Positions 1 to 64,000 of a DNA stretch of 64,000 nt are shown here, one piece after another (positions within the stretch are counted from its first letter, which is position 1; every line of letters begins with the position of its first letter). The notes beneath the pieces are model-generated. The model saw nothing but the letters and a program-made list of their open reading frames with translations, was not told the origin of the DNA and ran no database searches. This DNA is from Luteibacter sp. dw_328 (GTDB taxonomy: Bacteria > Pseudomonadota > Gammaproteobacteria > Xanthomonadales > Rhodanobacteraceae). Where the stretch lies: the NCBI RefSeq assembly GCF_018449605.1, contig NZ_JAAVUW010000004.1, forward strand, positions 248,001 through 312,000. The letters are read 5' to 3'. The position numbers and the translations under genes were made by a program.

Positions 1-108
1 GGACTGCCAGCGCGTTTCGTTGATAACCAGCCCGGACAGTGTGAAGTAACGCGTAGGCGAGTTGGTGATGCCGGGGTCGCCGCTCTCATCGACGTACATG
101 AGGTACAC
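1..108 (-). CDS. DUF3800 family protein, N-terminal fragment (cut by window edge)
   Basis: Only the first 36 codons are inside the window. They read from a GTG at 106-108, preceded by a GGAAGG ribosome binding site six bases upstream; an ATG three codons later lies too far from it. The peptide contains YVDESGDPG near the start and YFTLSGLVI after it, the diagnostic opening of DUF3800 proteins, which have a predicted RNase H-like fold with an acidic active site. Biochemical function is poorly defined. Members are frequent in phages, plasmids and genomic islands, so the gene may belong to accessory DNA left of the window. The family call is strong for so short a stretch; the rest of the gene cannot be judged. 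Confidence 0.75.
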   Translation of the reverse strand, partial: MYLMYVDESGDPGITNSPTRYFTLSGLVINETRWQS

Positions 109-258
109 GTGATGCCTTCCTTGTCGCTGCGGTAAGAGCCGTGCAGCGTGACGATGGTCAGTCACTGTCGAAAGAAGGTATCTGTGCGTTGGGAGTCGCG
201 TTCGATCGGTGCTTTCTGTCAGGTATCCCTTGGGCAGCTCAGTCCTGGGCGAGGACAC

Positions 259-284
259 AAAAAAACCGCCCCGAAGGGCGGTTT
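259..284 (-). terminator. Rho-independent terminator of the APC permease gene
   Basis: A perfect 9-bp stem (AAACCGCCC at 263-271, GGGCGGTTT at 276-284) with a CGAA tetraloop. On the minus strand it is followed by a run of seven T. It begins eight bases after the stop codon of the permease gene at 293. A shorter T-rich stretch on the plus side could make it work in both directions. Confidence 0.9.
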
Positions 285-292
285 CATTTTTC

Positions 293-1963
293 TCAACGCT
301 GGCCGCTAGCCCTGGCCGCATCATCCGCACTCGGCGGAATCACCGGGTCATCGCCGTGCATCTCATCGTGGTTGAAGCGGGCGGCTTCGACCATCGGCGT
401 ACGCCAACCGGCGGAGATACCCCAGAAGTAGAAGACGACGCCGATCACGGCGACGACGGCGAGGTCGTAGCCGTACGGGATGTAGTTGTGGCCGCCGAAC
501 GTGGTGCTGCCCGCATAGGAAACCAGCGCAATGGTCGGCAGGTAGGCGATCAGCCACCACGCACCGGCCATGTGGCGCCTGAAGTCTTCCCAGCCACTCT
601 TGGCGGTGTAATAGAAGTACAGCGGCAAGGCGACGACCACCAGCAGGATGATCTCGCCCGTGAGCGGCCACTTCGCCCAGTACAGCAACTCGGTGGCGAA
701 GATGAAGGCGAGCGCGGCGAGTAAGGGCAGGCCGGGGATGCGCAGGGGGCGCTTCATTTCCGGCGCCGTGCGACGCAGGGTCATGACGCTGACCGGGCCG
801 GTGAGGTACGAAATGATCGTCGCCACCGAGATCACCGCTGCCAGCGTGCCCCAGCCGCGGAAGAAGAACAGGAAGAGGAAGCTCACCACCAGGTTCAGCC
901 ACATGGCTGGACGCGGAATGCCGAAGCGCGGATGGATGTGGCCGAAGATCTTCGGCAGCTGGCCGTTACGCTCCATGGCGTAGATCATTCGTGCGGTGGT
1001 CGCCGTGTACGTGGCGCCGGTGCCGCTGGGGCTCACGAAGGCGTCCGCATAGAGCAGGATCGCCATCCAGTTGATCATCAGCGCAGTGGCCAGCTGGGCG
1101 AACGGCGAAGCGTACTCGAGACCGGCCCAGCCTTTGCCGAGCTGGTCGGGCGGCACGGCGCCGATGAAGGCAATCTGCAGCAGCACGTAGACCACGGTGG
1201 CCAGCAGGATCGAGCCGATCACGGCGAACGGTACGTTACGCCCTGGGTTGCGCGCTTCACCGGCCAGGTTTACCGGACTCTGGAAGCCGTTGAAGCTGAA
1301 GACGATGCCGGAGATGGCGACGGCCGTAAGGATCGACGAGATGTCGATGGCGTGCGTGCCGCCATTGGCGCCGATGTGGAAGTTGCCCGGGTTGTAGCTG
1401 GTGCAGATGAGCGCGATGCCCGTGGCCGCCGGCACGACGAGCTTGAAGATGGTGATCGCCGTGTTGCTCTTGGCGAACAGCTTCACGCTCCAGAAGTTCA
1501 GGAAGAAATAGACCAGGACCAGCACCGCGGCAATGGCCAGGCCGGGCGGTGTCAGCTCGCCGTGGCCGTTGGTTACCACGTACAGGCCCTTGGTCCATTG
1601 CGCCCATTCCCACGGCCAGGAGGCCATGTACTGGACGGAGGCTTCGGCCTCGACCGGGATGACCGAGACGATGGCGATCCAGTTGGCCCAGCCAGCGATG
1701 AAGCCGACCAGCGAGCCATGCGAGTAGTGGCCGTAGCGCACCATGCCGCCGGACTCGGGGAACATCGCGCCCAGTTCCGCATAGGTGAGGGCGATGAACA
1801 GGATGATGACGGCGCCGATGATCCAGGCGTACACCGCGCCGGGGCCAGCAAGCTGGGCAGCGTGCCAGGCGCCGAAGAGCCAGCCTGAGCCGATGATCGA
1901 GCCCAGGCCGGTCAGCATCAGGGCGAAAGCGCCGACATCGCGGCGGATAGCGTGGTGGGACAT
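293..1963 (-). CDS. APC-superfamily amino acid permease (aspartate:proton symporter-like)
   Basis: A 556-residue polytopic inner-membrane protein with about twelve hydrophobic segments. The first carries GLGSIIGSGWLFG (about residues 18-30), the APC glycine-rich helix-1 motif. GEARNPGRNVP near residue 245 is the conserved loop after a central helix. Length, the SGWLFG variant and the long hydrophilic C-terminus resemble YveA-type aspartate:H+ symporters; substrate is inferred, and another acidic or neutral amino acid is possible. I chose the ATG at 1963 because GGAG lies seven bases upstream; an in-frame ATG at 2002 has no ribosome binding site and would add 13 residues. Monocistronic, ending in its own terminator. 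Confidence 0.8.
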   Translation of the reverse strand: MSHHAIRRDVGAFALMLTGLGSIIGSGWLFGAWHAAQLAGPGAVYAWIIGAVIILFIALTYAELGAMFPESGGMVRYGHYSHGSLVGFIAGWANWIAIVSVIPVEAEASVQYMASWPWEWAQWTKGLYVVTNGHGELTPPGLAIAAVLVLVYFFLNFWSVKLFAKSNTAITIFKLVVPAATGIALICTSYNPGNFHIGANGGTHAIDISSILTAVAISGIVFSFNGFQSPVNLAGEARNPGRNVPFAVIGSILLATVVYVLLQIAFIGAVPPDQLGKGWAGLEYASPFAQLATALMINWMAILLYADAFVSPSGTGATYTATTARMIYAMERNGQLPKIFGHIHPRFGIPRPAMWLNLVVSFLFLFFFRGWGTLAAVISVATIISYLTGPVSVMTLRRTAPEMKRPLRIPGLPLLAALAFIFATELLYWAKWPLTGEIILLVVVALPLYFYYTAKSGWEDFRRHMAGAWWLIAYLPTIALVSYAGSTTFGGHNYIPYGYDLAVVAVIGVVFYFWGISAGWRTPMVEAARFNHDEMHGDDPVIPPSADDAARASGQR

Positions 1964-2122
1964 GATGACTCCGGTCGGACGGGACGGGGGAACCCGGCCC
2001 ATGGCGGCACAAGGGCGGGATGATGACAGCCCCGGCTCCGCATGTCAGCCAGCGGACGCCCTCGCCAAACCGGGCTCTCGTCGATATACACTGGCCGACG
2101 CGGTAGGGATGAAGGGGTTCGG

Positions 2123-2503
2123 ATGCGTTCGAAGGTGGTCGCCAGCGGCGTGTTGTTCATTGCCATTTCGGTATGCGGCGTTGCCGCAGCCGATGAGCAA
2201 TGGAACGACAAAGGCCGGCTGATCGATTCAGAGTCCTACGACCGTACCGCCAAGGGTTTTTACTTCACTCTCTACCCTGGCGAGGACCCTGTCGAATCCG
2301 TGCGGCGGTGCGCCATTACGATGCGCGAACTGGGGCACCTGGCCTCGGTATCGTGCTTCGCCTATACCAGTAAGCAGCGCTTCGACACCCGTCGCGGCAA
2401 GCTGCGCATCTGCTACACGGCGGTCGCCAACTGGTGGGGACAGGACGAGCCGGTCCGTGTCGAGACCGTCGACCGGCTGCCCCGGATGTGCCCGACCCGG
2501 TAG
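2123..2503 (+). CDS. Small secreted protein of unknown function
   Basis: 126 residues. An N-terminal signal peptide (about residues 1-23, ending GVAAA before DEQW) is followed by a mature domain of about 100 residues with four cysteines (63, 78, 97, 123), enough for two disulfides, so a periplasmic or secreted location is likely. The start is the ATG at 2123 with GAAGGGG five bases upstream; an in-frame ATG at 2042 would bury the signal sequence. The gene converges on sdaA and stops seven bases before that gene's stop. I recognise no family. Confidence 0.7.
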   Translation: MRSKVVASGVLFIAISVCGVAAADEQWNDKGRLIDSESYDRTAKGFYFTLYPGEDPVESVRRCAITMRELGHLASVSCFAYTSKQRFDTRRGKLRICYTAVANWWGQDEPVRVETVDRLPRMCPTR

Positions 2504-2510
2504 GGCCGCC

Positions 2511-3893
2511 TCAGCACTCAATAACGTTGACGGCTAATCCCCCGCGGGAGGTTTCCTTGTACTTGTCCTTCATGTCGCGGCCGGTGTCGCGCATGGTGGC
2601 GATGACCTTGTCCAGCGATACGTGATGCTTGCCGTCGCTCTTGAGCGACATGCGGCTGGCGTTGATCGCCTTGACCGCGCCCATGGCATTGCGCTCGATG
2701 CAGGGAATCTGCACCAGACCACCGATGGGGTCGCAGGTGAGGCCCAGGTTGTGCTCCATGCCGATCTCGGCGGCATTCTCGACCTGGCGCACACTGCCAC
2801 CCAGGGCGGCGGTAAGACCGCCAGCGGCCATCGAGCAGGCCACGCCCACCTCGCCCTGGCAACCCACCTCCGCGCCGGAGATCGAGGCGTTTTCCTTGTA
2901 GAGGATGCCAATGGCCCCGGCCGTGAGGAGAAACTCAATCACGCCGTCTTCCGAGGCGTTCGGGCAGAAGTGCCGGTAATAGTGCAAAACGGCGGGGACG
3001 ATGCCCGCTGCGCCATTGGTCGGCGCGGTAACCACGCTGCCGCCGGCGGCGTTCTCTTCGTTCACCGCCAGCGCGTACAGATTCACCCAGTCGAGAATGG
3101 TGAGCGGGTCGCGCAGCGCGGCTTCCGGCTGCGAACGCAGTTCGGCGACCATCGACGGTGCACGGCGCTGGACCTTCAGTCCGCCTGGCAGGGTGCCCGG
3201 CGAGCGCAGACCGCGCGAAACGCAGTCCTGCATCGCCTTCCAGATGACCAGCAGGCCAGCGCGGGTTTCCGCTTCGGGGCGCCAGATGCTCTCGTTGCGC
3301 ATCATCAGCTGGGCAATGGTCAGGCCGTTTTCCTCGCACAGGGCGAGCATCTGGTCGCCACTGCTGAAGGGGAAGGGCTGCTCGCTGGTGTCCGCCACGA
3401 TGCGGTCTTCGGCAGCTTCGTCCGGATTGACCACGAAACCGCCGCCGACCGAGTAATAGTCGCGCGTGGCCAGTTCGTTGCCGTCGGCGTCGTAGGCCGA
3501 GAAGCGCATGCCGTTGGTGTGGAAGGGGAGCTTCTGGCGCTTGTTGAAGACCAGGTCGGCCTTTTCGTCGAAGTCGATCTCGTGACGGCCCAGGATGCGA
3601 ATGCGCTTACTGGAGCGAATGCGCTCCAGCGTGGCCGGGATCTCGTCGGGGTTGACCTTGTCCGGCCACTCGCCTTCGAAGCCGAGCAGGACGGCCTTGT
3701 CGGTGCCGTGGCCGCGGCCGGTCATCGCCAGCGAGCCGAACAGCTCGCAGCGCACGCGCGCTACGCGCTCGAGCACGCCCTTCTCGGCAAGCCAGTGTTC
3801 GGCAAAGCGTGCGCCGGCGCGCATCGGCCCCACGGTATGGGAGGAGGACGGACCGATACCGATCTTGAAGAGGTCGAAAACGCTGACTGCCAT
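2511..3893 (-). CDS. sdaA: L-serine ammonia-lyase (iron-sulfur L-serine dehydratase)
   Basis: 460 residues, the normal size of single-chain bacterial L-serine deaminases, which convert L-serine to pyruvate and ammonia in the cytoplasm. The N-terminal beta domain starts [20 protein letters not shown], the family signature. In the C-terminal alpha domain Cys345, Cys387 and Cys398 match the three conserved ligands of the [4Fe-4S] cluster; the fourth iron binds substrate. The chain ends in a cysteine (Cys460), as in the Legionella enzyme, where the terminal Cys occupies the substrate iron in the resting state. The start ATG lacks a clear Shine-Dalgarno sequence. Transcribed alone, divergent from the glutaredoxin-like gene. 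Confidence 0.95.
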
Positions 3894-3967
3894 GGCTTAG
3901 GGGAGTTGGCTACGGGGAGTAGCCGGCTATTCTACGCCTGCCCGCCACTGACCCCATACACCTGCGC

Positions 3968-4198
3968 ATGTCCGACTTCACCCTCTTCCAGCGAGACGAC
4001 TGTCACCTTTGCGACCTCGCGTTGGAGGTGCTGGCGCAGGCGCGTTTTCCGGAGTTCGTCTCGGTGTGGATCGATGAGGACGAGGCTCTGGAGGCGCGCT
4101 ATGGGGCGCGGGTGCCGGTGCTGCAACGAGGGGATGGCGTCGAGCTGGACTGGCCGTTCGACGCCGAGGCGGTGAAGGCCTTCGTAGCGCTTCGGTAG
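3968..4198 (+). CDS. Glutaredoxin-like small thioredoxin-fold protein
   Basis: 76 residues beginning with a beta strand and then CHLC (Cys12-Cys15), a CXXC active site placed as in glutaredoxins and DUF836 proteins. VPVL at about residues 52-55 fits the cis-proline strand of the thioredoxin fold. It is probably a cytoplasmic thiol-disulfide protein; substrate unknown. Its stop codon TAG is the TAG inside the GTAG head of a REP palindrome, so the repeat sits exactly at the gene end and may have supplied the stop. Divergent from sdaA. Confidence 0.8.
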   Translation: MSDFTLFQRDDCHLCDLALEVLAQARFPEFVSVWIDEDEALEARYGARVPVLQRGDGVELDWPFDAEAVKAFVALR

Positions 4199-4272
4199 GA
4201 GCCGATTCATCGGCGAATGGAGCGTACGGCGTCACCGCTCCGTTGGCTTTTCGCCGATGAATCGGCTCCTAC
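4195..4272. repeat. Inverted pair of GTAG-type REP palindromes (REPIN-like)
   Basis: Two copies of the 23-bp REP that starts GTAGGAGCCGATTCATCGG lie head to head (4195-4217 forward, 4250-4272 reverse), separated by 32 bp that contain a smaller GGAGCG/CGCTCC inverted repeat. Each REP has its own stem (GCCGA/TCGGC) behind the GTAG tetranucleotide. GTAG-headed REPs such as the SMAG elements of Stenotrophomonas are mobilised in trans by RAYT (TnpA-REP) transposases; none is encoded in this window. Confidence 0.9.
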
Positions 4273-4300
4273 ACGAGAGGTGGACAGGTTCCACGGGTCG

Positions 4301-5644
4301 TCATTGACGCAGGTGGCGGAGGATTTCCTCGCGCGCTTCGCGCAGGATGGAGTCGCGGTCGAGGCTGGCCACGATGTCGGCGACCGCGCGTTTGGCGCCG
4401 TGTTCGCCCCAGGACTTGCCCGTGATGAGGTAATGCTCAGCGGCGCGTCCTATCAGTACGGTCGCATACCAGCCCAAGGCACCCTGGGCAGCGGCAGTGA
4501 CGACGACGGACAGGCCGCCGCTGAGTCCCTTCAGGGCGGACGCTACCAGTTGCACGCCCCACACGGCGCCCATCAGCGCGGCAAGCTGCGTGGTGATGAC
4601 GGCGACGAGACGTCCCGATTCGGTACGCGTGAGCGGCAAGCCATAGACCCGGCCCAACTGCACGACCATTGCCGCATCCAGCCCACCCGCCAGGAGCAGG
4701 TCGGCGACCGGAACGGGATTGAGTGCCACCGCCACGGACTTGGCGATGCAGTACTGCCGGATGACGCCGGAGGCGACATCGCGCCGCGTGGCGGCAACAC
4801 GCTCGGTCACCTGGTCGGTTAGGCGTCCGGCGAACAAACCCGCATTGATGGCCGACAAGGTTTTGCCTTCGCGCTCGGCAATGGCAAGCAGGCGTGACTT
4901 CAGTGCCATGACATCGGTAGCGGCGGCTACGACGGTTTGCCGTTCATGACCTTGCACATCCGTTTCGATGACATCGCGCGGGCTGGGTCGTGCCGCAACG
5001 GCGATCACGTCTTCGCGTCGGACCAGTCCGGCACCGTGCTGGCGTAGCTGTTCGAGCAGACCCTCGCGTTCTTCATCGGAATAACGGTCGGCCTTGTTCA
5101 GTACGAGCAGCAGGGGACGCCGCGTCGACGCCAGGGTGCGCAGCGCGTCTCGCTCTTCGCGCGTGAGGTCGCCGTCGGCAACGAAGACGATCAGGTCGCT
5201 GACCTCGGCGACTTCGAAAGCGAGTTTCTCTCGCGCTTCGCCGCCGAGTTCGTTGATACCGGGCGTGTCGATGAGCACGAGGCCCGCGGCACTCGCCTCG
5301 TCCAGGCGTGCCGCATCCGCCTCGGTGGTCGTGCCGTGGAGCACGCCGACCGCAAAGGCGTCGCGACCGAGCAGGGCGTTGCCCAGCGCGGACTTGCCGG
5401 CAGAGACCCGGCCGAACACCGCTACGTGCAGTTCTTCGCGTTCCAGGCGTTCGAGCATGGTCTGGACACGTCGGAAGTCCGCGGCCATGGCCTCGCGCAC
5501 GTTGGCCGGGACGGAAGGATCGTCGAGCAACCCGCGCAGGCTCGCCGCCACGGATCCGCCTCGCGCCTCCGCTGCCATTGCGCTGGGCGCGCGGCGGCGG
5601 AGGCGGCCGGCGAGACCGCGAAAGCGTTCGCGGAAGCCCGCCAC
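4301..5644 (-). CDS. Era/dynamin-like GTPase with C-terminal DUF697 membrane domain
   Basis: 447 residues. GTPase domain: Walker A GRVSAGKS (78-85), switch II DTPG (126-129) and specificity motif NKAD (183-186). The C-terminal half matches the DUF697/YcjF-like domain (ALNPVPVADLLLAGG followed by hydrophobic helices), which associates with the inner membrane. Precise role unknown; related GTPases are linked to envelope stress. The start is a GTG eight bases after the preceding yceI stop, without a clear ribosome binding site, suggesting translational coupling; an ATG at codon 23 is an alternative. Last gene of the cluster, and a distant paralog of the gene at 7510-8910. Confidence 0.85.
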   Translation of the reverse strand: MAGFRERFRGLAGRLRRRAPSAMAAEARGGSVAASLRGLLDDPSVPANVREAMAADFRRVQTMLERLEREELHVAVFGRVSAGKSALGNALLGRDAFAVGVLHGTTTEADAARLDEASAAGLVLIDTPGINELGGEAREKLAFEVAEVSDLIVFVADGDLTREERDALRTLASTRRPLLLVLNKADRYSDEEREGLLEQLRQHGAGLVRREDVIAVAARPSPRDVIETDVQGHERQTVVAAATDVMALKSRLLAIAEREGKTLSAINAGLFAGRLTDQVTERVAATRRDVASGVIRQYCIAKSVAVALNPVPVADLLLAGGLDAAMVVQLGRVYGLPLTRTESGRLVAVITTQLAALMGAVWGVQLVASALKGLSGGLSVVVTAAAQGALGWYATVLIGRAAEHYLITGKSWGEHGAKRAVADIVASLDRDSILREAREEILRHLRQ

Positions 5645-5652
5645 GGTCCGGG

Positions 5653-6216
5653 TTACTTCGGCAGCAGGTTAAGCGAACCGTTGACGAGGACTTCGTCGGC
5701 GATGGTCGAGGTGTCCTTGTACTCGCCGCTGCCGACGCCGAAATCGAGACGCTTCAGCGTGCCCGTGACGGAGAGGCGCGCGCCGCCGGCATTCGGCGAG
5801 AAGGCGACCTTGAGAGCGACCGGCTTGGTCACGCCGTGCAGCGTGAGGTTACCGTTGGCGATAACGTCGCCCTTCGCGTTCTTGCTGAAGCCCGTGGTGA
5901 CGTAGTGCGCGGTGGCGAACTTCTTCGTGTCGAAGAAATCGGAACCCGGCAGCGCATTGTCGCGATCGCCGTCACCGGTCTTTGCCGTGGACATATCCAC
6001 CGTGACATCGAACTTCGAGGCAGCCAGGTTAGCGGCGTCGTAGCTGATCGTGGAGGCGGTGAACTTGCCGAACGTGCCGTCGAACTGCTGGCCCTGGAAC
6101 TTGCCGCTGAAACCGAGCGTGCTGCCCGGGCCCACGTTGTAATCGGCCGCGGAAGCGGCGAGGGGAAGAGCGAGCGCGAAGGCAAGTGCGGACAGGCGGC
6201 GGGTGGTCAGGGTCAT
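5653..6216 (-). CDS. YceI family periplasmic lipid-binding protein (copy 1)
   Basis: 187 residues with a signal peptide ending ALPLAASA-ADY (about residues 1-23) and one YceI lipocalin-like beta-barrel. Family members bind isoprenoid or quinone-like lipids in the periplasm. Recognisable motifs are YNVGPGSTLGFSGKFQG at the start of the barrel, LPGSDFFDTKKFATAHY in the middle and LTLHGVTKPVAL near 127-138. The start codon ATG at 6216 overlaps the stop of the cytochrome gene (ATGA) and has GGAG seven bases upstream. Together with the second YceI gene it brackets the cytochrome b561, implying joint function. Confidence 0.9.
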   Translation of the reverse strand: MTLTTRRLSALAFALALPLAASAADYNVGPGSTLGFSGKFQGQQFDGTFGKFTASTISYDAANLAASKFDVTVDMSTAKTGDGDRDNALPGSDFFDTKKFATAHYVTTGFSKNAKGDVIANGNLTLHGVTKPVALKVAFSPNAGGARLSVTGTLKRLDFGVGSGEYKDTSTIADEVLVNGSLNLLPK

Positions 6217-6797
6217 GGCGTGTCTCCGGAAGAGGTAGGGGGCGCCCGCTTCGCACGGCCGAACGGCAGCATGCGGCGGAGCGTGTCGTCGCGGTCGATG
6301 AAGTGATGCTTGAGCGCGCCGCCGACATGGGCGACGAGCACCAGTAACAGAAACCAGAACAGGTAGACGTGGACTGTCCCCAGCGTATCGGACAGCCCCG
6401 GGTTCTTTTCCACCAGTGCCGGAAGATTGAACTGCTTGAAATACTGCAGCGGGAAGCCGTGGGCGGAGTTGAACGCCCAGCCCGACAACGGGATCGCCGC
6501 GATCAGCAGGTAGAGGAAACCGTGCACCGTCTTCGCGGCGAGGTGCTGCCAATGCGGTGCGGGCACGTCGGCCGGCCGACGGTCGATGGCGCGCCAGAGC
6601 ACGCGCAGCAGGAACAGGGCGAGTACGGTAAGGCCGATCGACTTGTGCAGGGCGAACATGTTGATCTTTTGCAACGACGGCTTGAGGCCGTCCATCCAGA
6701 GGGCGAATGCGCCATTGCCCAGGATCAGCAGCGCCATCACCCAGTGAAAGGTCTTGGCGGCCGTGCTCCAGCGGGTGTGGTCACTGCGCAGGGGCAT
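6213..6797 (-). CDS. Cytochrome b561 (di-heme inner-membrane cytochrome b)
   Basis: 194 residues with four hydrophobic helices and the bacterial cytochrome b561 pattern: an early His (FHWVMALLILGN) and later HKSIGL, AAKTVHGFLYLL and VHVYLFWFLLLVLVAHVGGALKHH, supplying axial heme histidines. It would exchange electrons with quinol in the inner membrane. It overlaps the upstream yceI by 17 bp and the downstream yceI by 4 bp. Genomic pairing of b561 with YceI proteins is common in proteobacteria and is compatible with quinone binding by YceI. The exact electron acceptor is not visible. Confidence 0.9.
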   Translation of the reverse strand: MPLRSDHTRWSTAAKTFHWVMALLILGNGAFALWMDGLKPSLQKINMFALHKSIGLTVLALFLLRVLWRAIDRRPADVPAPHWQHLAAKTVHGFLYLLIAAIPLSGWAFNSAHGFPLQYFKQFNLPALVEKNPGLSDTLGTVHVYLFWFLLLVLVAHVGGALKHHFIDRDDTLRRMLPFGRAKRAPPTSSGDTP

Positions 6798-7407
6798 CGG
6801 TTTTTTCCTTGTCGTTGGATGAAGTGCGCTCGCCGCCGCGAATCGCTTCGATTTCGAGCCACACGGATACGTTAGTGCCGATCGAGTTGCGATTGGATGT
6901 CATGCCGTACGCCGTGCGATCGATCGATATCTGCGCGGAAAAGCCGGCCACCGTATGCAGGCCATAGATGGTCTTGCCGATGCGATTGACCCGGAACGGG
7001 ATGTCGAGTGGCAGCGTCACGCCGCGAAGCGTCAGCTTGCCGTGGACGACGCCTTCGTCGTCGTTTTTCTTTTCGACGGTATCGCTGACATAGTGCGCCG
7101 TGCGTGCGTGGGCGGTGTCCAGCAGGTCGCTTCCCTGGACGGCCTTGTCCCAGTCGGCGTCGCCCATGTCCACCGAGGTGGCGTCGATCGTGGCGTCGAC
7201 GGACGACTTCGACCAGTCGTCGCGATCGAAGAGGATCGTGCCGTCGGTGACGCGCAGACGTCCGAACGAGCGCGAGAAGCCGTTGTGCTCGACGTTGAAC
7301 ACGACCTGGCTGTGTACCGGATCGATGTGATAGCTGAGCGCTTCGGCGCGTGCGGCGACTGGCACGACAGCCAGGCCGAAGAGGAGGAGGAAACCGGCAA
7401 GACGCAT
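6781..7407 (-). CDS. YceI family periplasmic protein (copy 2)
   Basis: 208 residues with a signal peptide (MRLAGFLLLFGLAVVPVAARA, cut near residue 21) and a YceI barrel beginning LSYHIDPVHSQVVFNVEHNG, the typical start of the family. QGSDLLDTAHARTAHYVSDTV and KLTLRGVTLPLDIP are the matching internal motifs. It is clearly diverged from copy 1. First of three overlapping genes (this one, b561, YceI copy 1) and 102 bp downstream of the membrane GTPase stop. The C-terminus is longer and more charged than usual (ends EKTDAPAQ), partly because it overlaps the next gene. Confidence 0.9.
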   Translation of the reverse strand: MRLAGFLLLFGLAVVPVAARAEALSYHIDPVHSQVVFNVEHNGFSRSFGRLRVTDGTILFDRDDWSKSSVDATIDATSVDMGDADWDKAVQGSDLLDTAHARTAHYVSDTVEKKNDDEGVVHGKLTLRGVTLPLDIPFRVNRIGKTIYGLHTVAGFSAQISIDRTAYGMTSNRNSIGTNVSVWLEIEAIRGGERTSSNDKEKTDAPAQ

Positions 7408-7509
7408 GCGTAAGGGCCTGTTCCGACGGGGCCGCTAGGGGCCAATGACGAGCAGTGTGGCCGACGGCGGACGCCTTGTCAGCCCATGCGCCGGGAACGC
7501 ATCGTTCAC

Positions 7510-8910
7510 TCAGCGATCCCGTAGCGCGTCGCCGGTCAGTTCGGCGAGCCGGCGCAGGCGGGAGGTGCCTGCATCGGCAAGCAGGTCGTGCAGGCGCGCA
7601 CCGGCGTCCGCCTGGTCCAGGGCGTGGCGTTCCGCGAGGCTCGCGGCAAGCGCCCGGCCAAGGCTGTCGAAGATCAAGGCGTAGGCAAAGGCGTGCAACA
7701 CGCCCCCGCCCAGCGTGCCGAGGCCGGGAAACGCTTTCATCGCGTTGCCAGCGACGGCGAGGACCACGGTGGTTCCCGTTCGCAGGGTGAGGCGGACCTG
7801 GCGCAACAGGTCCTCGATTTCAACCTCGGTGACCCGAACGCCGTACAACCCGGCCAAGGCGCGGACGAGGCCGGCCGCCAGGGCGCCCTGGATGACCAGG
7901 TCCGTGCCCGGCGCCACGGCAGCCATCGCGCCGACGACGGCACGCCGCGCGTAGCGGTGCACGATGCGCTCGGCTTCCGCGGCGCGCCACAGGGCTTCCG
8001 TTTCGCTGGTGCGCTCGTGCAAACCTGCGAGTACCGCATTTTCGCGCTGGCCTTCGAGCGCCGCCGCGCCCGGCGCGAGCAGACGGCGAAGGGCGTCTGG
8101 CAACGAGCCGAGATCGGCATGGCGTGCACTGACGAGGAGGATCGCGTCAGGAATACCTTCGCTTCGTTCGCGCAGGCGCGCGATCAACTGTTCGCGTTCT
8201 CCGCTGGTCCATTGATCCACCTTGTTGACGACAAGCAGCAAGGGCTTGCCGAAATCACCCAGCCAGCGAAGTTCCGCCGCCTGGGTTCGGGTGAGGTCGC
8301 CTGCGCAGACGTAAAGTACCGCGTGCGCACGCAGGGCCTCCTCGCGCGCCACGCGTTCGCGATCGTTACCCTCGGCCTCGGCCGAGCCCGGCACATCCGC
8401 CACCGTCCAGTGCTCGCCCGTCGGTGCGTTGCCTTCGTAATGGGTGACCTCCCGGGTGGTTCCGCCGCGCACGTCGCTGGCCGGCGTCGACCCCGGCACC
8501 AGTGCGGCGATCAGCGTCGACTTGCCGGTGGAGATCTCGCCGAAAACGGCGAGGTAGATCGAGGAGGACAGCCGACGACGGTCGAGTTCGTCGAGTTCGC
8601 TACGAAGTTCCTCAACGTTGGCGTCCGATTCGCGGAGGACGGCGATGCGCGACTCCAGCGATGCACGATCGGGCGCAATGATCGGGGCACGCGGTTTGCG
8701 CGGACGCAGCAGCCACACGGCCGCGGCCGCGCCAAGGACGACCATCAGGGCAAGGAGGCCCCCGATCACCCAGCGTAGGCCCTCGGGCAGGCTCATGAAA
8801 CGCTGCGCCAGCGATAGCGCGCGCTCCAGCGCGGCGAAGAGCAGCCAGGCGAAGGCGGCGATGCCGATGGCCGCGATCAGGGTACGAAGTCGGCGTGACA
8901 TGCCCGGCAT
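7510..8910 (-). CDS. Membrane-anchored GTPase with DUF697 domain (paralog)
   Basis: 466 residues. Two N-terminal transmembrane helices (about 10-28 and 46-67) are followed by a charged helix and a GTPase domain with Walker A GEISTGKS (124-131), DVPG (172-175) and NKVD (229-232). The C-terminal part is DUF697-like (AVAPGTDLVIQGALAAGLVRALAGLYG). The G domain and C-terminal layout match the GTPase at 4301-5644, but this copy has its own membrane anchor. Start at 8910, or the ATG at 8901. It probably begins the cluster GTPase-YceI-b561-YceI-GTPase and is divergent from the hybrid kinase. Role unknown. Confidence 0.8.
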   Translation of the reverse strand: MPGMSRRLRTLIAAIGIAAFAWLLFAALERALSLAQRFMSLPEGLRWVIGGLLALMVVLGAAAAVWLLRPRKPRAPIIAPDRASLESRIAVLRESDANVEELRSELDELDRRRLSSSIYLAVFGEISTGKSTLIAALVPGSTPASDVRGGTTREVTHYEGNAPTGEHWTVADVPGSAEAEGNDRERVAREEALRAHAVLYVCAGDLTRTQAAELRWLGDFGKPLLLVVNKVDQWTSGEREQLIARLRERSEGIPDAILLVSARHADLGSLPDALRRLLAPGAAALEGQRENAVLAGLHERTSETEALWRAAEAERIVHRYARRAVVGAMAAVAPGTDLVIQGALAAGLVRALAGLYGVRVTEVEIEDLLRQVRLTLRTGTTVVLAVAGNAMKAFPGLGTLGGGVLHAFAYALIFDSLGRALAASLAERHALDQADAGARLHDLLADAGTSRLRRLAELTGDALRDR

Positions 8911-9017
8911 TCTAGAGGCAAGTGCCCCGGCGAATGCCTACGGATAATCAGTCCATTGCGCCTGTTCTGCCTCGACGAAGCTATGGCATCATCGGGATCG
9001 AACAAGGAATAAAGCGT

Positions 9018-12000
9018 ATGCACCACACGCTCTTCGCGAGATGGATTCTCGTGGCCGCGGTCTTTCTGGCCGTTGTCACCCCCGTCATGGCCGATACGGC
9101 CATGCCACCGGTTCCCACTCCTCAGTTTCGCGGCTTCGGGCTGCACGAAGGCCTGCCCAGTAGCAAGGTGAAGGCCGTGGCGCAGGACGCCCGCGGCTTT
9201 ATCTGGGTAGCGACCGCGCTGGGGCTTGCACGCTTCGATGGCGTTGAGTTCATCGCACCCGGCATCGGTGCCGAACGAGCCCATCCGATGCCGGTCAGTG
9301 CGCTGTCGGCGCTCTACGTGGATCGCGACGATCGCATCTGGATCGGTGGTCCCGACGTCGGTCTGGCGCGTTACGACCCCGTCACCGGTGGCTTCGTGCA
9401 ATGGCGGGACGGTCTGTCGGACGACGACGTGCGCGCCGTGACGCAGTCCAAAGACGGATCGATCTGGGTGGCTACGTCGAAGGGCCTCGACCGCATGCGG
9501 CCCGATGGCAGCGGCTTCGAGCACCTGGCGATGGGCCCAGACAGGTCGTCGACGACGATTCGGGCGTTGTACGCATCGGACGATGGCCGCGTCTGGGTGG
9601 CCGGGGAGTCCGGCGTGGACGTCATCGACCGCGATGGGCTACCGCGGCCCGTGCCGTTCGCCGATGGTGCCGCGCCGCGGGTCACTCGCATCGCCGGCAG
9701 GGGCAGTGAGTTGACGTTCGCGAGCGACGCCGGACTCTATCGCCTCACCGGAGACGGGCGCATCTCGCGCGATACGCGCGTGGCGTCGCAGCACGTGCGC
9801 GGCGCGCTGGTCGACAGCCATGACACTGTCTGGATCGCCACCCTCGACGGCCTGTCCATGATCGACCGCCTCGGACGGCGGCACGTCATCGCCGACTCAT
9901 GGACCGCACCGGGCGGGCTTCCCGGTCGCACCGTGAGCGACATGATCGAGGACCGAGAACACGGCCTGTGGTTTGCGCTCAGCGACGGCGGGGTGGCCTA
10001 TCTGGGCCCCGGTTGGGAAGACTTCACGCGATTCGCGCACGTCGCGACGGACCCCTGGAGTTTTCCTGGCCGCGCCGTGACGGCGGTCGCGGCCCATGGC
10101 GATCGGGAGCTATGGGTCGGTGGATTCCGCGGCTGGATCCGTCGTTTCGATCCGTCGACAGGGCGGGCCTCGGGCGGTTTCGACCTGGGTGCCGCGCGGG
10201 TGCAGAGCCTGCTCGAACTGGCGGATGGACGCCTTCTGGCGGGTGGCGTGGACGGGTTGTCGGTCGCGTCCGCCGGCGTCGTACGGCCTCTGTTTCGCGG
10301 CACGATCGACCATGCCGTGACGTCGATGGCCGCCGCGGCGGACGGCACGGTGTACGTGGCGGCGGTCGGTCAGGGGCTGTTCGCACTGGATCCGGCTCTT
10401 GCCGCCGCCACCGCGGTGCCATTCGCCGAGGCGCGGCGAGGCGGCGCCGATACGAGGCAGATCGAGATGGTCGACGGGGATCTCTGGCAGGCCAGTGCCG
10501 CCGGTCTGGCTCGTCTGGATCGCGCGGTCGGGCAGATGCGCTACGTCGAGGGTGTGGCGCCGGGGCGTGTCAGTGCCTTCGAGCCCGATGGTGACGGCTT
10601 CTGGATCGTTCGTCCCGCCGCGCTGGAGCATTACGTCTGGGACGGTAGTCGAGCACGTCTGGAACGAAGCCTCGGTGGTGCGCAGGGCTTCCCGTCGGCA
10701 GACATCCTCAACGTGCGCAAGGACCTGATGGGCCGTCTGTGGCTCTATGGACAGACGGGCGTCTGGCGATTCGATCGCGTGCCGGGAAGCTTTCGTCCTT
10801 TCGGGCTGGCCGATGGCCTTGCCAATGGGGAATTCACCAACGCGACGACCGTGTTGCTGGCGGACGGCACCATGTATGGCGCGACGTTGGGCGGTCTGGT
10901 CGGCTTCCGGCCCGACCAGCAGCGCGACCACCCGCGCCGACCCGTCATTGTCGTGCTCGGTGCCAGTGTGTCGCGCGGTGGCACCCGTCGCTCCCTGCCG
11001 ATCGTCGAGAACACACTGCATCTCGCCTGGAATGACCGTGACCTCGCCGTGCGCACACGTGCCTTGTCCTATGTAAATCCGGAGCGGAACCACATCGATT
11101 TCGCCCTCGATCACGAGGGCACGACCGCATTGCTGCGAACGGGCAAGCAAGGCGAGCGTACGTTCGGTCCGTTGAGTCCCGGCACGCATCGCCTGTCCGT
11201 TTCCGGCGCGGAACACGAAATGGCTGGCGTGCCGGTACCCCTGACGATCATCGTGGATGCCCCACCGTGGCAACGGTGGTGGGCGTGGTTGATCTACGCC
11301 GTGGTCGTCCTGGTGCTCGTGGGCGGGGGTATGGTCGCGGCGCGTCGTCGCGTGCGGCAGGCACTTCGGCTCCGGCTCGCCGAGCAACAGCAACGCCTGG
11401 CCGAAGAAGCCAATGCCGCGAAAACCGAATTCATGGCCACGCTGGGGCACGAGATCAGAACGCCCATGACGGGCGTACTCGGCATGGCCGAGCTCATGGC
11501 GAGAACGCCACTGGACGAGACGCAGCGTAGTTACGTCGATGCCGTGCGCCGTTCGGGTACGACCTTGCTACGGCTGGTCAACGACGCGCTCGATATCACC
11601 CGGATCGAGTCCAGGCGCCTGTTGCTGGAAGTCGAGTGCGTGGCTGTCCATGCGCTGGCGGACGAAGTCATCGCCCTGGCCTCGGGGAGTGCACGGGAAA
11701 AGGGCCTGGCGCTTTCGGTACACATCGATCCCGACGTACCGATCACGATTCGCGGCGACGCCATTCGGCTGCGCCAGATCCTGCAGAACCTGGTCAACAA
11801 CGCGCTGAAGTTCACCCACACCGGCTCGGTGGACGTTCACCTTCGCCGCGACAACCAGACACTGGCGATGTCGGTGACCGACACGGGGCCGGGTATTTCA
11901 GACGAGTTGCGCGGTCGCCTTTTCTCGCGTTTCGAGCAGGGTGGCTCGCCAGAGCGTGCCCAGGGCTCGGGACTGGGGCTGGCCATCTGCCACGAGCTAT

Positions 12001-12533
12001 GCACACTCATGGGCGGAAACATCGTCGTCGAGAGTCAGCCCGGTGTGGGCAGCCAGTTCATCGTGAGACTTCCGCTACGAGCGTGTGCATGCGAAGGGCG
12101 TCGTCGCGCCATGTCGCCCTCGGCGCAGCGGACAAGTACCAGCCGACGGCTGCTTCTTGTCGAGGACGACGCGGTGATTGCCGCTGTCATGGCGGGTCTG
12201 CTCGGCCAGCGTGGGCATCGCGTCACCATCGTGGGCGACGGTCTGGCGGCCATGGCCGAAGTGTCGAGGAATACGTACGACGCTGTCCTGCTGGATCTCG
12301 ACCTTCCGCTGGTCGATGGCTTCCAGGTGGCGCGCATGGTGCGTCGCATGGCTCGACTCGCAAGCCTTCCCATCGTGGCAGTGACGGCACGGTCGGCCGG
12401 GGACGAAATGAAAGCGATTCGCGATGCCGGCATGAATGCGCTTTTGCGCAAGCCGATGACCGGTGAAGAACTGGACGCCGTGCTCGACGCGGTGTCGTTG
12501 CCGGCGCAGGAACCGGCTAGCCGAATCGCCTGA
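9018..12533 (+). CDS. Hybrid sensor histidine kinase with periplasmic beta-propeller
   Basis: 1171 residues. Order: signal/anchor segment (about 1-26), a long periplasmic two-bladed propeller region with repeated WVAT/WIGG/WVAG motifs (two-component regulator propeller), a Y_Y_Y domain (about 690-750), one transmembrane helix (about 755-775), HisKA with phospho-acceptor His811 (LGHEIRTPMTG), HATPase, and a C-terminal receiver with phospho-Asp1093 (VLLDLDLPLVDG). There is no HPt or DNA-binding domain, so an external phosphotransfer partner is needed. Such kinases sense glycans or other extracellular ligands; the ligand here is unknown. The ATG at 9018 has AAGGA upstream. It overlaps convergent lptG by 17 bp. 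Confidence 0.9.
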   Translation: MHHTLFARWILVAAVFLAVVTPVMADTAMPPVPTPQFRGFGLHEGLPSSKVKAVAQDARGFIWVATALGLARFDGVEFIAPGIGAERAHPMPVSALSALYVDRDDRIWIGGPDVGLARYDPVTGGFVQWRDGLSDDDVRAVTQSKDGSIWVATSKGLDRMRPDGSGFEHLAMGPDRSSTTIRALYASDDGRVWVAGESGVDVIDRDGLPRPVPFADGAAPRVTRIAGRGSELTFASDAGLYRLTGDGRISRDTRVASQHVRGALVDSHDTVWIATLDGLSMIDRLGRRHVIADSWTAPGGLPGRTVSDMIEDREHGLWFALSDGGVAYLGPGWEDFTRFAHVATDPWSFPGRAVTAVAAHGDRELWVGGFRGWIRRFDPSTGRASGGFDLGAARVQSLLELADGRLLAGGVDGLSVASAGVVRPLFRGTIDHAVTSMAAAADGTVYVAAVGQGLFALDPALAAATAVPFAEARRGGADTRQIEMVDGDLWQASAAGLARLDRAVGQMRYVEGVAPGRVSAFEPDGDGFWIVRPAALEHYVWDGSRARLERSLGGAQGFPSADILNVRKDLMGRLWLYGQTGVWRFDRVPGSFRPFGLADGLANGEFTNATTVLLADGTMYGATLGGLVGFRPDQQRDHPRRPVIVVLGASVSRGGTRRSLPIVENTLHLAWNDRDLAVRTRALSYVNPERNHIDFALDHEGTTALLRTGKQGERTFGPLSPGTHRLSVSGAEHEMAGVPVPLTIIVDAPPWQRWWAWLIYAVVVLVLVGGGMVAARRRVRQALRLRLAEQQQRLAEEANAAKTEFMATLGHEIRTPMTGVLGMAELMARTPLDETQRSYVDAVRRSGTTLLRLVNDALDITRIESRRLLLEVECVAVHALADEVIALASGSAREKGLALSVHIDPDVPITIRGDAIRLRQILQNLVNNALKFTHTGSVDVHLRRDNQTLAMSVTDTGPGISDELRGRLFSRFEQGGSPERAQGSGLGLAICHELCTLMGGNIVVESQPGVGSQFIVRLPLRACACEGRRRAMSPSAQRTSTSRRLLLVEDDAVIAAVMAGLLGQRGHRVTIVGDGLAAMAEVSRNTYDAVLLDLDLPLVDGFQVARMVRRMARLASLPIVAVTARSAGDEMKAIRDAGMNALLRKPMTGEELDAVLDAVSLPAQEPASRIA

Positions 12534-13614
12534 AGTAGGTGAGTGCGCCGATGACCAACAGCCCCGTGGGTAACAGGTTAGCCAACAGGGGTGGCAGTCC
12601 GTACACGGTGCCAAAGTTGACCATGGCACCCTGCAGGAAGTACCAGCCGATCGCCATGATCACACCAAGGAACAGGCGTTTGCCGAAGCCGCCCGAGCGC
12701 AGCGAGCCGAAGGCGAAAGGCATCGCGCACAGGACCAGGATCAGCGTGTTCACCGCGAACAACGCGCGCCCCCAGAAAGCGACGGCGTAAGCGCCCGGAT
12801 TCTGCCCGTTGGCTTCGAGGTAGCGCATGTTCCGGCGAAGGTCGGCCATCGAGAGGTACTCGGGGTGGATGACCGACTGCTCGAGCACGTGCGGATTGAG
12901 ATGCGATGCCCAGGTCTGCGTTGCCAGTTCGGTGGCATGCGTGCCTTTTTCGTCCAGCGTGGTGGTGCGGACGTTGGTCATGACCCAGCGGTTGCCGTCA
13001 TGGATGGCGCTGTCGCCGTGCGAAAACTCCAGCACCTGACCGTCGGGAGTGAAGGTGTACACGCGCACATCCACCAGCTTGACGGTGGTACGGTCTTCTT
13101 CCTGCAAGGCAATGGCCGACTTGGCGTTGATGATCTTGCCGCCGTCGCGTGCCCACAGTCCGCTGGCCGTTGCACCGAGATTGCTCGAGCGCATGCGTAC
13201 CTGGATGGCCTGTGCGTGCTGGTCGCCGTAAGGCCCCGCCGTCTCGCCCATCACGACCACACCGACGGTCAGAATGGCGATGACGCCAGCCGCCGAGGCC
13301 GCGATGCGCAGCTTCGACATGCCTGCCGCACGCAGGGCGGTGAGCTCGCCGGTGGCGGCCAGGCTGCCAAGGCCGAGCAGGCCGCCGATGAGGGCGGCGT
13401 TGCTGAACATCTGGTAGAGGCGCCGGGGCACCGTCAGCATGATGTAGGCGATGGCGTCGTAGAGCGTGAAGCCGTTCTTGCCGATGTTGCCAAGCTGGCG
13501 CACGAACTGGGTCAGCGCGTCGAAACCGGTCAGGACCAACCAGACCAGGAGCAGGGTGCCGAGCACGGTCATGCCGATGAGACGGTCGGCCCGCTTGATG
13601 GTCAGCGTGGCCAT
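12517..13614 (-). CDS. lptG: LPS export ABC transporter permease LptG
   Basis: 365 residues from the ATG at 13614, which overlaps the lptF stop by one base (TAATG), showing translational coupling. It has the YjgP/YjgQ layout: helices near the N-terminus (MTVLGTLLLVWLVLTGFDAL), a central periplasmic beta-jellyroll, and C-terminal helices (AFWGRALFAVNTLILVLCAMPFAFGSLR). With LptF it forms the inner-membrane channel of LptB2FG, which extracts lipopolysaccharide and hands it to LptC/LptA. The in-frame ATG upstream at 13665 lies inside lptF and would add residues unlike the family. Confidence 0.95.
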   Translation of the reverse strand: MATLTIKRADRLIGMTVLGTLLLVWLVLTGFDALTQFVRQLGNIGKNGFTLYDAIAYIMLTVPRRLYQMFSNAALIGGLLGLGSLAATGELTALRAAGMSKLRIAASAAGVIAILTVGVVVMGETAGPYGDQHAQAIQVRMRSSNLGATASGLWARDGGKIINAKSAIALQEEDRTTVKLVDVRVYTFTPDGQVLEFSHGDSAIHDGNRWVMTNVRTTTLDEKGTHATELATQTWASHLNPHVLEQSVIHPEYLSMADLRRNMRYLEANGQNPGAYAVAFWGRALFAVNTLILVLCAMPFAFGSLRSGGFGKRLFLGVIMAIGWYFLQGAMVNFGTVYGLPPLLANLLPTGLLVIGALTYFRRFG

Positions 13615-14717
13615 TACGCGATCGCCTTTGTCTGGCGCGGCGAGTTCTGCCGCCAGAAGAACCACGCCGCCACGCCGAAGACGATGATATGGAGGACCCA
13701 GATCGGCGCCGAGGTATGCAGGTGCCCCTTGATGATCTGGGTGCGCGCGATCAGCTGCCAGATCACGTAGAGGAAGTAGGCGAGCACCGCGATCAACAGG
13801 CGTCCGTAGCGCGCATCGCGGGGTGCCTGCCGGGACATCGGCAGCACCATCATCATCAACACCAGGGTGCTGACCGGCGCGGCGAAGCGCGAGACCAGTT
13901 CGCCCAGGCCATCGGCCGTGGGTGTCCTGAACAGGTCGGTCGTGGTCGATTCATGCGCCGGATCGGTGTCGTCGTCATCGTCGGAGATGTTCGACAGCGA
14001 GAGGTCGTTTCGCTCGTATTTCATACGGCGCCAGTTGTCCATGCCCAGCGGGATCTCGAACTGCCAACCGTCGTACAGGGCGAGGAAGCGATTCACGCCG
14101 TCGCTTTCCTGGTACATGCGGCCGCTCTTCGCATTGACCACGCGCACCTGCGGCCGATTGTCGCTGTCGACGCGGTCGGTGGCGATGAAGGTCTTGCCCA
14201 GAACCGTACCGTCGCGGCTGAGCGTGTCGACGAAAATGATGCCGCCCTTGCCCGGAAGTTCCGTGAAGCGCCCAGCGTCGAGTCCGGCGGCGATCACGGA
14301 TTTGTTCGCGGCGGCGATGATCGTGTCGGCCGAGCGGGCCGAGAGCGGCCCCAGCCAGAGCGAGACCACGCCAACCACGATGGTGGCGATGACGGCGAGC
14401 AGGGTGACGGGGCGCAGCAGGCCCCGCGGGCCCATGCCGGACGATGCCAGCACGTGCATTTCGCTCTCGCGGTACATCCGGCCCAGCGCCGTGAGGGTGC
14501 CCAGGAAGACCGACATGGGCAGCAGGGTGGAGAGCAGGTCGACCATCTGCAGGCCGAGTACCTCGAACATCACACTGGGCTGGATACTGCCGTTGGCCAC
14601 CTTCTGCAGCACCGTGGCGAAGGCGCCACCCGCAAAGATGACGAGCAGGACCACGGCGGTCGCAATGACACCGTAGGCAAGTTCGCGCAGGAAGTATCGG
14701 TCGAGGATGCTGAGCAT
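13614..14717 (-). CDS. lptF: LPS export ABC transporter permease LptF
   Basis: 367 residues, normal length. It begins MLSILDRYFLRELAYGVIATAVVLL, the conserved LptF start with the first helix; helices 2-3 follow at about 50-120, then a periplasmic jellyroll and three C-terminal helices with PMSRQAPRDARYGRLLIAVLAYFLYV. First gene of lptF-lptG, divergent from pepA with about 97 bp between start codons, the arrangement also found in E. coli. Partner of LptG and LptB in LPS transport. Confidence 0.95.
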   Translation of the reverse strand: MLSILDRYFLRELAYGVIATAVVLLVIFAGGAFATVLQKVANGSIQPSVMFEVLGLQMVDLLSTLLPMSVFLGTLTALGRMYRESEMHVLASSGMGPRGLLRPVTLLAVIATIVVGVVSLWLGPLSARSADTIIAAANKSVIAAGLDAGRFTELPGKGGIIFVDTLSRDGTVLGKTFIATDRVDSDNRPQVRVVNAKSGRMYQESDGVNRFLALYDGWQFEIPLGMDNWRRMKYERNDLSLSNISDDDDDTDPAHESTTTDLFRTPTADGLGELVSRFAAPVSTLVLMMMVLPMSRQAPRDARYGRLLIAVLAYFLYVIWQLIARTQIIKGHLHTSAPIWVLHIIVFGVAAWFFWRQNSPRQTKAIA

Positions 14718-14814
14718 TTGGTAGAATTGGCGGTTCGTGCCGCGTCAGTCCTGGCCGGCAAACCACAAGTCTAGCCTGTCCGGGCCCCGGCGGGCTTTTG
14801 CAGGACAGTTAGCT

Positions 14815-16305
14815 ATGACGGTTCAGTTCAGCCTCGGTTCCAATGCTCCCGAATCCACGGCGACCCCGGTCGCGGTGGTCGGCGTCTACGAGAACGGTGT
14901 CCTGACCAGCGCCGCCGCGCGGATCGACACCGCGGCGGGCGGGGCGATCAAGCGCCTCGTCGAAGCCGGCGATATCACCGGCAAGGTCGGCAACCTCGTC
15001 ACGCTGCTCCACCCGGCCGGCGTCGCCGCTGCCCGCGTGCTGGTCGTGGGCCTCGGTGCGCAGAAAACCTTCGACGCCGCCCGCTACCAGCGGGTGATCC
15101 TGGAGGCCGCCCGCGCCGTCGGCCGGCTGCCGGTCACGGAGGCCGTCAACTGGCTGCCCGAAGTCGAGGTCCCGGGCCGCGATGCCGCCTGGCGCCTGCG
15201 CGTGGCTGCCCTGGCCACGGACCATGCCGCCTACCGCTACACCGCGACAGTGAAGCCGCGCGACAAGGCCCTGCCGGAGCTCGCCACGATGACCCTCGTC
15301 GGCCCCGCCGACGGTGAGGCTGGCCTGGCCGAAGCCCGTGCGATCGCCGAAGGCGTCCGCTATGCCAAGGAACTCGGCAACCTGCCGCCGAACATCTGCA
15401 ATCCCGATTACATCGCCGACCAGGCCAAAGCCTTTGCCGATGCCCACGAAGGCGTGACCTTCGAATCCCTCGATCGTGCCGACATGGAGCGTGAGGGCTT
15501 CGGCTCGTTGCTGGCCGTGGCCCGGGGATCGGCCAACGCGCCGCGTCTGGTCATCCTCCAGTGGAACGGTGGCAAGGACGGCGAGCGTCCCTACGCCTTC
15601 GTCGGCAAGGGCATCACCTTCGACACCGGTGGTGTCAGCCTGAAGCCGGGTCCGGGCATGGAAGAGATGAAGTTCGACATGTGCGGTGCCGCCGGCGTGC
15701 TCGGTGCCTTCGTCGCGGCCGTGAAGCTCAAGCTGGCGGTCAACCTCGTCTGCGTGGTTCCCGCCGTGGAAAACATGCCGGACGGTGACAGCTACCGCCC
15801 GGGCGATGTCCTGACCAGCCTGTCGGGCATCACCATCGAAGTGCTCAATACCGACGCCGAGGGCCGTCTGATTCTCTGCGACGCGTTGACCTATGCCGGC
15901 AAGCGCTTCGATCCGCACACCATGATCGATGCCGCCACCCTCACCGGTGCCTGCGTCGTCGCCCTCGGCAAGCACGCCAGCGGACTGATGACCAAGGACG
16001 AATCGCTCTCGGCCGAGCTGCTCGCCGCCGGCGAATCGACGCTGGATCGCGCCTGGCGCCTGCCGCTCTGGGACGATTACCAGAGCCAGCTCGACTCGGG
16101 CTTCGCCGATGTGGCGAACATCGGTGGCAAGTACGCCGGCGCCATCACCGCGGGTTGCTTCCTGGCACGCTTCACCGAAGGCCGTCGCTGGGCGCATCTC
16201 GACATCGCCGGCACGGCGTGGGACGAGGGTCGCAAGGGCATGGCCACGGGTCGTCCGGTGGCGCTGCTGACGCAGTGGCTGCTCGACCGCGTCGCAGCCG
16301 GCTGA
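14815..16305 (+). CDS. pepA: Leucyl aminopeptidase PepA (M17, cytosol aminopeptidase)
   Basis: 496 residues. The C-terminal catalytic domain holds [14 protein letters not shown] (metal and lysine site) and NTDAEGRL, the M17 signature, so it is a di-metal hexameric aminopeptidase. In enterobacteria PepA also binds DNA (Xer recombination, carAB control); whether it does here is not shown. The start at 14815 gives [10 protein letters not shown], typical for the family; the longer in-frame reading from 14737 adds a Ser/Arg-rich non-family stretch. Ten bases separate it from holC, forming pepA-holC. Confidence 0.95.
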
Positions 16306-16315
16306 TCCCGACCGT

Positions 16316-16738
16316 ATGCCGCGCGCCGACTTCTACCTGATCGATAAACCGCGGTTTCGCGAGGATCCCCTGCTGCTGGTATGCGAACTGGCCAAGCGCG
16401 CGTTCGGGGCCCAGCAGCCGACCCTTATCCTCACCCGCGATTTCGAGCAGGCCGAGGCCATCGACGAGTACCTTTGGTCGTTCGATGAGGACAGCTTCAT
16501 TCCGCACCAGCTCGCCGGTGACGACGATGACGCGAACACGGCGGTGCTGATCGTGCCGCCGGGCGTCGAGGTGGCGGACCGGCCCATGGTGATCAACCTG
16601 CGCGAGGTTTGCGCGCCGGGGCGTTTCGACCGCGTGCTTGAGGTGGTCGCGGCGGACCCCGCGGAGCGCGAGGGGTCGCGTAGCCGGTGGACGGACTACA
16701 AGAAAGCCGGCTTCGAAGTGAACAAGCACGACATGTGA
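16316..16738 (+). CDS. holC: DNA polymerase III chi subunit HolC
   Basis: 140 residues starting MPRADFYLIDKPRF, as in chi subunits; VCELAKRAF, the central LVIDEYLW-like helix (AEAIDEYLWSFDEDSFIPH) and the C-terminal RWTDYKKAGFEVNKHDM fit HolC. Chi binds the tail of SSB and links it to the clamp loader through psi. In E. coli it also binds the helicase YoaA; a yoaA homologue lies 3.6 kb downstream in this window. Order pepA-holC-valS is the ancestral gammaproteobacterial order, but here valS is inverted and separated by a repeat locus. A strong terminator follows. Confidence 0.93.
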   Translation: MPRADFYLIDKPRFREDPLLLVCELAKRAFGAQQPTLILTRDFEQAEAIDEYLWSFDEDSFIPHQLAGDDDDANTAVLIVPPGVEVADRPMVINLREVCAPGRFDRVLEVVAADPAEREGSRSRWTDYKKAGFEVNKHDM

Positions 16739-16763
16739 GGCCTTGGGTCCCGGTGTCTAAGAA

Positions 16764-16792
16764 ATCCCGCCATTCGGCGGGATTTTTTTTGG
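16764..16792 (+). terminator. Rho-independent terminator after pepA-holC
   Basis: Perfect 10-bp stem AAATCCCGCC (16764-16773) and GGCGGGATTT (16778-16787) with an ATTC loop, followed by a run of T to 16792. It lies 25 bases after the holC stop. It closes the pepA-holC transcript just before the long inverted-repeat locus. Confidence 0.93.
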
Positions 16793-16915
16793 TTCTTCAC
16801 CCATTACCGGGGCCCGGGCGCTCGGCTTTCGCACCTAGCACCTCGCCCATGGCTCGCCTTCGGCTTCGCGGGGCTCGGCGTTGCCATCGCTCTCAACACT
16901 TGGGCGTCTCGCGGG

Positions 16916-17058
16916 GAGACCTTGGTGTCCACCCTCGCTGCTCAGACACGTCCTCCGCGTTCGAGAAGGAAAGGCCGCTCACGCGGCCCGTGTATCTATT
17001 TGGCCTACGGCCGCTCCACTTGTGCGGAACTCGCATCGAGGGTGGACACCAAGGTCTC
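16916..17058 (+). repeat. Long-stem hairpin unit A (family 1)
   Basis: 143 bp. The left arm (16916-16937, starting GAGACCTTGGTGTCCACC) and right arm (17037-17058) are perfectly complementary over 22 bp. The ~99-bp interior starts CTGCTCAGACACGTCCTCCG and ends GTGCGGAACTCGC; it contains a smaller hairpin GGCCGC-tcac-GCGGCC and a GGCC-tac-GGCC palindrome. The interior is shared with units B, C and D. No start codon with a ribosome binding site is present, so it acts as DNA or RNA structure. Confidence 0.85.
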
Positions 17059-17269
17059 TCACGACGATACGGTGGAGTGGAAGGAGAGCCGTTGGCGTGG
17101 GGCCGTCGTCGGGTCCGGCCGGTCCCGGAGCCTCGGGCGATGCGGAAGCCGTTGCTGATACCCGGTTGCCGAACCCCTTCCTCGCGTCTGCGCTTCCATT
17201 GGCGTGGCTGCGAGGCTGCCGACGATGCTGCCGCGCTTTGGCTCGACCACGCGAACCTCAGGGTGCGGG

Positions 17270-17413
17270 AGAGCCTTCGGTGCCCACCCTCGAGGCGAGT
17301 TCCGCACAAGTGGAGCGGCCGTAGGCCAAATAAGTACACGGCCGCGCAGCGGCCTTTCCGGTACGAAACGCGGAGGACGTGTCTGAGCAGCGAGGGTGGG
17401 CACCGAAGGCTCT
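17270..17413 (-). repeat. Long-stem hairpin unit B (family 1, inverted)
   Basis: 144 bp, the same interior as unit A but on the opposite strand. Arms 17270-17292 and 17391-17413 pair perfectly over 23 bp. Compared with unit A the arm differs at four positions (for example CCTTCGGTGCCC in place of ACCTTGGTGTCC), and each change is matched in the opposite arm. Because A and B are inverted relative to each other, they could also pair with one another to form one large hairpin. Confidence 0.85.
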
Positions 17414-17496
17414 GCGCCTCACCCCTGACGTAATCGGCGGCGCGCGAGCCGCTTGAAACACGCACTCGCAAAGCGAGTGAGCCGACCCCGTCTCAG

Positions 17497-20256
17497 TTAG
17501 CCGCCGAGCTTCAACGCCTGCTCGCGCATGGCCTGTGCCTGGTGGGTCCAGTCGGCGATGCGCTGGCGCTCCTGCTCGACGACTTCCGCAGGGGCGTTGG
17601 CGACGAAGTTGGCGTTGCCGAGCTTGGCTTCGCACTTGCGGACTTCGCCTTCGATGCGGGCGATTTCCTTGGCCAGACGCGCCTTTTCGGCACCCACGTC
17701 AATCAGCCCTTCCAGCGGAATCAGCACGCGCATGCCGCCGACCACGCCGACAGCAGCAGCGGGCTCTTCGCCGTCGACCCAGACGGGCGTTTCCACCCGT
17801 CCGAGGAAGGCGATCTGTGCGGCGAACTTCGCGGCGCGGCCACGATCGGCGGTGTCGCCGTCGGCGAACAGCAGCGGAATGACCTTGCCCGGCGAGATGT
17901 TCATCTCGGCGCGAATACGGCGGACGCCGGTGAGCACGTCCTTGACCCATTCGATCTCGGCCGTTGCCGTGGCGTCGGCTTCGACGTCCGTGGCTTCGGG
18001 GTAAGGGCGCAGCATGATGGTTTCGCCTTCGATGCCGAGCACCGGCCTCACGTTCTGCCAGATCTCCTCGGTAACGAAGGGGATGATCGGATGCAGCGCA
18101 CGGAGCAGTGTTTCAAGCACGTGGACGAGCGTGTAGCGCGTCGACGCCACCGCAGCGGCATCGTTGCCGCTCAGTGCCGGCTTGGACAGCTCGAGGAACC
18201 AGTCGCAGAACTCGTTCCAGGTGAACTCGTACAGCGCCTGCGCGGCGAGATCGAAGCGGTAGCCCGCGAGCTGCTCCTTCACCGTGGCGAGCGTGTCGTG
18301 CAAACGGGTGAGGATCCAGCGTTCGGCTTCGGTCGTCGGTTTCGTCGCAACGACCTTGGCGTCCTCGCCGAGGTTCATCAGCACGAAGCGCGAGGCGTTC
18401 CACAGCTTGTTGACGAAAGCCTTGTAGCCGGCCGCGCGCTCGAGATCGAACTTGATGTCGCGGCCATGCGTGGCGAGCGAGGCGAAGGTGAAGCGCAGCG
18501 CGTCGGCACCGAAGGCGGGAATGCCCTCGGCGAACTCCTTGCGCGTGGCCTTTTCGATCTTCTCGGCCATCTTCGGCTGCATCAGGCTGCTCGTGCGCTT
18601 GGCCACGAGATCGTCCAGCGTGATGCCGTCGATGAGGTCGAGCGGATCGAGCACGTTGCCCTTGGATTTGGACATCTTCTGGCCGTCCTTGTCGCGGATC
18701 AGGCCGGTGACATAGACGTCCTTGAACGGCACTTCGCCGGTGAAGTGGTCGGTCATCATGATCATCCGGGCGACCCAGAAGAAGATGATGTCGAAACCGG
18801 TGACCAGCACGTTGGTCGGCAGGTAGCGCTCGAAGCCGCGCTCGGCCTGCGCCTGTGGATCGGGCCAGCCGAGCGTGGAGTGGCTCCACAGTGACGAGGA
18901 GAACCATGTTTCCAGCACGTCGAGGTCGCGGCGCAGTGCGCCGGTGTAACCGAGCTCCGCAGCCTTCACCTTCGCCTCGGTCTCGTCGTGTGCCACGACG
19001 ATCGTGCCGTCGGCCGTGTACCACGCCGGAATCTGGTGCCCCCAGGTCAGCTGGCGACTGATGCACCAGTCCTGGATGTTGGCAAGCCAGTGGCGGTAGG
19101 TGTTGATCCAGTTCTCGGGGACGAACTTCACGTCGCCCTGTTCGACCAGCTGCAGGCCGCGAGCGGCGAGCGTGTCCATCTTCACGAACCACTGCCAGGT
19201 GAGGTACGGCTCGATGACCTTGCCGGTACGGTCGCCGCGCGGCACCTGCAGCTTGTGCTTCTTCGTTTCGACCAGCAGCTCGGCGACTTCCAGGTCGGCA
19301 AGCACGGCCTTGCGCGCGACGTAGCGATCGAGGCCACGGTACTTCTCCGGCGCTGCGTCGTTGATCTTCGCGTCGTCGGTGAGGATGTTGATCATCGGCA
19401 GGTTGTGACGCAGGCCGATGGCGTAGTCGTTGAAGTCGTGCGCCGGGGTGATCTTCACGCAGCCGGTGCCGAAGTCCTTCTCCACGTAGTCGTCGCCGAT
19501 GATCGGGATCTGGCGATCGGACAACGGCAGGTTAAGCATCTTGCCGATCAGGTGCGCGTAGCGCTCGTCTTCCGGATGCACGGCGACGGCGACGTCACCC
19601 AGCATGGTTTCCGGGCGGGTGGTGGCGACGACAAGTTCGCCCGAACCATCGGCGAGCGGATAGCGGATCGACCACATCGAACCGTCTTCTTCCTCGCTGA
19701 CCACTTCGAGGTCGGAGATGGCGGTTTTCAGCACGGGGTCCCAGTTGACCAGCTTCTGGCCACGGTAGATCAGGCCTTCCTCGTGAAGGCGCACGAAGGT
19801 CTCGACGACAGCCTTCGACGGGCCCGGATCCATGGTGAAGACTTCGCGGCTCCAGTCGCCCGAGACGCCCATGCGACGCATCTGGCGGCCGATGGTGTCG
19901 CCCGACTCGGCCTTCCATTCCCACACGCGGCTGATGAACGCGTCGCGGTCGAAGTCCGAGCGCTGCTTGCCTTCCGCGTTGAGCTGGCGGGTGACCACCA
20001 TCTCCGTCGCGATACCGGCATGGTCGGTACCCAGCTGCCACAACGTGTCGAAGCCGCGCATGCGGTGGTAGCGGACCAGGGTGTCCATGATCGTGTGCTG
20101 GAACGCATGACCCATGTGCAGCGTGCCCGTGACGTTGGGCGGCGGCAGCATGATCGTGTAGGGGGTGCCCTTGCCCGACGGCTTGAAATAGCCGTTGGCC
20201 TCCCACTGGGCGTACCACTTCGACTCGATCGGGCTGGGCTCGAAACTCTTATCCAT
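17497..20256 (-). CDS. valS: Valyl-tRNA synthetase
   Basis: 919 residues. Class I motifs: HMGH (47-50, within [12 protein letters not shown]) and KMSKS (about 527-531). Central CP1 editing domain, anticodon-binding domain ([11 protein letters not shown]) and a C-terminal coiled coil with the Val-tRNA arm (about 850-919). It charges tRNA-Val with valine and edits threonyl-tRNA-Val. The start at 20256 ([18 protein letters not shown]) is the family start; the reading frame is open 82 codons further upstream, but that stretch is antisense to the start of yoaA. Divergent from yoaA with 79 bp between starts. Its 3' end faces repeat locus 1. Confidence 0.96.
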
Positions 20257-20335
20257 GCGTGGGCTCTCGGCTCGCGCCGCGAAGGGGCGCGCTTTGGAAG
20301 ACGAAAAGACTGCCATTGTAGGCGATACTTGAGCG

Positions 20336-22261
20336 ATGACTGCATCCGATGTGGCCGCGATCCTCGGCGCGGAGGGCCCGTTTGCCCGTGAAGTACCCGG
20401 TTTCGCGCCCCGCGAGGCGCAGGAGCGCATGGCCGGAGCGGTGGCCACGGCCATCGAGGACCGCGACGTCCTGATCGCCGAAGCCGGCACGGGCACGGGC
20501 AAGACCTTTGCCTACCTGGTCCCCGCCTTGATGTCGGGGCGCAAGGTCATTGTTTCCACCGGCACCAAGGCCCTGCAGGACCAGCTGTTCTTCCGCGACC
20601 TGCCGCGCGTGCACGCCGTGCTGGGCAGCCGCGCCAAGACCAGCCTGCTCAAGGGGCGGGCCAATTACCTGTGCCTGTACCGGCTCGACCAGGCTGTCCG
20701 CGAGGGCAACCCGGACCGCCAGCTGGTCGGCCAACTCTCCGCCATCCGCGCCTGGTCGGCGCGCACCCGGCGAGGCGACCGCATGGAGATGATCGATATT
20801 CCGGAGGACTCTCCGGTATGGCCGCGCGTCACCTCAACGCCTGAGAATTGTCTGGGAACGGAGTGCCCGTTCTTCGAGGACTGCCATGTGGTCAAGGCCC
20901 GGCGCGAGGCCATGGAGGCCGACATCGTCGTGGTCAATCACCATCTGCTGATGGCCGATCTCGCGCTGAAGCAGGAAGGTTTCGGCGAAATTCTGCCGAG
21001 CGCCGATGCCTTCATCCTCGACGAAGCGCACCAGATTCCCGAGCTGGCCGGTCAGTTCTTCTCGCAGAGTGTCAGCGCGCGACAGATGACGGATCTCGCC
21101 CAGGACGCGCTGGCTGAAGCGCAGGGCGTCACCGGCGCGACCAGCCAGCTGCTCGAACCGGTGGAAGTGGTCCAGGATCTGATCAAGCGCCTGCGCCTGG
21201 CCATGGATCCGCTGCCGTCGCGTGGTCCCTTTGGCGCGCTCGACCGCGACGAGGTGGTGCACGAACTTCTCGGCGAGCTGCGCGACGTCATGGCCGCACT
21301 GTCAGATCTGCTTTCCTCCCTCGGCGAGCGCTCGCGCGGGCTGGCCAACGTGTTCGAACGGGCGCAGATGCTCAGTCTGCGCCTGGATCGCATTGCCGAA
21401 GAGCATTCCGCTTCCGACGTGCGCTGGTACGAAACCTGGCCACGGGGCTTCGCCTTGCACGCGACGCCGCTGGATCTCGCCACGCCGCTGCGCGCGATGC
21501 GCATGGCGACAGATGCCGCGTGGATCCATACCTCGGCCACCCTTTCGATTGCCGGTGACTTCGCGCACTTCGCCCGCCAGCTCGGCATCGAAGACCCGCA
21601 GACGCTGCATGTCGAAAGTCCCTTCGACTATCAGCGCCAGGCGCTCGCCTATCTGCCGAAGGATCTCCCGGATCCCGCGGCACGCGATTACACCGACCGC
21701 GTCATCGCGGCGATCCGCCCCGTGCTGGACGCCTCCGACGGCCGCGCGTTTCTCCTGTTCACCTCGCACCGTGCGCTGCGTCGTGCGGCGGAACTGCTGG
21801 AAGGTCGCGTGCCCTGGCCGTTGTTCGTACAGGGCACTGCACCGAGACATCGCCTGCTCGAGGAATTCCGCGCGAGCGGCCGGGGGGTGCTGCTCGGTGC
21901 GGCAAGCTTCTGGGAAGGCGTGGATGTCGCCGGCGAAGCCCTGAGTGTGGTCGTCATCGACAAGCTTCCCTTCGCCATGCCGGACGATCCCGTGCTCCAG
22001 GCACGGCTCGAAGCGCTCGAAGAAGCCGGCATCAATCCCTTCATGGGCTGGCAGGTACCCACCGCCGTCATCGCGCTCAAGCAGGGTGCGGGGCGCCTGA
22101 TCCGCGACGTGCACGATCGCGGCGTGCTGGTGCTGTGCGATCCGCGGCTCAGCACCAAAGGCTACGGACGGCTGTTTCTTGCCAGCCTGCCGCCCATGCC
22201 GCGCACGCGTGAGCTCGGCGACGTCACGGCGTTTTTCGCCCCGGTTCCTTCCCAGGCCTGA
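20336..22261 (+). CDS. yoaA: ATP-dependent DNA helicase YoaA (DinG/XPD family)
   Basis: 641 residues, superfamily 2 helicase: Walker [11 protein letters not shown] (about 45-55), an iron-sulfur domain with a cysteine in NYLCLYRL and three more in [13 protein letters not shown], the DEAH box (FILDEAHQI), and C-terminal motifs [13 protein letters not shown] and [10 protein letters not shown]. The E. coli homologue acts in repair at stalled forks together with HolC. It is the first gene of a likely yoaA-creD-tsaB run; in E. coli yoaA is next to tsaB without creD between them. Length is standard. Confidence 0.93.
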
Positions 22262-22384
22262 TTCCTCCCGGACCTGGTCGACACCATTTCGCCCCTCCTC
22301 GCCCGCGCTTCGCCACGGCCGGCGCCGGTGGCGCACCCATGACCGGCCCAGCATCGTTCCCATCTATCAGGAAGGGAGAGACCG

Positions 22385-23722
22385 ATGTTTCGCTGGATGC
22401 AATCGATTACCGCCAAGGTCCTTGGCATCGGGCTGCTCGCGCTGCTCATGTTGATTCCGCTGACGCAGGCCGATGGGCTGGTGCGCGAACGGCAGGCCAT
22501 GCGGGATACCGCCGTCGGCCGCGTCGCGGATGGCTGGGGCGGACCGCAAGTGATCGGCGGCCTCGTGCTCGCCGTGCCGACGCAGCGGGAGACCCACGAT
22601 GCCGCGGGCGCTGTCGCGAAGGTGGTCGACGGGACGGAAATCGTCCTGGCCGATGACCTGGACACGGTCGCCGATCTCACCGTCGACAAGCGTTCGTCCG
22701 GCATGTACGTGGTGCCGACGTACACAGGCGAGGTCAGCATCCGTGGTCATTTCCTTCCTGCCGATCTGCGAAGGTTTGCCGCCGAAGCGGGGTCCACCTG
22801 GTTCACCGGCAAAGCGGAAGTCCGCGTGCTGATCGCCGATACGCGCGGACTGCAGGGCATTACCTCGGTCGTCGTCGATGGCCATGCGGTGCGGTTGTCG
22901 TCGTCCACCGCACGCATGGGGCCTTACACGGTGCTGGCGGCGCCCATCATTATCGAGCCGGACCGCGAGGCGCCGGTCGAATTCGAACTCAAGCTCAGCG
23001 TCGCCGGCACGGAGTCTTTCTCGTCGCTGCCACTGGCCCGTACGAACAGCGTACAGATGCGTTCGTCATGGCCGGATCCCAGCTTCACCGGTTCGCTGCT
23101 GCCCACCCGGCGCAGCGTGACGGCCACCGGCTTCGATGCCTCCTGGAAAATCCTCGACCTCAACCGTGCGTATGGCCAGCACTGGGACGCGGCAAACCCG
23201 GAGGTGGCTGAACGCCTCTCCCCCTCGGCCTTCGGCGTGAAATTCTATCAGCCTGGTGGGGTGTACCAGCAGAACGATCGCGCCGGCAAATACGGCCTGC
23301 TGTTCATTGCGCTGACCTTCGTGGCCTTCTTCCTTTTCGAAGTACTGAAGGGCCTGCGCCTCCATCCCGTCCAATACCTGCTGGTCGGTGCGGCGATGAC
23401 AAGCTTCTATGTTCTTCTGCTGGCGCTTTCTGAACAGATCGGATTCGGCCCGGCTTACGCCGTCGCCGCCGCGACGGTCGTGTTGATCGTGGGTGGCTAC
23501 GCGATGGCGGCCTTGCGTGCTCGGGCGGCCGGACTGGCGCTTGGCGGCGTGCTCACCCTGGTTTACGCCATACTGTATGGCCTGATCGGCGCGGAACAGT
23601 ACGCGCTGCTGATCGGTTCGGTCGTGCTCGTGGCAGTCATCGCGCTGCTGATGTACCTGACTCGCCGGATCGACTGGTACGCCCAGGGCGTGCCGCTCAA
23701 CCCCACGTCGGAAACGCCATGA
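22385..23722 (+). CDS. creD: Inner-membrane protein CreD
   Basis: 445 residues: one N-terminal helix (about 11-28), a large periplasmic domain, and five or six helices in the last 170 residues (starting FIALTFVAFFLFEVLKGLRLHPVQYLLVGAAM, the best conserved part). The start ATG has a GGAAGGGAGAG ribosome binding site. CreD is normally a target of the CreBC system and contributes to envelope integrity and, in Stenotrophomonas, beta-lactam response; no creB or creC lies nearby. It overlaps tsaB by ATGA, so it is probably cotranscribed with it. Confidence 0.93.
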   Translation: MFRWMQSITAKVLGIGLLALLMLIPLTQADGLVRERQAMRDTAVGRVADGWGGPQVIGGLVLAVPTQRETHDAAGAVAKVVDGTEIVLADDLDTVADLTVDKRSSGMYVVPTYTGEVSIRGHFLPADLRRFAAEAGSTWFTGKAEVRVLIADTRGLQGITSVVVDGHAVRLSSSTARMGPYTVLAAPIIIEPDREAPVEFELKLSVAGTESFSSLPLARTNSVQMRSSWPDPSFTGSLLPTRRSVTATGFDASWKILDLNRAYGQHWDAANPEVAERLSPSAFGVKFYQPGGVYQQNDRAGKYGLLFIALTFVAFFLFEVLKGLRLHPVQYLLVGAAMTSFYVLLLALSEQIGFGPAYAVAAATVVLIVGGYAMAALRARAAGLALGGVLTLVYAILYGLIGAEQYALLIGSVVLVAVIALLMYLTRRIDWYAQGVPLNPTSETP

Positions 23723-24408
23723 ACTTCCTTGCCATCGAAACCTCCACGGAAGCCTGCTCGGTCGCCCTCGTCCACGGTGACGAGGTGATCGAGCGCAGTG
23801 AGATCGCGCCGCGCCGGCACGCCGAACTCGTCCTGCCGATGGCGGACGCGCTGCTCGCCGAAGCCGGTCTGAGTCGCACCTCGCTCCACGGCATCGCGGT
23901 CGGCCGCGGCCCCGGCGCATTTACCGGGGTCCGTCTTGGTGTGTCGCTGGCCCAGGGCATGGCGATGGCTCTCGACGTGCCTGTCGTCACCGTCTCATCG
24001 TTGCAGGCGCTGGCACTGGAAGCCCCCGAAGACGATGCCGCGATTCTTTCGGTCATCGATGCGCGCATGGGTGAGATCTATGTCGCCGCATGGCGCCGCG
24101 AAGACGATGGCAGCATCACGCTGATCGACCGCGAGCGGGTGGATACCGCTGCGGCGCTGATCTTGCCCGAGGCCACGGCATGGCACGTTGTCGGCACGGG
24201 CTGGGCAACCTACGAGGCGATTCTCCGGGAACGCATCGCCGCACCGATCCGGTCGGCGGACGGTGCGCGCTTTCCGCAGGCGCGGCACGTTGCCGAAGTG
24301 GCGGCGCGGGCGTTCCGTGATGGCGAGGCTGTGGCGCCGGAACTGGCTTTGCCGGTGTATCTGAGGGATAAGGTGGCGCTGACGTTGGTGGAGCAGGGAC
24401 GGGCTTGA
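23719..24408 (+). CDS. tsaB: tRNA threonylcarbamoyladenosine biosynthesis protein TsaB
   Basis: 229 residues of the ASKHA fold, starting MNFLAIETSTEACSVALVHGD. GRGPGAFTGVRLGVSLAQGMA (about 68-88) is the TsaB signature. Together with TsaD and TsaE it forms the complex that puts the threonylcarbamoyl group on A37 of ANN-decoding tRNAs; TsaB scaffolds TsaD and lacks its own metal site. It overlaps creD by four bases (ATGA). Essential in most gammaproteobacteria. Confidence 0.95.
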   Translation: MNFLAIETSTEACSVALVHGDEVIERSEIAPRRHAELVLPMADALLAEAGLSRTSLHGIAVGRGPGAFTGVRLGVSLAQGMAMALDVPVVTVSSLQALALEAPEDDAAILSVIDARMGEIYVAAWRREDDGSITLIDRERVDTAAALILPEATAWHVVGTGWATYEAILRERIAAPIRSADGARFPQARHVAEVAARAFRDGEAVAPELALPVYLRDKVALTLVEQGRA

Positions 24409-24530
24409 ACGACCGCCTACAACCTTCGGGCTATGGTGGATGTCACCGTTTGGTTTTAGCGTGCGGGTACCGGTGCGAATGAATCGTCGCCGGGTGCCAG
24501 GGATAGCCACCAGGACGAAAGGAGATCGTC

Positions 24531-25901
24531 ATGAAGGGTTCCAACACGCGCAAGCAGGGCGAGAGCGACACGTCCTTCGGCAACGGTGGGGAAACCGAAC
24601 TCAAGGTCGACGGTTATCACGTTGAGCCGGGCGGGAGTGAGCTCCTTCGCGCCATGCGGCGGACGACAGACGGACATATCATGCTGGCCATGGGCTGCCT
24701 TCCAGCCCTGCGCGGGTGGCGATCCTGGTTGTCGAGGTTTCTCCCGCGTGTCATCAGTCCGCGTGCCGGTTGGCAGTACGGCCTGGCAAGGCTTACACCC
24801 ACCGGCCAGTTCGACCTTTCGTTTGGCGAGCAGGGTGTCGTTGTCGAGCCTCCGTTGCCTGAAGAGACCTTGCAGGGTGCCCAACCGTTACCGATGGCCG
24901 ACGGCGCCACGGTACTGGTGCTCAGGTCGCAGGCAAGCGATACGTGGATGCTCACGCGCAGGACGGGTACCGGTGAACTCGACGCGGCATTCGGCATCAA
25001 CGGCTACGTCAATCTGAACGGCATTCGCCCGCCCGCCGAGCCGGGGGTCGTCAAGGGGTTCGCGCTTCCCGCACAGGACGATGGCTTCTTCTTCGTCGGG
25101 ACGACGAAGAATGTCGAAGGACGGTACGGCGGCATCGTGTTTCGCTTCGGCGCTTCAGGCCGGTTGGACCCGGCCTTTGCCGGCAAGGGTTACGCGCTGG
25201 TCGATGTTCCCCTGAACCCTCGCGGGCGGATCACGGATGCCGTACTTCAGGACGATGGAAAGATCGTTCTGAGCACGGCAACGTCCGGCGGAAATGCACG
25301 GATTCTGCGTCTGCTCCCGACAGGCCAGCCCGATCCCGCCTTCGGAACGAATGGCGAGTTCGTGGTCGCCGGTGACAGCGCCGACCGGAACGAGATCGAG
25401 AAACTGGCCTGGTCGGGAGAAGCCGGCTTGTGGGGCGCCGGGACCATCATGACGCGCAGTCCCAAGGTCGGGTTGCTCGTCGCGTTGGACGACACAGGAC
25501 ATGTCGCGCCGGGCTTCAATGGCGGCAAGCTGCTGGAGATTCACTACGGTGGCATAGGCGCCAAGGACGGTATCGCCATGCCCATTCACCTGCAGACTTC
25601 CAGCCATGGTGGCGTCGCGGTGATCGGAAGCCCCTATTACGACGGCACGATCGAGAGCAAGAAGGCGGTGATCGGGCGACACCTCCCGTCGGGCGCACTC
25701 GATCGCTCGTTCGGCGAGCCCGACGAAACCGGCACACTCAAGGGGTTCTACACCGTCACGTTCGATCGGAAGGGTTTCAATTTCATCTTCTTTGGCATCG
25801 ATGTCACTGACGATCACCTGACCTTCGAACTACTCAGCGGTGACGGCGCGGGGAGCTCCAATCCGGACCGCGTGACGGTCGAACGCTTCCTCGCGACCTA
25901 G
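24531..25901 (+). CDS. Delta-60 repeat protein (beta-propeller-like), function unknown
   Basis: 456 residues with about six repeats of the delta-60 type, each with a D-x-x-F-G-x-x-G core: DTSFGNGGE near the N-terminus, then DLSFGEQG, DAAFGINGY, DPAFAGKGY, DPAFGTNGE and DRSFGEPDE, spaced about 55-80 residues. There is no signal peptide or anchor, so the protein is cytoplasmic or exported by another route. An AAAGGAGA ribosome binding site lies five bases before the ATG. Its stop codon shares a CTAG palindrome with the stop of the convergent transporter gene. Function is not known. Confidence 0.8.
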   Translation: MKGSNTRKQGESDTSFGNGGETELKVDGYHVEPGGSELLRAMRRTTDGHIMLAMGCLPALRGWRSWLSRFLPRVISPRAGWQYGLARLTPTGQFDLSFGEQGVVVEPPLPEETLQGAQPLPMADGATVLVLRSQASDTWMLTRRTGTGELDAAFGINGYVNLNGIRPPAEPGVVKGFALPAQDDGFFFVGTTKNVEGRYGGIVFRFGASGRLDPAFAGKGYALVDVPLNPRGRITDAVLQDDGKIVLSTATSGGNARILRLLPTGQPDPAFGTNGEFVVAGDSADRNEIEKLAWSGEAGLWGAGTIMTRSPKVGLLVALDDTGHVAPGFNGGKLLEIHYGGIGAKDGIAMPIHLQTSSHGGVAVIGSPYYDGTIESKKAVIGRHLPSGALDRSFGEPDETGTLKGFYTVTFDRKGFNFIFFGIDVTDDHLTFELLSGDGAGSSNPDRVTVERFLAT

Positions 25902-26317
25902 GTGTTGGGCAAGCACCCGTTCGCTGATGAATCGGTTCCTGCAGGCTTGGCGCTGCCTTCGGCAAGGGCCAGGCAGACGATGCCGGCAACGATGACGCCT
26001 GCGCCGGCGATCTGCGTGAGGGTGACCGGTTCGGAGAACACCCACCACGACAACGCCATCGCGGTGACGACTTCCAGGTGCGACGCGGCGAACGCCGGGC
26101 CGATCGGTGCGTGCTTGAGCAGGCTCATCCAGGTGACGAAGGCGCCGATGTAGCCGGCGATCGCGCCGTAGACCCACGGGTGCGAGAACACGCGGAGCAG
26201 CCAGGCCGTGCTCATCTCCAGCGGCAGGGCATGTGCGCCGGCCGCCTTGAAGCAGAGCAGGTTGAGCGTGTCGAAGGCCAGCAGCAGCGTAAAACCAATG
26301 AGGTAGAAGCGCTTCAC
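25898..26317 (-). CDS. SMR/EamA-like small transporter subunit (second of a pair)
   Basis: 139 residues with four hydrophobic helices (about 5-25, 45-65, 72-92, 97-118), half the size of an EamA carrier and comparable to small multidrug resistance or ArnE/ArnF subunits. A conserved Glu (HLEVVTAMALSWWVFSEPVT) sits in the third to fourth helix region. It overlaps the upstream partner gene by ATGA. The last 14 or so residues (GTDSSANGC and beyond) are encoded by a degenerate REP palindrome, so the natural C-terminus was probably altered by repeat insertion. Substrate unknown. Confidence 0.75.
   Translation of the reverse strand: MKRFYLIGFTLLLAFDTLNLLCFKAAGAHALPLEMSTAWLLRVFSHPWVYGAIAGYIGAFVTWMSLLKHAPIGPAFAASHLEVVTAMALSWWVFSEPVTLTQIAGAGVIVAGIVCLALAEGSAKPAGTDSSANGCLPNT
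25920..25942 (-). repeat. Degenerate GTAG-REP inside a coding end
   Basis: The sequence ttcgctgatgaatcggttcc followed by tgc matches the REP of this window with three changes, in reverse orientation. It lies within the last codons of the transporter gene at 25898-26317. The head is GCAG instead of GTAG, so it is probably an old, immobile copy. Confidence 0.75.
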
Positions 26318-26673
26318 GAGCCGGCCCCGACGATGGCGACACCCGCCGCTACCAGCAGGATGCCGGTAACGCGCAAAGGAGTCAGGCGCTCATGGAAGAG
26401 GAATCGCCCTGCCACCATGATCGCGACGATGTTGATCGCGGCGAGCAGCACGCCTTCGGAAAGCGGCACCAGGGACAGGAAGGCGATCCAGACCATGAAC
26501 ACGGCCACATAGCAGCCGATGCCGATCCATATCCATGCGCGCCCAAGCATGTAGCGCCAGCGTGCCAGTCCATCGCCCGCGCGGTCGTCGACGGCGGCCG
26601 CCTTGAAGGCCAGTTGCCCACCGGTATCGAGCAGGACATAGGCGATCCACAGCGCCAGGGCCAGCCCATGCAT
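26314..26673 (-). CDS. SMR/EamA-like small transporter subunit (first of a pair)
   Basis: 119 residues and four hydrophobic helices: MHGLALALWIAYVLLDTGGQLAFKAAA, a second near 46-67, a third (PLSEGVLLAAINIVAIMVAGRFLF) and a fourth (PLRVTGILLVAAGVAIVGAG). The residue pattern resembles ArnE/ArnF or paired SMR proteins, which assemble as heterodimers in the inner membrane. Start and stop overlap with the second subunit (ATGA) and it lies only four bases downstream of the esterase gene stop, so esterase, subunit 1 and subunit 2 probably share one transcript. Substrate unknown. Confidence 0.75.
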   Translation of the reverse strand: MHGLALALWIAYVLLDTGGQLAFKAAAVDDRAGDGLARWRYMLGRAWIWIGIGCYVAVFMVWIAFLSLVPLSEGVLLAAINIVAIMVAGRFLFHERLTPLRVTGILLVAAGVAIVGAGS

Positions 26674-26677
26674 CCGA

Positions 26678-27514
26678 TCAGGCTGCCATGCGCGCAGGTC
26701 GTGCGTCGCGGGCGACGCGACTGAAGAAATCCGCCGTGCGCTCGATCAGCATGCGGCGCTCCCGGTCGATCGTGATCATGTGGTAGCTGTCGCCGAGCAG
26801 GAGCATTTCGATCGGTCCGCGAACACGACGCGCGACGAGGTCCGCATTGGCGACACTCGCGACATCGTCGTCCGCCGCATGCGCGACAAAACAGGGCGCG
26901 ACGACATCGGGCAGGCGACGACGCACGTCGCGCGACAGTTCGACCATCTCGGCCAGGGCGTCCCAGGGATTGCCGGGGAGGCCGGCGGCTTCGCTATCGC
27001 CGGAGAACATCGCGGCGCTGACCTGCGCGCGCAGGCGCTCGTCGCGGATGCCGTAGGGGGGTTGCTCGATGAAAACGCGGTTCTTGCCGATGCCCAGGCG
27101 CTTGAACATCGGCAGCATGAACGAGAATCGGCCTGTCCAGGGGATCGACCAGCCGTCATAGCGGAAGGTAGCGCCGAACACGCCCACGCCATCGACCCAG
27201 TCGGGGCGAACGGCAGCCAGGCGCAGGGCGAGCAGGGCGCCCATCGACAGGCCGGCCACGAAGACGCGGTCGACCCGCCCGCGAAGTTCCTCCGCGGCGG
27301 CTTCGACGCTGGCGTACCAGTCTTCCCACGTCGTGGCGAGGAGGTCTTCCTCGGTGCCGCAATGGCCGGCCAGGCGCACGCCGACGACAGTGAAACCCGC
27401 GCGGTTCAAGCCCTTGCCAAGGATGCGCATTTCGGTGGGCGTGCCCGTCAGGCCGTGGATCAGCAGGACGCCGTCGCGCCCCCCTTCGAACCGGAATTCC
27501 GCGGTGCTGCTCAC
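26678..27514 (-). CDS. Alpha/beta hydrolase, Est30/monoacylglycerol lipase-like carboxylesterase
   Basis: 278 residues. Oxyanion motif LLIHGLTGTP (about 17-26), nucleophile elbow GLSMG with Ser90, acid residue in AADDD (215-217) and catalytic His245 in SYHMITID, the C-terminal pattern of Est30-like carboxylesterases. No signal peptide, so it is cytoplasmic. It likely hydrolyses medium-chain acyl esters; substrate unproven. First gene of a three-gene unit with the two small membrane proteins, which suggests handling of a lipid or amphiphile. Confidence 0.85.
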   Translation of the reverse strand: MSSTAEFRFEGGRDGVLLIHGLTGTPTEMRILGKGLNRAGFTVVGVRLAGHCGTEEDLLATTWEDWYASVEAAAEELRGRVDRVFVAGLSMGALLALRLAAVRPDWVDGVGVFGATFRYDGWSIPWTGRFSFMLPMFKRLGIGKNRVFIEQPPYGIRDERLRAQVSAAMFSGDSEAAGLPGNPWDALAEMVELSRDVRRRLPDVVAPCFVAHAADDDVASVANADLVARRVRGPIEMLLLGDSYHMITIDRERRMLIERTADFFSRVARDARPARMAA

Positions 27515-27556
27515 GCCGAAGCCTCGTAGCCTGGATTGCTCATGAAGAGCATGGTC

Positions 27557-28984
27557 TCAGTGCGTGGTTTCAGTTGGCTTTCCTGTCACGGCGGGGAAGC
27601 GGACCTCCACGCGCAGCCCGCCCGAGGCCGCGCGCAGGAAGGCGACCTGCGCCGCGTGGCGTTCGGCGATGCTCTCCACGATGGCCAGGCCCAGACCCGT
27701 CCCGTCCTCATCGCCACCGGGGACGCGGAAGAACCGCTCGCCCAGCAGGGCAAGGAAGGCGTCGGCAACACCGGGACCGTCGTCCTCCACGGCGAGCACG
27801 AACTCGTCCACGTGGCGGCCGAGCAGCACGGTGACGGTGCAGCCGCGACCGGCGTAGTGGAACGCGTTGTCGACGAGGTTGTCGATGATCTCCTGGACCT
27901 GGAGTGCGTCGCCGCGGACCAGGCAGGCGCCGTCGCCGCCTTCGTAGCCGAGGTCCACGCCCAGGGCGAGCGCCTGGTGCACGCGCATGGCCACGGCCTC
28001 CGGTACCACCGTGGACAGGTCGATGACCTCCATGCCGTCGTGATCGGGCAGGTCTGGCGCCTGGGTGCGGGTGAGCGCAAGCAACTGCGCCGAGGTCCGG
28101 GCGGCGCGGGCAGCCAGGCGATGTACGTGGCCCAGGGCTTGGCTGCGTTGGGTGTCATCGGTGGCGCCGTCGAAAGATTCCACGTGCAACTGGATACCGG
28201 CCAACGGTGTCCGCAACTGGTGCGCGGCGTCGGCGATGAATCGCTCCTGCAGGCCGAGCATATTCCGCATGCGTGCAAACAGGTCATCGATGGTTCGGGT
28301 GAGCGGAAGGATCTCGATCGGCACGTCTTCTTCGCCGATGGGGCCGAGGTCGTGCTCGCGCCGGCTCAGGCGTGCGGTCAGTGGATCCAGTACGCGCAGT
28401 CCGTGGCTCACACCGAACCACACCAGGCACAGTACGGCCGCGATCAGCAGGGCCTGCATGGGCAGGGTCAGGAAGAGGATTTCGCGCGCGCGGGTATGCC
28501 GGTCGCGCAGGCTCTCGGCCACCGTGATGGTCAGGACATCTCCCGCTTCGTGGCGGTTGCTCACGCGCATGACCGCCGCGCGCAAAGGTTTGCGCCCCAA
28601 GGCTGTGTCGTAGAGCCGCGGCGGGCCATCGGCGGGCACGCTGCCTTCGGGGCCGGGGAGTTCGGCATTGCCGATCAGCCGGCCGTGCCGGTCGCTGAAA
28701 ACCGTGTAGTAGTTGCGCCCGTCCGGATCGTATTCGAGCAGGAAGCGCGCCTGCGCGGTGAGTTCTCCGCGTAGCGCATCGTTACCGATCATCTCGGACA
28801 GGGTCAGCGCCGAGTCGGAGAGATCCGAGTCGTGCACGCGGTTGGAGTAGGCCAGGGCGACGAAATAGCCGATCACCGCGTCGAGCAGGAGTACGCCGAG
28901 GACGGGTACCAGCAGGAAGGTGAGCAGGCGACGACGCAGGCTGGGCCGGGACGGACGGTACCCCGCGTGGCGACGCTCAGGCAT
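27557..28984 (-). CDS. Sensor histidine kinase, TctE/QseC-like
   Basis: 475 residues: transmembrane helix 1 (about 19-45), a periplasmic 2CSK_N-type sensor domain (about 46-170), transmembrane helix 2 (about 175-200), a HAMP-like linker, HisKA with His255 (DAAHQLRTPLAG) and a HATPase domain with N-box DNLVDNAFHYAG, DDGPGV and GTGLGLAIVESIAERH. The architecture resembles TctE and QseC kinases that sense organic acids, metals or small signals. It overlaps the response regulator gene by eight bases. No target gene is obvious, though the Fur-type operon is divergent from this pair. Confidence 0.9.
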   Translation of the reverse strand: MPERRHAGYRPSRPSLRRRLLTFLLVPVLGVLLLDAVIGYFVALAYSNRVHDSDLSDSALTLSEMIGNDALRGELTAQARFLLEYDPDGRNYYTVFSDRHGRLIGNAELPGPEGSVPADGPPRLYDTALGRKPLRAAVMRVSNRHEAGDVLTITVAESLRDRHTRAREILFLTLPMQALLIAAVLCLVWFGVSHGLRVLDPLTARLSRREHDLGPIGEEDVPIEILPLTRTIDDLFARMRNMLGLQERFIADAAHQLRTPLAGIQLHVESFDGATDDTQRSQALGHVHRLAARAARTSAQLLALTRTQAPDLPDHDGMEVIDLSTVVPEAVAMRVHQALALGVDLGYEGGDGACLVRGDALQVQEIIDNLVDNAFHYAGRGCTVTVLLGRHVDEFVLAVEDDGPGVADAFLALLGERFFRVPGGDEDGTGLGLAIVESIAERHAAQVAFLRAASGGLRVEVRFPAVTGKPTETTH

Positions 28985-29651
28985 CCGCGGATTCTTCGAG
29001 CAGGTAACCCAGGCCGCGGATGGTGCGAACGCTGGTACCCGAGCCCCCCAGCTTGCGGCGCAAGCGATGCAGGGCGATGTCCAGGCCGTTGTCGGTCAGG
29101 TCTTCGTCCCAGTTGCAAAGGGCTTCGACCAGTTGCGCGCGACTGGTGACCTTGTCGGCGCGGATGGCGAGCGCCTCGATCAGACCGAACTCGCGTGCCG
29201 TCAGGTCCAGCGGCACCTCGCCGATCCACGCACGGTGACCGGGGATATCCAGGCGCAGGCGACCGATGCGGAACTCAGGCGTGCCATGACTGGTCCGCCG
29301 ACGGAGCAGGGCGCGCACCCGTGCGTCGAACTCGGCTAATGCGAAGGGCTTGACAAGGTAATCGTCGGCGCCGAGGTCGAGTACGCGTACGCGCTCCTTC
29401 AGGCCCTCGCGTGCGGTGACCACCAGCACCGGAAGGACGGCGCCGCGCTTACGCGCGCGTGCAAGCACTTCGCTGCCATCGAGCATGGGCAAGCCCAGAT
29501 CGAGCACCAGCAGGTCGTAGTCGTGATCGCGCAGGGCGTTATCGGCACTGGCGCCATCGGAAACATGGTCGACGGCGTGCCCCCCTTGTTCGAGGGAGGA
29601 ACGCACGGCCGCGGCGATGGCGGCGTCGTCTTCGGCTAGGAGAATGCGCAT
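28977..29651 (-). CDS. OmpR-family response regulator, TctD/QseB-like
   Basis: 224 residues: receiver domain with acidic pocket EDD (7-9), phospho-Asp51 in VLDLGLPMLDG, conserved Lys near 101 (LVKPF), then a winged-helix OmpR DNA-binding domain (LDLTAREFGLIEAL ... IRGLGYLLEE). Partner of the kinase encoded just downstream in the same operon. Divergent from the PepSY operon, with about 150 bp between the start codons. Confidence 0.93.
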   Translation of the reverse strand: MRILLAEDDAAIAAAVRSSLEQGGHAVDHVSDGASADNALRDHDYDLLVLDLGLPMLDGSEVLARARKRGAVLPVLVVTAREGLKERVRVLDLGADDYLVKPFALAEFDARVRALLRRRTSHGTPEFRIGRLRLDIPGHRAWIGEVPLDLTAREFGLIEALAIRADKVTSRAQLVEALCNWDEDLTDNGLDIALHRLRRKLGGSGTSVRTIRGLGYLLEESADA

Positions 29652-29731
29652 GGTCGGGAAGGATACGCTTCGGAAGGGCGCGCACGCATGTTGTCACGGC
29701 AGGATTTCGGCAGCCGTTCACGTTGCTCCAA

Positions 29732-29760
29732 TTGCGAACGATTCGCATTGTTGTTAACAT
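29732..29760 (+). promoter_or_regulatory. Sigma-70 promoter overlapped by a Fur-box-like palindrome
   Basis: Candidate -35 TTGCGA (29732-29737), a 17-bp spacer and -10 TAACAT (29755-29760). Perfect inverted repeat TGCGAA-CGA-TTCGCA (29733-29747) covers the -35 and half the spacer. Its sequence is close to GC-rich Fur boxes of Pseudomonas, Xanthomonas and Burkholderia (GCGAATGATTCGC type). Position and sequence suggest iron-dependent repression of the following operon; another dimeric repressor cannot be excluded. Confidence 0.65.
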
Positions 29761-29801
29761 CGGCCCGCTTTCCGACCACGGCTTCAGGGGCCCTCCCACG
29801 C

Positions 29802-30425
29802 ATGCGCGACACCGTCGACCGGCACCGCCGCGCGTTCTGGCTCAAGCACCTGCACCGGTGGCACTGGATCAGTTCGGCTATCTCGCTGGTGGTGCTCCTG
29901 CTGTTCTCGGTCACCGGGTTCACGCTCAATCATGCCGCCCGTATCGAAGCCTCACCGCATGTCGAGCGACGCGTCGCGACGCTGCCCGCCGACCTGCTCA
30001 CGCAACTCGTCGCACGACGTCCGAAATCCGCGCCCCTGCCGACGCCGGTGGCGGCCTTCGTCACCGGCAACACCGGCGCGCCGGTTGAAGGACGGCCGGG
30101 AGACTGGAGCGACGACGAGGTGGCTGTGTCGCTGCCGCGCCCCGGTGGCGATGGCTGGGTGAGCATCGACCGGGAAACCGGTGAGATTCAGTACGAGACC
30201 ACCGACCGCGGCTGGCTCGCCTACGTCAACGACCTGCACAAGGGCCGCAACACCGGGCCGGTGTGGAGCTGGTTCATCGACATCTTCGCGCTCGCCTGTG
30301 TCGTCTTTGCGCTCACTGGCCTGCTCCTGCTGCAGATGCATGCCGGCCAGCGCCGCATGACCTGGCCCATGGTGGCCCTCGGTCTCGTGCTCCCGGTGGT
30401 TATCGCTCTCATCTTCATTCACTGA
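29802..30425 (+). CDS. PepSY-associated transmembrane protein
   Basis: 207 residues: helix 1 near 22-42 (HWISSAISLVVLLLFSVTGFTLNH), a periplasmic domain with PepSY-like WVSIDRETGEIQYETTDRGW, conserved LHKGRNTGPVWSWFIDIFALACVVFALTGLLLLQ, and a last helix. Two His-rich helices (KHLHRWHW, LNH, LHKG) could bind heme, as in PepSY/PiuB-type siderophore reductases. The start ATG at 29802 has AGGGG upstream; an earlier in-frame ATG at 29688 would start before the promoter. First gene of the five-gene operon. Inferred role: passing electrons across the inner membrane. Confidence 0.85.
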   Translation: MRDTVDRHRRAFWLKHLHRWHWISSAISLVVLLLFSVTGFTLNHAARIEASPHVERRVATLPADLLTQLVARRPKSAPLPTPVAAFVTGNTGAPVEGRPGDWSDDEVAVSLPRPGGDGWVSIDRETGEIQYETTDRGWLAYVNDLHKGRNTGPVWSWFIDIFALACVVFALTGLLLLQMHAGQRRMTWPMVALGLVLPVVIALIFIH

Positions 30426-30435
30426 CGGATCCGCC

Positions 30436-30948
30436 ATGCGTCGTCTGCTTCCGATACTTCTGTGCGTCGCCGTGACGGCACCTGTCGCCGCCGCCGACCT
30501 GAATCTCACCGTAGAAATCCCCCAGCTGAAGGTGGCCGAATACCACCGCCCCTACGTCGCCGTCTGGCTTGAGCGTGAGGACCACAGCGTCGCCGCCAAC
30601 CTGGCGGTCTGGTACGACATGAAGAAGGCCGATGGCGAAGGCACCAAATGGCTGAAAGACATGCGTCAGTGGTGGCGCCGTAGCGGCCGCGACCAGACCA
30701 TGCCGATCGACGGCGTTTCGGGTGCGACGCGCCCGGCGGGCCAGCACCAGTTGCGCTTCATCGACGGCAAGCCGCCACTGGGCGCGCTCGCGCCTGGCCA
30801 CTACGAGCTGGTGGTGGAAGCCGCGCGCGAGGTGGGTGGTCGCGAGGCGCAGCGCATCGCCTTCGACTGGCCTGTGAAGGTGCCCACGCACTTGTCCGCC
30901 AAGGGCACGGACGAACTCGGCCAGATCAGTCTCGACCTCAATCCGTAA
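30436..30948 (+). CDS. DUF2271 periplasmic protein with a flavinylation motif
   Basis: 170 residues with a signal peptide (cut after PVAAA, about residue 20). The DUF2271 domain carries DGVSGAT (92-98). This fits D-x-x-[ST]-G-A-T, the motif that ApbE modifies by linking FMN to the threonine (Thr98 here), as in NqrC and RnfG. An apbE gene lies two genes downstream. Inferred: a soluble periplasmic flavoprotein electron carrier. Neighbouring Trp and Arg residues (WWRRSGRD) could shape the flavin site. Starts 10 bp after the PepSY gene. Confidence 0.85.
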   Translation: MRRLLPILLCVAVTAPVAAADLNLTVEIPQLKVAEYHRPYVAVWLEREDHSVAANLAVWYDMKKADGEGTKWLKDMRQWWRRSGRDQTMPIDGVSGATRPAGQHQLRFIDGKPPLGALAPGHYELVVEAAREVGGREAQRIAFDWPVKVPTHLSAKGTDELGQISLDLNP

Positions 30949-30960
30949 CCGGAGTTATCC

Positions 30961-31770
30961 ATGAAACATGTAGTCGTTCGCGCCGCGTTCTGCGCGGCCC
31001 TGGTCCTGCCGTTCGCCGCGCAGGCGCACAAGATGTGGATGGTGCCTTCGGCCACCGTGATCTCCGGCGACGACGCCTGGGTGACGGTGGACGCTGCCGT
31101 GTCCAACGACCTTTACTACCCCGACCACTTCCCGGCCCAGCTCGACCAACTGGTCATCACCGCGCCGGACGGCACGACGGTAAAACCGGAGAATGCGAGC
31201 ACCGGCAAATACCGCAGTACCTTTGATCTGGCAGTGCCGCAGAAGGGTACCTACCGGCTGGCGCTGGTCAACCAGGGTGTGTTCGCGAATTACGAAGTGG
31301 ACGGGCAGAAGAAGCGTTGGCGCGGCAAGGCGGACGAATTGAAAGCCGCGATCCCCGCCAACGCGAAGAACGTGCAGGTCAGCGAGATGTCCTCGCGCGT
31401 CGAAACCTTCGTCACCCAGGGTACGCCCAGCGACGGTGCGCTGAAGCCGACCAACAAAGGTCTCGAACTCGTCCCCGTGACGAAGCCGAACGACCTCATG
31501 GCCGGCGAGAAGGCCACGTTCCAGCTGCTGCTCGATGGCAAGCCCGCTGCGAACCTCAAGGTTGCCGCGATCAATGGCGCCACGCGCTATCGCAATGCGC
31601 CCGATGAGATGGATACCACCACGGACAAGGATGGCAAATTCTCCTTTACCTGGCCGGCCGCGGGCATGTACTGGGTCAACGCTTCCAGCGAGGACGACAA
31701 GACCTCGGTGAAGGAAGCGAAGCAGCGCCGTCTGGGTTATACGGCGACGCTTGAAGTGCTGCCGCAGTAA
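30961..31770 (+). CDS. DUF4198 periplasmic protein
   Basis: 269 residues, signal peptide cut after FAAQA (about 21), with His directly at the mature N-terminus (HKMWMVPS). DUF4198 resembles the NikM/CbiK-type ligand-binding beta domain and is often found with metal uptake genes. An Ig-like C-terminal module (TTTDKDGKFSFTWPAAGMYWVNASSED) is typical. Possibly a metal-binding or structural partner of the reductase system. Twelve bases separate it from the DUF2271 gene, and five from apbE. Confidence 0.85.
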   Translation: MKHVVVRAAFCAALVLPFAAQAHKMWMVPSATVISGDDAWVTVDAAVSNDLYYPDHFPAQLDQLVITAPDGTTVKPENASTGKYRSTFDLAVPQKGTYRLALVNQGVFANYEVDGQKKRWRGKADELKAAIPANAKNVQVSEMSSRVETFVTQGTPSDGALKPTNKGLELVPVTKPNDLMAGEKATFQLLLDGKPAANLKVAAINGATRYRNAPDEMDTTTDKDGKFSFTWPAAGMYWVNASSEDDKTSVKEAKQRRLGYTATLEVLPQ

Positions 31771-31775
31771 TCCGC

Positions 31776-32804
31776 ATGCGTATCCGCGCGCGAGGATGGC
31801 TATTTGTCTTGTTGCTGGTCTCGGGGACGGCGTTCGGTAAGGACGTGCGCCGCTTCGAGGGCGAGACCATGGGCACGACCTGGTCGGTCAACGCCGTACT
31901 TCCGGATGGCGCGGATGACCGCGCCATCGAGCGCGGCATCCAGGCCGAAGTGGATCGTGTCGTTGCGCAGATGAGCACCTACGAAGCGGACTCGGACCTG
32001 AGCCGGTTCAATCGCGCGCCGGCCGGTACGTGGCAGACCTTGCCGCCGGAGTTCTACACCGTGTTGCGCTACGCGCTGGACCTGGCGAAGTCGTCCGGCG
32101 GTGCTTACGACCCGACGGTCGGACCGCTGGTGAACCTCTGGGGATTCGGGCCGGACAAGCGCCCGCGCGAGGCACCCGACGCCACGGCGATCGCCGCGGC
32201 GAAGGCGCGGGTGGGTTGGGCGAAGATCCGGCTCGACGATGCCGGTCACCGAGCCTTCCAGCCCGGTGGCGTGTATGTCGATCTGTCTTCCGTGGCCAAG
32301 GGGTTCAGTGTGGACCAGGTGGCGCATTACCTGGACCGCGCCGGTGTGCATGCTTATCTCGTGGAGGTGGGTGGCGAGCTGCGCGGCCGTGGACACAAGC
32401 CCGATGGCTCAAACTGGCACGTCGGCATCGAACGGCCGGGGGCGGCGGCCGGGGCGGTCGACAATCCCGACGAAGTCGAGCGCATCGTGTCGATGACGGA
32501 CCGTGCGATCGCGACCTCCGGCGACTACCGCCATTTCTTTGAAAGTGGCGGCACATTCTTCTCGCACCACATCGATCCCCGCACCGGCTATCCGGTGACC
32601 CATCGTGTCGCGTCGGTCAGTGTCATTGCCGTGGACTGCATGCTCGCCGATCCGCTCGGCACGACGCTTACGGTGCTGGGTCCGGACGAAGGCATGGTTT
32701 ATGCGAAGGAGCATGGTATCGCTGCACTGTTCATTCTCTATGGTAACGACGGCACGTTCAGCGAACGGATGTCGCCGGCCTTCGCGGCAGCACTAAAGCA
32801 GTGA
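31776..32804 (+). CDS. apbE: FAD:protein FMN transferase ApbE
   Basis: 342 residues with a signal peptide ending near GTAFG (about 21). ApbE motifs: GETMGTTWSV at the start, SGGAYDPTVGPLVNLWGFG, VDLSSVAKGFSVDQVA, and DRAIATSGDYRHFFE with HHIDPRTGYPV near the Mg and FAD site. It transfers FMN from FAD onto Thr in D-x-x-[ST]-G-A-T motifs of exported proteins; the DUF2271 protein of the same operon is the obvious substrate. Its stop codon overlaps the GTG start of the next gene. Confidence 0.95.
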   Translation: MRIRARGWLFVLLLVSGTAFGKDVRRFEGETMGTTWSVNAVLPDGADDRAIERGIQAEVDRVVAQMSTYEADSDLSRFNRAPAGTWQTLPPEFYTVLRYALDLAKSSGGAYDPTVGPLVNLWGFGPDKRPREAPDATAIAAAKARVGWAKIRLDDAGHRAFQPGGVYVDLSSVAKGFSVDQVAHYLDRAGVHAYLVEVGGELRGRGHKPDGSNWHVGIERPGAAAGAVDNPDEVERIVSMTDRAIATSGDYRHFFESGGTFFSHHIDPRTGYPVTHRVASVSVIAVDCMLADPLGTTLTVLGPDEGMVYAKEHGIAALFILYGNDGTFSERMSPAFAAALKQ

Positions 32805-34255
32805 AAGCCACGTTCGGTCAGATCGCTATCGGCGCGCTGTTGCTCGCTTCTGTCCTGGGGTTTGCCGGGATGCATGACTTTTCCGGCATCCATGCCGCGT
32901 CGCTGCCGCGCGCAGGGTGGGCGGGTGCGCTCGGGGTGGCCTGGGCGGCGATGACCGTCGTGCTGGCGCGCGGGAAGCGCGAAGAGGTTGCGATCGATGT
33001 CGCGTCGGCGGACGCGAAGCCAGCGACGATCCTCGTCGTGCACGCGTCGCAGACGGGATTTGCCAGCGAGCTGGCGGAGCGCACGGCCGAACTGCTTCGC
33101 AACGGTGGCCTGACCGTCGACCTGCGTGACATGGCAGCGCTGACGCCAGCGCTGCTTACCCAGGCCACGCGTGCACTGTTCGTCGTCAGCACGACGGGCG
33201 AGGGCGATGCACCCGACATGGCCACCGCATTTCGTCGCGAGGCAATGACATCGCCGCTGCCGCTTCGTGGACTGGCCTATGGCGTACTCGCGCTGGGCGA
33301 TCGCGATTACGAAGACTTCTGCGCGTTCGGCCACGATCTTGAACACTGGCTCCATGCGAGCGGTGCGTTGCCGCTGTTCGACCTCGTCGAAGTGGACAAC
33401 GGCGACGAGGGCGCGCTGCGACATTGGCAGCACCACGTTGCCCAGCTATCGGGCTTGTCGTCGCAACCGGACTGGTCGCGGCCGGCCTACCAGTCGTGGC
33501 GACTGCTGGAACGCAGGCTGCTCAATCCGGGCAGCGTCGGCAGCCCCTGTTTCCACCTGGCGCTGGCACCGGACGACGCCACGATGCTGAACTGGCACGC
33601 CGGCGACGTGGTCGAAATCGGTCCGCGCCTGGCGAATGGCGAATCCGTGTCGTTGCCGCATCGCGAATACTCGATCGCCTCCGTTCCTGCCGACGGCGCC
33701 CTGCATCTCGTCGTCCGGCAAATGCGCGCGGCGGACGGAACGCTCGGCCTGGGCTCGGGCTGGCTGACCGAGCACGCCGCGGTCGGCGACATGGTCGATC
33801 TGCGAGTGCGCCGCAACGAAAACTTCCACGCCCCGACTGACGGTCGACCGGCCATCTTCATAGGCAACGGTACGGGCATCGCCGGCCTGCGCGCGTTGCT
33901 CAAGGCGCGCATCGCCCAAGGCCACACGCGCAACTGGCTGCTGTTCGGTGAGCGTCATGCCGAGGCCGACCGGCTGCACGTCGACGAGCTGGAACGCTGG
34001 CACGAGGCGGGCAGCATCGAGCGCCTCGACCTGGTCTGGTCACGCCAGTCGCGTGGATCGCGCTACGTGCAGGACCGCCTTCGGGTCATGGCCGACGAAG
34101 TGCATCGCTACGTGGCCGACGGCGCAAGCATCTACGTCTGTGGCAGCCTCGCCGGCATGGCCCCGGGCGTCGACGCCGCGTTGCGCGGCATCCTCGGCGA
34201 GGACCTCGTCGAGAAGCTGGCGGCTGGCGGCAGGTACCGGCGTGACGTGTACTAA
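32801..34255 (+). CDS. Membrane-anchored flavodoxin/FAD/NADPH reductase (CysJ-like)
   Basis: 484 residues from a GTG start overlapping the apbE stop (GTGA). Two N-terminal helices (about 5-25 and 38-56), a flavodoxin domain with the FMN loops VVHASQTGFASELA and VSTTGEGDAPD, an FAD-binding barrel (REYSIAS motif) and an NADPH-binding domain with GNGTGIAGLRALL. It is a diflavin reductase as in the sulfite reductase alpha subunit, but anchored to the membrane and with no CysI partner nearby. Inferred: delivers electrons from NADPH to the PepSY protein. Last gene of the operon; it faces repeat locus 2. Confidence 0.88.
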   Translation: MKATFGQIAIGALLLASVLGFAGMHDFSGIHAASLPRAGWAGALGVAWAAMTVVLARGKREEVAIDVASADAKPATILVVHASQTGFASELAERTAELLRNGGLTVDLRDMAALTPALLTQATRALFVVSTTGEGDAPDMATAFRREAMTSPLPLRGLAYGVLALGDRDYEDFCAFGHDLEHWLHASGALPLFDLVEVDNGDEGALRHWQHHVAQLSGLSSQPDWSRPAYQSWRLLERRLLNPGSVGSPCFHLALAPDDATMLNWHAGDVVEIGPRLANGESVSLPHREYSIASVPADGALHLVVRQMRAADGTLGLGSGWLTEHAAVGDMVDLRVRRNENFHAPTDGRPAIFIGNGTGIAGLRALLKARIAQGHTRNWLLFGERHAEADRLHVDELERWHEAGSIERLDLVWSRQSRGSRYVQDRLRVMADEVHRYVADGASIYVCGSLAGMAPGVDAALRGILGEDLVEKLAAGGRYRRDVY

Positions 34256-34269
34256 CGCCGGACAGCTCT

Positions 34270-34337
34270 GTAGGAGCCGATTCATCGGCGAAAGGACGGT
34301 CGCGACGCGCCCCATGTAACCAGCGGCTTACGCCGCC
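34270..34337 (+). repeat. GTAG-REP plus shared outer module
   Basis: REP at 34270-34292, then a segment reading cggtcgcgacgcgccccatg and taaccagcggcttacgccgc, nearly the same as 62504-62570. This shows that REP and flank travelled or were copied together. It starts 14 bases after the reductase stop codon. Confidence 0.85.
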
Positions 34338-34360
34338 TCACGCCTGTGTCCGTGGCGGAA

Positions 34361-34489
34361 GCCGCGAGGGGCAAGGCCCTTGGGGCCGCGGCGCGGCTCT
34401 TCGAGACGGGCCGTAGCTCCTCTTTCGCATTCCATGTGGACTGAGCGGCCCTCAGCTTAGGCGTCCCCAAGGGCCTTGCCCCTCGCGGC
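34361..34489 (+). repeat. Long-stem hairpin unit E (family 2)
   Basis: 129 bp. Arms 34361-34385 (starting GCCGCGAGGGGCAAGG) and 34465-34489 are perfectly complementary over 25 bp. The interior has two conserved blocks shared with unit F (about CCGCGGCGCGGCTCTTCGAG onward, and GCGGCCCTCAGCTTAGGCG) around a variable centre of about 32 bp. Confidence 0.85.
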
Positions 34490-34545
34490 ACCGAACGCCG
34501 AGGTTGCGTGGGGCCGAGCAAACAACCAGTCAACGCAGCGCTTTT

Positions 34546-34699
34546 GTAGGAGCCGATTCATCGGCGAACCCTCAGCGCCAATCTTCGCGAACGAGGCATT
34601 GCATCGCATCATGCGGGCGTTCAACCGTCCGGCCAATCACCACAAGGCCTCGTTCGCACGTCTGACAACCTGAGGTTTCGCCGCTGAAGCGGCTCCTAC
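34546..34699. repeat. REP doublet enclosing an imperfect hairpin
   Basis: A REP at 34546-34568 and a reverse REP at 34677-34699 (GAAGC variant) bracket about 108 bp. Inside, GGCGAACCCTCAG pairs with CTGAGGTTTCGCC (one mismatch) and GCGAACGAGGC (34587-34597) pairs with GCCTCGTTCGC (34647-34657). Together they allow a long interrupted hairpin. The layout is that of a REPIN, with a longer spacer than usual. Confidence 0.8.
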
Positions 34700-34780
34700 A
34701 GAAAACGGCCTGGTCGCTCATTAGACCTTGAGCGACGAAGCGGCGTTGCGCATTTGCCACACGCAACCTCAACGTCCGGT

Positions 34781-34909
34781 GTCGCGGTCGGGTTGGCCCT
34801 TGGGGCCGCCTAAGCTGAGGGCCGCCCAGTTTTCGTGCAAGCGATCGCGCCACCTACGGCCCGTCTCGAAGAGCCGCGCCGCGGCCCCAAGGGCCAACCC
34901 GACCGCGAC
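34781..34909 (-). repeat. Long-stem hairpin unit F (family 2, inverted)
   Basis: 129 bp. Arms 34781-34809 (starting GTCGCGGTCGGGTTGG) and 34881-34909 pair perfectly over 29 bp. Over the 25 bp comparable with unit E the arm differs at seven positions, all compensated in the partner arm. The interior blocks match unit E on the other strand. Confidence 0.85.
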
Positions 34910-35000
34910 TCACACGACAGCACGAGCGTGAGGCGGCGAACGCCGCTCAATACATGAGCCGTAAAGCGGCTGTCCTTCAAGAGAGACGGCGCCGGATCGT

Positions 35001-35666
35001 TCAGACGACAAGCAAACGCACCTTCCCACCAACGACACCCTCGACACGCAACGCTGTCAGGTCGGTAATCCATTCGACGTTCCCGGGAATCTCTTCCGGA
35101 TGATCACCGGCGATAGCGATGACGCGTGCGCCCGCGGCGAGTCCCGCGTCGATGCCGGCCTTGGCGTCCTCGAACACCAGGGTGTCCTTCGGATCGGCGT
35201 GCATGCGCTTCGCACCGAGGAGGTAACCCTCGGGATCGGGTTTGCCGTTGGTGACGATCTCACCGGTGACCATCAACGGGGGCGGGACGATGCCGGCGGC
35301 GCCCAGGCGGGCCTTGGCCAGCACCGTGTCGGCCGACGTAACGATGGTCCACGCTTCGGGTGGCAGGGCAGCGAGGAGGGCGTGTGCACCGGGAATCTGC
35401 ACGATGCCATCGACTTCCTCGACCTCTTCGCGATACAGGCGCTGGAATACGGCATCGACATCCATGCCGGGTTTGGCGAACATCTTCACCGAATCCATCA
35501 TGCGCACACCGTGCAGGCGTGGCAGCACGGCGTGCCAGTCGATGCCGTTCTCATCGCACCAGCGTTTCCAGATTTTCTCGACGACGACGCGCGAGTCGAT
35601 CAGCGTGCCGTCCATGTCGAACAGCAATGCACGAGCCTCGATGACCGTGCCTGATTCAAGTCGCAT
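35001..35666 (-). CDS. HAD-superfamily phosphatase (subfamily IA, sugar-phosphatase-like)
   Basis: 221 residues. Motif I FDMDGTLIDS (about 16-25) with nucleophile Asp, a helical cap domain (about 30-95), motif II TSAD, motif III Lys in NGKPDPEGYLLGAKRM and motif IV VFEDAKAGIDAGLAAG. This is the pattern of YfbT/DOG1-type sugar-phosphate phosphatases; beta-phosphoglucomutase is less likely. Substrate unknown. An excellent GGAGG ribosome binding site lies four bases before the ATG. It faces repeat locus 2. Confidence 0.88.
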   Translation of the reverse strand: MRLESGTVIEARALLFDMDGTLIDSRVVVEKIWKRWCDENGIDWHAVLPRLHGVRMMDSVKMFAKPGMDVDAVFQRLYREEVEEVDGIVQIPGAHALLAALPPEAWTIVTSADTVLAKARLGAAGIVPPPLMVTGEIVTNGKPDPEGYLLGAKRMHADPKDTLVFEDAKAGIDAGLAAGARVIAIAGDHPEEIPGNVEWITDLTALRVEGVVGGKVRLLVV

Positions 35667-35744
35667 GACGCCTCCGGTACAGGGAAAGACTCAACACGTG
35701 GGGACGCGTGAAGGGTTTCACCATACCGGAGGGCGTCGATTCCG

Positions 35745-37439
35745 TCAGCGGGAAGCCTGGGCGACGTGATTGCGGACGGCTTCGGCGAGGATGTCATTCA
35801 CTTCCTTCGTGGCCTGCCGCGCGGCTTCGGCCTGACGACGACCCCATTCGGCCTGGGTCTTGCCCTCGATCGCGCGCTGCTGGCCGATCTGGGCCATCTT
35901 CTGCGCGATGGCGGACTGCTCGCGACTCAGCGCGGCGTGGCCAGCGGCATAGGCGCCGGGGTCGCTCGGCCGGGTTGGGTCGGTCTCCTGGACGGCGAGT
36001 TCGGCCTGGCGTTCGCCGAGCTTGGCCATCTGTTCATTGAGCATGGCCTGCTGACTATCCATCGCGGCTTGTTTGTCCGCGCTCATCTTGCCCATGTCGG
36101 CTGGCTTCGCACTGCGCTGGAGCGCGGTGGTGATGCGCTTCACGTAGGCCGGGTCGCGTAGCACCCAGGCCTGGTCGCCGTTGCGGAACCACACGTAGTC
36201 GTCGGAACCGTTGCGCTGCGATTCGGCACGGCGGATGTCATGACTGCTGCCATCGATCACGCTGACATCGTCGCCGAAGAAGACCAGGGCATGCGAGGGT
36301 TGGCCGTTGCGTCCCTCCACGGGCTGGATCGGGGCAGGAGGTGCCGGCGGTGCGGGAGGCAACGGTGGCAGCGCGGATTCCGCGGGTGCGGCGGGGGCAG
36401 CGGGTGCGGCGGGTGCGGCAGGCGGGACCGGCGGGACCGAGGCATAAACAGCGCTGGGTTTGCTGCCACTGTCCGCGGCAACGACGCGCCAGGGCATCAC
36501 CCCAATGGCGGCGATGGCGATCACAAGCGAGACGGTGAGCATGCGCGGCGGCGCGTCGGTGGCGTGACCTAGCATGTCGAGTCTCCTTTTGAGTGTCTGG
36601 AAGGTGGGCGAGGCGCCCGGCAAGGCATGGTGCGGATGCGGGGTGACGCCCAGGCGGAGCAGGAGGCGCCCATAGCTCTTCGGCGCCTGGCGGCCACGCG
36701 ATACGACAAGGGCGTCGCACGCAGCTTCACGGCACAACGCGTACTCACGCACCGCGTAGTGCACCAGGGGGTGGAAGAAGAAAAGTGTGCGTGCCGCCGC
36801 CGGGATGCAGCCGAGCATCAGGTCGCCACGACGGACGTGTGCCAGCTCGTGCATGAGGGCCATGTCGAGCTCATCGTCACCCAGGCGATCTTCCAGCGGC
36901 AGCAGGATGGTCGGACGCCAGAGGCCGATCACCTGGGGTGAGTCGACTTCGTCGGAAACCGCCAGGCGAGGCGAACGGCGCAGGCCGAGTTCACGCGCAC
37001 GGCGCGCGCACAGCGTCTCCACGCGCACGTCGTCGTGCGACATGGCGCGGCCAACCACGCCGTGCAGACGATGCCAGCGCACGGCGGCGACGGCACACTG
37101 GGCAAGGACGGCGAGGAGCCAAAGGCCGAGGAGGGCGTACGTCCAGGAGAAGGTCCAGCCGGTATCCATGGCAACCGGTGCAAGGCCGGTGTCACCAAGG
37201 CCCGACGTGGTCATGACCGGTCCGTTAGTGGTGGCAGGAAGCAGCGGCACGCCAAGCAGCGTGGGGCAGGCGATGCCGGCGATGAGCTGCGCACCGAGCA
37301 GCCACCACAGCGTGCTACGCGCCGCAGCAGAAAGCGATGGCACGGCCCGGCACACCGCATAGACGATGGCAGCGAGCAGGAGAGCCTGTACGGAAGCGTG
37401 CGCCAGGCGGGAGAGCAGGGTGTCGAGGACGGCATCCAT
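35745..37439 (-). CDS. BlaR1/MecR1-like M56 membrane metallopeptidase
   Basis: 564 residues. Several N-terminal helices (about 13-31, 42-60, 98-118), then the zinc site HELAH (197-201) with a downstream Glu in REAACDALV, and a further helix near 302-320. After that a Pro/Ala-rich linker (repeated PAAPAAP) and a charged Gln/Ala-rich C-terminal region with coiled-coil character replace the penicillin-binding domain of true BlaR1. It therefore cannot sense beta-lactams the classical way. One base separates it from the blaI-like stop, so they form a regulator/protease pair. Confidence 0.88.
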   Translation of the reverse strand: MDAVLDTLLSRLAHASVQALLLAAIVYAVCRAVPSLSAAARSTLWWLLGAQLIAGIACPTLLGVPLLPATTNGPVMTTSGLGDTGLAPVAMDTGWTFSWTYALLGLWLLAVLAQCAVAAVRWHRLHGVVGRAMSHDDVRVETLCARRARELGLRRSPRLAVSDEVDSPQVIGLWRPTILLPLEDRLGDDELDMALMHELAHVRRGDLMLGCIPAAARTLFFFHPLVHYAVREYALCREAACDALVVSRGRQAPKSYGRLLLRLGVTPHPHHALPGASPTFQTLKRRLDMLGHATDAPPRMLTVSLVIAIAAIGVMPWRVVAADSGSKPSAVYASVPPVPPAAPAAPAAPAAPAESALPPLPPAPPAPPAPIQPVEGRNGQPSHALVFFGDDVSVIDGSSHDIRRAESQRNGSDDYVWFRNGDQAWVLRDPAYVKRITTALQRSAKPADMGKMSADKQAAMDSQQAMLNEQMAKLGERQAELAVQETDPTRPSDPGAYAAGHAALSREQSAIAQKMAQIGQQRAIEGKTQAEWGRRQAEAARQATKEVNDILAEAVRNHVAQASR

Positions 37440-37440
37440 G

Positions 37441-37827
37441 TCAGCGGCCCTTCCGGCGAGACTGCAGCGTGTCGACCAGTGCCTCGAGCTCGGCCAGTTC
37501 GGTATCGCTCACCTGTCCGCGTTCGGACATCCATGCGACGAAAGGCGAGACGGAGCCTTGCAGGGTTTTTTCGACGAAGCGGGCTACCGCGCCGCTCATC
37601 ACCTCACCGGATTCATTGGTGGCGCTATAGCGGAAGCTGCCGTCGAGCTTGCGGCGGCCGAGATAGCCCTTCGCGCGAAGCCGTTCCATCATCGTCAGTA
37701 CGGTAGAGCGTGCGAGCCCGCGGGGTTCGCCATAGCCGGCACAGACTTCCGCCACCGTGCTTTTGGGCGCCTCGCCGATGTATTGAAGCAAGGCGAGTTC
37801 CTGGTCGCCGATGGTTTTCCTGCTCAT
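37441..37827 (-). CDS. BlaI/MecI-family transcriptional repressor
   Basis: 128 residues from the ATG at 37827, which has AGGAG three bases upstream. Winged-helix N-terminus (ELALLQYIGEAPKSTVAEVCAGY ... ARSTVLTMMERLRAKGYLGRRKLDGSFRYSA) and a C-terminal dimerisation helix region (about 75-128). BlaI proteins repress their own operon and are cleaved after M56 protease activation. First gene of the pair with the M56 peptidase. Two BlaI-type palindromes lie directly upstream. No beta-lactamase gene is in the window. Confidence 0.9.
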   Translation of the reverse strand: MSRKTIGDQELALLQYIGEAPKSTVAEVCAGYGEPRGLARSTVLTMMERLRAKGYLGRRKLDGSFRYSATNESGEVMSGAVARFVEKTLQGSVSPFVAWMSERGQVSDTELAELEALVDTLQSRRKGR

Positions 37828-37839
37828 GCCGCCGCTCCT

Positions 37840-37882
37840 GACTACAGATGTAGGCAGCGTGCGCCTGGCGACACGTGTAGTC
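37840..37882 (-). promoter_or_regulatory. Two BlaI-type operator palindromes
   Basis: GACTACAGATGTAGGC (37840-37855) contains TACA-GA-TGTA, the core of BlaI/MecI operators. A second site, CGACACGTGTAGTC (37869-37882), is centred on ACACGTGT and keeps one full GACTACA half on the minus strand. Centre spacing is about 27 bp. The first site begins 13 bases upstream of the repressor start, fitting autorepression. Confidence 0.7.
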
Positions 37883-37908
37883 AAGCATGACATCTGGCAG
37901 GGGCCACG

Positions 37909-37940
37909 AAAAAAGCCCCCGCCGTAAGGCAGGGGCTTTC
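37909..37940 (-). terminator. Rho-independent terminator of the HU gene
   Basis: Stem AAAGCCCC (37912-37919) with GGGGCTTT (37932-37939), extended after one mismatch by GCC/GGC around a GTAA loop. On the minus strand it is followed by a T run. It lies 43 bases after the HU stop codon and separates HU from the blaI promoter. Confidence 0.9.
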
Positions 37941-37982
37941 GGGTACCTCGTCGAACGCGGTGGCCTCAGCCGCCGCGAAAGA

Positions 37983-38387
37983 TCAGGCTGCCGCGTCCTT
38001 GAGCTTCTTGAGCGGACGGACCTTGACCTTGACCGAGGCGGGCTTGGCTGCGAACCAGCGCTCTTCACCCGTGAACGGATCCTTGCCCTTGCGCTTCGGC
38101 TTGGCAGCGACGGCAACGGAGGTGATCTTCAGCAGGCCGGGCAGCGTGAACGTGCCAGCACCCTTCTTGTGGACCGACGCGGAGATCGCGCCTTCGAGCG
38201 AAGCCAGCACGGCCTTCACACTCTTGCTGTCAATGCCGCTCTGCTCGACGATGTGCGAGACGAGCGTGGACTTCGAAAGCGGATCCTTGATCGGCTTGAG
38301 TGCGGCCGGGGCCTTTGCAGCCTTCACGGCAGCCTTGGCGGGAGCCTTGGCAGCCTTCTTCGCCGCCGTTTTTTTGGTCGTGGCCAT
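37983..38387 (-). CDS. HU-family DNA-binding protein with Lys/Ala-rich N-terminal tail
   Basis: 134 residues. The first 40 are a histone H1-like Lys/Ala/Pro tail (ATTKKTAAKKAAKAPAKAA), followed by a full HU fold (LSKSTLVSHIVEQSGIDSKSVKAVL ... GTFTLPGLLKI ... KGKDPFTGEERWFAAKPASVKVKVRP). The beta-arm tip DPFTGEE stands where HU has NPxTG. It bends and packages DNA in the nucleoid. The start at 38387 has AAGGA five bases upstream. An AT-rich patch at 38476-38521 just upstream is a likely promoter region. Tailed HU proteins are common in Xanthomonadaceae. Confidence 0.92.
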   Translation of the reverse strand: MATTKKTAAKKAAKAPAKAAVKAAKAPAALKPIKDPLSKSTLVSHIVEQSGIDSKSVKAVLASLEGAISASVHKKGAGTFTLPGLLKITSVAVAAKPKRKGKDPFTGEERWFAAKPASVKVKVRPLKKLKDAAA

Positions 38388-38555
38388 GGTTATCCTTGTC
38401 ACTGAATCGAATGAGGCGGCCTTTCCGGCCGGTGCCCAGCGGGCGACTCACTCTAGCGTTGCTTGGGCCCGCTGAAAATAGGGTTTGCAAAGATTTTTTG
38501 CATTTGGAGCCCTTTTTTTACGGTCCCATGTGACGCACTGCGGAAAAACGGCGAA

Positions 38556-39311
38556 TCAGATGCCTGCATACCACTCGTAACCGTTGTCTTCCCAGTAACC
38601 GCCGTTGCCGTCGCCGACCTCCGCAAAGGTGGCCACCACTTCGATCCGGCGGATGTATTTCGCGTGTTTATAGCCCAGTTGCCGCTCGACGCGCAGCCGC
38701 AGCGGCGCGCCATGGGCGACCGGAAGCGGTCCGCCGTTCATGCCGTAGGCGAGCAGTGTTTGCGGATGTCGGGCTTCTTCGAGGTCGACGCTCTCGTAGT
38801 AGGGAGTGTTTTCCTCCATGTCGTCGAAGCAATGGAAGACGACATAGCGCGCTGTGGGGCGCGGCTTCACGTGGTCGAGCAAGGCGGCCAGTGGCGTACC
38901 CGTCCACTTGCCGATGGCGCTCCAGCCTTCGACGCAGTCGTGTCGGGTGATCTGGGTTCGCGTGCCGAGCGCCTGGAGTTCGGCGATCGACAGGCGGGCG
39001 GGCGCGTCTACCATGCCGTCGACCTCGAGGCGGTAGTCGGCGAAGTCGCCCTTCATCAATCCCTGGTAGAGGGGCGTGTCCGGCATCAACGTGCCGTTGG
39101 GCTTGAATACCGCTGAAATCTCGGACTCGGGGTATTCGCGGGCGAGCGCCTTCGACGGCGAAAGAAAGCGTTGAACGCGGCGGTTGACCGCCTCGGCGCT
39201 ATCCAGGATGCGGGGGCCGGTCTCGCTTTCCGATATCCGGTCGCAGGCGGCAAGCGAGGCGCCACCGAGTGCCAGCAGGGCGGTGCGCAGGAATCCACGA
39301 CGGTTACCCAT
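38556..39311 (-). CDS. Sulfite-oxidase-family molybdopterin enzyme (MsrP/SorA-like), Tat lipoprotein
   Basis: 251 residues. N-terminus MGNRRGFLRTALLALGGASLAACDR: a twin-arginine motif (RRGFLRT) followed by a lipobox (LAAC, Cys23), so it is folded in the cytoplasm, exported by Tat and probably anchored to a membrane. The Mo-binding Cys is in RHDCVEGWSAIGKWTGTPL (near 130). The C-terminal dimer domain of plant-type sulfite oxidases is missing, as in MsrP. Substrate unknown (sulfite, methionine sulfoxide or other). The ATG at 39311 overlaps the cytochrome gene by eight bases and has GAGGA upstream. Confidence 0.85.
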   Translation of the reverse strand: MGNRRGFLRTALLALGGASLAACDRISESETGPRILDSAEAVNRRVQRFLSPSKALAREYPESEISAVFKPNGTLMPDTPLYQGLMKGDFADYRLEVDGMVDAPARLSIAELQALGTRTQITRHDCVEGWSAIGKWTGTPLAALLDHVKPRPTARYVVFHCFDDMEENTPYYESVDLEEARHPQTLLAYGMNGGPLPVAHGAPLRLRVERQLGYKHAKYIRRIEVVATFAEVGDGNGGYWEDNGYEWYAGI

Positions 39312-40128
39312 GGCGATCTTCCTCGTGACGGTCACTGCGAATGCGATACCAGCCGGTGATCATGCCGCGCAGCTGATTGAGGGGCCCGCTGATCAGCACT
39401 TCGATGACATGGACGACGACGAAGGCGATGAACCCCATCGCGATGAAGAAATGGATGGTCCGCGCCGACTGCCGACCGCCGACGGCCTCGACCAGGCCGC
39501 CCAGCACGGCGTCCATGCGTGGTGACATCAGTAACCCCATCAGAACGATCCCGCCGCCGAAGACGAAAATGGCCACGAGGTAGGCCAGGCGCTGCAGGAT
39601 GTTGTAGCGCAGCGCCTCTTCCCCTTGGGGATGGCGAAATCGCAGGTGGTCGACAATGGAGCGCCCGATACCGCGCCAGTCGCGACGATCGGGTACGAGA
39701 TCGCGGGAAAGATGTCGGCTGGCCAGCGACCATCCGACATAGGCGAGCCCGTTGAGCACGAACAGCCACGCAAAGAAGAAATGCCAACGTCGTCCCATGG
39801 CCAGCCAGCCCGGGCCAGGAATCGTCGCCCAGGTGGGGAAACCCCTCGAGGTCCATTCGCCGTTGACCTTGGATGCACCCAAAACACCGGTGGTGTCGAA
39901 ACCGTGGCCACCGATGACGGTCATCCCCCGAACGTTACCCGCCGCATCCTGGCCAGAGCGCAGGGCCAGGAGCTCCTTGCCAGGATCGGAGCGGTTGCCC
40001 CAGGAGAGCGAAGGGTGCGCGTTGAATATCTGCAGGCCACTGCCCAGGAGCGCCAGGAGGCAGATGGCGTTGATCCAGTGCATCACGCGCACGGGCCAGC
40101 GATGTCGGTAGACGAGGCTTGCGGTCAT
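39304..40128 (-). CDS. Cytochrome b561-family membrane subunit, partner of the molybdoenzyme
   Basis: 274 residues, four helices with heme-ligating His candidates in RVMHWINAICLL, RWHFFFAWLF, and ARTIHFFIAMGFIAFVVVHVIEVL. A long periplasmic loop (about 38-110) lies between helices 1 and 2, probably the docking surface for the molybdoenzyme. It is not MsrQ-like in sequence but plays the same structural part: transfer of electrons between quinone pool and the exported Mo enzyme. GGGAG ribosome binding site. Cotranscribed with the downstream oxidoreductase gene. Confidence 0.87.
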   Translation of the reverse strand: MTASLVYRHRWPVRVMHWINAICLLALLGSGLQIFNAHPSLSWGNRSDPGKELLALRSGQDAAGNVRGMTVIGGHGFDTTGVLGASKVNGEWTSRGFPTWATIPGPGWLAMGRRWHFFFAWLFVLNGLAYVGWSLASRHLSRDLVPDRRDWRGIGRSIVDHLRFRHPQGEEALRYNILQRLAYLVAIFVFGGGIVLMGLLMSPRMDAVLGGLVEAVGGRQSARTIHFFIAMGFIAFVVVHVIEVLISGPLNQLRGMITGWYRIRSDRHEEDRHG

Positions 40129-40194
40129 GGCGTGGCTCCCGACGGCGGGTGATACACAGTATGACCTTATGGCGGCGAAATACCTTTCATGGGG

Positions 40195-42402
40195 TCAGGT
40201 CATGCCGGCGAGTACCTTGTCGAGCGTCAGCGGATAGTCGCGGATGCGAACGCCACACGCGTTGTATACGGCGTTGGCGATACATGCACCCGCTCCGGAG
40301 ATGCCTACTTCGCCCAGCCCCTTGATCTTCAGCGGGTTGGCCTTATCGTCGAGTTCGGGCAGGAAGATCGCTTCCATCGGGCCGATATCCGCATTCACGG
40401 GTATGTGGTACTCGGCCAGATCGTGGTTGACGAACGCGCCGTAGCGCGGGTCGAGCACCATCTCTTCGGAGAGTGCCGAGCCCACGCCGAAGATCATGCC
40501 GCCCAGTGCCTGGGAGCGCGCCGTCTTCGGATTCAGGATGCGCCCTGCAGCGAACACCCCGAGCATCCGACGCAGACGGATCTCGCCGGTATCCCTGTCG
40601 ACACCGACCTCGGCAAAAAAGGCGCCGTAGGTGTTCTGGTTATAGTTGGTGTTGTTGCTGCCCGGCTCGACACCGCCATCCGCAACCACGTCGTGGCTAG
40701 CTGCAAGCGCTGTATAGCTGACGCGTTTCTCGCCGTCGGTCACGTGACCATCCTCGAAACGCGCCCTGTCCGGGTCGATGCCCGCGGAATGGCACAGCTT
40801 CGTGCGCAACTGCATGCAGGCGTCGTAAAGACCCGATCCGGCGCTGGCGGCGCCGAACGACCCGCCGGAACCCGGGGTTTCAGGGAAGTCCGAATCACCA
40901 AGGAGGATCGTCACCCGCTCCATCGGCAAACCGAGCAGGTCGGCAGCAATCTGCGTGAAGATCGTATAGGAGCCCGTGCCGATATCGGTCATGGCCATGC
41001 GTGCGGTGAGCTGACCGGTCGCATCGAGGCACACGTTTGCCTTCGACACCTGCAGCATGTTGCCGCGGACCGCGGAGGACATGCCGATACCGACGAGCCA
41101 GCGTCCATCGCGCACCTGGGCGGGACGGCCGACGCGCTTGTCCCAGCCGAAGCGTTGCGCGCCTTCACGCATGCATTCGACCACCTTGCGTGAAGAGAAC
41201 GGCACGCCCAGTTCCGGGTCCACGGTGGGCTCATTGCGAATGCGCAGTTCGACAGGGTCGATGTTGAGCCGGACAGCGAGTTCGTCCATCGCACCCTCCA
41301 GTGCCAGCAAGCCGACGGCCTCGCCCGGTGCGCGCATGGAGATGGCAGGCGGCAGGTCCAGGTCCACCTGGCGGTGCGTGTTGAGGCGATGGTCGCCTGC
41401 ATAGCGCGAGCGGGTTCCCAGCACGGTCGGTTCGAATTCGTCGTTGCCCGGTTCGTTACCCGACCAGGCCTCATGCGCCTCGGCGAGGATACGTCCGTCG
41501 GCGTCGGTGCCCAGACGCACACGCTGGATGGTGTTTGTGCGATGGCCGACGACGTGGAACAACTGCTGACGGGTCAGAACGAGCTTGACTGTCTGGCCGG
41601 TGGCCTTCGCGGCGAGCGCCGCCAGCACGGCATCCGGTTGCACGTCGAGCTTGCTGCCGAAACCACCCCCGATGTACGCAGAAAGAAGACGGACTTTCTC
41701 AGGCGCGAGCCCGAACGTGGCGGCAAGTGCCTTTCGACCCGGGCTGGGCATCTGGTTGGACGTCTGCACAGTGAGCTTGTCGCCTTCCCAGTGGGCGATC
41801 GTCGCGTGCGGCTCCATGGCGGCGTGGAACTGAAAGGGCGTCGTGTAGACGACATCCAGCTGGTGCGGCGCGGCGGCGTAGGCGGCGTCGAAGTCGCCCT
41901 TTTTCGTATCGGCCTTCGCGAACGAAAGATCTTTCGGCTTGCGCGCCGTTTCTCTTTGGGTGGCGAGGTCGAAGCGACCTGCCTGCGCATCGTATTCCGG
42001 GCGAACCAGCGATGCGGCATGGCGAGCCTGTTCGTACGAGCGGGCGATCACCAGGGCGACCGGCTGCCCGAAGTGCTTCACCGAGGTTCCGGTGAGTTGC
42101 GGAATCGCATCGTCGGACGTCGTGTCCTGATGAGGAACGTTCTTTGCCGTCATAACCTCGATAACGCCAGGGGCGTGCTTTGCCGCCGTCGTGTCGATGC
42201 CCAGGATGCGTCCCCGCGCGATCGTTGCAAGCACGGGAAAGGCATAGGCAACCGCGCCCACACCACCGTGTTCAGCGGCATAGGCCACTTTGCCCTGAAC
42301 CTTCAGCGGCCCATCGACACGGTCGATGGCTTTGCCGGTGAACCCGTTCGAAAGGGTGTCGAGCGGCGTGACGCCGACCGTCGTGTCCATGCGGATCGTC
42401 AT
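40195..42402 (-). CDS. Xanthine-oxidase-family aldehyde oxidoreductase, molybdenum subunit (PaoC-like)
   Basis: 735 residues from the ATG at 42402 (GGAGGA upstream; ATGA overlap with the FAD subunit gene). It begins with the aldehyde oxidase/xanthine dehydrogenase hammerhead domain ([22 protein letters not shown]) and continues with the Mo-binding domain: [19 protein letters not shown] and, near the C-terminus, [18 protein letters not shown] with the catalytic Glu. Resembles PaoC (YagR) of the periplasmic aldehyde oxidoreductase of E. coli. Needs molybdopterin cytosine dinucleotide, for which a MocA-like gene lies upstream in the cluster. Confidence 0.9.
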
Positions 42403-43387
42403 GCGGCGGTCCTCCCACATGCTTCGACCAGCACCGCACCGAGTGTGCGACGTGCCAGGGCGACTTTGAAATCGTTATGCCCATACCCTTGCGCACCGGC
42501 CAGCGCGGTATCGGCGACGGCGCGCAATGAGGCTTCGTCGGTCGGCGTTCCTTGCAGGGCATCCTCCAACGTCTGGTCGCGCCACGGCATCGCGGCAACC
42601 CCACCGAAGGCGACATGGGCGGAGACGATGCGGTCGCCATCCAGCGCGACGATCGCGGCGACGGAGATCAGCGCGAAGGCATAAGACGCTCGATCGCGAA
42701 CCTTTCGATACACCTGCCGGCCTTCGGGTGGCACAGGCAAGGTAACGTGGGTAATCAGTTCGCCCGGGTGCAGCGCCGTTTCGATCTGCGGGGTGTCGCC
42801 CGGCAACCGGTAAAAATCCGCGATGGGAATGGCGCGCTCCTCACCCGAGGGTAGGAGGGTGTGGATCACCGCATCGAGAACCCGCATAGCCACGGCCATG
42901 TCGGAAGGATGCGTGGCGATGCAGGACTCGCTCGCGCCGACGATGGCGTGGATCCGGTTGAATCCACCTATCGCCGCGCAACCGCTGCCCGGATGGCGCT
43001 TATTGCACGGCATCGACGTGTCGTAGAAGTAGTAGCAGCGCGTACGCTGCAACAGGTTGCCGCCGGTCGTGGCCTTGTTGCGAAGCTGCCCCGAAGCGCC
43101 CGCGAGCAGGGCGCGCGAAAGCACGGGATACCGCTCGCGAACGCGTTTGTCCGCGGCGAGATCGCTATTGCGCACGAGCGCACCGATGCGCAGACCGCCC
43201 TCGGCCGTCTCCTCGACGGTGTCGAGACCGAGCCGGTTGATGTCCACCAGATGCTCGGGCGTTTCGATGTCCAGCTTCATCAGGTCGAGGAGGTTAGTGC
43301 CACCGGCGATGAATCGGGTACGTCGCTGGGTTACAGCGGCTCGTGCGGCGTCGCCGGGCGAGGTGGCACGTTCGTACGTGAACTGTT

Positions 43388-43391
<4 letters not shown>
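42399..43391 (-). CDS. Aldehyde oxidoreductase FAD-binding subunit (PaoB-like)
   Basis: 330 residues of the CO dehydrogenase flavoprotein type, with [19 protein letters not shown] and [13 protein letters not shown] as FAD-binding loops. The insertion [21 protein letters not shown] followed by CAAIGG brings several cysteines, matching the extra [4Fe-4S] cluster known in E. coli PaoB. It transfers electrons from the 2Fe-2S subunit to its acceptor. Four-base overlaps (ATGA) at both ends couple it to the flanking subunit genes. Confidence 0.9.
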
Positions 43392-43999
<608 letters not shown>

Positions 44000-44113
44000 G
44001 CCGTTCTCCGTGGGTGGGCGACGAAGGTCGTCGCTGCCTGGGTTCCCTACGGTTGTAAGCATCGCGGCGTGAATACGGCGGCGCGGTATGCCCTTGCGGG
44101 CTTGCCAAAGCGT

Positions 44114-44701
44114 TTACATTCGGCCTCGTTGTGGGTCAAGTTGTCCGGCCGCGACGGCGCGTGCGACATCGGCTTCCGTATCGAGATCGCTGGCGAAAGC
44201 GTCGTCACGGACCGCTTGAGGCGTGGCGTGCTGCCATAAGGCGCGAAAGCCCGTGTCGCCCTCGAGTGCCATGGCACGCATCAGTGTGACGGCACGGATC
44301 ACGGCGGGTACGCCCAAGGCTTCGCCATAGGCGGTGACCGTGTCGCTCGAGCCATCGTGCATGGCGAGCAGCCGCCACAGGTGCGCTTCGTCCAGCGCCA
44401 GTTGGTCGACGACCACGACGAGGACCGGGTTCGTGCGCCCCGTCAGCGCATCGGCGGCGACGCGCAGCGAGGAGGCCATACCCGTGTCCCAGTCGGGATT
44501 GAAAACAGCAAGGGCGCCGGCCAACTGGCCACACATACGCTCGGCGTGTGCGCCCAGGACCGCCACGGTCTTGCCGGGGCGGGTTGCCGCGACCAGCCGC
44601 GCCGTTCTGGCGATCAGCGTTTCGCCAGAGATAGTCAGCAATTGCTTGGGCTGGCCCAGGCGCCGGCTGCCGCCTGCGGCGAGTATCACTGCATCATGCA
44701 T
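44114..44701 (-). CDS. MocA/MobA-like molybdenum cofactor nucleotidyltransferase
   Basis: 195 residues. The nucleotidyltransferase signature LAAGGSRRLGQPKQLL is at residues 8-23, with VVVDQLALDEAHL and the GDTGFRALW motif typical of MocA rather than MobA. MocA joins CTP to molybdopterin for xanthine-oxidase-family enzymes, which fits the PaoABC-like genes downstream and the XdhC-like gene upstream. Start at 44701 (MHDAVILAAGG), five bases after the xdhC stop. Substrate specificity (CTP over GTP) is inferred from context. Confidence 0.85.
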   Translation of the reverse strand: MHDAVILAAGGSRRLGQPKQLLTISGETLIARTARLVAATRPGKTVAVLGAHAERMCGQLAGALAVFNPDWDTGMASSLRVAADALTGRTNPVLVVVVDQLALDEAHLWRLLAMHDGSSDTVTAYGEALGVPAVIRAVTLMRAMALEGDTGFRALWQHATPQAVRDDAFASDLDTEADVARAVAAGQLDPQRGRM

Positions 44702-44706
44702 ACCGA

Positions 44707-45684
44707 TCACGGCAGGCGCGCACGGTCGCGCTGGCACACCTGGGCGAGGATGGACAGGGCAATGCCGTGCGGGGTCTGTGCGCCGATCGGTAGCCCGGCG
44801 GGCAGGTGCAGCTTTTGCAGTTCGTCGTCGTCCACCCCCTCGTCCTTGAGGCGCTCGACCCGCGCTCCGATCTTATTGCGACTGCCCAGAATGCCCACGG
44901 CGAACGCGGGCGAATGCAGCGCATGGGTGGCCACGGCGTGGTCGATTTCGGCATCGTGGCTCAGCGAGTACACCGCCGTGCGATCGTCCAGCGCGAGTTC
45001 ACCCAGGGCAACGGAAAGGCTGCGCGAATCGTATCCGGCAAGCGGAATGCCTGGCGGCGGCTCGACCGGACCATGCGGTCGCAACAGGACGACCTCGACA
45101 CCGAGCACCGGGGCAAGGTGCGCGACCGCCAGGGTCACCGGGTCGCCACCGATAGCGACCAGGCGCAACGGCGGCCGCTGGACACGCGCATAGCTTTGCG
45201 CGTCGGGATCGCAGGCGCCGTCGACGATGTCCCATGCGCCGGTCTCACGATCCGACAGGACGGTAACCGTCCGCCGTTCCCGGCGCGCGACGGCAAGGGT
45301 ATTCACATACCGCGAGGGCTCGTGCAGTTCACGAACGAAGATGCCGATCCGGCCGCCGCAGCTGAGCTGGATGTCCAGTACCGGGCTGCCGACGCCGTAA
45401 TCGAGCAGACGCGGCCGGCCTTCGGCAAACACCCTCGCGGCCTCTTCGGCGACCGCCGCCTCGACGCAGCCGCCGGACACATAACCCGCGACCCGACCGT
45501 CCGCGGCGATGATCATTTCGCTGTTTAGCGGCCGGGGCGACGGGCCCACGATGTTCACCAGCGTCGCCAGCGCCACCCGGCCTGCGTGCGCGTAGTCCCG
45601 GGCGGCGGGAAGCAGGTCCTCGACCAGCGCGTATTCCGGCCAGGCTGGCCAGGCTGGCGCAATCGAAGGGTTCAAGGCGTTCAT
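44707..45684 (-). CDS. XdhC/PaoD-type molybdenum cofactor insertion chaperone
   Basis: 325 residues: N-terminal XdhC domain (ATLVNIVGPSPRPLNSEMIIAADGRVAGYVSGGCVEAAVA, about 38-78) and a C-terminal Rossmann-like domain (GILGSRNKIGARVERLKDEG). XdhC and PaoD bind the mature cofactor, promote its sulfuration and insert it into xanthine-oxidase-family enzymes. Start ATG at 45684; no strong ribosome binding site is visible. It heads the minus-strand set xdhC-mocA-paoA-paoB-paoC and is divergent from moaA, 86 bp away. Confidence 0.9.
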   Translation of the reverse strand: MNALNPSIAPAWPAWPEYALVEDLLPAARDYAHAGRVALATLVNIVGPSPRPLNSEMIIAADGRVAGYVSGGCVEAAVAEEAARVFAEGRPRLLDYGVGSPVLDIQLSCGGRIGIFVRELHEPSRYVNTLAVARRERRTVTVLSDRETGAWDIVDGACDPDAQSYARVQRPPLRLVAIGGDPVTLAVAHLAPVLGVEVVLLRPHGPVEPPPGIPLAGYDSRSLSVALGELALDDRTAVYSLSHDAEIDHAVATHALHSPAFAVGILGSRNKIGARVERLKDEGVDDDELQKLHLPAGLPIGAQTPHGIALSILAQVCQRDRARLP

Positions 45685-45770
45685 GCCCGAAGTCTGGCAC
45701 GATTGCACGTGAAGAGCCCGGCGGGGCCGGATACACCCCGCTTACGCGCATTGTGCTTTCCTGAGGCGAC

Positions 45771-46745
45771 ATGTCCCCACTCATCGACCGTCACGGACGT
45801 ACCAAGCGCAAGCTGCGGATATCGCTCACCGATCGCTGCAATTTCCGCTGTACGTACTGCATGCCCGAGCATCCCGATTGGCTGCCGAAAGCCAGCCTGC
45901 TGGCGCGCGACGAAGTCGTCCGCCTGGCGGGCCTGTTCGTGGATCACGGCATCGACCAGATCCGCCTGACCGGCGGCGAACCGCTGTTGCGTCGCGACGT
46001 GCTGGAATGCGTGCACGAGATCGACGCCCTGCGCGAGCGCGGCCTCCGTCGCCTGTCGATGACCACCAACGCGTCTCGCATGGCGCCGAAGGCCCGGGAA
46101 CTGGTCATGGCGGGCGTGGACGATTTCAACGTCAGCCTCGACGCGGTCGATCCGGAAACGTTCCGCCGCCTCACCCTGCGCGAAATCGCCCCGGTGCTCG
46201 ATGGTATCGATGCACTGGTCGCCGCGGGAGCCAACGTCAAGCTCAATGCCGTCGTCATCCGTGGCGACAACGAGAAGGACATCGTACCGCTGCTGGAATG
46301 GGCCATGGACAGGAAGCTTCCTCTTCGTTACATCGAATACATGCCGCTCGACGCGCCCGGTCACTGGAAGCGCGACGCCGTGGTTTCCGAGGCCGAGATG
46401 CTGGCTGCGATCCGCGAGCGCCACGAAGTGGCCACGCAGCCGCGCGGACACGATCCCGCCACGCCTTACCTCGTCGACGGACATTACCCGCTCGGCATCA
46501 TCTCGACCGTGTCGAATCCGTTCTGCTCAACCTGCGACCGACTCCGGATCACGGCGACGGGCGAACTGTTCACCTGCCTGTTCTCGCCGGTCGGTACGCC
46601 GCTCGGCGCGCGCATGCGCGAGGGCATCGCCGACGATGTACTCGCCGAGCAGGTGCGTCGGGCGGTCTGGCTCAAGGACGCGGGATACGCGTCCCGGCCG
46701 GGTCCGGTGGACAGGCCATTGACCATGCATGCGATGGGTGGATGA
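45771..46745 (+). CDS. moaA: GTP 3',8-cyclase MoaA
   Basis: 324 residues, radical SAM enzyme. N-terminal cluster CNFRCTYC (Cys23, 27, 30) and C-terminal cluster FCSTCDRLRITATGELFTC that binds GTP; ends in AMGG rather than the usual GG pair exactly, but the double Gly tail is present. With MoaC it converts GTP to cyclic pyranopterin monophosphate, the first step of molybdopterin synthesis. First gene of a five-gene operon with overlapping or abutting ends; ATGA overlap with moaD. Confidence 0.96.
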   Translation: MSPLIDRHGRTKRKLRISLTDRCNFRCTYCMPEHPDWLPKASLLARDEVVRLAGLFVDHGIDQIRLTGGEPLLRRDVLECVHEIDALRERGLRRLSMTTNASRMAPKARELVMAGVDDFNVSLDAVDPETFRRLTLREIAPVLDGIDALVAAGANVKLNAVVIRGDNEKDIVPLLEWAMDRKLPLRYIEYMPLDAPGHWKRDAVVSEAEMLAAIRERHEVATQPRGHDPATPYLVDGHYPLGIISTVSNPFCSTCDRLRITATGELFTCLFSPVGTPLGARMREGIADDVLAEQVRRAVWLKDAGYASRPGPVDRPLTMHAMGG

Positions 46746-46993
46746 AAACCCTTACTTTCGAACTTTTTGCCAATCTCGAACGCCTGGCGGGTGCGAGCAC
46801 GTGCCAGGTGGAAGCGCGCGACGACGTACTTACCGTGGCCGACGCACTGGCCCTGCTGGCAAGCGAACGCCCCGAGCTGGCGTCCGCGCTCGATCGTTGC
46901 GCCTGCGTCTCGGGAGACAGCATCGTGCGTCGCGCGGACCCCGTGCCGGCCGATGGACGCATTGCGCTACTGCCACCCGTGGCGGGAGGTTGA
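46742..46993 (+). CDS. moaD: Molybdopterin synthase small subunit MoaD
   Basis: 83 residues, ubiquitin-like fold, starting MKTLTFELFANLERLAG and ending PPVAGG. The C-terminal Gly-Gly is adenylated by MoeB and thiocarboxylated to donate sulfur. The start overlaps the moaA stop (ATGA) and the stop is followed after two bases by moaE, whose ribosome binding site (GGGAGG) lies in the moaD end. No moeB gene is present in the window. Length normal. Confidence 0.93.
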   Translation: MKTLTFELFANLERLAGASTCQVEARDDVLTVADALALLASERPELASALDRCACVSGDSIVRRADPVPADGRIALLPPVAGG

Positions 46994-46995
46994 AC

Positions 46996-47481
46996 ATGGA
47001 ACGTACGGTGCTTTCCCACGATGCGGTGACCGTGGAGCCCCTGCTTGAACTGGATGCCCACCCGGAGTGCGGCGGCCTGGCGCTGTTCGTCGGCACGGTG
47101 CGCGATCACCACGAAGGGCGTTCGGTGCGGCATCTGAAATACACCGCCCATGAACCGCTCGCGGCGAAGATCATTCGCGAGGTGGAGGCGGCGACGCGCG
47201 AGAAGTATGGCGTGCCCTACGTGCGCGTCGTGCATCGCCTCGGCGATCTGTCGATCGGCGATATCGCGATCGTCTGCGTGGTTCGCGCCCCACACCGGGC
47301 GGAAGCCTTCGACGCCTGCCGCTATGCCGTCGATGCCGTGAAGCACGGCGCGCCAATCTGGAAAGAAGAATTCTATACCGACGGCAGCAGCGCCTTCGTC
47401 GAAGGATGTTGCATTCGCGACGACCTCGACGAGACGCCGCCGCCGTCGCATCGCCACCACTCGCATACGAGCCACGGATGA
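46996..47481 (+). CDS. moaE: Molybdopterin synthase catalytic subunit MoaE
   Basis: 161 residues. FVGTVRDHHEGRSVRHLKYTAHEPLA and RVVHRLGDLSIGDIAIVCVVRAPHR are characteristic, as is the active-site lysine region KHGAPIWKEEFYTDG (about 115-130). With MoaD it inserts two sulfurs into cyclic pyranopterin monophosphate to make molybdopterin. The last 15 residues are His/Ser-rich (PPPSHRHHSHTSHG), unusual for MoaE; this end overlaps the next start. The start at 46996 follows a GGGAGGT site. Confidence 0.95.
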   Translation: MERTVLSHDAVTVEPLLELDAHPECGGLALFVGTVRDHHEGRSVRHLKYTAHEPLAAKIIREVEAATREKYGVPYVRVVHRLGDLSIGDIAIVCVVRAPHRAEAFDACRYAVDAVKHGAPIWKEEFYTDGSSAFVEGCCIRDDLDETPPPSHRHHSHTSHG

Positions 47482-48416
47482 AAGACGTCAGCCAGAAGCC
47501 GGATTCCCTTCGTGTTGCCCGCGCCACCGCCACCCTGCACGCGCCTGCCCACTGCATCGAGCTGCTACGCAGCGGAGATACCGAGAAAGGCGATCCACTG
47601 AAGACGGCGCGCGTCGCTGGCATCCTTGCGGCCAAGCGAACGGATGAACTCATTCCGCTGTGCCACCCCTTGCCGATCCACCGCGCCGAGGTTACCTATG
47701 AACTGTCCGACGCATCGGTGCGGGTCATGGCCGAGGTGCAGACGATCGGACCCACGGGTGTCGAGATGGAAGCGTTGACGGCGGCCAGCCTTGCCGCGCT
47801 CACGCTCTACGACATGCTCAAGCCGTACTGCGAGCCGGACGAATTGCACATCGAAGACTGTCGCCTGGAGCGAAAGACCGGCGGCAAGTCACACTTCAAG
47901 CGGACGTTGTCGGTGGCGCGCAGCGCTGCGGTCGTGGTCCTGTCCGACACCGTGGCCAGTGGGGCAAAGCCCGACACCGCGGGAGCCTGGGTGCGTGACG
48001 CCCTCGTCGCGGCCAACTTCGGCCCTGTGGAGTACGCCGTGATCCCCGACGACGCGGCCATACTGGGTGACCTTCTCGGTTCCCTCATCGCTGCCGATAC
48101 GGCCATGATCATCACCGTGGGCGGGACGGGCCTCGGGCCACACGACATCACCGTCGATACCGTCAAGCCGATGCTCGATGTCGAGATCCCCGGCATCATG
48201 GAAACCGCGCGCGCCTTCGGTCAGCAGCGCATGCCGTTCGCCATGCTGTCGCGTGGCGTGGCCGGCTACGTCCGCGACAGCCTGATCCTTACCTTTCCGG
48301 GTAGTCGCGGTGGCGCCAGTGAGTCGCTCTCGGCCACGTTGCCCGGGCTCATCCATCTGCTGGAAACCGGCCGTGCCGGCGGGCAACATCCGGGCGGTTA
48401 CGGCGAGGCGCACTGA
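47478..48416 (+). CDS. Bifunctional MoaC-MoaB fusion (cPMP synthase / molybdopterin adenylyltransferase)
   Basis: 312 residues. Residues about 1-155 are MoaC (ELIPLCHPLPI, GVEMEALTAASLAALTLYDMLKP, and the catalytic DCRLERKTGGKSHFKR); residues about 157-312 are MoaB/MogA (TVGGTGLGPHDITVDTVKP). One chain thus performs cPMP formation after MoaA and the later adenylation of molybdopterin before MoeA. Start at 47478 overlaps the moaE stop (ATGA). Fusions of this kind are annotated in some bacteria (MoaCB); E. coli has separate genes. Confidence 0.93.
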   Translation: MKDVSQKPDSLRVARATATLHAPAHCIELLRSGDTEKGDPLKTARVAGILAAKRTDELIPLCHPLPIHRAEVTYELSDASVRVMAEVQTIGPTGVEMEALTAASLAALTLYDMLKPYCEPDELHIEDCRLERKTGGKSHFKRTLSVARSAAVVVLSDTVASGAKPDTAGAWVRDALVAANFGPVEYAVIPDDAAILGDLLGSLIAADTAMIITVGGTGLGPHDITVDTVKPMLDVEIPGIMETARAFGQQRMPFAMLSRGVAGYVRDSLILTFPGSRGGASESLSATLPGLIHLLETGRAGGQHPGGYGEAH

Positions 48417-49607
48417 GTGGCCTTGCTGCCGATCACGGAAACGTTCGAACTCTATCGGCAGTGGGTAGGCCGCTTGCCGACGCATCGCCTGCCTGTGGAA
48501 CTCGCCCTCGGTGCGGTGCTGGCCGAAGCGGCCACGGCGCGCATCGCGTTGCCACGTTTCACCCAGAGCGCGGTCGATGGCTACGCCCTCCTTGCCAGCG
48601 ATGGGCAGATGCAAAGGACGCTGATCGGGACGGCAGCGGCCGGCGATCCTGCCAACGTCATCGTCGGATCGGGGCAGGCCGTTCGGATCCTCACCGGCGG
48701 CGTTGTCCCCGAAGGGGCGGATGCCGTGGCGCGCCAGGAAATCGTCGAACGCACGGGCAACGGCATCGTGCTTACCGAGGCGGTGCGAAAGGGTGAAGCC
48801 ATCCGTTACGAAGGCGAGGAACTCGCGGCCGGCAGCATCATCGCGAACGCCGGGCAGCGAGTGACGGCCGGTCTCGTCGCGGCCTTCGCCATGGCGGGTA
48901 TTGAAAGTGTCGAGGTTTACCGCCGCCCCCGGGTCGCGGTTCTCGTTACTGGCGATGAAGTCGTGCGCGCGGGTGAGCCCCTGGCGCCCGGCATGGTCTA
49001 CGACGCCAACGGGCCGCTGCTTCGCGCGTGGTTCGTCGAAAACGGCTATGGCGAGCCGGTGGTGGCCTATGTACGCGACGACGAGATGGCGCTTGAAGAA
49101 GCCCTGAGCGCGGCGCTCGACAGTGCCGACCTCATTGTGACCAGCGGTGGCGTCTCCGTCGGCGATCGCGACTTCGTGCCGGCGGTTGCCGATCATCTCG
49201 GCGTGCGCAAGGTGTTCTGGAAGGTGGCGCAGAAGCCCGGAAAACCGCTGTGGTTCGGCATGCGCGAGGGCAAGGTGTTGCTCGGCATGCCGGGCAACCC
49301 GGCCGCCGTGCTGGTGTGTCTGGCCGTCCATGCGCGTGCCGTGCTTGGTCACCTTGAAGGTGAGACGGCGGATCAGCCCAAATGGCGCCGGGGTGTCCTC
49401 GGTGCGCCCGTCGACGCGGATGCGGAGCGCGACCGACTGGTACGGATGCGGCTACGGAACGAGGACGGCGTCGTCATGCTGCAGGCGCTGCCCCATCAGG
49501 ACTCGCACATGCTGAGCAACCTTGCCTCGGCGCATGCGCTGGTCTGGCTACCCTCTCGCGCGGAGGCTTTCGCCCCCGGCGAGCGGGTCTCGTGGATCCC
49601 GATCTGA
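48417..49607 (+). CDS. moeA: Molybdopterin molybdenumtransferase MoeA
   Basis: 396 residues from a GTG that directly follows the moaC/moaB stop (TGAGTG). Motifs: GGVVPEGADAVARQE, VTGDEVVRAGEPLAPGMVYDANGP, TSGGVSVGDRDF and GMPGNPAAV (normally GLPGNP). MoeA inserts molybdate into adenylated molybdopterin to give active cofactor. Last gene of the operon; it converges on a small secreted-protein gene with four bases between the stops. Confidence 0.95.
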   Translation: MALLPITETFELYRQWVGRLPTHRLPVELALGAVLAEAATARIALPRFTQSAVDGYALLASDGQMQRTLIGTAAAGDPANVIVGSGQAVRILTGGVVPEGADAVARQEIVERTGNGIVLTEAVRKGEAIRYEGEELAAGSIIANAGQRVTAGLVAAFAMAGIESVEVYRRPRVAVLVTGDEVVRAGEPLAPGMVYDANGPLLRAWFVENGYGEPVVAYVRDDEMALEEALSAALDSADLIVTSGGVSVGDRDFVPAVADHLGVRKVFWKVAQKPGKPLWFGMREGKVLLGMPGNPAAVLVCLAVHARAVLGHLEGETADQPKWRRGVLGAPVDADAERDRLVRMRLRNEDGVVMLQALPHQDSHMLSNLASAHALVWLPSRAEAFAPGERVSWIPI

Positions 49608-49611
49608 CCTC

Positions 49612-49977
49612 TTACCAGGCCTTCACGTCGGTCACGACCACGGTGTAGTCCGACATATCCGCCGAGTAGCGAAAGAGACGGCCGAGGTCGAAATCGACGC
49701 TCTTGCCCGGCTCGATGTTGGAGGTACCGGCCGGCCAGCCCTGCTTGCTGGCGATGACCTTGCCGGTCGAATCCTTGGCGTCGATGCGAATCTGCGCTGC
49801 GGCGGCCTCGGGGCACTTGTTGACGAGGTTGCCCTTCATGCTGAAGCGCGGCTGGCCCGAGCCCTGCTGCACCTTCACGGCGAAGCCGTCGATGGTGAAA
49901 TCCTTGGCGGCGCAGGCGGCCTGGGCGGACAGCGGAGCGGCGAGAAACAGCGCGGCGGCGATGGCGATCTTCTTCAT
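49612..49977 (-). CDS. Small secreted protein of unknown function
   Basis: 121 residues. Signal peptide MKKIAIAAALFLAAPLSAQA (cut near 20), then a mature domain with two cysteines (ACAAKDF, NKCPEA), probably disulfide-bonded, and a beta-rich pattern (FTIDGFAVKVQQ, FSMKGNLVNKC, QIRIDAKDSTGKVIASKQG, YTVVVTDVKAW) resembling a small immunoglobulin-like or FxLYD-type domain. Start ATG at 49977 with AGGT nearby. No family recognised. It stands between the moa operon and the rnhB-lpx cluster. Confidence 0.75.
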   Translation of the reverse strand: MKKIAIAAALFLAAPLSAQAACAAKDFTIDGFAVKVQQGSGQPRFSMKGNLVNKCPEAAAAQIRIDAKDSTGKVIASKQGWPAGTSNIEPGKSVDFDLGRLFRYSADMSDYTVVVTDVKAW

Positions 49978-50083
49978 GGGTGTTACCTGTCGTCGATAGG
50001 GAAAGGCTCGCACTTGGTGAGGGCGCGTAACCTTCGTATCGGCAGGTTCAATGTCGACTTTAGGCCGGATTTGTCCCGGGGGC

Positions 50084-50731
50084 TCAGACGGCCGGGGCGA
50101 ACAGGTCGCCGATGACGTCGCTCTCGGGCTCGAACCATCGCCTGACTGGCGCAAAGCTCCGCCGGTGGGCGGCGCAAGGGCCGAGCCGGCCCAGGGCATC
50201 CAGATGCTCTGGAACGCCGTAGCCCTTGTGCCTGGCGAACCCGTAGCCCGGGTGCTCGGCATCGAGGGCACGCATGTGACGGTCGCGGCTGACCTTGGCG
50301 AGGATCGAGGCGGCACTGATCGCCGGCTCGGTGGCGTCGCCGCCAATGACGGCGCGGCCCTCGCAGGGCAGCGTGCGCGGCAGGCGATTGCCGTCGATCA
50401 GGGCCATTTGGGGCGCCAGGGAAAGCCCCATCAACGAACGGGTCATGCCCACCATCGTCGCCTGGAAGATGTTTATCCGGTCGATTTCCTCGCGCTCGAC
50501 AAAGATCACGGTCCAGGCCAGCGCGCGCTCGACGATACGGCCGTAAAGCTTCTCGCGTACGTCCTCGGCAAGCTGTTTGGAGTCGTTGAGGCCGCGGATC
50601 GGCCGGATCGGGTCGAGGATGACGGCGGCGACGACCACGGGTCCGGCGAGCGGGCCGCGACCGGCCTCGTCCACGCCGGCGACGATGAGGTCTCGGCTGA
50701 GCTGGCTGCTGACATTGCGCTTGCGGGGCAT
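50084..50731 (-). CDS. rnhB: Ribonuclease HII
   Basis: 215 residues. [23 protein letters not shown] at about 17-40 holds the DEAGRG metal site of RNase [15 protein letters not shown] and [13 protein letters not shown] follow. It removes ribonucleotides and RNA from RNA:DNA hybrids. Starts ten bases after the lpxB stop, at the end of the envelope operon, the usual position between lpxB and dnaE in gammaproteobacteria; dnaE is not present here. Confidence 0.95.
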
Positions 50732-50740
50732 GGGCGCAGC

Positions 50741-51967
50741 CTAGGCCTGACGCCCGGCGGCCGGCAAGGCGGTGGGGGACATCAGTTCGGCAATGGCGTC
50801 AGCGGCGTGGTCAGCCGCGCGGCCCTCGAGGCCGCCGCGCAGCTCCTGGTGCAGGTACTCGAACGCGGCCACCACGGCACCGCGGCGCTCGCTGTCACCC
50901 AGTAGCGCCAGGGTGGCATCGGCCAGATTTTCCGTTGTGCAGTCGTCCTGCATGAATTCGGGGACGAGCAGGCGCCGGCCCAACCCGCAGGCACGGGCCA
51001 GGATGTTCGGCAGGCTGTAGACGTCGGTCTTGAGCATGCGCAGCGCCTTGGCGATGCGATAGCTGGTGGGCGAGACGCGGTAGCCGACGACCATCGGCCG
51101 CTTGGCCAGCATGGCTTCGAGGGTCGCCGTGCCCGAGGCGAGCAGAACGACATCGGCGGCGAGCATGACCTCGTGGGCGTGGCCATCGATCAGCAGGGGG
51201 GGTGTGCCCGGGAAGTCCGCCAGCAGGGCTTTTAGTCGCGCATGAACGCGCTCGTTCGCGGCAGGCACCACGATACGCAGGCCCGGCATCGCCATGGCAA
51301 CGCGCTTGGCCGCCGCGATGAAGATGGCGCCGACACGTTCGATTTCGCTCGGCCGGCTACCGGGTAGTACGGCAAGGACCGGTGCATCCTGTGGCAGGCC
51401 GAGCGCGTCACGAGGCGCGGCCCGGTCGGATACCATCGGGAAACGATCGGCGAGGGGGTGACCGACGAAGCGCGCGTCGATGCCGTGCTTCGCGTAGATC
51501 GGCGGCTCCATGGGGAACAGGCAGAGCACGCGATCGGCGGACTGGCCAATCTTCTCCGCGCGCTTCTCGCGCCACGCCCATACGGATGGACTGACATAGT
51601 GGATCGTGTGCAAGCCGGCAGCCTTGAGCTTGCGCTCAACGCCGAGGTTGAAGTCGGGTGCATCGATACCGACGGTGATGTCGGGGTGCGCTGCCAGAAG
51701 CTTGCGAAGAAGCGCCTTGCGCAGGCGCAGCAGGCGCGGGAGGTGCTTGACCACTTCGGCAAAGCCCATGACGGACAGTTCGCGGATGTCGAACCAGGAC
51801 TCGAAGCCACGCGCCGTCATGCGCGGTCCGCCAATGCCCACGAAGCGCGCGGCGGGAAATCGCTCGCGCAGGGCGTCGATGAGGTCCGCGCCGAGTTGGT
51901 CGCCGGAATCCTCGCCAGCGATCAGGGCGATCGTCGGCAGGGCAGGGGAAGGCGGGATCGGCTGCAT
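50741..51967 (-). CDS. lpxB: Lipid-A-disaccharide synthase
   Basis: 408 residues, GT19 family: LIAGEDSGDQLGADLI at the N-terminus, VGIDAPDFNLGVERKLKAAGLHTIHYVSPSVWAWREKR in the middle, and PGSRPSEIER before the C-terminal half. It condenses UDP-2,3-diacylglucosamine with lipid X to form the lipid A disaccharide. Start at 51967, four bases after the lpxA stop; the in-frame opening further upstream lies inside lpxA. Confidence 0.96.
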   Translation of the reverse strand: MQPIPPSPALPTIALIAGEDSGDQLGADLIDALRERFPAARFVGIGGPRMTARGFESWFDIRELSVMGFAEVVKHLPRLLRLRKALLRKLLAAHPDITVGIDAPDFNLGVERKLKAAGLHTIHYVSPSVWAWREKRAEKIGQSADRVLCLFPMEPPIYAKHGIDARFVGHPLADRFPMVSDRAAPRDALGLPQDAPVLAVLPGSRPSEIERVGAIFIAAAKRVAMAMPGLRIVVPAANERVHARLKALLADFPGTPPLLIDGHAHEVMLAADVVLLASGTATLEAMLAKRPMVVGYRVSPTSYRIAKALRMLKTDVYSLPNILARACGLGRRLLVPEFMQDDCTTENLADATLALLGDSERRGAVVAAFEYLHQELRGGLEGRAADHAADAIAELMSPTALPAAGRQA

Positions 51968-51971
51968 GACG

Positions 51972-52745
51972 TCAGCGGGCGAGCGCGCGCTCGCTGCGGT
52001 CGAGGAACTCGAGCATCTGGCGCACATCCTCGCTGGTCTCCGCCTGCGCGAGCAGCTGTTCGCGGGCCTCGGCCAGCGGCAGGCCGCCCATGTACAGCGT
52101 GCGGTAGGCCCGCTTGATGGCAGCGATGCGGGCGGTGTCGAATCCGCGGCGCTTCAGCCCTTCGCTGTTGATGCCGCGCGGACGACCGCGCGTTTCGTTC
52201 GCCATCATCACGAACGGCGGTACATCGGAGCCGACCAGGCAGCCCATGCCGATGAAAGCGTGAGCGCCGACCTTGCAGAACTGATGCACGCCGGAATAGC
52301 CCGACATGATCGTCCAGTCGCCGATCTCGGCATGACCGGCGAGTGCGGAGTAGTTCGAGAAAACCACGTTGTTGCCGACCTGGCAGTCGTGTGCGATGTG
52401 CACGTAGGCGAGCAGCCAGTTGTCGTTACCGATGCGCGTGACGCCACCGCCGTCGCCCGTACCGCGATTGATCGTGACGAACTCGCGGATGAGGTTGCGG
52501 TCGCCGATGACGACTTCGGTGCGTTCACCTTGCCATTTCTTGTCCTGCGGCGGACCACCGATGGAGGCGAACTGAGAGATGCGGTTGTCGCGGCCGATGG
52601 TGGTCGGCCCTTCGATCACCACGTGCGGACCGACAGTCGTGCCTTCGCCAATGACAACGTCGGCACCGATGACGCTGAACGCCCCGATGCTGACGTTGTC
52701 CGCGATGCGCGCGGATGGATCGATCTGCGCGGTGGGGTGGATCAT
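51972..52745 (-). CDS. lpxA: UDP-N-acetylglucosamine acyltransferase
   Basis: 257 residues with a left-handed beta-helix of hexapeptide repeats ([45 protein letters not shown]) and the catalytic His in [14 protein letters not shown] (about 120-130). C-terminal helices form the trimer interface. It is the first enzyme of lipid A synthesis and adds a 3-hydroxyacyl chain to UDP-GlcNAc. Start overlaps the fabZ stop (ATGA). Confidence 0.96.
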
Positions 52746-53215
52746 TTATCGCTCCTGGCGGCGCACATGAGCTCGCAGGACGCGACCGTCTTGCCATCGA
52801 CCAGAGCCCTGGCCTCGAACAGGCCCATGCCACGAAGGAGACGCTTGAGCGATACCTCCAGGCGGAGCTGGTCGCCCGGCGCGACGACGGCCGAGAAGCG
52901 GGCGTTGTCGACCTTCACCAGATAGAACAGCGGGCTGCCGCCCTGGCCTTCGATCTGGCTGGTGAGCTGGGTAAGAAGGCCGGCGGTCTGCGCCATGGCT
53001 TCGACGATCAGCACGCCCGGCATGACCGGGTGGCCCGGGAAGTGGCCCTGGAAGAAGGGTTCGTTGATCGTGACGTTCTTGATCGCTGCGATGCTCTTGC
53101 CCGGATCGAGTTCGATCACCCGGTCTACCAGCAGGAACGGGTAGCGGTGCGGCAGCAGCCGCTGGATTTGCTCCACATCCACCGGCAGCTTCACGGCAGC
53201 ATTCGTATCGGTCAT
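52742..53215 (-). CDS. fabZ: 3-hydroxyacyl-ACP dehydratase FabZ
   Basis: 157 residues, hot-dog fold. [21 protein letters not shown] and the active-site segment [23 protein letters not shown] (His and Glu catalytic). It dehydrates 3-hydroxyacyl-ACP in fatty acid elongation, competing with LpxA and LpxD for the same substrate pool, hence its place between them. ATGA overlaps with lpxD and lpxA. Start at 53215; the longer reading starts inside lpxD. Confidence 0.96.
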
Positions 53216-54240
53216 TGCCCTTTTTCCTTTTCCAGCGCCGACAGACGGCGCGCGTACTCGTCGAGATGTTTGAAGCGTGCCGCATTGCGCCGCCACTGGC
53301 GGTTGTCCTGCAGCGGTGTGCCGGATGAATATTCGCCCGGTTCCCTGATCGATGCGGTGACCAGGCTTTTCGCCGTGATGGTAACCCGGTCGGCCAGTTC
53401 GAGGTGGCCGAGGACCCCGGCGTTGCCACCGATGAGGCAGTAGCGACCGATTTTCGCGCTACCGGCGACGGCGGAGCAGCCCGCCATGGCCGTATGGGCG
53501 CCGATGTGCACGTTGTGCGCAATCTGGATCTGGTTGTCGAGGCGGACATCCTCCTCGAGCACGGTATCGTCGAGCGCACCGCGGTCGATGGTGGTGTTGG
53601 CGCCGATTTCGCAATCGTCGCCGATGCGCACGCCACCCAGCTGGGGCAGTTTCACCCAATGGTCGCGGTCGAAGGCCAGGCCGAAGCCGTCGGAGCCGAT
53701 GACGGCGCCCGGGTGAACCAGTACTCGCTTGCCGAGCGTGACACGGATGACCAGGGTCACCCGGCCCACCAGTCGCGAGTTTGCACCGACCACGCACCCC
53801 GGCCCGATGGCGCAATGAGGTCCAAGGATGGCGCCTTCCTCGATCACGGCACCTTCGTCCACGACGCAGCACGGGCCGACGCTGGCCGTGGGGTGCACGC
53901 GCGCGGACGGTGAAACGACGGCGCTGGGATGGATGCCACGCGGTGCGGCGGCGACACGCTCGAACAGTGCGGCGATTTTCGCGTAGGCGACGTAGGGATC
54001 CTTCGCGACGAGTGCCGCACCCTTGCGCAGGGCAAGAGCCTCCTCGGTGAGCACGACGATGCCGGCCTGTGATTCGGCCAGTTGCGAGGTGTACTTCGGA
54101 TTCGACAGGAAAGTGAACTGAGATGCGGTGGCTGCGGACAAGGTGCCGACGCCATCCACGACCGTGGCGGGATCGCCGTGGGCTTCGAGGCCGAAACGTT
54201 CAGCCAGCTCGGCCAGGGTGTATTGCGGATTTCCGCTCAC
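53212..54240 (-). CDS. lpxD: UDP-3-O-(3-hydroxyacyl)glucosamine N-acyltransferase
   Basis: 342 residues: N-terminal uridine-binding domain (YTLAELAERFGLEAHGDP ... FLSNPKYTSQL), hexapeptide beta-helix (about 105-290) with catalytic His in the HNVHIGAHTAMAGCSAVAG region, and a C-terminal helix. I prefer a GTG start at 54240 because GGAG stands six bases upstream. The alternative ATG at 54252 sits directly behind the T run of the bamA terminator and has no ribosome binding site. Third step of lipid A synthesis. No skp gene lies between bamA and lpxD. Confidence 0.93.
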   Translation of the reverse strand: MSGNPQYTLAELAERFGLEAHGDPATVVDGVGTLSAATASQFTFLSNPKYTSQLAESQAGIVVLTEEALALRKGAALVAKDPYVAYAKIAALFERVAAAPRGIHPSAVVSPSARVHPTASVGPCCVVDEGAVIEEGAILGPHCAIGPGCVVGANSRLVGRVTLVIRVTLGKRVLVHPGAVIGSDGFGLAFDRDHWVKLPQLGGVRIGDDCEIGANTTIDRGALDDTVLEEDVRLDNQIQIAHNVHIGAHTAMAGCSAVAGSAKIGRYCLIGGNAGVLGHLELADRVTITAKSLVTASIREPGEYSSGTPLQDNRQWRRNAARFKHLDEYARRLSALEKEKGQ

Positions 54241-54252
54241 GGGGCACTCCAT

Positions 54253-54287
54253 AAAAAAGGGGTGGTGGGCCGGAGCCGCACCACCCC
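54253..54287 (-). terminator. Rho-independent terminator between bamA and lpxD
   Basis: Perfect 9-bp stem GGGGTGGTG (54259-54267) and CACCACCCC (54279-54287), 11-base loop, followed on the minus strand by six T (54253-54258). It starts 23 bases after the bamA stop and ends 12 bases before the chosen lpxD start. It implies that lpxD-fabZ-lpxA-lpxB-rnhB receives only readthrough from bamA or has another promoter inside bamA. Confidence 0.88.
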
Positions 54288-54310
54288 TCGATTCTAGCGA
54301 CTTGTAAGCC

Positions 54311-56737
54311 TTAGAGCTGGCTGCCGAAGGTGAACTGAATACGCTCGACAAAGCGGCCGTCGTCGGACTGCTTACGGAACGGCACGGCGAAGTTGATGAT
54401 CAGCGGACCGATCGGCGCCTGCCACTGCAGCGAGAGACCCGTCGAAGCGCGCAGGTCGCTGGCCTTGAATGCCGAGTACGACGAATACACGTTGCCGACG
54501 TCGACGAACCAGGATACGCGAGCGGTGTTGATGTCCTTCAGGAAGGGCAGCGGCAGGAACATCTGCGCCGTGCCGAGGGTCTTGAAGGCGCCACCGACCG
54601 GCTGGCCATAGCTGTAGTAGCCGTTGCAATTGCCGTTCTTGTCGGGCTTGCCGCCCACGTTCGTGCTGGTGCCATCGCAGAGACGGGGACCCAGGGTGTT
54701 GTCCTGGAAACCACGGACGTCACGAACACCACCGGCGTAGTAGTTCTCCCAGAACGGGAAGGCAACCTTTTCGCCCTTGGAGTAGATCAGGGTCGGGTTG
54801 TTCGGGTCGTTCGGGTTGTAGGCGTAACCATCGTGGTCGTACGTCTGGCCATAGGTCTTGCCGTAGCCGACCTGACCGTCGAGATAGAGCACGAAGCCCT
54901 TGCCGATCGGCCAATAGTGGTTGGCTTCGCCGAAGATCTTGTAGTACTGCACGGTGGAACCGGGCAGTGCGCCGTCGACCGACAGCGTCAGCTGGCCGCC
55001 GCGGGTCGGGGCCCAATAGCTGTTACGTGTGTCGTGCGTAAAGCCCAGGCTCGATGTCCACGAGTGGATCGTCTTGTTACCGACGGCATTCTGGTACGCC
55101 ACCAGCTGGGCTGGCGTGTACACGGAAGTGTTGATCAGGTTCGAGCTGACGCCGAGGCTGGTGGTCAGCGAATCGAAGTCGGAGATCGGGATCGACAGCG
55201 TCGTCTGGAACGATTTGGTGCTGTACGTGTAGTTCGCCAGGTCGGTGTCGCCGTAATCCAGCTTGCTGTAGCCGACGTTGTAGCCGATCTGCACGCCTGA
55301 ATCGGTGAGGTACGGATTCGTGTAGCTCGCATTGATGCGCTTGTAGTACGTGCTGGTTTCCGCGCCGATGGAGAAGCGGTCACCCGTACCCAGGAAGTTG
55401 TTCTGCGAGATCGAGGCCGACAGGATGATGCCCGAGTACTGCGAGTAGCCCACGCCGAACATCAGCGAACCCGCCGACTGTTCCTCGACCTTCGCGGTCA
55501 GGTCGACCTGGTCGACGGTACCCGGCACGAGCGCCTTGTCGATGTCGACGGTCTTGAAGTAACCGAGGCGCTGCAGGCGCGTCTTCGAGCGGTCGATCGC
55601 ACCCTGCGAGTACCAGGCGCCCTCGAGCTGGCGCATTTCACGACGCAGGACCTCGTCTTCCGTGCGGGTATTGCCCTGGAAGACCACGCGGCGCACGTAA
55701 ACGCGCTTGCCCGGCTCGATGAAGAGCGTGAGGTCGGCGGTGCGCTTGTCCTTGTCCAGCTTCGGCACCGGCGTCACCTTGGCGAAGGCGTAGCCGATGT
55801 TGGCGAGGATGGCCTTGATCGCGTCGGTGCTGGCCTCGATGGCGGCACGGTTGAAGGTGTCGCCCTTGTGGATGTACACCAGCTTGCGCAGGGTGTCTTC
55901 CGGCAGGATCAGCTCACCGAGCAGATGGACGTCGGAGACGGTGTAGACCTCGCCTTCCTTGACGCTCGCGTCGATGTACATCGCGCGCTTGTCCGGGCTG
56001 ATCGCCACCTGGGTGGAGTCGACACCGAAGTCGGCGTAGCCGCGATTCATGTAGTAGTTGCTGAGCTTCTCCAGATCGCCGGAGAGCTTTTCGCGGGAGT
56101 ACTGGTCGTCCTTGGAATACCAGGACAGCCAGTTGGACGTGTTCGATTCGAAGCCATCGCGGATGGCCTTGTCGGTGAAGGCCTTGTTGCCGACGACGTT
56201 GATCTCCTTGATCTTCGCCGCCTTGCCTTCGCGGATTTCGATGTCGATGGCCACGCGATTACGGTCCAGCGGCGTGACGTGCGGGATGACCGACACGTTG
56301 TACTTGCCGCGGTTGTAATACTGGCGGATGAGTTCCTGCTGGACGCGGTCGAGGGAGAGGCGGTCGAAGGTTTCACCTTCGGACAGACCGATCTCCTTCA
56401 GACCCTTGCGCAGGTCGTCTTCCTTGATGTCCTTGTTGCCGCGAAGCGTGAGCTTGGCGATGGCCGGACGCTCGGTGACCTTGATCACCAGAATGTCGCC
56501 CTGGCGTTCAATTTCCACGTCGCTGAAGAATTTTGTCTGGTACAGGGCGCGAATGGCGGCCTGGGCTTTCTCGTCGGTCAAGGACTCGCCCTTCTCGATC
56601 GGCAGATAGCTCAGCACCGTGCCCTGGGCAATGCGGGTGAGACCGTCGATACGGATATCGGAGACGACGAACGGCTCAAAAGCAAGCGCATTGGCAGACA
56701 GGGAGGCGAGCAGGATCAGGGCGGCGATACGCTTCAT
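54311..56737 (-). CDS. bamA: Outer membrane protein assembly factor BamA
   Basis: 808 residues. Signal peptide MKRIAALILLASLSANALA (cut near 19), five POTRA domains (about 20-425) and a 16-strand beta-barrel ending in FTFGSQL with the terminal aromatic pattern (RIQFTFGSQL). The loop-6 region shows VRDVRGFQDNTLGPR, containing the conserved VRGF motif. It folds and inserts outer-membrane proteins together with Bam lipoproteins. Start ATG at 56737; 138 bp separate it from rseP. Confidence 0.96.
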   Translation of the reverse strand: MKRIAALILLASLSANALAFEPFVVSDIRIDGLTRIAQGTVLSYLPIEKGESLTDEKAQAAIRALYQTKFFSDVEIERQGDILVIKVTERPAIAKLTLRGNKDIKEDDLRKGLKEIGLSEGETFDRLSLDRVQQELIRQYYNRGKYNVSVIPHVTPLDRNRVAIDIEIREGKAAKIKEINVVGNKAFTDKAIRDGFESNTSNWLSWYSKDDQYSREKLSGDLEKLSNYYMNRGYADFGVDSTQVAISPDKRAMYIDASVKEGEVYTVSDVHLLGELILPEDTLRKLVYIHKGDTFNRAAIEASTDAIKAILANIGYAFAKVTPVPKLDKDKRTADLTLFIEPGKRVYVRRVVFQGNTRTEDEVLRREMRQLEGAWYSQGAIDRSKTRLQRLGYFKTVDIDKALVPGTVDQVDLTAKVEEQSAGSLMFGVGYSQYSGIILSASISQNNFLGTGDRFSIGAETSTYYKRINASYTNPYLTDSGVQIGYNVGYSKLDYGDTDLANYTYSTKSFQTTLSIPISDFDSLTTSLGVSSNLINTSVYTPAQLVAYQNAVGNKTIHSWTSSLGFTHDTRNSYWAPTRGGQLTLSVDGALPGSTVQYYKIFGEANHYWPIGKGFVLYLDGQVGYGKTYGQTYDHDGYAYNPNDPNNPTLIYSKGEKVAFPFWENYYAGGVRDVRGFQDNTLGPRLCDGTSTNVGGKPDKNGNCNGYYSYGQPVGGAFKTLGTAQMFLPLPFLKDINTARVSWFVDVGNVYSSYSAFKASDLRASTGLSLQWQAPIGPLIINFAVPFRKQSDDGRFVERIQFTFGSQL

Positions 56738-56875
56738 CGTCGATTCCGTTGAGTTAAGACCAGAAGCCGGCGGACGAGGCCGGCGACCGAATAGGAGCAC
56801 GCGCAGGGCTCATGCCCGGCGTCGTCTGGCCATGGACGCGCGAGCGCCCAGGGCCGGGGTAATACGGATGCCTCG

Positions 56876-58219
56876 TCACGAGACGATCATTCGCTGGATG
56901 TCGTTGAAAAACGCCAGCCCCATCAGCGTGAACAGCAGGGCAAGCCCGACGTACTGGCCGGCGATCATGGTGCGTTCGCTGACCGGGCTGCCTTTGACCA
57001 ACTCGATAAGGTAATACAGCAGGTGTCCACCGTCCAAGACCGGGATGGGCAACAGGTTAAGGATGGCCAGGCTCAGCGACACCAGACCGAGGAAGTTCAG
57101 GAACCACCCCAGGCCGCGGTTGGCCGAATCGTTGGCGACCTGGGCAATGCCGATGACGCCGGACAGGTTCTTGGTCGAAGCCTGCCCCGAGAGCATCTTG
57201 CCGATCAGGTTGAAGGTGGAGACGGTGCCGTTCCAGGTCGTCTGCAGCGATTCGCTGAAGGCGCGGACCGGACCGTAGCGTAGGGTGGCGGTCTCCGGTG
57301 CCCTGGCGCTGATGCCGATCATCCAGCGGGTCGGCTCGCCGCGCTCGGACTTCTTCTGGGCGGTGATGTCGAGCGTCTGCCTGGCGCCGGCGCGCTCGAT
57401 GACCACGGCGAGCGTCGGCGAGATCACTGCCTGCTCGGGGACCAGCTTGGTGAAGGTGTCGAAGTCCGCGACCGGCTTGCCGTTGACACTGACGATGCGA
57501 TCACCCGGGTGGATGCCGGCCAGGGCGGCGGGGTCGCCGGGCATGACATCGCCGACGAGTGGCGGGGTCTGCAGGGTCAGACCCAGTTGGCCGACTTTCT
57601 TGGCGATGTCACTTTCGCCTGCAAGCTTCTGCAGCGGAAGGACGACATCGCGCTCAGCGCCGTCCGTGCCTCGCACGCGGACCGGCATGGGATCGCTGCC
57701 GAGCATGCCGTTGTAGAGGACTTCAAACGCGTCACTTCCGGTCGCGACAGGGGAGCCGTTCATGGCGATCAGGCGGTCGCCGGGACGGATGCCGGCCTGT
57801 GCAGCGATGGTGCCGGTCGCCGCGTTGACGATGGGCGCCACGTCGGGCTTGCCGATCATGTACATCGCCCAGAAGGCGGCGACGGTAAAAATGAGGTTGA
57901 AGGCCGGACCGGCCGCAACGATGGCGATCCGCTTCCAGACCGACTTGCCGGTGAACTCCTGGCCGCGCTCGGAGGGATCGACCTCGCCTTCGCGGGCGTC
58001 GAGCATCTTTACGTAGCCGCCCAGCGGGATGGCCGCCACCTGGTACTCGGTGCCGTCCTTTGCCACGCGGCGCCACAGCGGGCGGCCAAAGCCGACCGAG
58101 AAGCGGAGTACGCGCACGCCGCAGCGGCGCGCGACCCAGTAATGGCCGAATTCGTGGAAGGTCACCAGCACGCCAAGCGTGACCAGTAGCCAGAACACGG
58201 AACCTAGGAAGGGGCTCAT
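56876..58219 (-). CDS. rseP: Site-2 metalloprotease RseP
   Basis: 447 residues. HEFGH (about 22-26) is the zinc site in the first helix; two PDZ domains (about 115-290) follow, with PPLVGDVMPGDPAALAGIHPGDRIVSVNGK in the second; LLPIPVLDGGH near 385 supplies the third zinc ligand. It cleaves the anti-sigma factor RseA within the membrane to release sigma-E. Start without a clear Shine-Dalgarno sequence. Located between dxr and bamA as usual. Confidence 0.96.
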   Translation of the reverse strand: MSPFLGSVFWLLVTLGVLVTFHEFGHYWVARRCGVRVLRFSVGFGRPLWRRVAKDGTEYQVAAIPLGGYVKMLDAREGEVDPSERGQEFTGKSVWKRIAIVAAGPAFNLIFTVAAFWAMYMIGKPDVAPIVNAATGTIAAQAGIRPGDRLIAMNGSPVATGSDAFEVLYNGMLGSDPMPVRVRGTDGAERDVVLPLQKLAGESDIAKKVGQLGLTLQTPPLVGDVMPGDPAALAGIHPGDRIVSVNGKPVADFDTFTKLVPEQAVISPTLAVVIERAGARQTLDITAQKKSERGEPTRWMIGISARAPETATLRYGPVRAFSESLQTTWNGTVSTFNLIGKMLSGQASTKNLSGVIGIAQVANDSANRGLGWFLNFLGLVSLSLAILNLLPIPVLDGGHLLYYLIELVKGSPVSERTMIAGQYVGLALLFTLMGLAFFNDIQRMIVS

Positions 58220-58264
58220 CGGAGAGGGAGGGTCTCGAAAAAAAAGTCGTTGGGTAGAGCGAGT

Positions 58265-59449
58265 TTAGCAGTAAGCGCGGTGCAGAACGTCCCGCGCCGA
58301 CCGCCTGGCGGCAGCGTCGCGCTCTACAAGGGTCTGGACATCGACCACGGGTTCGGCCGGCAGTTCCTCAAGAACCCGTTCGACGAGTTCGGCGATGCCC
58401 AGGAACGGCAGGGTCCCGGCAAGGAACGCACCCACGGCAATTTCGTTGGCCGCGTTCAGGATCGTGGTGGCATCGCCACCCGCCCGCAGCGCCTGGAAGG
58501 CCAGCGCGAGGCAGCGAAAGGTATCGGTGTCGGGCTTTTCGAAGTCCAGCCGGGCATGTGCGGCCAGATCCAGCGGGGCGACCCCGGCGTCGATGCGCTC
58601 GGGCCACGCCAGCGCGCAGGAGATGGCCGTGCGCATATCCGGATTGCCAAGCTGGGCCAGCATGGATCCGTCGATGTAGTCGACCATCGAGTGGATCAGG
58701 CTCTGCGGATGGACCACGACCTCGATGCGGTCGACCGGCGCGGCGAACAGATGGTGTGCCTCGATGACTTCGAGTCCCTTGTTCATCAGCGTGGCCGAGT
58801 CGACCGAGATTTTCCGGCCCATCGACCACTTCGGATGGGCGCAGGCTTCGTCGGGGGTGATCGTGCCGAGATCGGCGCGCGTGCGGCCGCGGAACGGCCC
58901 ACCGGAGGCGGTCAGCACCAGGCGCCGAACCCCGGCCCGGGCGAGATCGGGTCGGCCGCCGGGCAGGCACTGGAAGATCGCGTTGTGTTCGGAATCGACC
59001 GGAAAGAGCTCGCCACCGCCCTGCCGCAGGGCCTCGAGCAGCAAGGCGCCGCCCATGACGACGGATTCCTTGTTTGCCAGCAGGAGGCGCTTGCCGGCGC
59101 GCGCGACAGCGAAGGTCGAGTCGAGCCCGGCCGCGCCGACGATGGCAGCCACCACGGTGTCGCATAGCGGGCCGGCCGCTGCGGCCGTGACGGCGTCAGC
59201 GCCCGAGGCGACATCGCAACGCACGCCGGCGGCGGCAAGTCGACGGACGAGGTCGGCCTCCATGCCCGGGTCGGCAACGATCGCGAGGTCGGGGCGAAAG
59301 CGTTCGCACAGCGCCGCCAATGCCTCGCTGCTCTGGTTGGCCACGAGCACGCTGGCGCGGAAACGGTCGGGGTGGCGGGCGATGACATCGAGCGTGCTGC
59401 CGCCGATGGAACCGGTGGCACCGAGGACCGCAACCTGACGAATAGCCAT
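58265..59449 (-). CDS. dxr: 1-deoxy-D-xylulose 5-phosphate reductoisomerase
   Basis: 394 residues. NADPH-binding [22 protein letters not shown] at the N-terminus; active-site region [14 protein letters not shown] and the metal/substrate loop [23 protein letters not shown]. It converts DXP to 2-C-methyl-D-erythritol 4-phosphate, the committed step of the MEP isoprenoid pathway, feeding UppS in the same cluster. Two bases separate it from the cdsA stop. Confidence 0.96.
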
Positions 59450-59451
59450 GG

Positions 59452-60270
59452 CTACAGGCCCAGCAACATTTTGCCCGCCGCGAAGACCGGCAGGGCGGCG
59501 AACACGCTGTCGAGGCGGTCGAGCAGGCCGCCGTGCCCCGGGAACAGGCTACCGGAGTCCTTTACGGCTGCATGGCGCTTCATCAGGCTCTCGAACAGGT
59601 CGCCGACCACGGAAAAACCGACGGTCACCACGCCGAGGACGGCGAGCCCGACAAGCTGCGAGGTCTCGCGCACGCCGATCAGGTAGCCGCCCAGCACCGT
59701 GATGAACGAACCGGCGACGATGGCGCCGTAGACACCGGCCCAGGTCTTTCCCGGGCTGATGCGCGGCGCCAGTTTGCGCCGACCGAAATAGCGGCCGCTG
59801 AAATAGGCGCCGGTATCGGCGAACCAGACGATGACCAGCCCCAGGAGCGTCCACCAGTGGCCGTGATCGCTTGCGTGCATCGCCATGGCCGCGGCCAGGG
59901 TCGGTACGATGACCAGGACGCCCACGCCCAGCTTGAGCATGCGGTTTTCGGCGTTGGGAGCGGCGGCGAAAGTGAAATTACGCAACCAGAAGCAGCAGCC
60001 GATCCACCAGGCCACGCCGGCGAGGGTCAGTGCGGTGAGCAGCCCCGGCGTCCACACGAGAAGGAGGGCGAGCAGCATGGCGGCGGCGACGGCCGCGACG
60101 ATGCCCTGGCCGACCGCGGTGCGGCTTCCGGCGAGCTGGCTCCACTCCCAGGCGGCTCCCACGAAGACGATCGCGATGAGTGCCGCGAAGAAGCCGGTAG
60201 GCGGCAGGAGGATCAGCGCCAGGACGACCGGAATGAGGACGGCGGCAGTGAGGATACGTTGCTTGAGCAT
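59452..60270 (-). CDS. cdsA: Phosphatidate cytidylyltransferase
   Basis: 272 residues, about eight helices. C-terminal signature [19 protein letters not shown] and [28 protein letters not shown], the CdsA motif with metal-binding Asp residues. It makes CDP-diacylglycerol from phosphatidate and CTP for phospholipid synthesis in the inner membrane. Between uppS and dxr, 12 and 2 bp apart. Confidence 0.96.
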
Positions 60271-60282
60271 GAGTTTCCGGCG

Positions 60283-61020
60283 TTAACCCGTGGCGACCTG
60301 CTCACCGGTGCGGCCGTAGCGGCGCTCGCGGCGGGCATAGTCGTCGAGAGCCTCGGAGAGGCAGGCCTGGTCGACGTCGGGCCACAGGGTGTCGGTGAAA
60401 TAGAGCTCGGCATAGGCAAGCTGCCAGAGCAGGAAGTTGCTGACCCGGTGCTCACCGCCCGTGCGGATGAACAGGTCGAGCGGCGGTTGATCGGCGAGAC
60501 AGGTGTAACGATGGAGTCGCGCTTCGTCCAGTTCGGCCGCGGCGAATTCACCCCGGGCAATCGCTTCCATGGCGAGGCGCGCGGCGTTGGCGATGTCCCA
60601 GCGGCCGCCGTAATTCACGGCGACGTTCATGTTCAGGGCAGTGTTGCCGGACGTGCGGTCCATGGCACCCAGCATGCGCGCGCGCAGTTCGGGAGCGAAC
60701 GCGTCGAGGTCGCCGACGAAGCGGATGCGGACACCGTTGGTGTGCAGCTCGTCGACTTCCTTGTCGATCGCCTTGAGAAACAGTTCCATAAGCGCCGAGA
60801 CCTCGGTCGCCGGGCGATTCCAGTTCTCGCTGGAGAAGGCGAACAGCGTAAGCGACGCGATACCCCGGCGCAGGCAGAACTCGACCGCTTCCTTGACCGC
60901 CTTCTGGCCGGCGTGATGGCCGAACGTGCGCGGACGCAGCCGTTGCTTCGCCCAGCGACCGTTTCCGTCCATGACGATGGCCAGGTGACGGGGAACCCGT
61001 GCGTCGGGCTTGGCTGCCAT
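60283..61020 (-). CDS. uppS: Undecaprenyl diphosphate synthase (cis-prenyltransferase)
   Basis: 245 residues. HLAIVMDGNGRWAKQRLRPRTFGHHAG carries the catalytic Asp; LFAFSSENWNRP and DLFIRTGGEHRVSNFLLWQLAYAELYFTDTLWPD are conserved substrate regions. It elongates farnesyl diphosphate with eight isopentenyl units to C55 undecaprenyl diphosphate, the carrier for peptidoglycan and O-antigen. Follows frr after 21 bases. Confidence 0.96.
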   Translation of the reverse strand: MAAKPDARVPRHLAIVMDGNGRWAKQRLRPRTFGHHAGQKAVKEAVEFCLRRGIASLTLFAFSSENWNRPATEVSALMELFLKAIDKEVDELHTNGVRIRFVGDLDAFAPELRARMLGAMDRTSGNTALNMNVAVNYGGRWDIANAARLAMEAIARGEFAAAELDEARLHRYTCLADQPPLDLFIRTGGEHRVSNFLLWQLAYAELYFTDTLWPDVDQACLSEALDDYARRERRYGRTGEQVATG

Positions 61021-61041
61021 GGCGGCTGATCCGATGGCGCG

Positions 61042-61599
61042 TCAGAGCGCCATCAGCTCCTTTTCCTTTTCCTTGACGACGTCGTCCACTTCCTTCACGA
61101 ACTTGTCCGTGAGGGTCTGGATGTCGGCGTCGGCGCGCTTCTGGTCGTCTTCCGTAACGGTCTTGTCCTTGAGCAGCTTGGCCACGTGCTGGACGGCGTC
61201 GCGACGAACGTTGCGGATGGCGATCTTGGCAGCCTCGCCTTCCTTCGACACGGTCTTGGCGAGCTCCCTGCGGCGCTCCTCGGTCGGGGGCGGAAAGTTG
61301 AGGCGGATGTCCATGCCCATGGTCGTCGGCGTGATGCCCAGATCGGATGCCATGATGGCCTTCTCGATCGGTCCGACCATCGCCTTGTCGAACGGCTTGA
61401 TGGACAGCGAGCGGGCATCCGGCGTGGACACGTTGGCCACCTGGGACAGCGGCGTCGGGGTGCCGTAATAGGGCACGACGATATTGTCGAGGATGGACGC
61501 ATTCGCGCGACCGGTGCGAATCGTCTTCAGGTCGTGCTTGAGAGACTCGATGCTCTTGCCCATGCGGGTCTGGGCATCGGCTTTGATGTCGTTGATCAT
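61042..61599 (-). CDS. frr: Ribosome recycling factor
   Basis: 185 residues of alpha-helical RRF: MINDIKADAQTRMGKSIESLKHDLKTIRTGRANASILD at the start and the conserved KKAEADVQKLTD-like C-terminal helix (QKRADADIQTLTDKFVKEVDDVVKEKEKELM). With EF-G it splits the post-termination ribosome. A 100-bp gap separates it from pyrH. The gap holds a GGGCCTC/GAGGCCC hairpin without a clear T run. Confidence 0.96.
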   Translation of the reverse strand: MINDIKADAQTRMGKSIESLKHDLKTIRTGRANASILDNIVVPYYGTPTPLSQVANVSTPDARSLSIKPFDKAMVGPIEKAIMASDLGITPTTMGMDIRLNFPPPTEERRRELAKTVSKEGEAAKIAIRNVRRDAVQHVAKLLKDKTVTEDDQKRADADIQTLTDKFVKEVDDVVKEKEKELMAL

Positions 61600-61699
61600 G
61601 GGCGGGATTCCGGTGGATCAGGTCAGCAGACGAGTATAGCAGCGCGGGCCGCACGGCCGTGCCGCAGCGCGCCAAGGGCCTCCGGGAGGCCCGTCAGGC

Positions 61700-62422
61700 T
61701 CAGCCCGCGTCGACGAGCGTACCGACCTGCTCACCCTTCATGATCTTCATGAGGTTGCCGGGCTGGGTCATGTCGTAGATACGCAGGGGCAGCTTGTTTT
61801 CGCGGCACAACGCAATCGCCGCGGTGTCCATCACTTCGAGGCGGCGCTCGATCACCTGGTTGTAGGTGAGGTGGTCGTAGCGGGTGGCGGTCGGGTCACG
61901 CTTCGGATCGGCCGAATAGATGCCGTCCACCTTGGTGGCCTTGAGCAACAGATCGGCGCCGACTTCCACGGCACGCAGGGCGGCGGCGGAGTCGGTGGTG
62001 AAGAAGGGGTTGCCGATGCCGGCGGCGAACAGCGCGACGCGGCCCTTTTCGAGGTGGCGGATGGCGCGACGACGGATGAAGTCTTCGCAGACTTCGTTGA
62101 TCTTGATAGCGCTCATGGTGCGTGCTTCGCCACCGAGCTTTTCGATGGCGTCCTGCATGGCCAGAGCGTTCATGACGGTCGCCAGCATGCCCATGTGGTC
62201 GCCGGTGACGCGATCCATCCCGGCGGCGGCCAGACCCGCGCCACGGAAGATGTTGCCGCCTCCGATAACGACGCCGATCTGCGCGCCGGCGTCACGCACT
62301 TCGAGAATTTCCTTGGCCAGCCCACCGATCACCTTGGGATCGATGCCGTAGTCCTCTGCTCCCATAAGGGCTTCACCGGAGAGCTTGAGCAGGATGCGGC
62401 GGTTCTTCAGCGGGGTGCTCAT
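61700..62422 (-). CDS. pyrH: Uridylate kinase PyrH
   Basis: 240 residues, amino-acid-kinase fold: [44 protein letters not shown] segment (here [37 protein letters not shown]). It phosphorylates UMP to UDP and is inhibited by UTP and activated by GTP in relatives. Start at 62422 with GGAG seven bases upstream. Unlike most relatives, where tsf and pyrH are close, 880 bp of repeat-rich DNA and a strong terminator separate it from tsf, so it must have its own promoter. Confidence 0.96.
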
Positions 62423-62503
62423 GGGGAATCTCCAGTTTGTGTGGGGCAAAACGGGCTTAGTTTAACGCGCACAGCGTTGTTACAGCTATGTGAATAAACA
62501 AAT

Positions 62504-62570
62504 GTAGGAGCCGATTCATCGGCGAAAGGCCGGTCGCTACGCGCCCGATGTAACCAGCGGCGTTCGCCGC
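62504..62570 (+). repeat. GTAG-REP plus shared outer module
   Basis: REP at 62504-62526 followed by cggtcgctacgcgcccgatg and taaccagcggcgttcgccgc, the same module as at 34270-34337. It lies about 80 bp upstream of the pyrH start codon. Confidence 0.85.
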
Positions 62571-62594
62571 GGCGGGCGCGGACGTAGCGGCGCA

Positions 62595-62736
62595 GAGCCT
62601 TCGGTGCCCACCCTCGCTGCTCAGACACGTCCTCCGCGTTTCGTACCGGAAAGTCCGCTGCGCGGCCCGTGTTCTTATTGGCCTGCGGCCGCTCCACTTG
62701 TGCGGAACTCGCCTCGAGGGTGGGCACCGAAGACTC
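62595..62736 (+). repeat. Long-stem hairpin unit C (family 1)
   Basis: 142 bp. Arms 62595-62616 and 62715-62736 pair over 22 bp with one C-A mismatch. The left arm equals that of unit B. The interior starts CTGCTCAGACACGTCC as in unit A and carries the B-type variant TTTCGTACCGG. Confidence 0.85.
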
Positions 62737-62974
62737 TTCCCATCCCTGAGGTTCGTGCGGGCCGAGCCGACGAGGCAACGCCGCTCCGGCTGACGGCTCG
62801 TCGGCATCGCCAAACGGTCGACCCCAGCGCCGAGATCGTCCGCGAGTCAGCGCAGCGGCGAGGAAAACGCTCGCCGCGCCGGAAATGACGTATCTGCACG
62901 ACCGCCGTAATGGTCCGCTTGGGCGGCCACACCCACGCCAACGGCTCTCCTTTCCGCTGACCGTATCGTCGTGA

Positions 62975-63115
62975 GAGACCTTGGTGTCCACCCTCGAGGC
63001 GAGTTCCGCACAAGTGGAGCGGCCGTAGGCCAATAAGAACAGGGGCCGCGGAGCGGCCTTTCCTTCTCGAACGCGGAGGACGTGTCTGAGCAGCGAGGGT
63101 GGGCACCAAGGTCTC
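62975..63115 (-). repeat. Long-stem hairpin unit D (family 1, inverted)
   Basis: 141 bp. Arms 62975-62996 and 63094-63115 pair over 22 bp with one T-G opposition, which would be a G-U wobble if transcribed. Left arm identical to unit A. The interior is unit A's on the other strand, with the A-type variant near TTCGAGAAGG. Confidence 0.85.
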
Positions 63116-63245
63116 CCCGCGAGACGCCCAAGTGTAGAGAGCGATGGCGGAGCCGGGCCCCGCGAAGCCGAAGGCGAGCCGTCTGCGAGGTGCGAGACCC
63201 GGCCCGAAAGCCGAGCGCCCGGGCCTTGGTGATCCACGATGAGCC

Positions 63246-63277
63246 AAAAAAAGAGCCGCGATTGCTCGCGGCTCTTT
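63246..63277 (-). terminator. Rho-independent terminator after tsf
   Basis: Perfect 11-bp stem AAAGAGCCGCG (63250-63260) and CGCGGCTCTTT (63267-63277), six-base loop, followed on the minus strand by a T run. It lies 23 bases after the tsf stop, just before repeat locus 3. Confidence 0.93.
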
Positions 63278-63300
63278 CGGGTGCTGCCAGGAGGAAAGGC

Positions 63301-64000
63301 TTACGCCAGGCCAGCCTGCTTCATGACTTCGGCGGCGAAGTCGTCGACGACCTTCTCGATGCCTTCGCCGACGGCCAGGCGCTGCACCGTGACGATCTCG
63401 GCGCCAGCCTTCTTGAGGGCTTCGGCGACGGTGATGTCACCGTCCAGCACGTACGGCTGGCCGACCAGGGTCGCTTCGGCGAGGATCTTGTTGATCTTGC
63501 CGGTGACGATCTTGTCGAGGATGTCGGCCGGCTTGGCCTTTTCCTTCTCCGACATCTGGCTCAGCGCGATGTCCTTTTCCTTCTCGACGTAGTCGGCCGG
63601 AACGTCTTCGACCTTGATGAACTTGGGGTTCATCGCGGCGACGTGCATGGCGATGCCCTTGGCCAGCTCGTCCGAGCCGCCCTTGAGCGCGACGAGCACG
63701 CCGATGCGGCCGCTGTGCGAGTAGGCGCCGATCGGGCCGTCGTTCTCGACCTTGGCCATGCGGCGGACTTCGAACTTCTCGCCGATGGTCAGGGTGAGCG
63801 TCTTGGCGCCTTCTTCGACCGTACCGTCGCCCAGCTTGGCGGCGTTCAGTGCGGCGATGTCGGCCACACCGGACTCGAGGGCGACGTTAGCGACGTCCTT
63901 GGTGAACTGGATGAACTGTTCGTTGCGCGAGGAGAAGTCGGTTTCGCTGTTGACTTCGACCAGGACGGCCTTGCCGGACTTCTGCGCGACGGCGATGAGG
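63301..64000 (-). CDS. tsf: Elongation factor Ts, C-terminal part (cut by window edge)
   Basis: The reading frame runs through the right edge; 232 codons are visible. The segment [29 protein letters not shown] contains the core EVNSETDF of EF-Ts, followed by the two dimerisation/core subdomains and ending in [16 protein letters not shown]-Ts catalyses GDP release from EF-Tu. The frame has an internal GTG at 63865-63867 that is not the start. Upstream rpsB is expected beyond the edge. Confidence 0.95.

Follow-up and report, generated by a model that had tools for sequence, protein, structure and literature searches.

Two 129-nt hairpins standing in inverted orientation in the genome of Luteibacter sp. 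dw_328, here called E and F, are probably the two end modules, left and right, of a Luteibacter mobile element of the RAYT type (HUH, single-tyrosine), and would fold as the outward-reading single strand. Coordinates are those of the window, the whole 64,000-nt stretch of contig NZ_JAAVUW010000004.1 that was analyzed. The copy in the window (34267-34977) would be a gene-less derivative, with a REPIN in place of the transposase gene. The mobility of RAYT elements and the origin of REP-like repeats are still largely open questions, and here a single genus offers gene-bearing, remnant-bearing, and gene-less copies of one family for side-by-side comparison.

The arms of E (34361-34389 and 34461-34489) are perfectly paired over 25 bp from the outer end, or over 29 bp with one mismatch, while those of F (34781-34809 and 34881-34909) are perfect over 29 bp. 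The interior is 71 nt long in both units. Compared over 25 bp, the E and F arms differ at positions 2, 7, 8, 9, 12, 13, and 14 from the outer end, and all these differences are compensated in the opposite arm. Inside, the conserved blocks GGCGCGGCTCTTCGAGACGGGCCGTAG and CGGCCCTCAGCTTAGGCG flank a variable center of about 30 nt. An earlier note on this DNA had described the perfect arms, their spacing, the seven matched differences, and the two conserved blocks around a variable center, and on each of these points the sequence bears it out. Folding is also far above chance. All four strands fold better than every one of 200 dinucleotide shuffles, whether treated as RNA or as DNA, with z between -6.4 and -9.1.

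What had been missed is that E and F are only part of what is repeated: the element spans about 711 bp (34267-34977), and its order on the plus strand is REP, outer module, E, inner flank, REPIN, inner flank, F, and outer module. The left border is a GTAG-type REP on the plus strand (34267-34293), of which 24 nt are identical to 34545-34568, and it is here that similarity among the genome copies begins. The left outer module (34294-34360) follows, with a small hairpin carrying an inward GGAC tag and then a GCGGC..GCCGC hairpin; related modules lie outward of the units in many loci, not in all. Next comes unit E (34361-34489), for which the minus strand is the outward and putative folding strand. 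The left inner flank (34490-34514) is conserved in the copies and is the inverted match of the right one (34756-34780), the two forming inverted repeat I1. Between them, the central REPIN (34542-34703, inverted repeat I4) is made of two inverted REPs and occupies the place that the RAYT gene has in L. yeojuensis (compare loci L266 and L267). In unit F (34781-34909), the plus strand is outward and presumed to fold, and the right outer module (34910-34977), recognized from the genome copies and from the comparison of outer modules, consists of a GCGGC..GCCGC hairpin, ACATG, and a small hairpin ending in GTCCTT. With REPs at 34267, 34545, and 34680 around E and F, the whole is a BIME-like mosaic. 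Neither E nor F has a GTAG or GTGG tag at the foot of its hairpin. One outer module is common to the E/F element and a locus of family 1, the other hairpin family of the window. The flanking ORFs are convergent: 32801-34255 (plus), which from the look of its sequence we take to be flavodoxin/reductase-like, and 35001-35666 (minus), presumably HAD-like on the same grounds. Rfam 15 has no match in the window at the gathering score, and its six matches to the element are sub-threshold, with E-values up to 5. A stand-alone REPIN-like pair of the same REP as at 34267 and 34545 is found at 4195-4272.

The site of the element is polymorphic among Luteibacter genomes. Syntenic regions were fetched for 16 of the 22 other genomes, and E/F is absent from all 16. 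One of these holds a lone REP at the site (in the congener G010), one a hairpin-less composite (L091, in G014), and one a third hairpin family (L105, in G004). In L091 the outer modules and the REPIN are kept, both hairpins are missing, and only outer arm pieces are left; this hairpin-free form is either the pre-insertion state or a deletion at a GGCA microhomology. L105 is syntenic to 34256-35000, and its hairpin lies between REPINs, the arm GCAGAGGCGGCGGGGGCGACCCTTGGCGC being separated from its complement by about 200 nt.

Searching this genome with the DNA of E yielded 19 units plus fragments, distributed over 13 loci with units and one with a fragment. Two full units are present in 6 of the 13 loci, and in all six they face each other. 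When the 19 units are aligned they fall into two classes, a left type (10) and a right type (9), with only few and small arm variants (for example in L011 and L013). The seven changes between E and F, counted as compensated in the earlier note, are thus a single old left/right divergence that was copied along with the element, and independent compensation between these two units was rejected. The same note would have given up its reading if both arms derived from a single inverted duplication with no independent change; this is indeed the picture for E and F taken alone, but it does not hold across the genus, where compensation is repeated. Half units are seen at L020, L164, and L165, where the 5' arm and the first core block either end abruptly or run on into a REP; this suggests recombination inside the unit.

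Across the genus, the DNA search finds the E/F family (family 2) in 11 of 23 Luteibacter genomes, the matches in G014 being partial units. Among 233 genomes of the taxonomic family, a covariance model, R1, detects units in ten, each of them a Luteibacter (10 of 23), and with strict filters in none of the 210 non-Luteibacter genomes. As this search filtered strictly and scored at most 14 candidates per genome, its per-genome counts are lower bounds, and weak relatives may have escaped it. The further copies with conserved pairing that had been looked for therefore exist within Luteibacter, complete with repeated double changes, and the part of the proposed search that reached into other genera of the taxonomic family found nothing in those 210 genomes. 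Outside Luteibacter the core pattern matched 10 of 48 stretches and three viral contigs, none of which R1 confirmed at an E-value of 0.01, the best score being that of L223 (18.7 bits, E 0.33). Extraction from the fetched loci gave 92 distinct units from 9 genomes after one candidate without arms was dropped. The G014 and G015 loci yielded no unit at this step; both fetched G015 loci do contain a family-2-like hairpin, but miss the core pattern used for extraction. Of the 92 units, 85 have an arm of at least 24 bp, and 49 remained after near-duplicates were removed at 93%, which gave alignment A1. In L. rhizovicinus (G011, L106-L122), 16 of 18 fetched loci join one family-2 unit to a hairpin of another family, with arms AGAGCCGTCGGCCACCACCCTCGACGC and an interior of 187-193; a single composite can therefore hold units from more than one family.

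The fold counted on A1 (49 units, 9 genomes) has 39 pairs, with 26 bp in P1, 5 in P2, 6 in P3, and 2 in P4. Of its 1904 cells 96.5% are paired, versus 85.6% after shuffling. Changes on both sides of a pair are found in 21 of the 39 pairs, versus 12.2 in shuffled alignments, and none of 500 shuffles reaches 21. The covariation score is 0.296, versus 0.088 shuffled and 0.024-0.054 when the partner is slid by 1-3 columns, where 33-51% of cells are still paired; since the structure was drawn from the same 49 sequences, the comparison with slid partners is a favored one. P1 accounts for most of the both-sided changes (18 of its 26 pairs), with up to five pair types per position. In the core, one pair is changed on both sides in each of the helices: P2 column 38/103 is GC, CG, AU, or UA across lineages, P3 goes from CG to GC, and P4 from CG to UA. 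Two pairs of P2 are broken, one in 14 and the other in 22 of the 49 units, the helix is poor in the window's own lineage because of a U.C mismatch, and single-sequence folding of E and F does not return P2 and P3 as drawn. Within G001, four stem positions vary in changing combinations among the right-hand units L146, L147, L148, and L150, and these positions are paired in every unit save for one G.U in L148. The double changes between species, together with these varying G001 units, mean that compensation was repeated: pairing in the E/F family is conserved by compensation across Luteibacter and does not go back to one duplication. The covariance analysis proposed for this family has thus been carried out, and the pairing is real across the genus.

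Which strand folds can be read from the mismatches that remain. Over the inner 27 bp of the arms (92 units, 2389 pairs compared) there are 101 of them, 65 being G.U on the outward strand, 3 G.U on the inward strand, and 33 of other kinds. Reduced to distinct events of genome, position, and context, the counts are 36 outward G.U, 3 inward G.U, and 21 other (binomial test for 36 versus 3, p = 3.6e-8), and as some positions are common to congeners these events are not phylogenetically independent. A duplex, or copying from arm to arm, would give G.U evenly on both strands; the bias therefore means that one single strand folds, and we infer that the outward-reading strand is the one kept able to do so. 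A double-stranded cruciform is not the best reading of such an asymmetry. Strand-biased mutation may contribute a share of it, because among within-genome close-copy variants the ratio of outward C>T to G>A is 11:4 in the arms and 32:18 in the flanks. As the whole cause it is disfavored, the interior being even (16:16) and the flanks only mildly biased. R1, whose training set includes both units, scores E at 112 bits on the minus (outward) strand and 47 on the plus, and F at 111 bits on the plus (outward) strand and 57 on the minus. Folding energies favor the inward strand, both for RNA (E -94.1 versus -85.5 outward, F -98.0 versus -91.8 outward, in kcal/mol) and likewise for DNA (E -51.6 versus -50.5 outward, F -56.6 versus -52.7 outward). 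The basis of the single-strand claim is mismatch chemistry, not folding energy. In ends of this size, covariation reveals the fold and mismatch chemistry indicates the strand, and the count of G.U versus A.C can be applied to any palindromic repeat, asking whether selection sees one strand.

Family 1 behaves in the same way. Its paired units occur in 13 of 23 Luteibacter genomes, and the window holds two loci, with left units on the minus strand at 16916-17058 and 62599-62732 and right units on the plus strand at 17270-17413 and 62975-63115; going by the mismatch counts, the outward strand would again be the one that folds, with the same polarity as in E and F. In 83 units from 8 genomes, 48 of them from this genome, G.U cells number 69 outward versus 3 inward, and events 31 versus 3. 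The mismatches are nearly all T for C (C-to-T), in one arm and at few positions. These counts come from a search that tolerates indels and requires a family-1 arm, and that found no unit in 2 of 53 sources. The same search without indels gave 68 units, with 58 versus 3 cells and 25 versus 3 events; indels in the search core left 10 of 53 sources without a unit, including every one of the five from G014 and three from G012. Loci L031-L060 of family 1 showed no match to RAYT. The earlier observation that two unrelated families share one layout thus extends to polarity and strand bias, which makes one mechanism for both reasonable.

A RAYT lineage is physically linked to E/F units. PF01797 (Y1 transposase) is found in 22 of 23 Luteibacter genomes. 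It is listed at 25 places, two of which are linked to E/F and 21 of which were scanned for hairpins, with G017 and the second place of G020 left out. The two linked genes are in L. yeojuensis (G022), on contigs L266 and L267. Both contigs open inside the 3' arm of E, keeping its final 14-15 nt and the inner flank (96% identical to L127 over 51-52 nt), and beyond these a 184-aa ORF runs into F, with its stop codon in the core of F. These ORFs are RAYTs by NCBIfam NF047646 (110 and 104 bits, cut-off 80), and Pfam agrees. At other L. yeojuensis loci, RAYT remnants lie between E and F, clear in L133 and L127, weaker and short in L126 and L130. Matches in tblastn to RAYT residues 165-184 only were dropped, as they are the F arm entered by the reading frame. 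Linkage to both ends is seen only in this one species, at contig ends and with E partial. A search of 5.8 billion clustered proteins added the metagenome RAYT P0003 (68% identical), which has the left unit only: upstream of the RAYT its N-terminal stretch is a read-through of the outer module and the E unit, matching unit L153 at 73% over 70 aa (E 8e-29 with composition correction switched off). In a tree of 35 hand-chosen rows, the linked RAYTs form one clade with P0003, P0002, and P0005 (support 98/92), and a wider clade (100/96) also takes in the resident RAYT of G015, which has REP flanks. A possible unit beside this G015 gene (L278, 41 bits) turned out to be a plain REPIN cross-matching R1. 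The 21 other RAYT loci that were scanned include none with an E/F-like hairpin and 20 with REP hairpins of GTAG or GTGG type. The only Y1 transposase of this genome is not linked to E/F. At the ends of IS200/IS605-like HUH elements, HuH acts with a catalytic Tyr and cleavage is guided by a tetranucleotide. HuH is kept in L266, L267, and P0002-P0004. In L266 and L267 the tyrosine of Y---NP is replaced (F, L) and the P is also lost, and P0005 has lost the tyrosine, while P0002-P0004 keep both tyrosine and P. Judged by these motifs, the lineage as a whole seems alive, even if both L. yeojuensis copies look dead.

We propose that a RAYT element with large folded ends gave rise to gene-less copies, which would have spread as roughly 0.7-kb units; the central REPIN of these copies would be a feature of the window's lineage. 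The outward strand of each unit would form P1, a long stem of about 26-29 bp, with a small branched core of P2, P3, and P4 at its inner end. Met as single-stranded DNA, for example on the lagging-strand template, it would be recognized by the cognate RAYT, which would discriminate the outward strand from its complement as TnpA_REP does REP from iREP. The sequence of P1 would then be free to drift as long as it stays paired, while the core stays fixed. In the passages cited, TnpA_REP reads a folded single-stranded REP strand-specifically, and iREP is neither bound nor processed (Corneloup et al., 2021; PMC8266576). An enzyme of the same class is thus the simplest reader for E and F, which as putative substrates are much larger than a REP.

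That the folded strand acts as DNA rather than RNA is favored, and RNA is the main alternative. It is possible, if clearly less probable, that E and F are the structured 3' end of outgoing transcripts, as a terminator, an mRNA stabilizer, or a small RNA, F being the 3' end of the transposase message in RAYT-bearing copies. Structured-RNA roles have been proposed for REP, ERIC, and similar repeats, and the tolerance of G.U seen in families 1 and 2 is a classic mark of RNA; against this, single-stranded DNA likewise accepts G.T more readily than A.C. The RAYT frame stops inside F and so places F in its mRNA, but compensation is kept in gene-less copies, where it is not maintained by cis regulation of RAYT. 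A rough count of gene orientations (19 convergent, 17 co-directional, 5 divergent) leans toward the transcript ends, but is noisy and weighs little, with 21 loci uncalled and the convergent locus of the window itself scored co-directional.

It is unlikely that the RAYT gene is a passenger which jumped between two pre-existing hairpins, the units belonging to another system. Linkage to both ends in one species only, with other genomes having E/F and an unlinked RAYT, would fit such a passenger, but P0003 has its own E unit directly upstream and groups with the linked RAYTs, and remnants of the gene are found in several copies. We give little credence to E and F encoding a structured RNA, read outward, that serves in trans as a cofactor or end-recognition molecule for the RAYT HUH transposase; if true, this RAYT lineage would be RNA-assisted, with the drifting, always-paired stem as the lineage-specific part. 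Hardly probable either is that arm-to-arm copying, by gene conversion or by template switching at quasipalindromes, keeps the arms identical while folding is under no selection. This fits arms that are often perfect and E/F differences inherited as blocks, but it predicts no strand bias where events run 36 to 3 and 31 to 3, an asymmetry that weakens it as the sole cause of pairing, and alone it does not explain the compensated changes in the short core helices.

With end modules of a RAYT element as the preferred reading, the E/F element is closest, among known kinds and by the source passages on them, to the TIRtrons or TIRYTs, in which a RAYT-like gene is flanked by long inverted repeats and not by REPs (Di Nocera et al., 2013; PMC3733652); passages of PMC6006769 also cover RAYT-like genes with such flanks. 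According to the former passages, TIRtron repeats may recur as a repeat family, some are self-complementary (for example at Stenotrophomonas maltophilia ORF 1152), the flanks may overlap the gene, and a GGGGWSAS motif is common to a subset of TIRs only (PMC3733652). Like these, E and F are long, inverted, genome-repeated, and self-complementary repeats around a RAYT gene, with a flank that overlaps the gene, and they are unrelated to GTAG REPs. The gene lies between the repeats in L266 and L267, where E is cut by the contig end, and the window copy has no RAYT gene. Unlike the TIRtrons as those passages describe them, E and F have a conserved multi-helix core, covariation, and strand bias, and each Luteibacter end is a branched hairpin of 129 nt, its stem differing between left and right, accompanied by a tagged hairpin farther out. 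What the passages of both sources (PMC3733652, PMC6006769) do not describe is a branched, covarying, strand-specific end structure or the genus Luteibacter. Our search found no open-licence PMC paper treating Luteibacter together with RAYT.

The REPINs or BIMEs that accompany RAYTs are described, in the passages cited (Bertels and Rainey, 2011; PMC3116915), as inverted palindrome pairs that presumably descend from the termini of an autonomous RAYT element, and E and F are likewise an inverted palindrome pair in a mosaic with REPs. REP units are given as 20-40 bp (PMC3733652), with GTAG or GTGG 0-2 nt 5' of a fully paired basal stem of 7-20 bp and a short loop or second stem (PMC6006769). Unlike REPs with a GTAG-type tag at the foot, E and F have a variable stem of 26-29 bp, a branched core, and no such tag. 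YPAL, ERIC, and Correia-type repeats are large palindromes that lie between genes and fold upon transcription; we know of no linked RAYT and no E/F-like core in them.

Two small features of the sequence may be added. In columns 33-36 of A1 the core motif is TNAG, where N is G, A, or T in the 49 units and never C, and it is at the TGA of this motif that the RAYT frame of L266 and L267 stops; both the lack of C and the position of the stop may be chance or structure. At the outer ends of the element (34294-34350 and 34910-34977) and of other loci, there is often a small hairpin with an inward GGTT, GGAC, or GGAT tag beside the GCGGC..GCCGC hairpin, and these tagged small hairpins are possibly the real termini and a REP of non-GTAG type.
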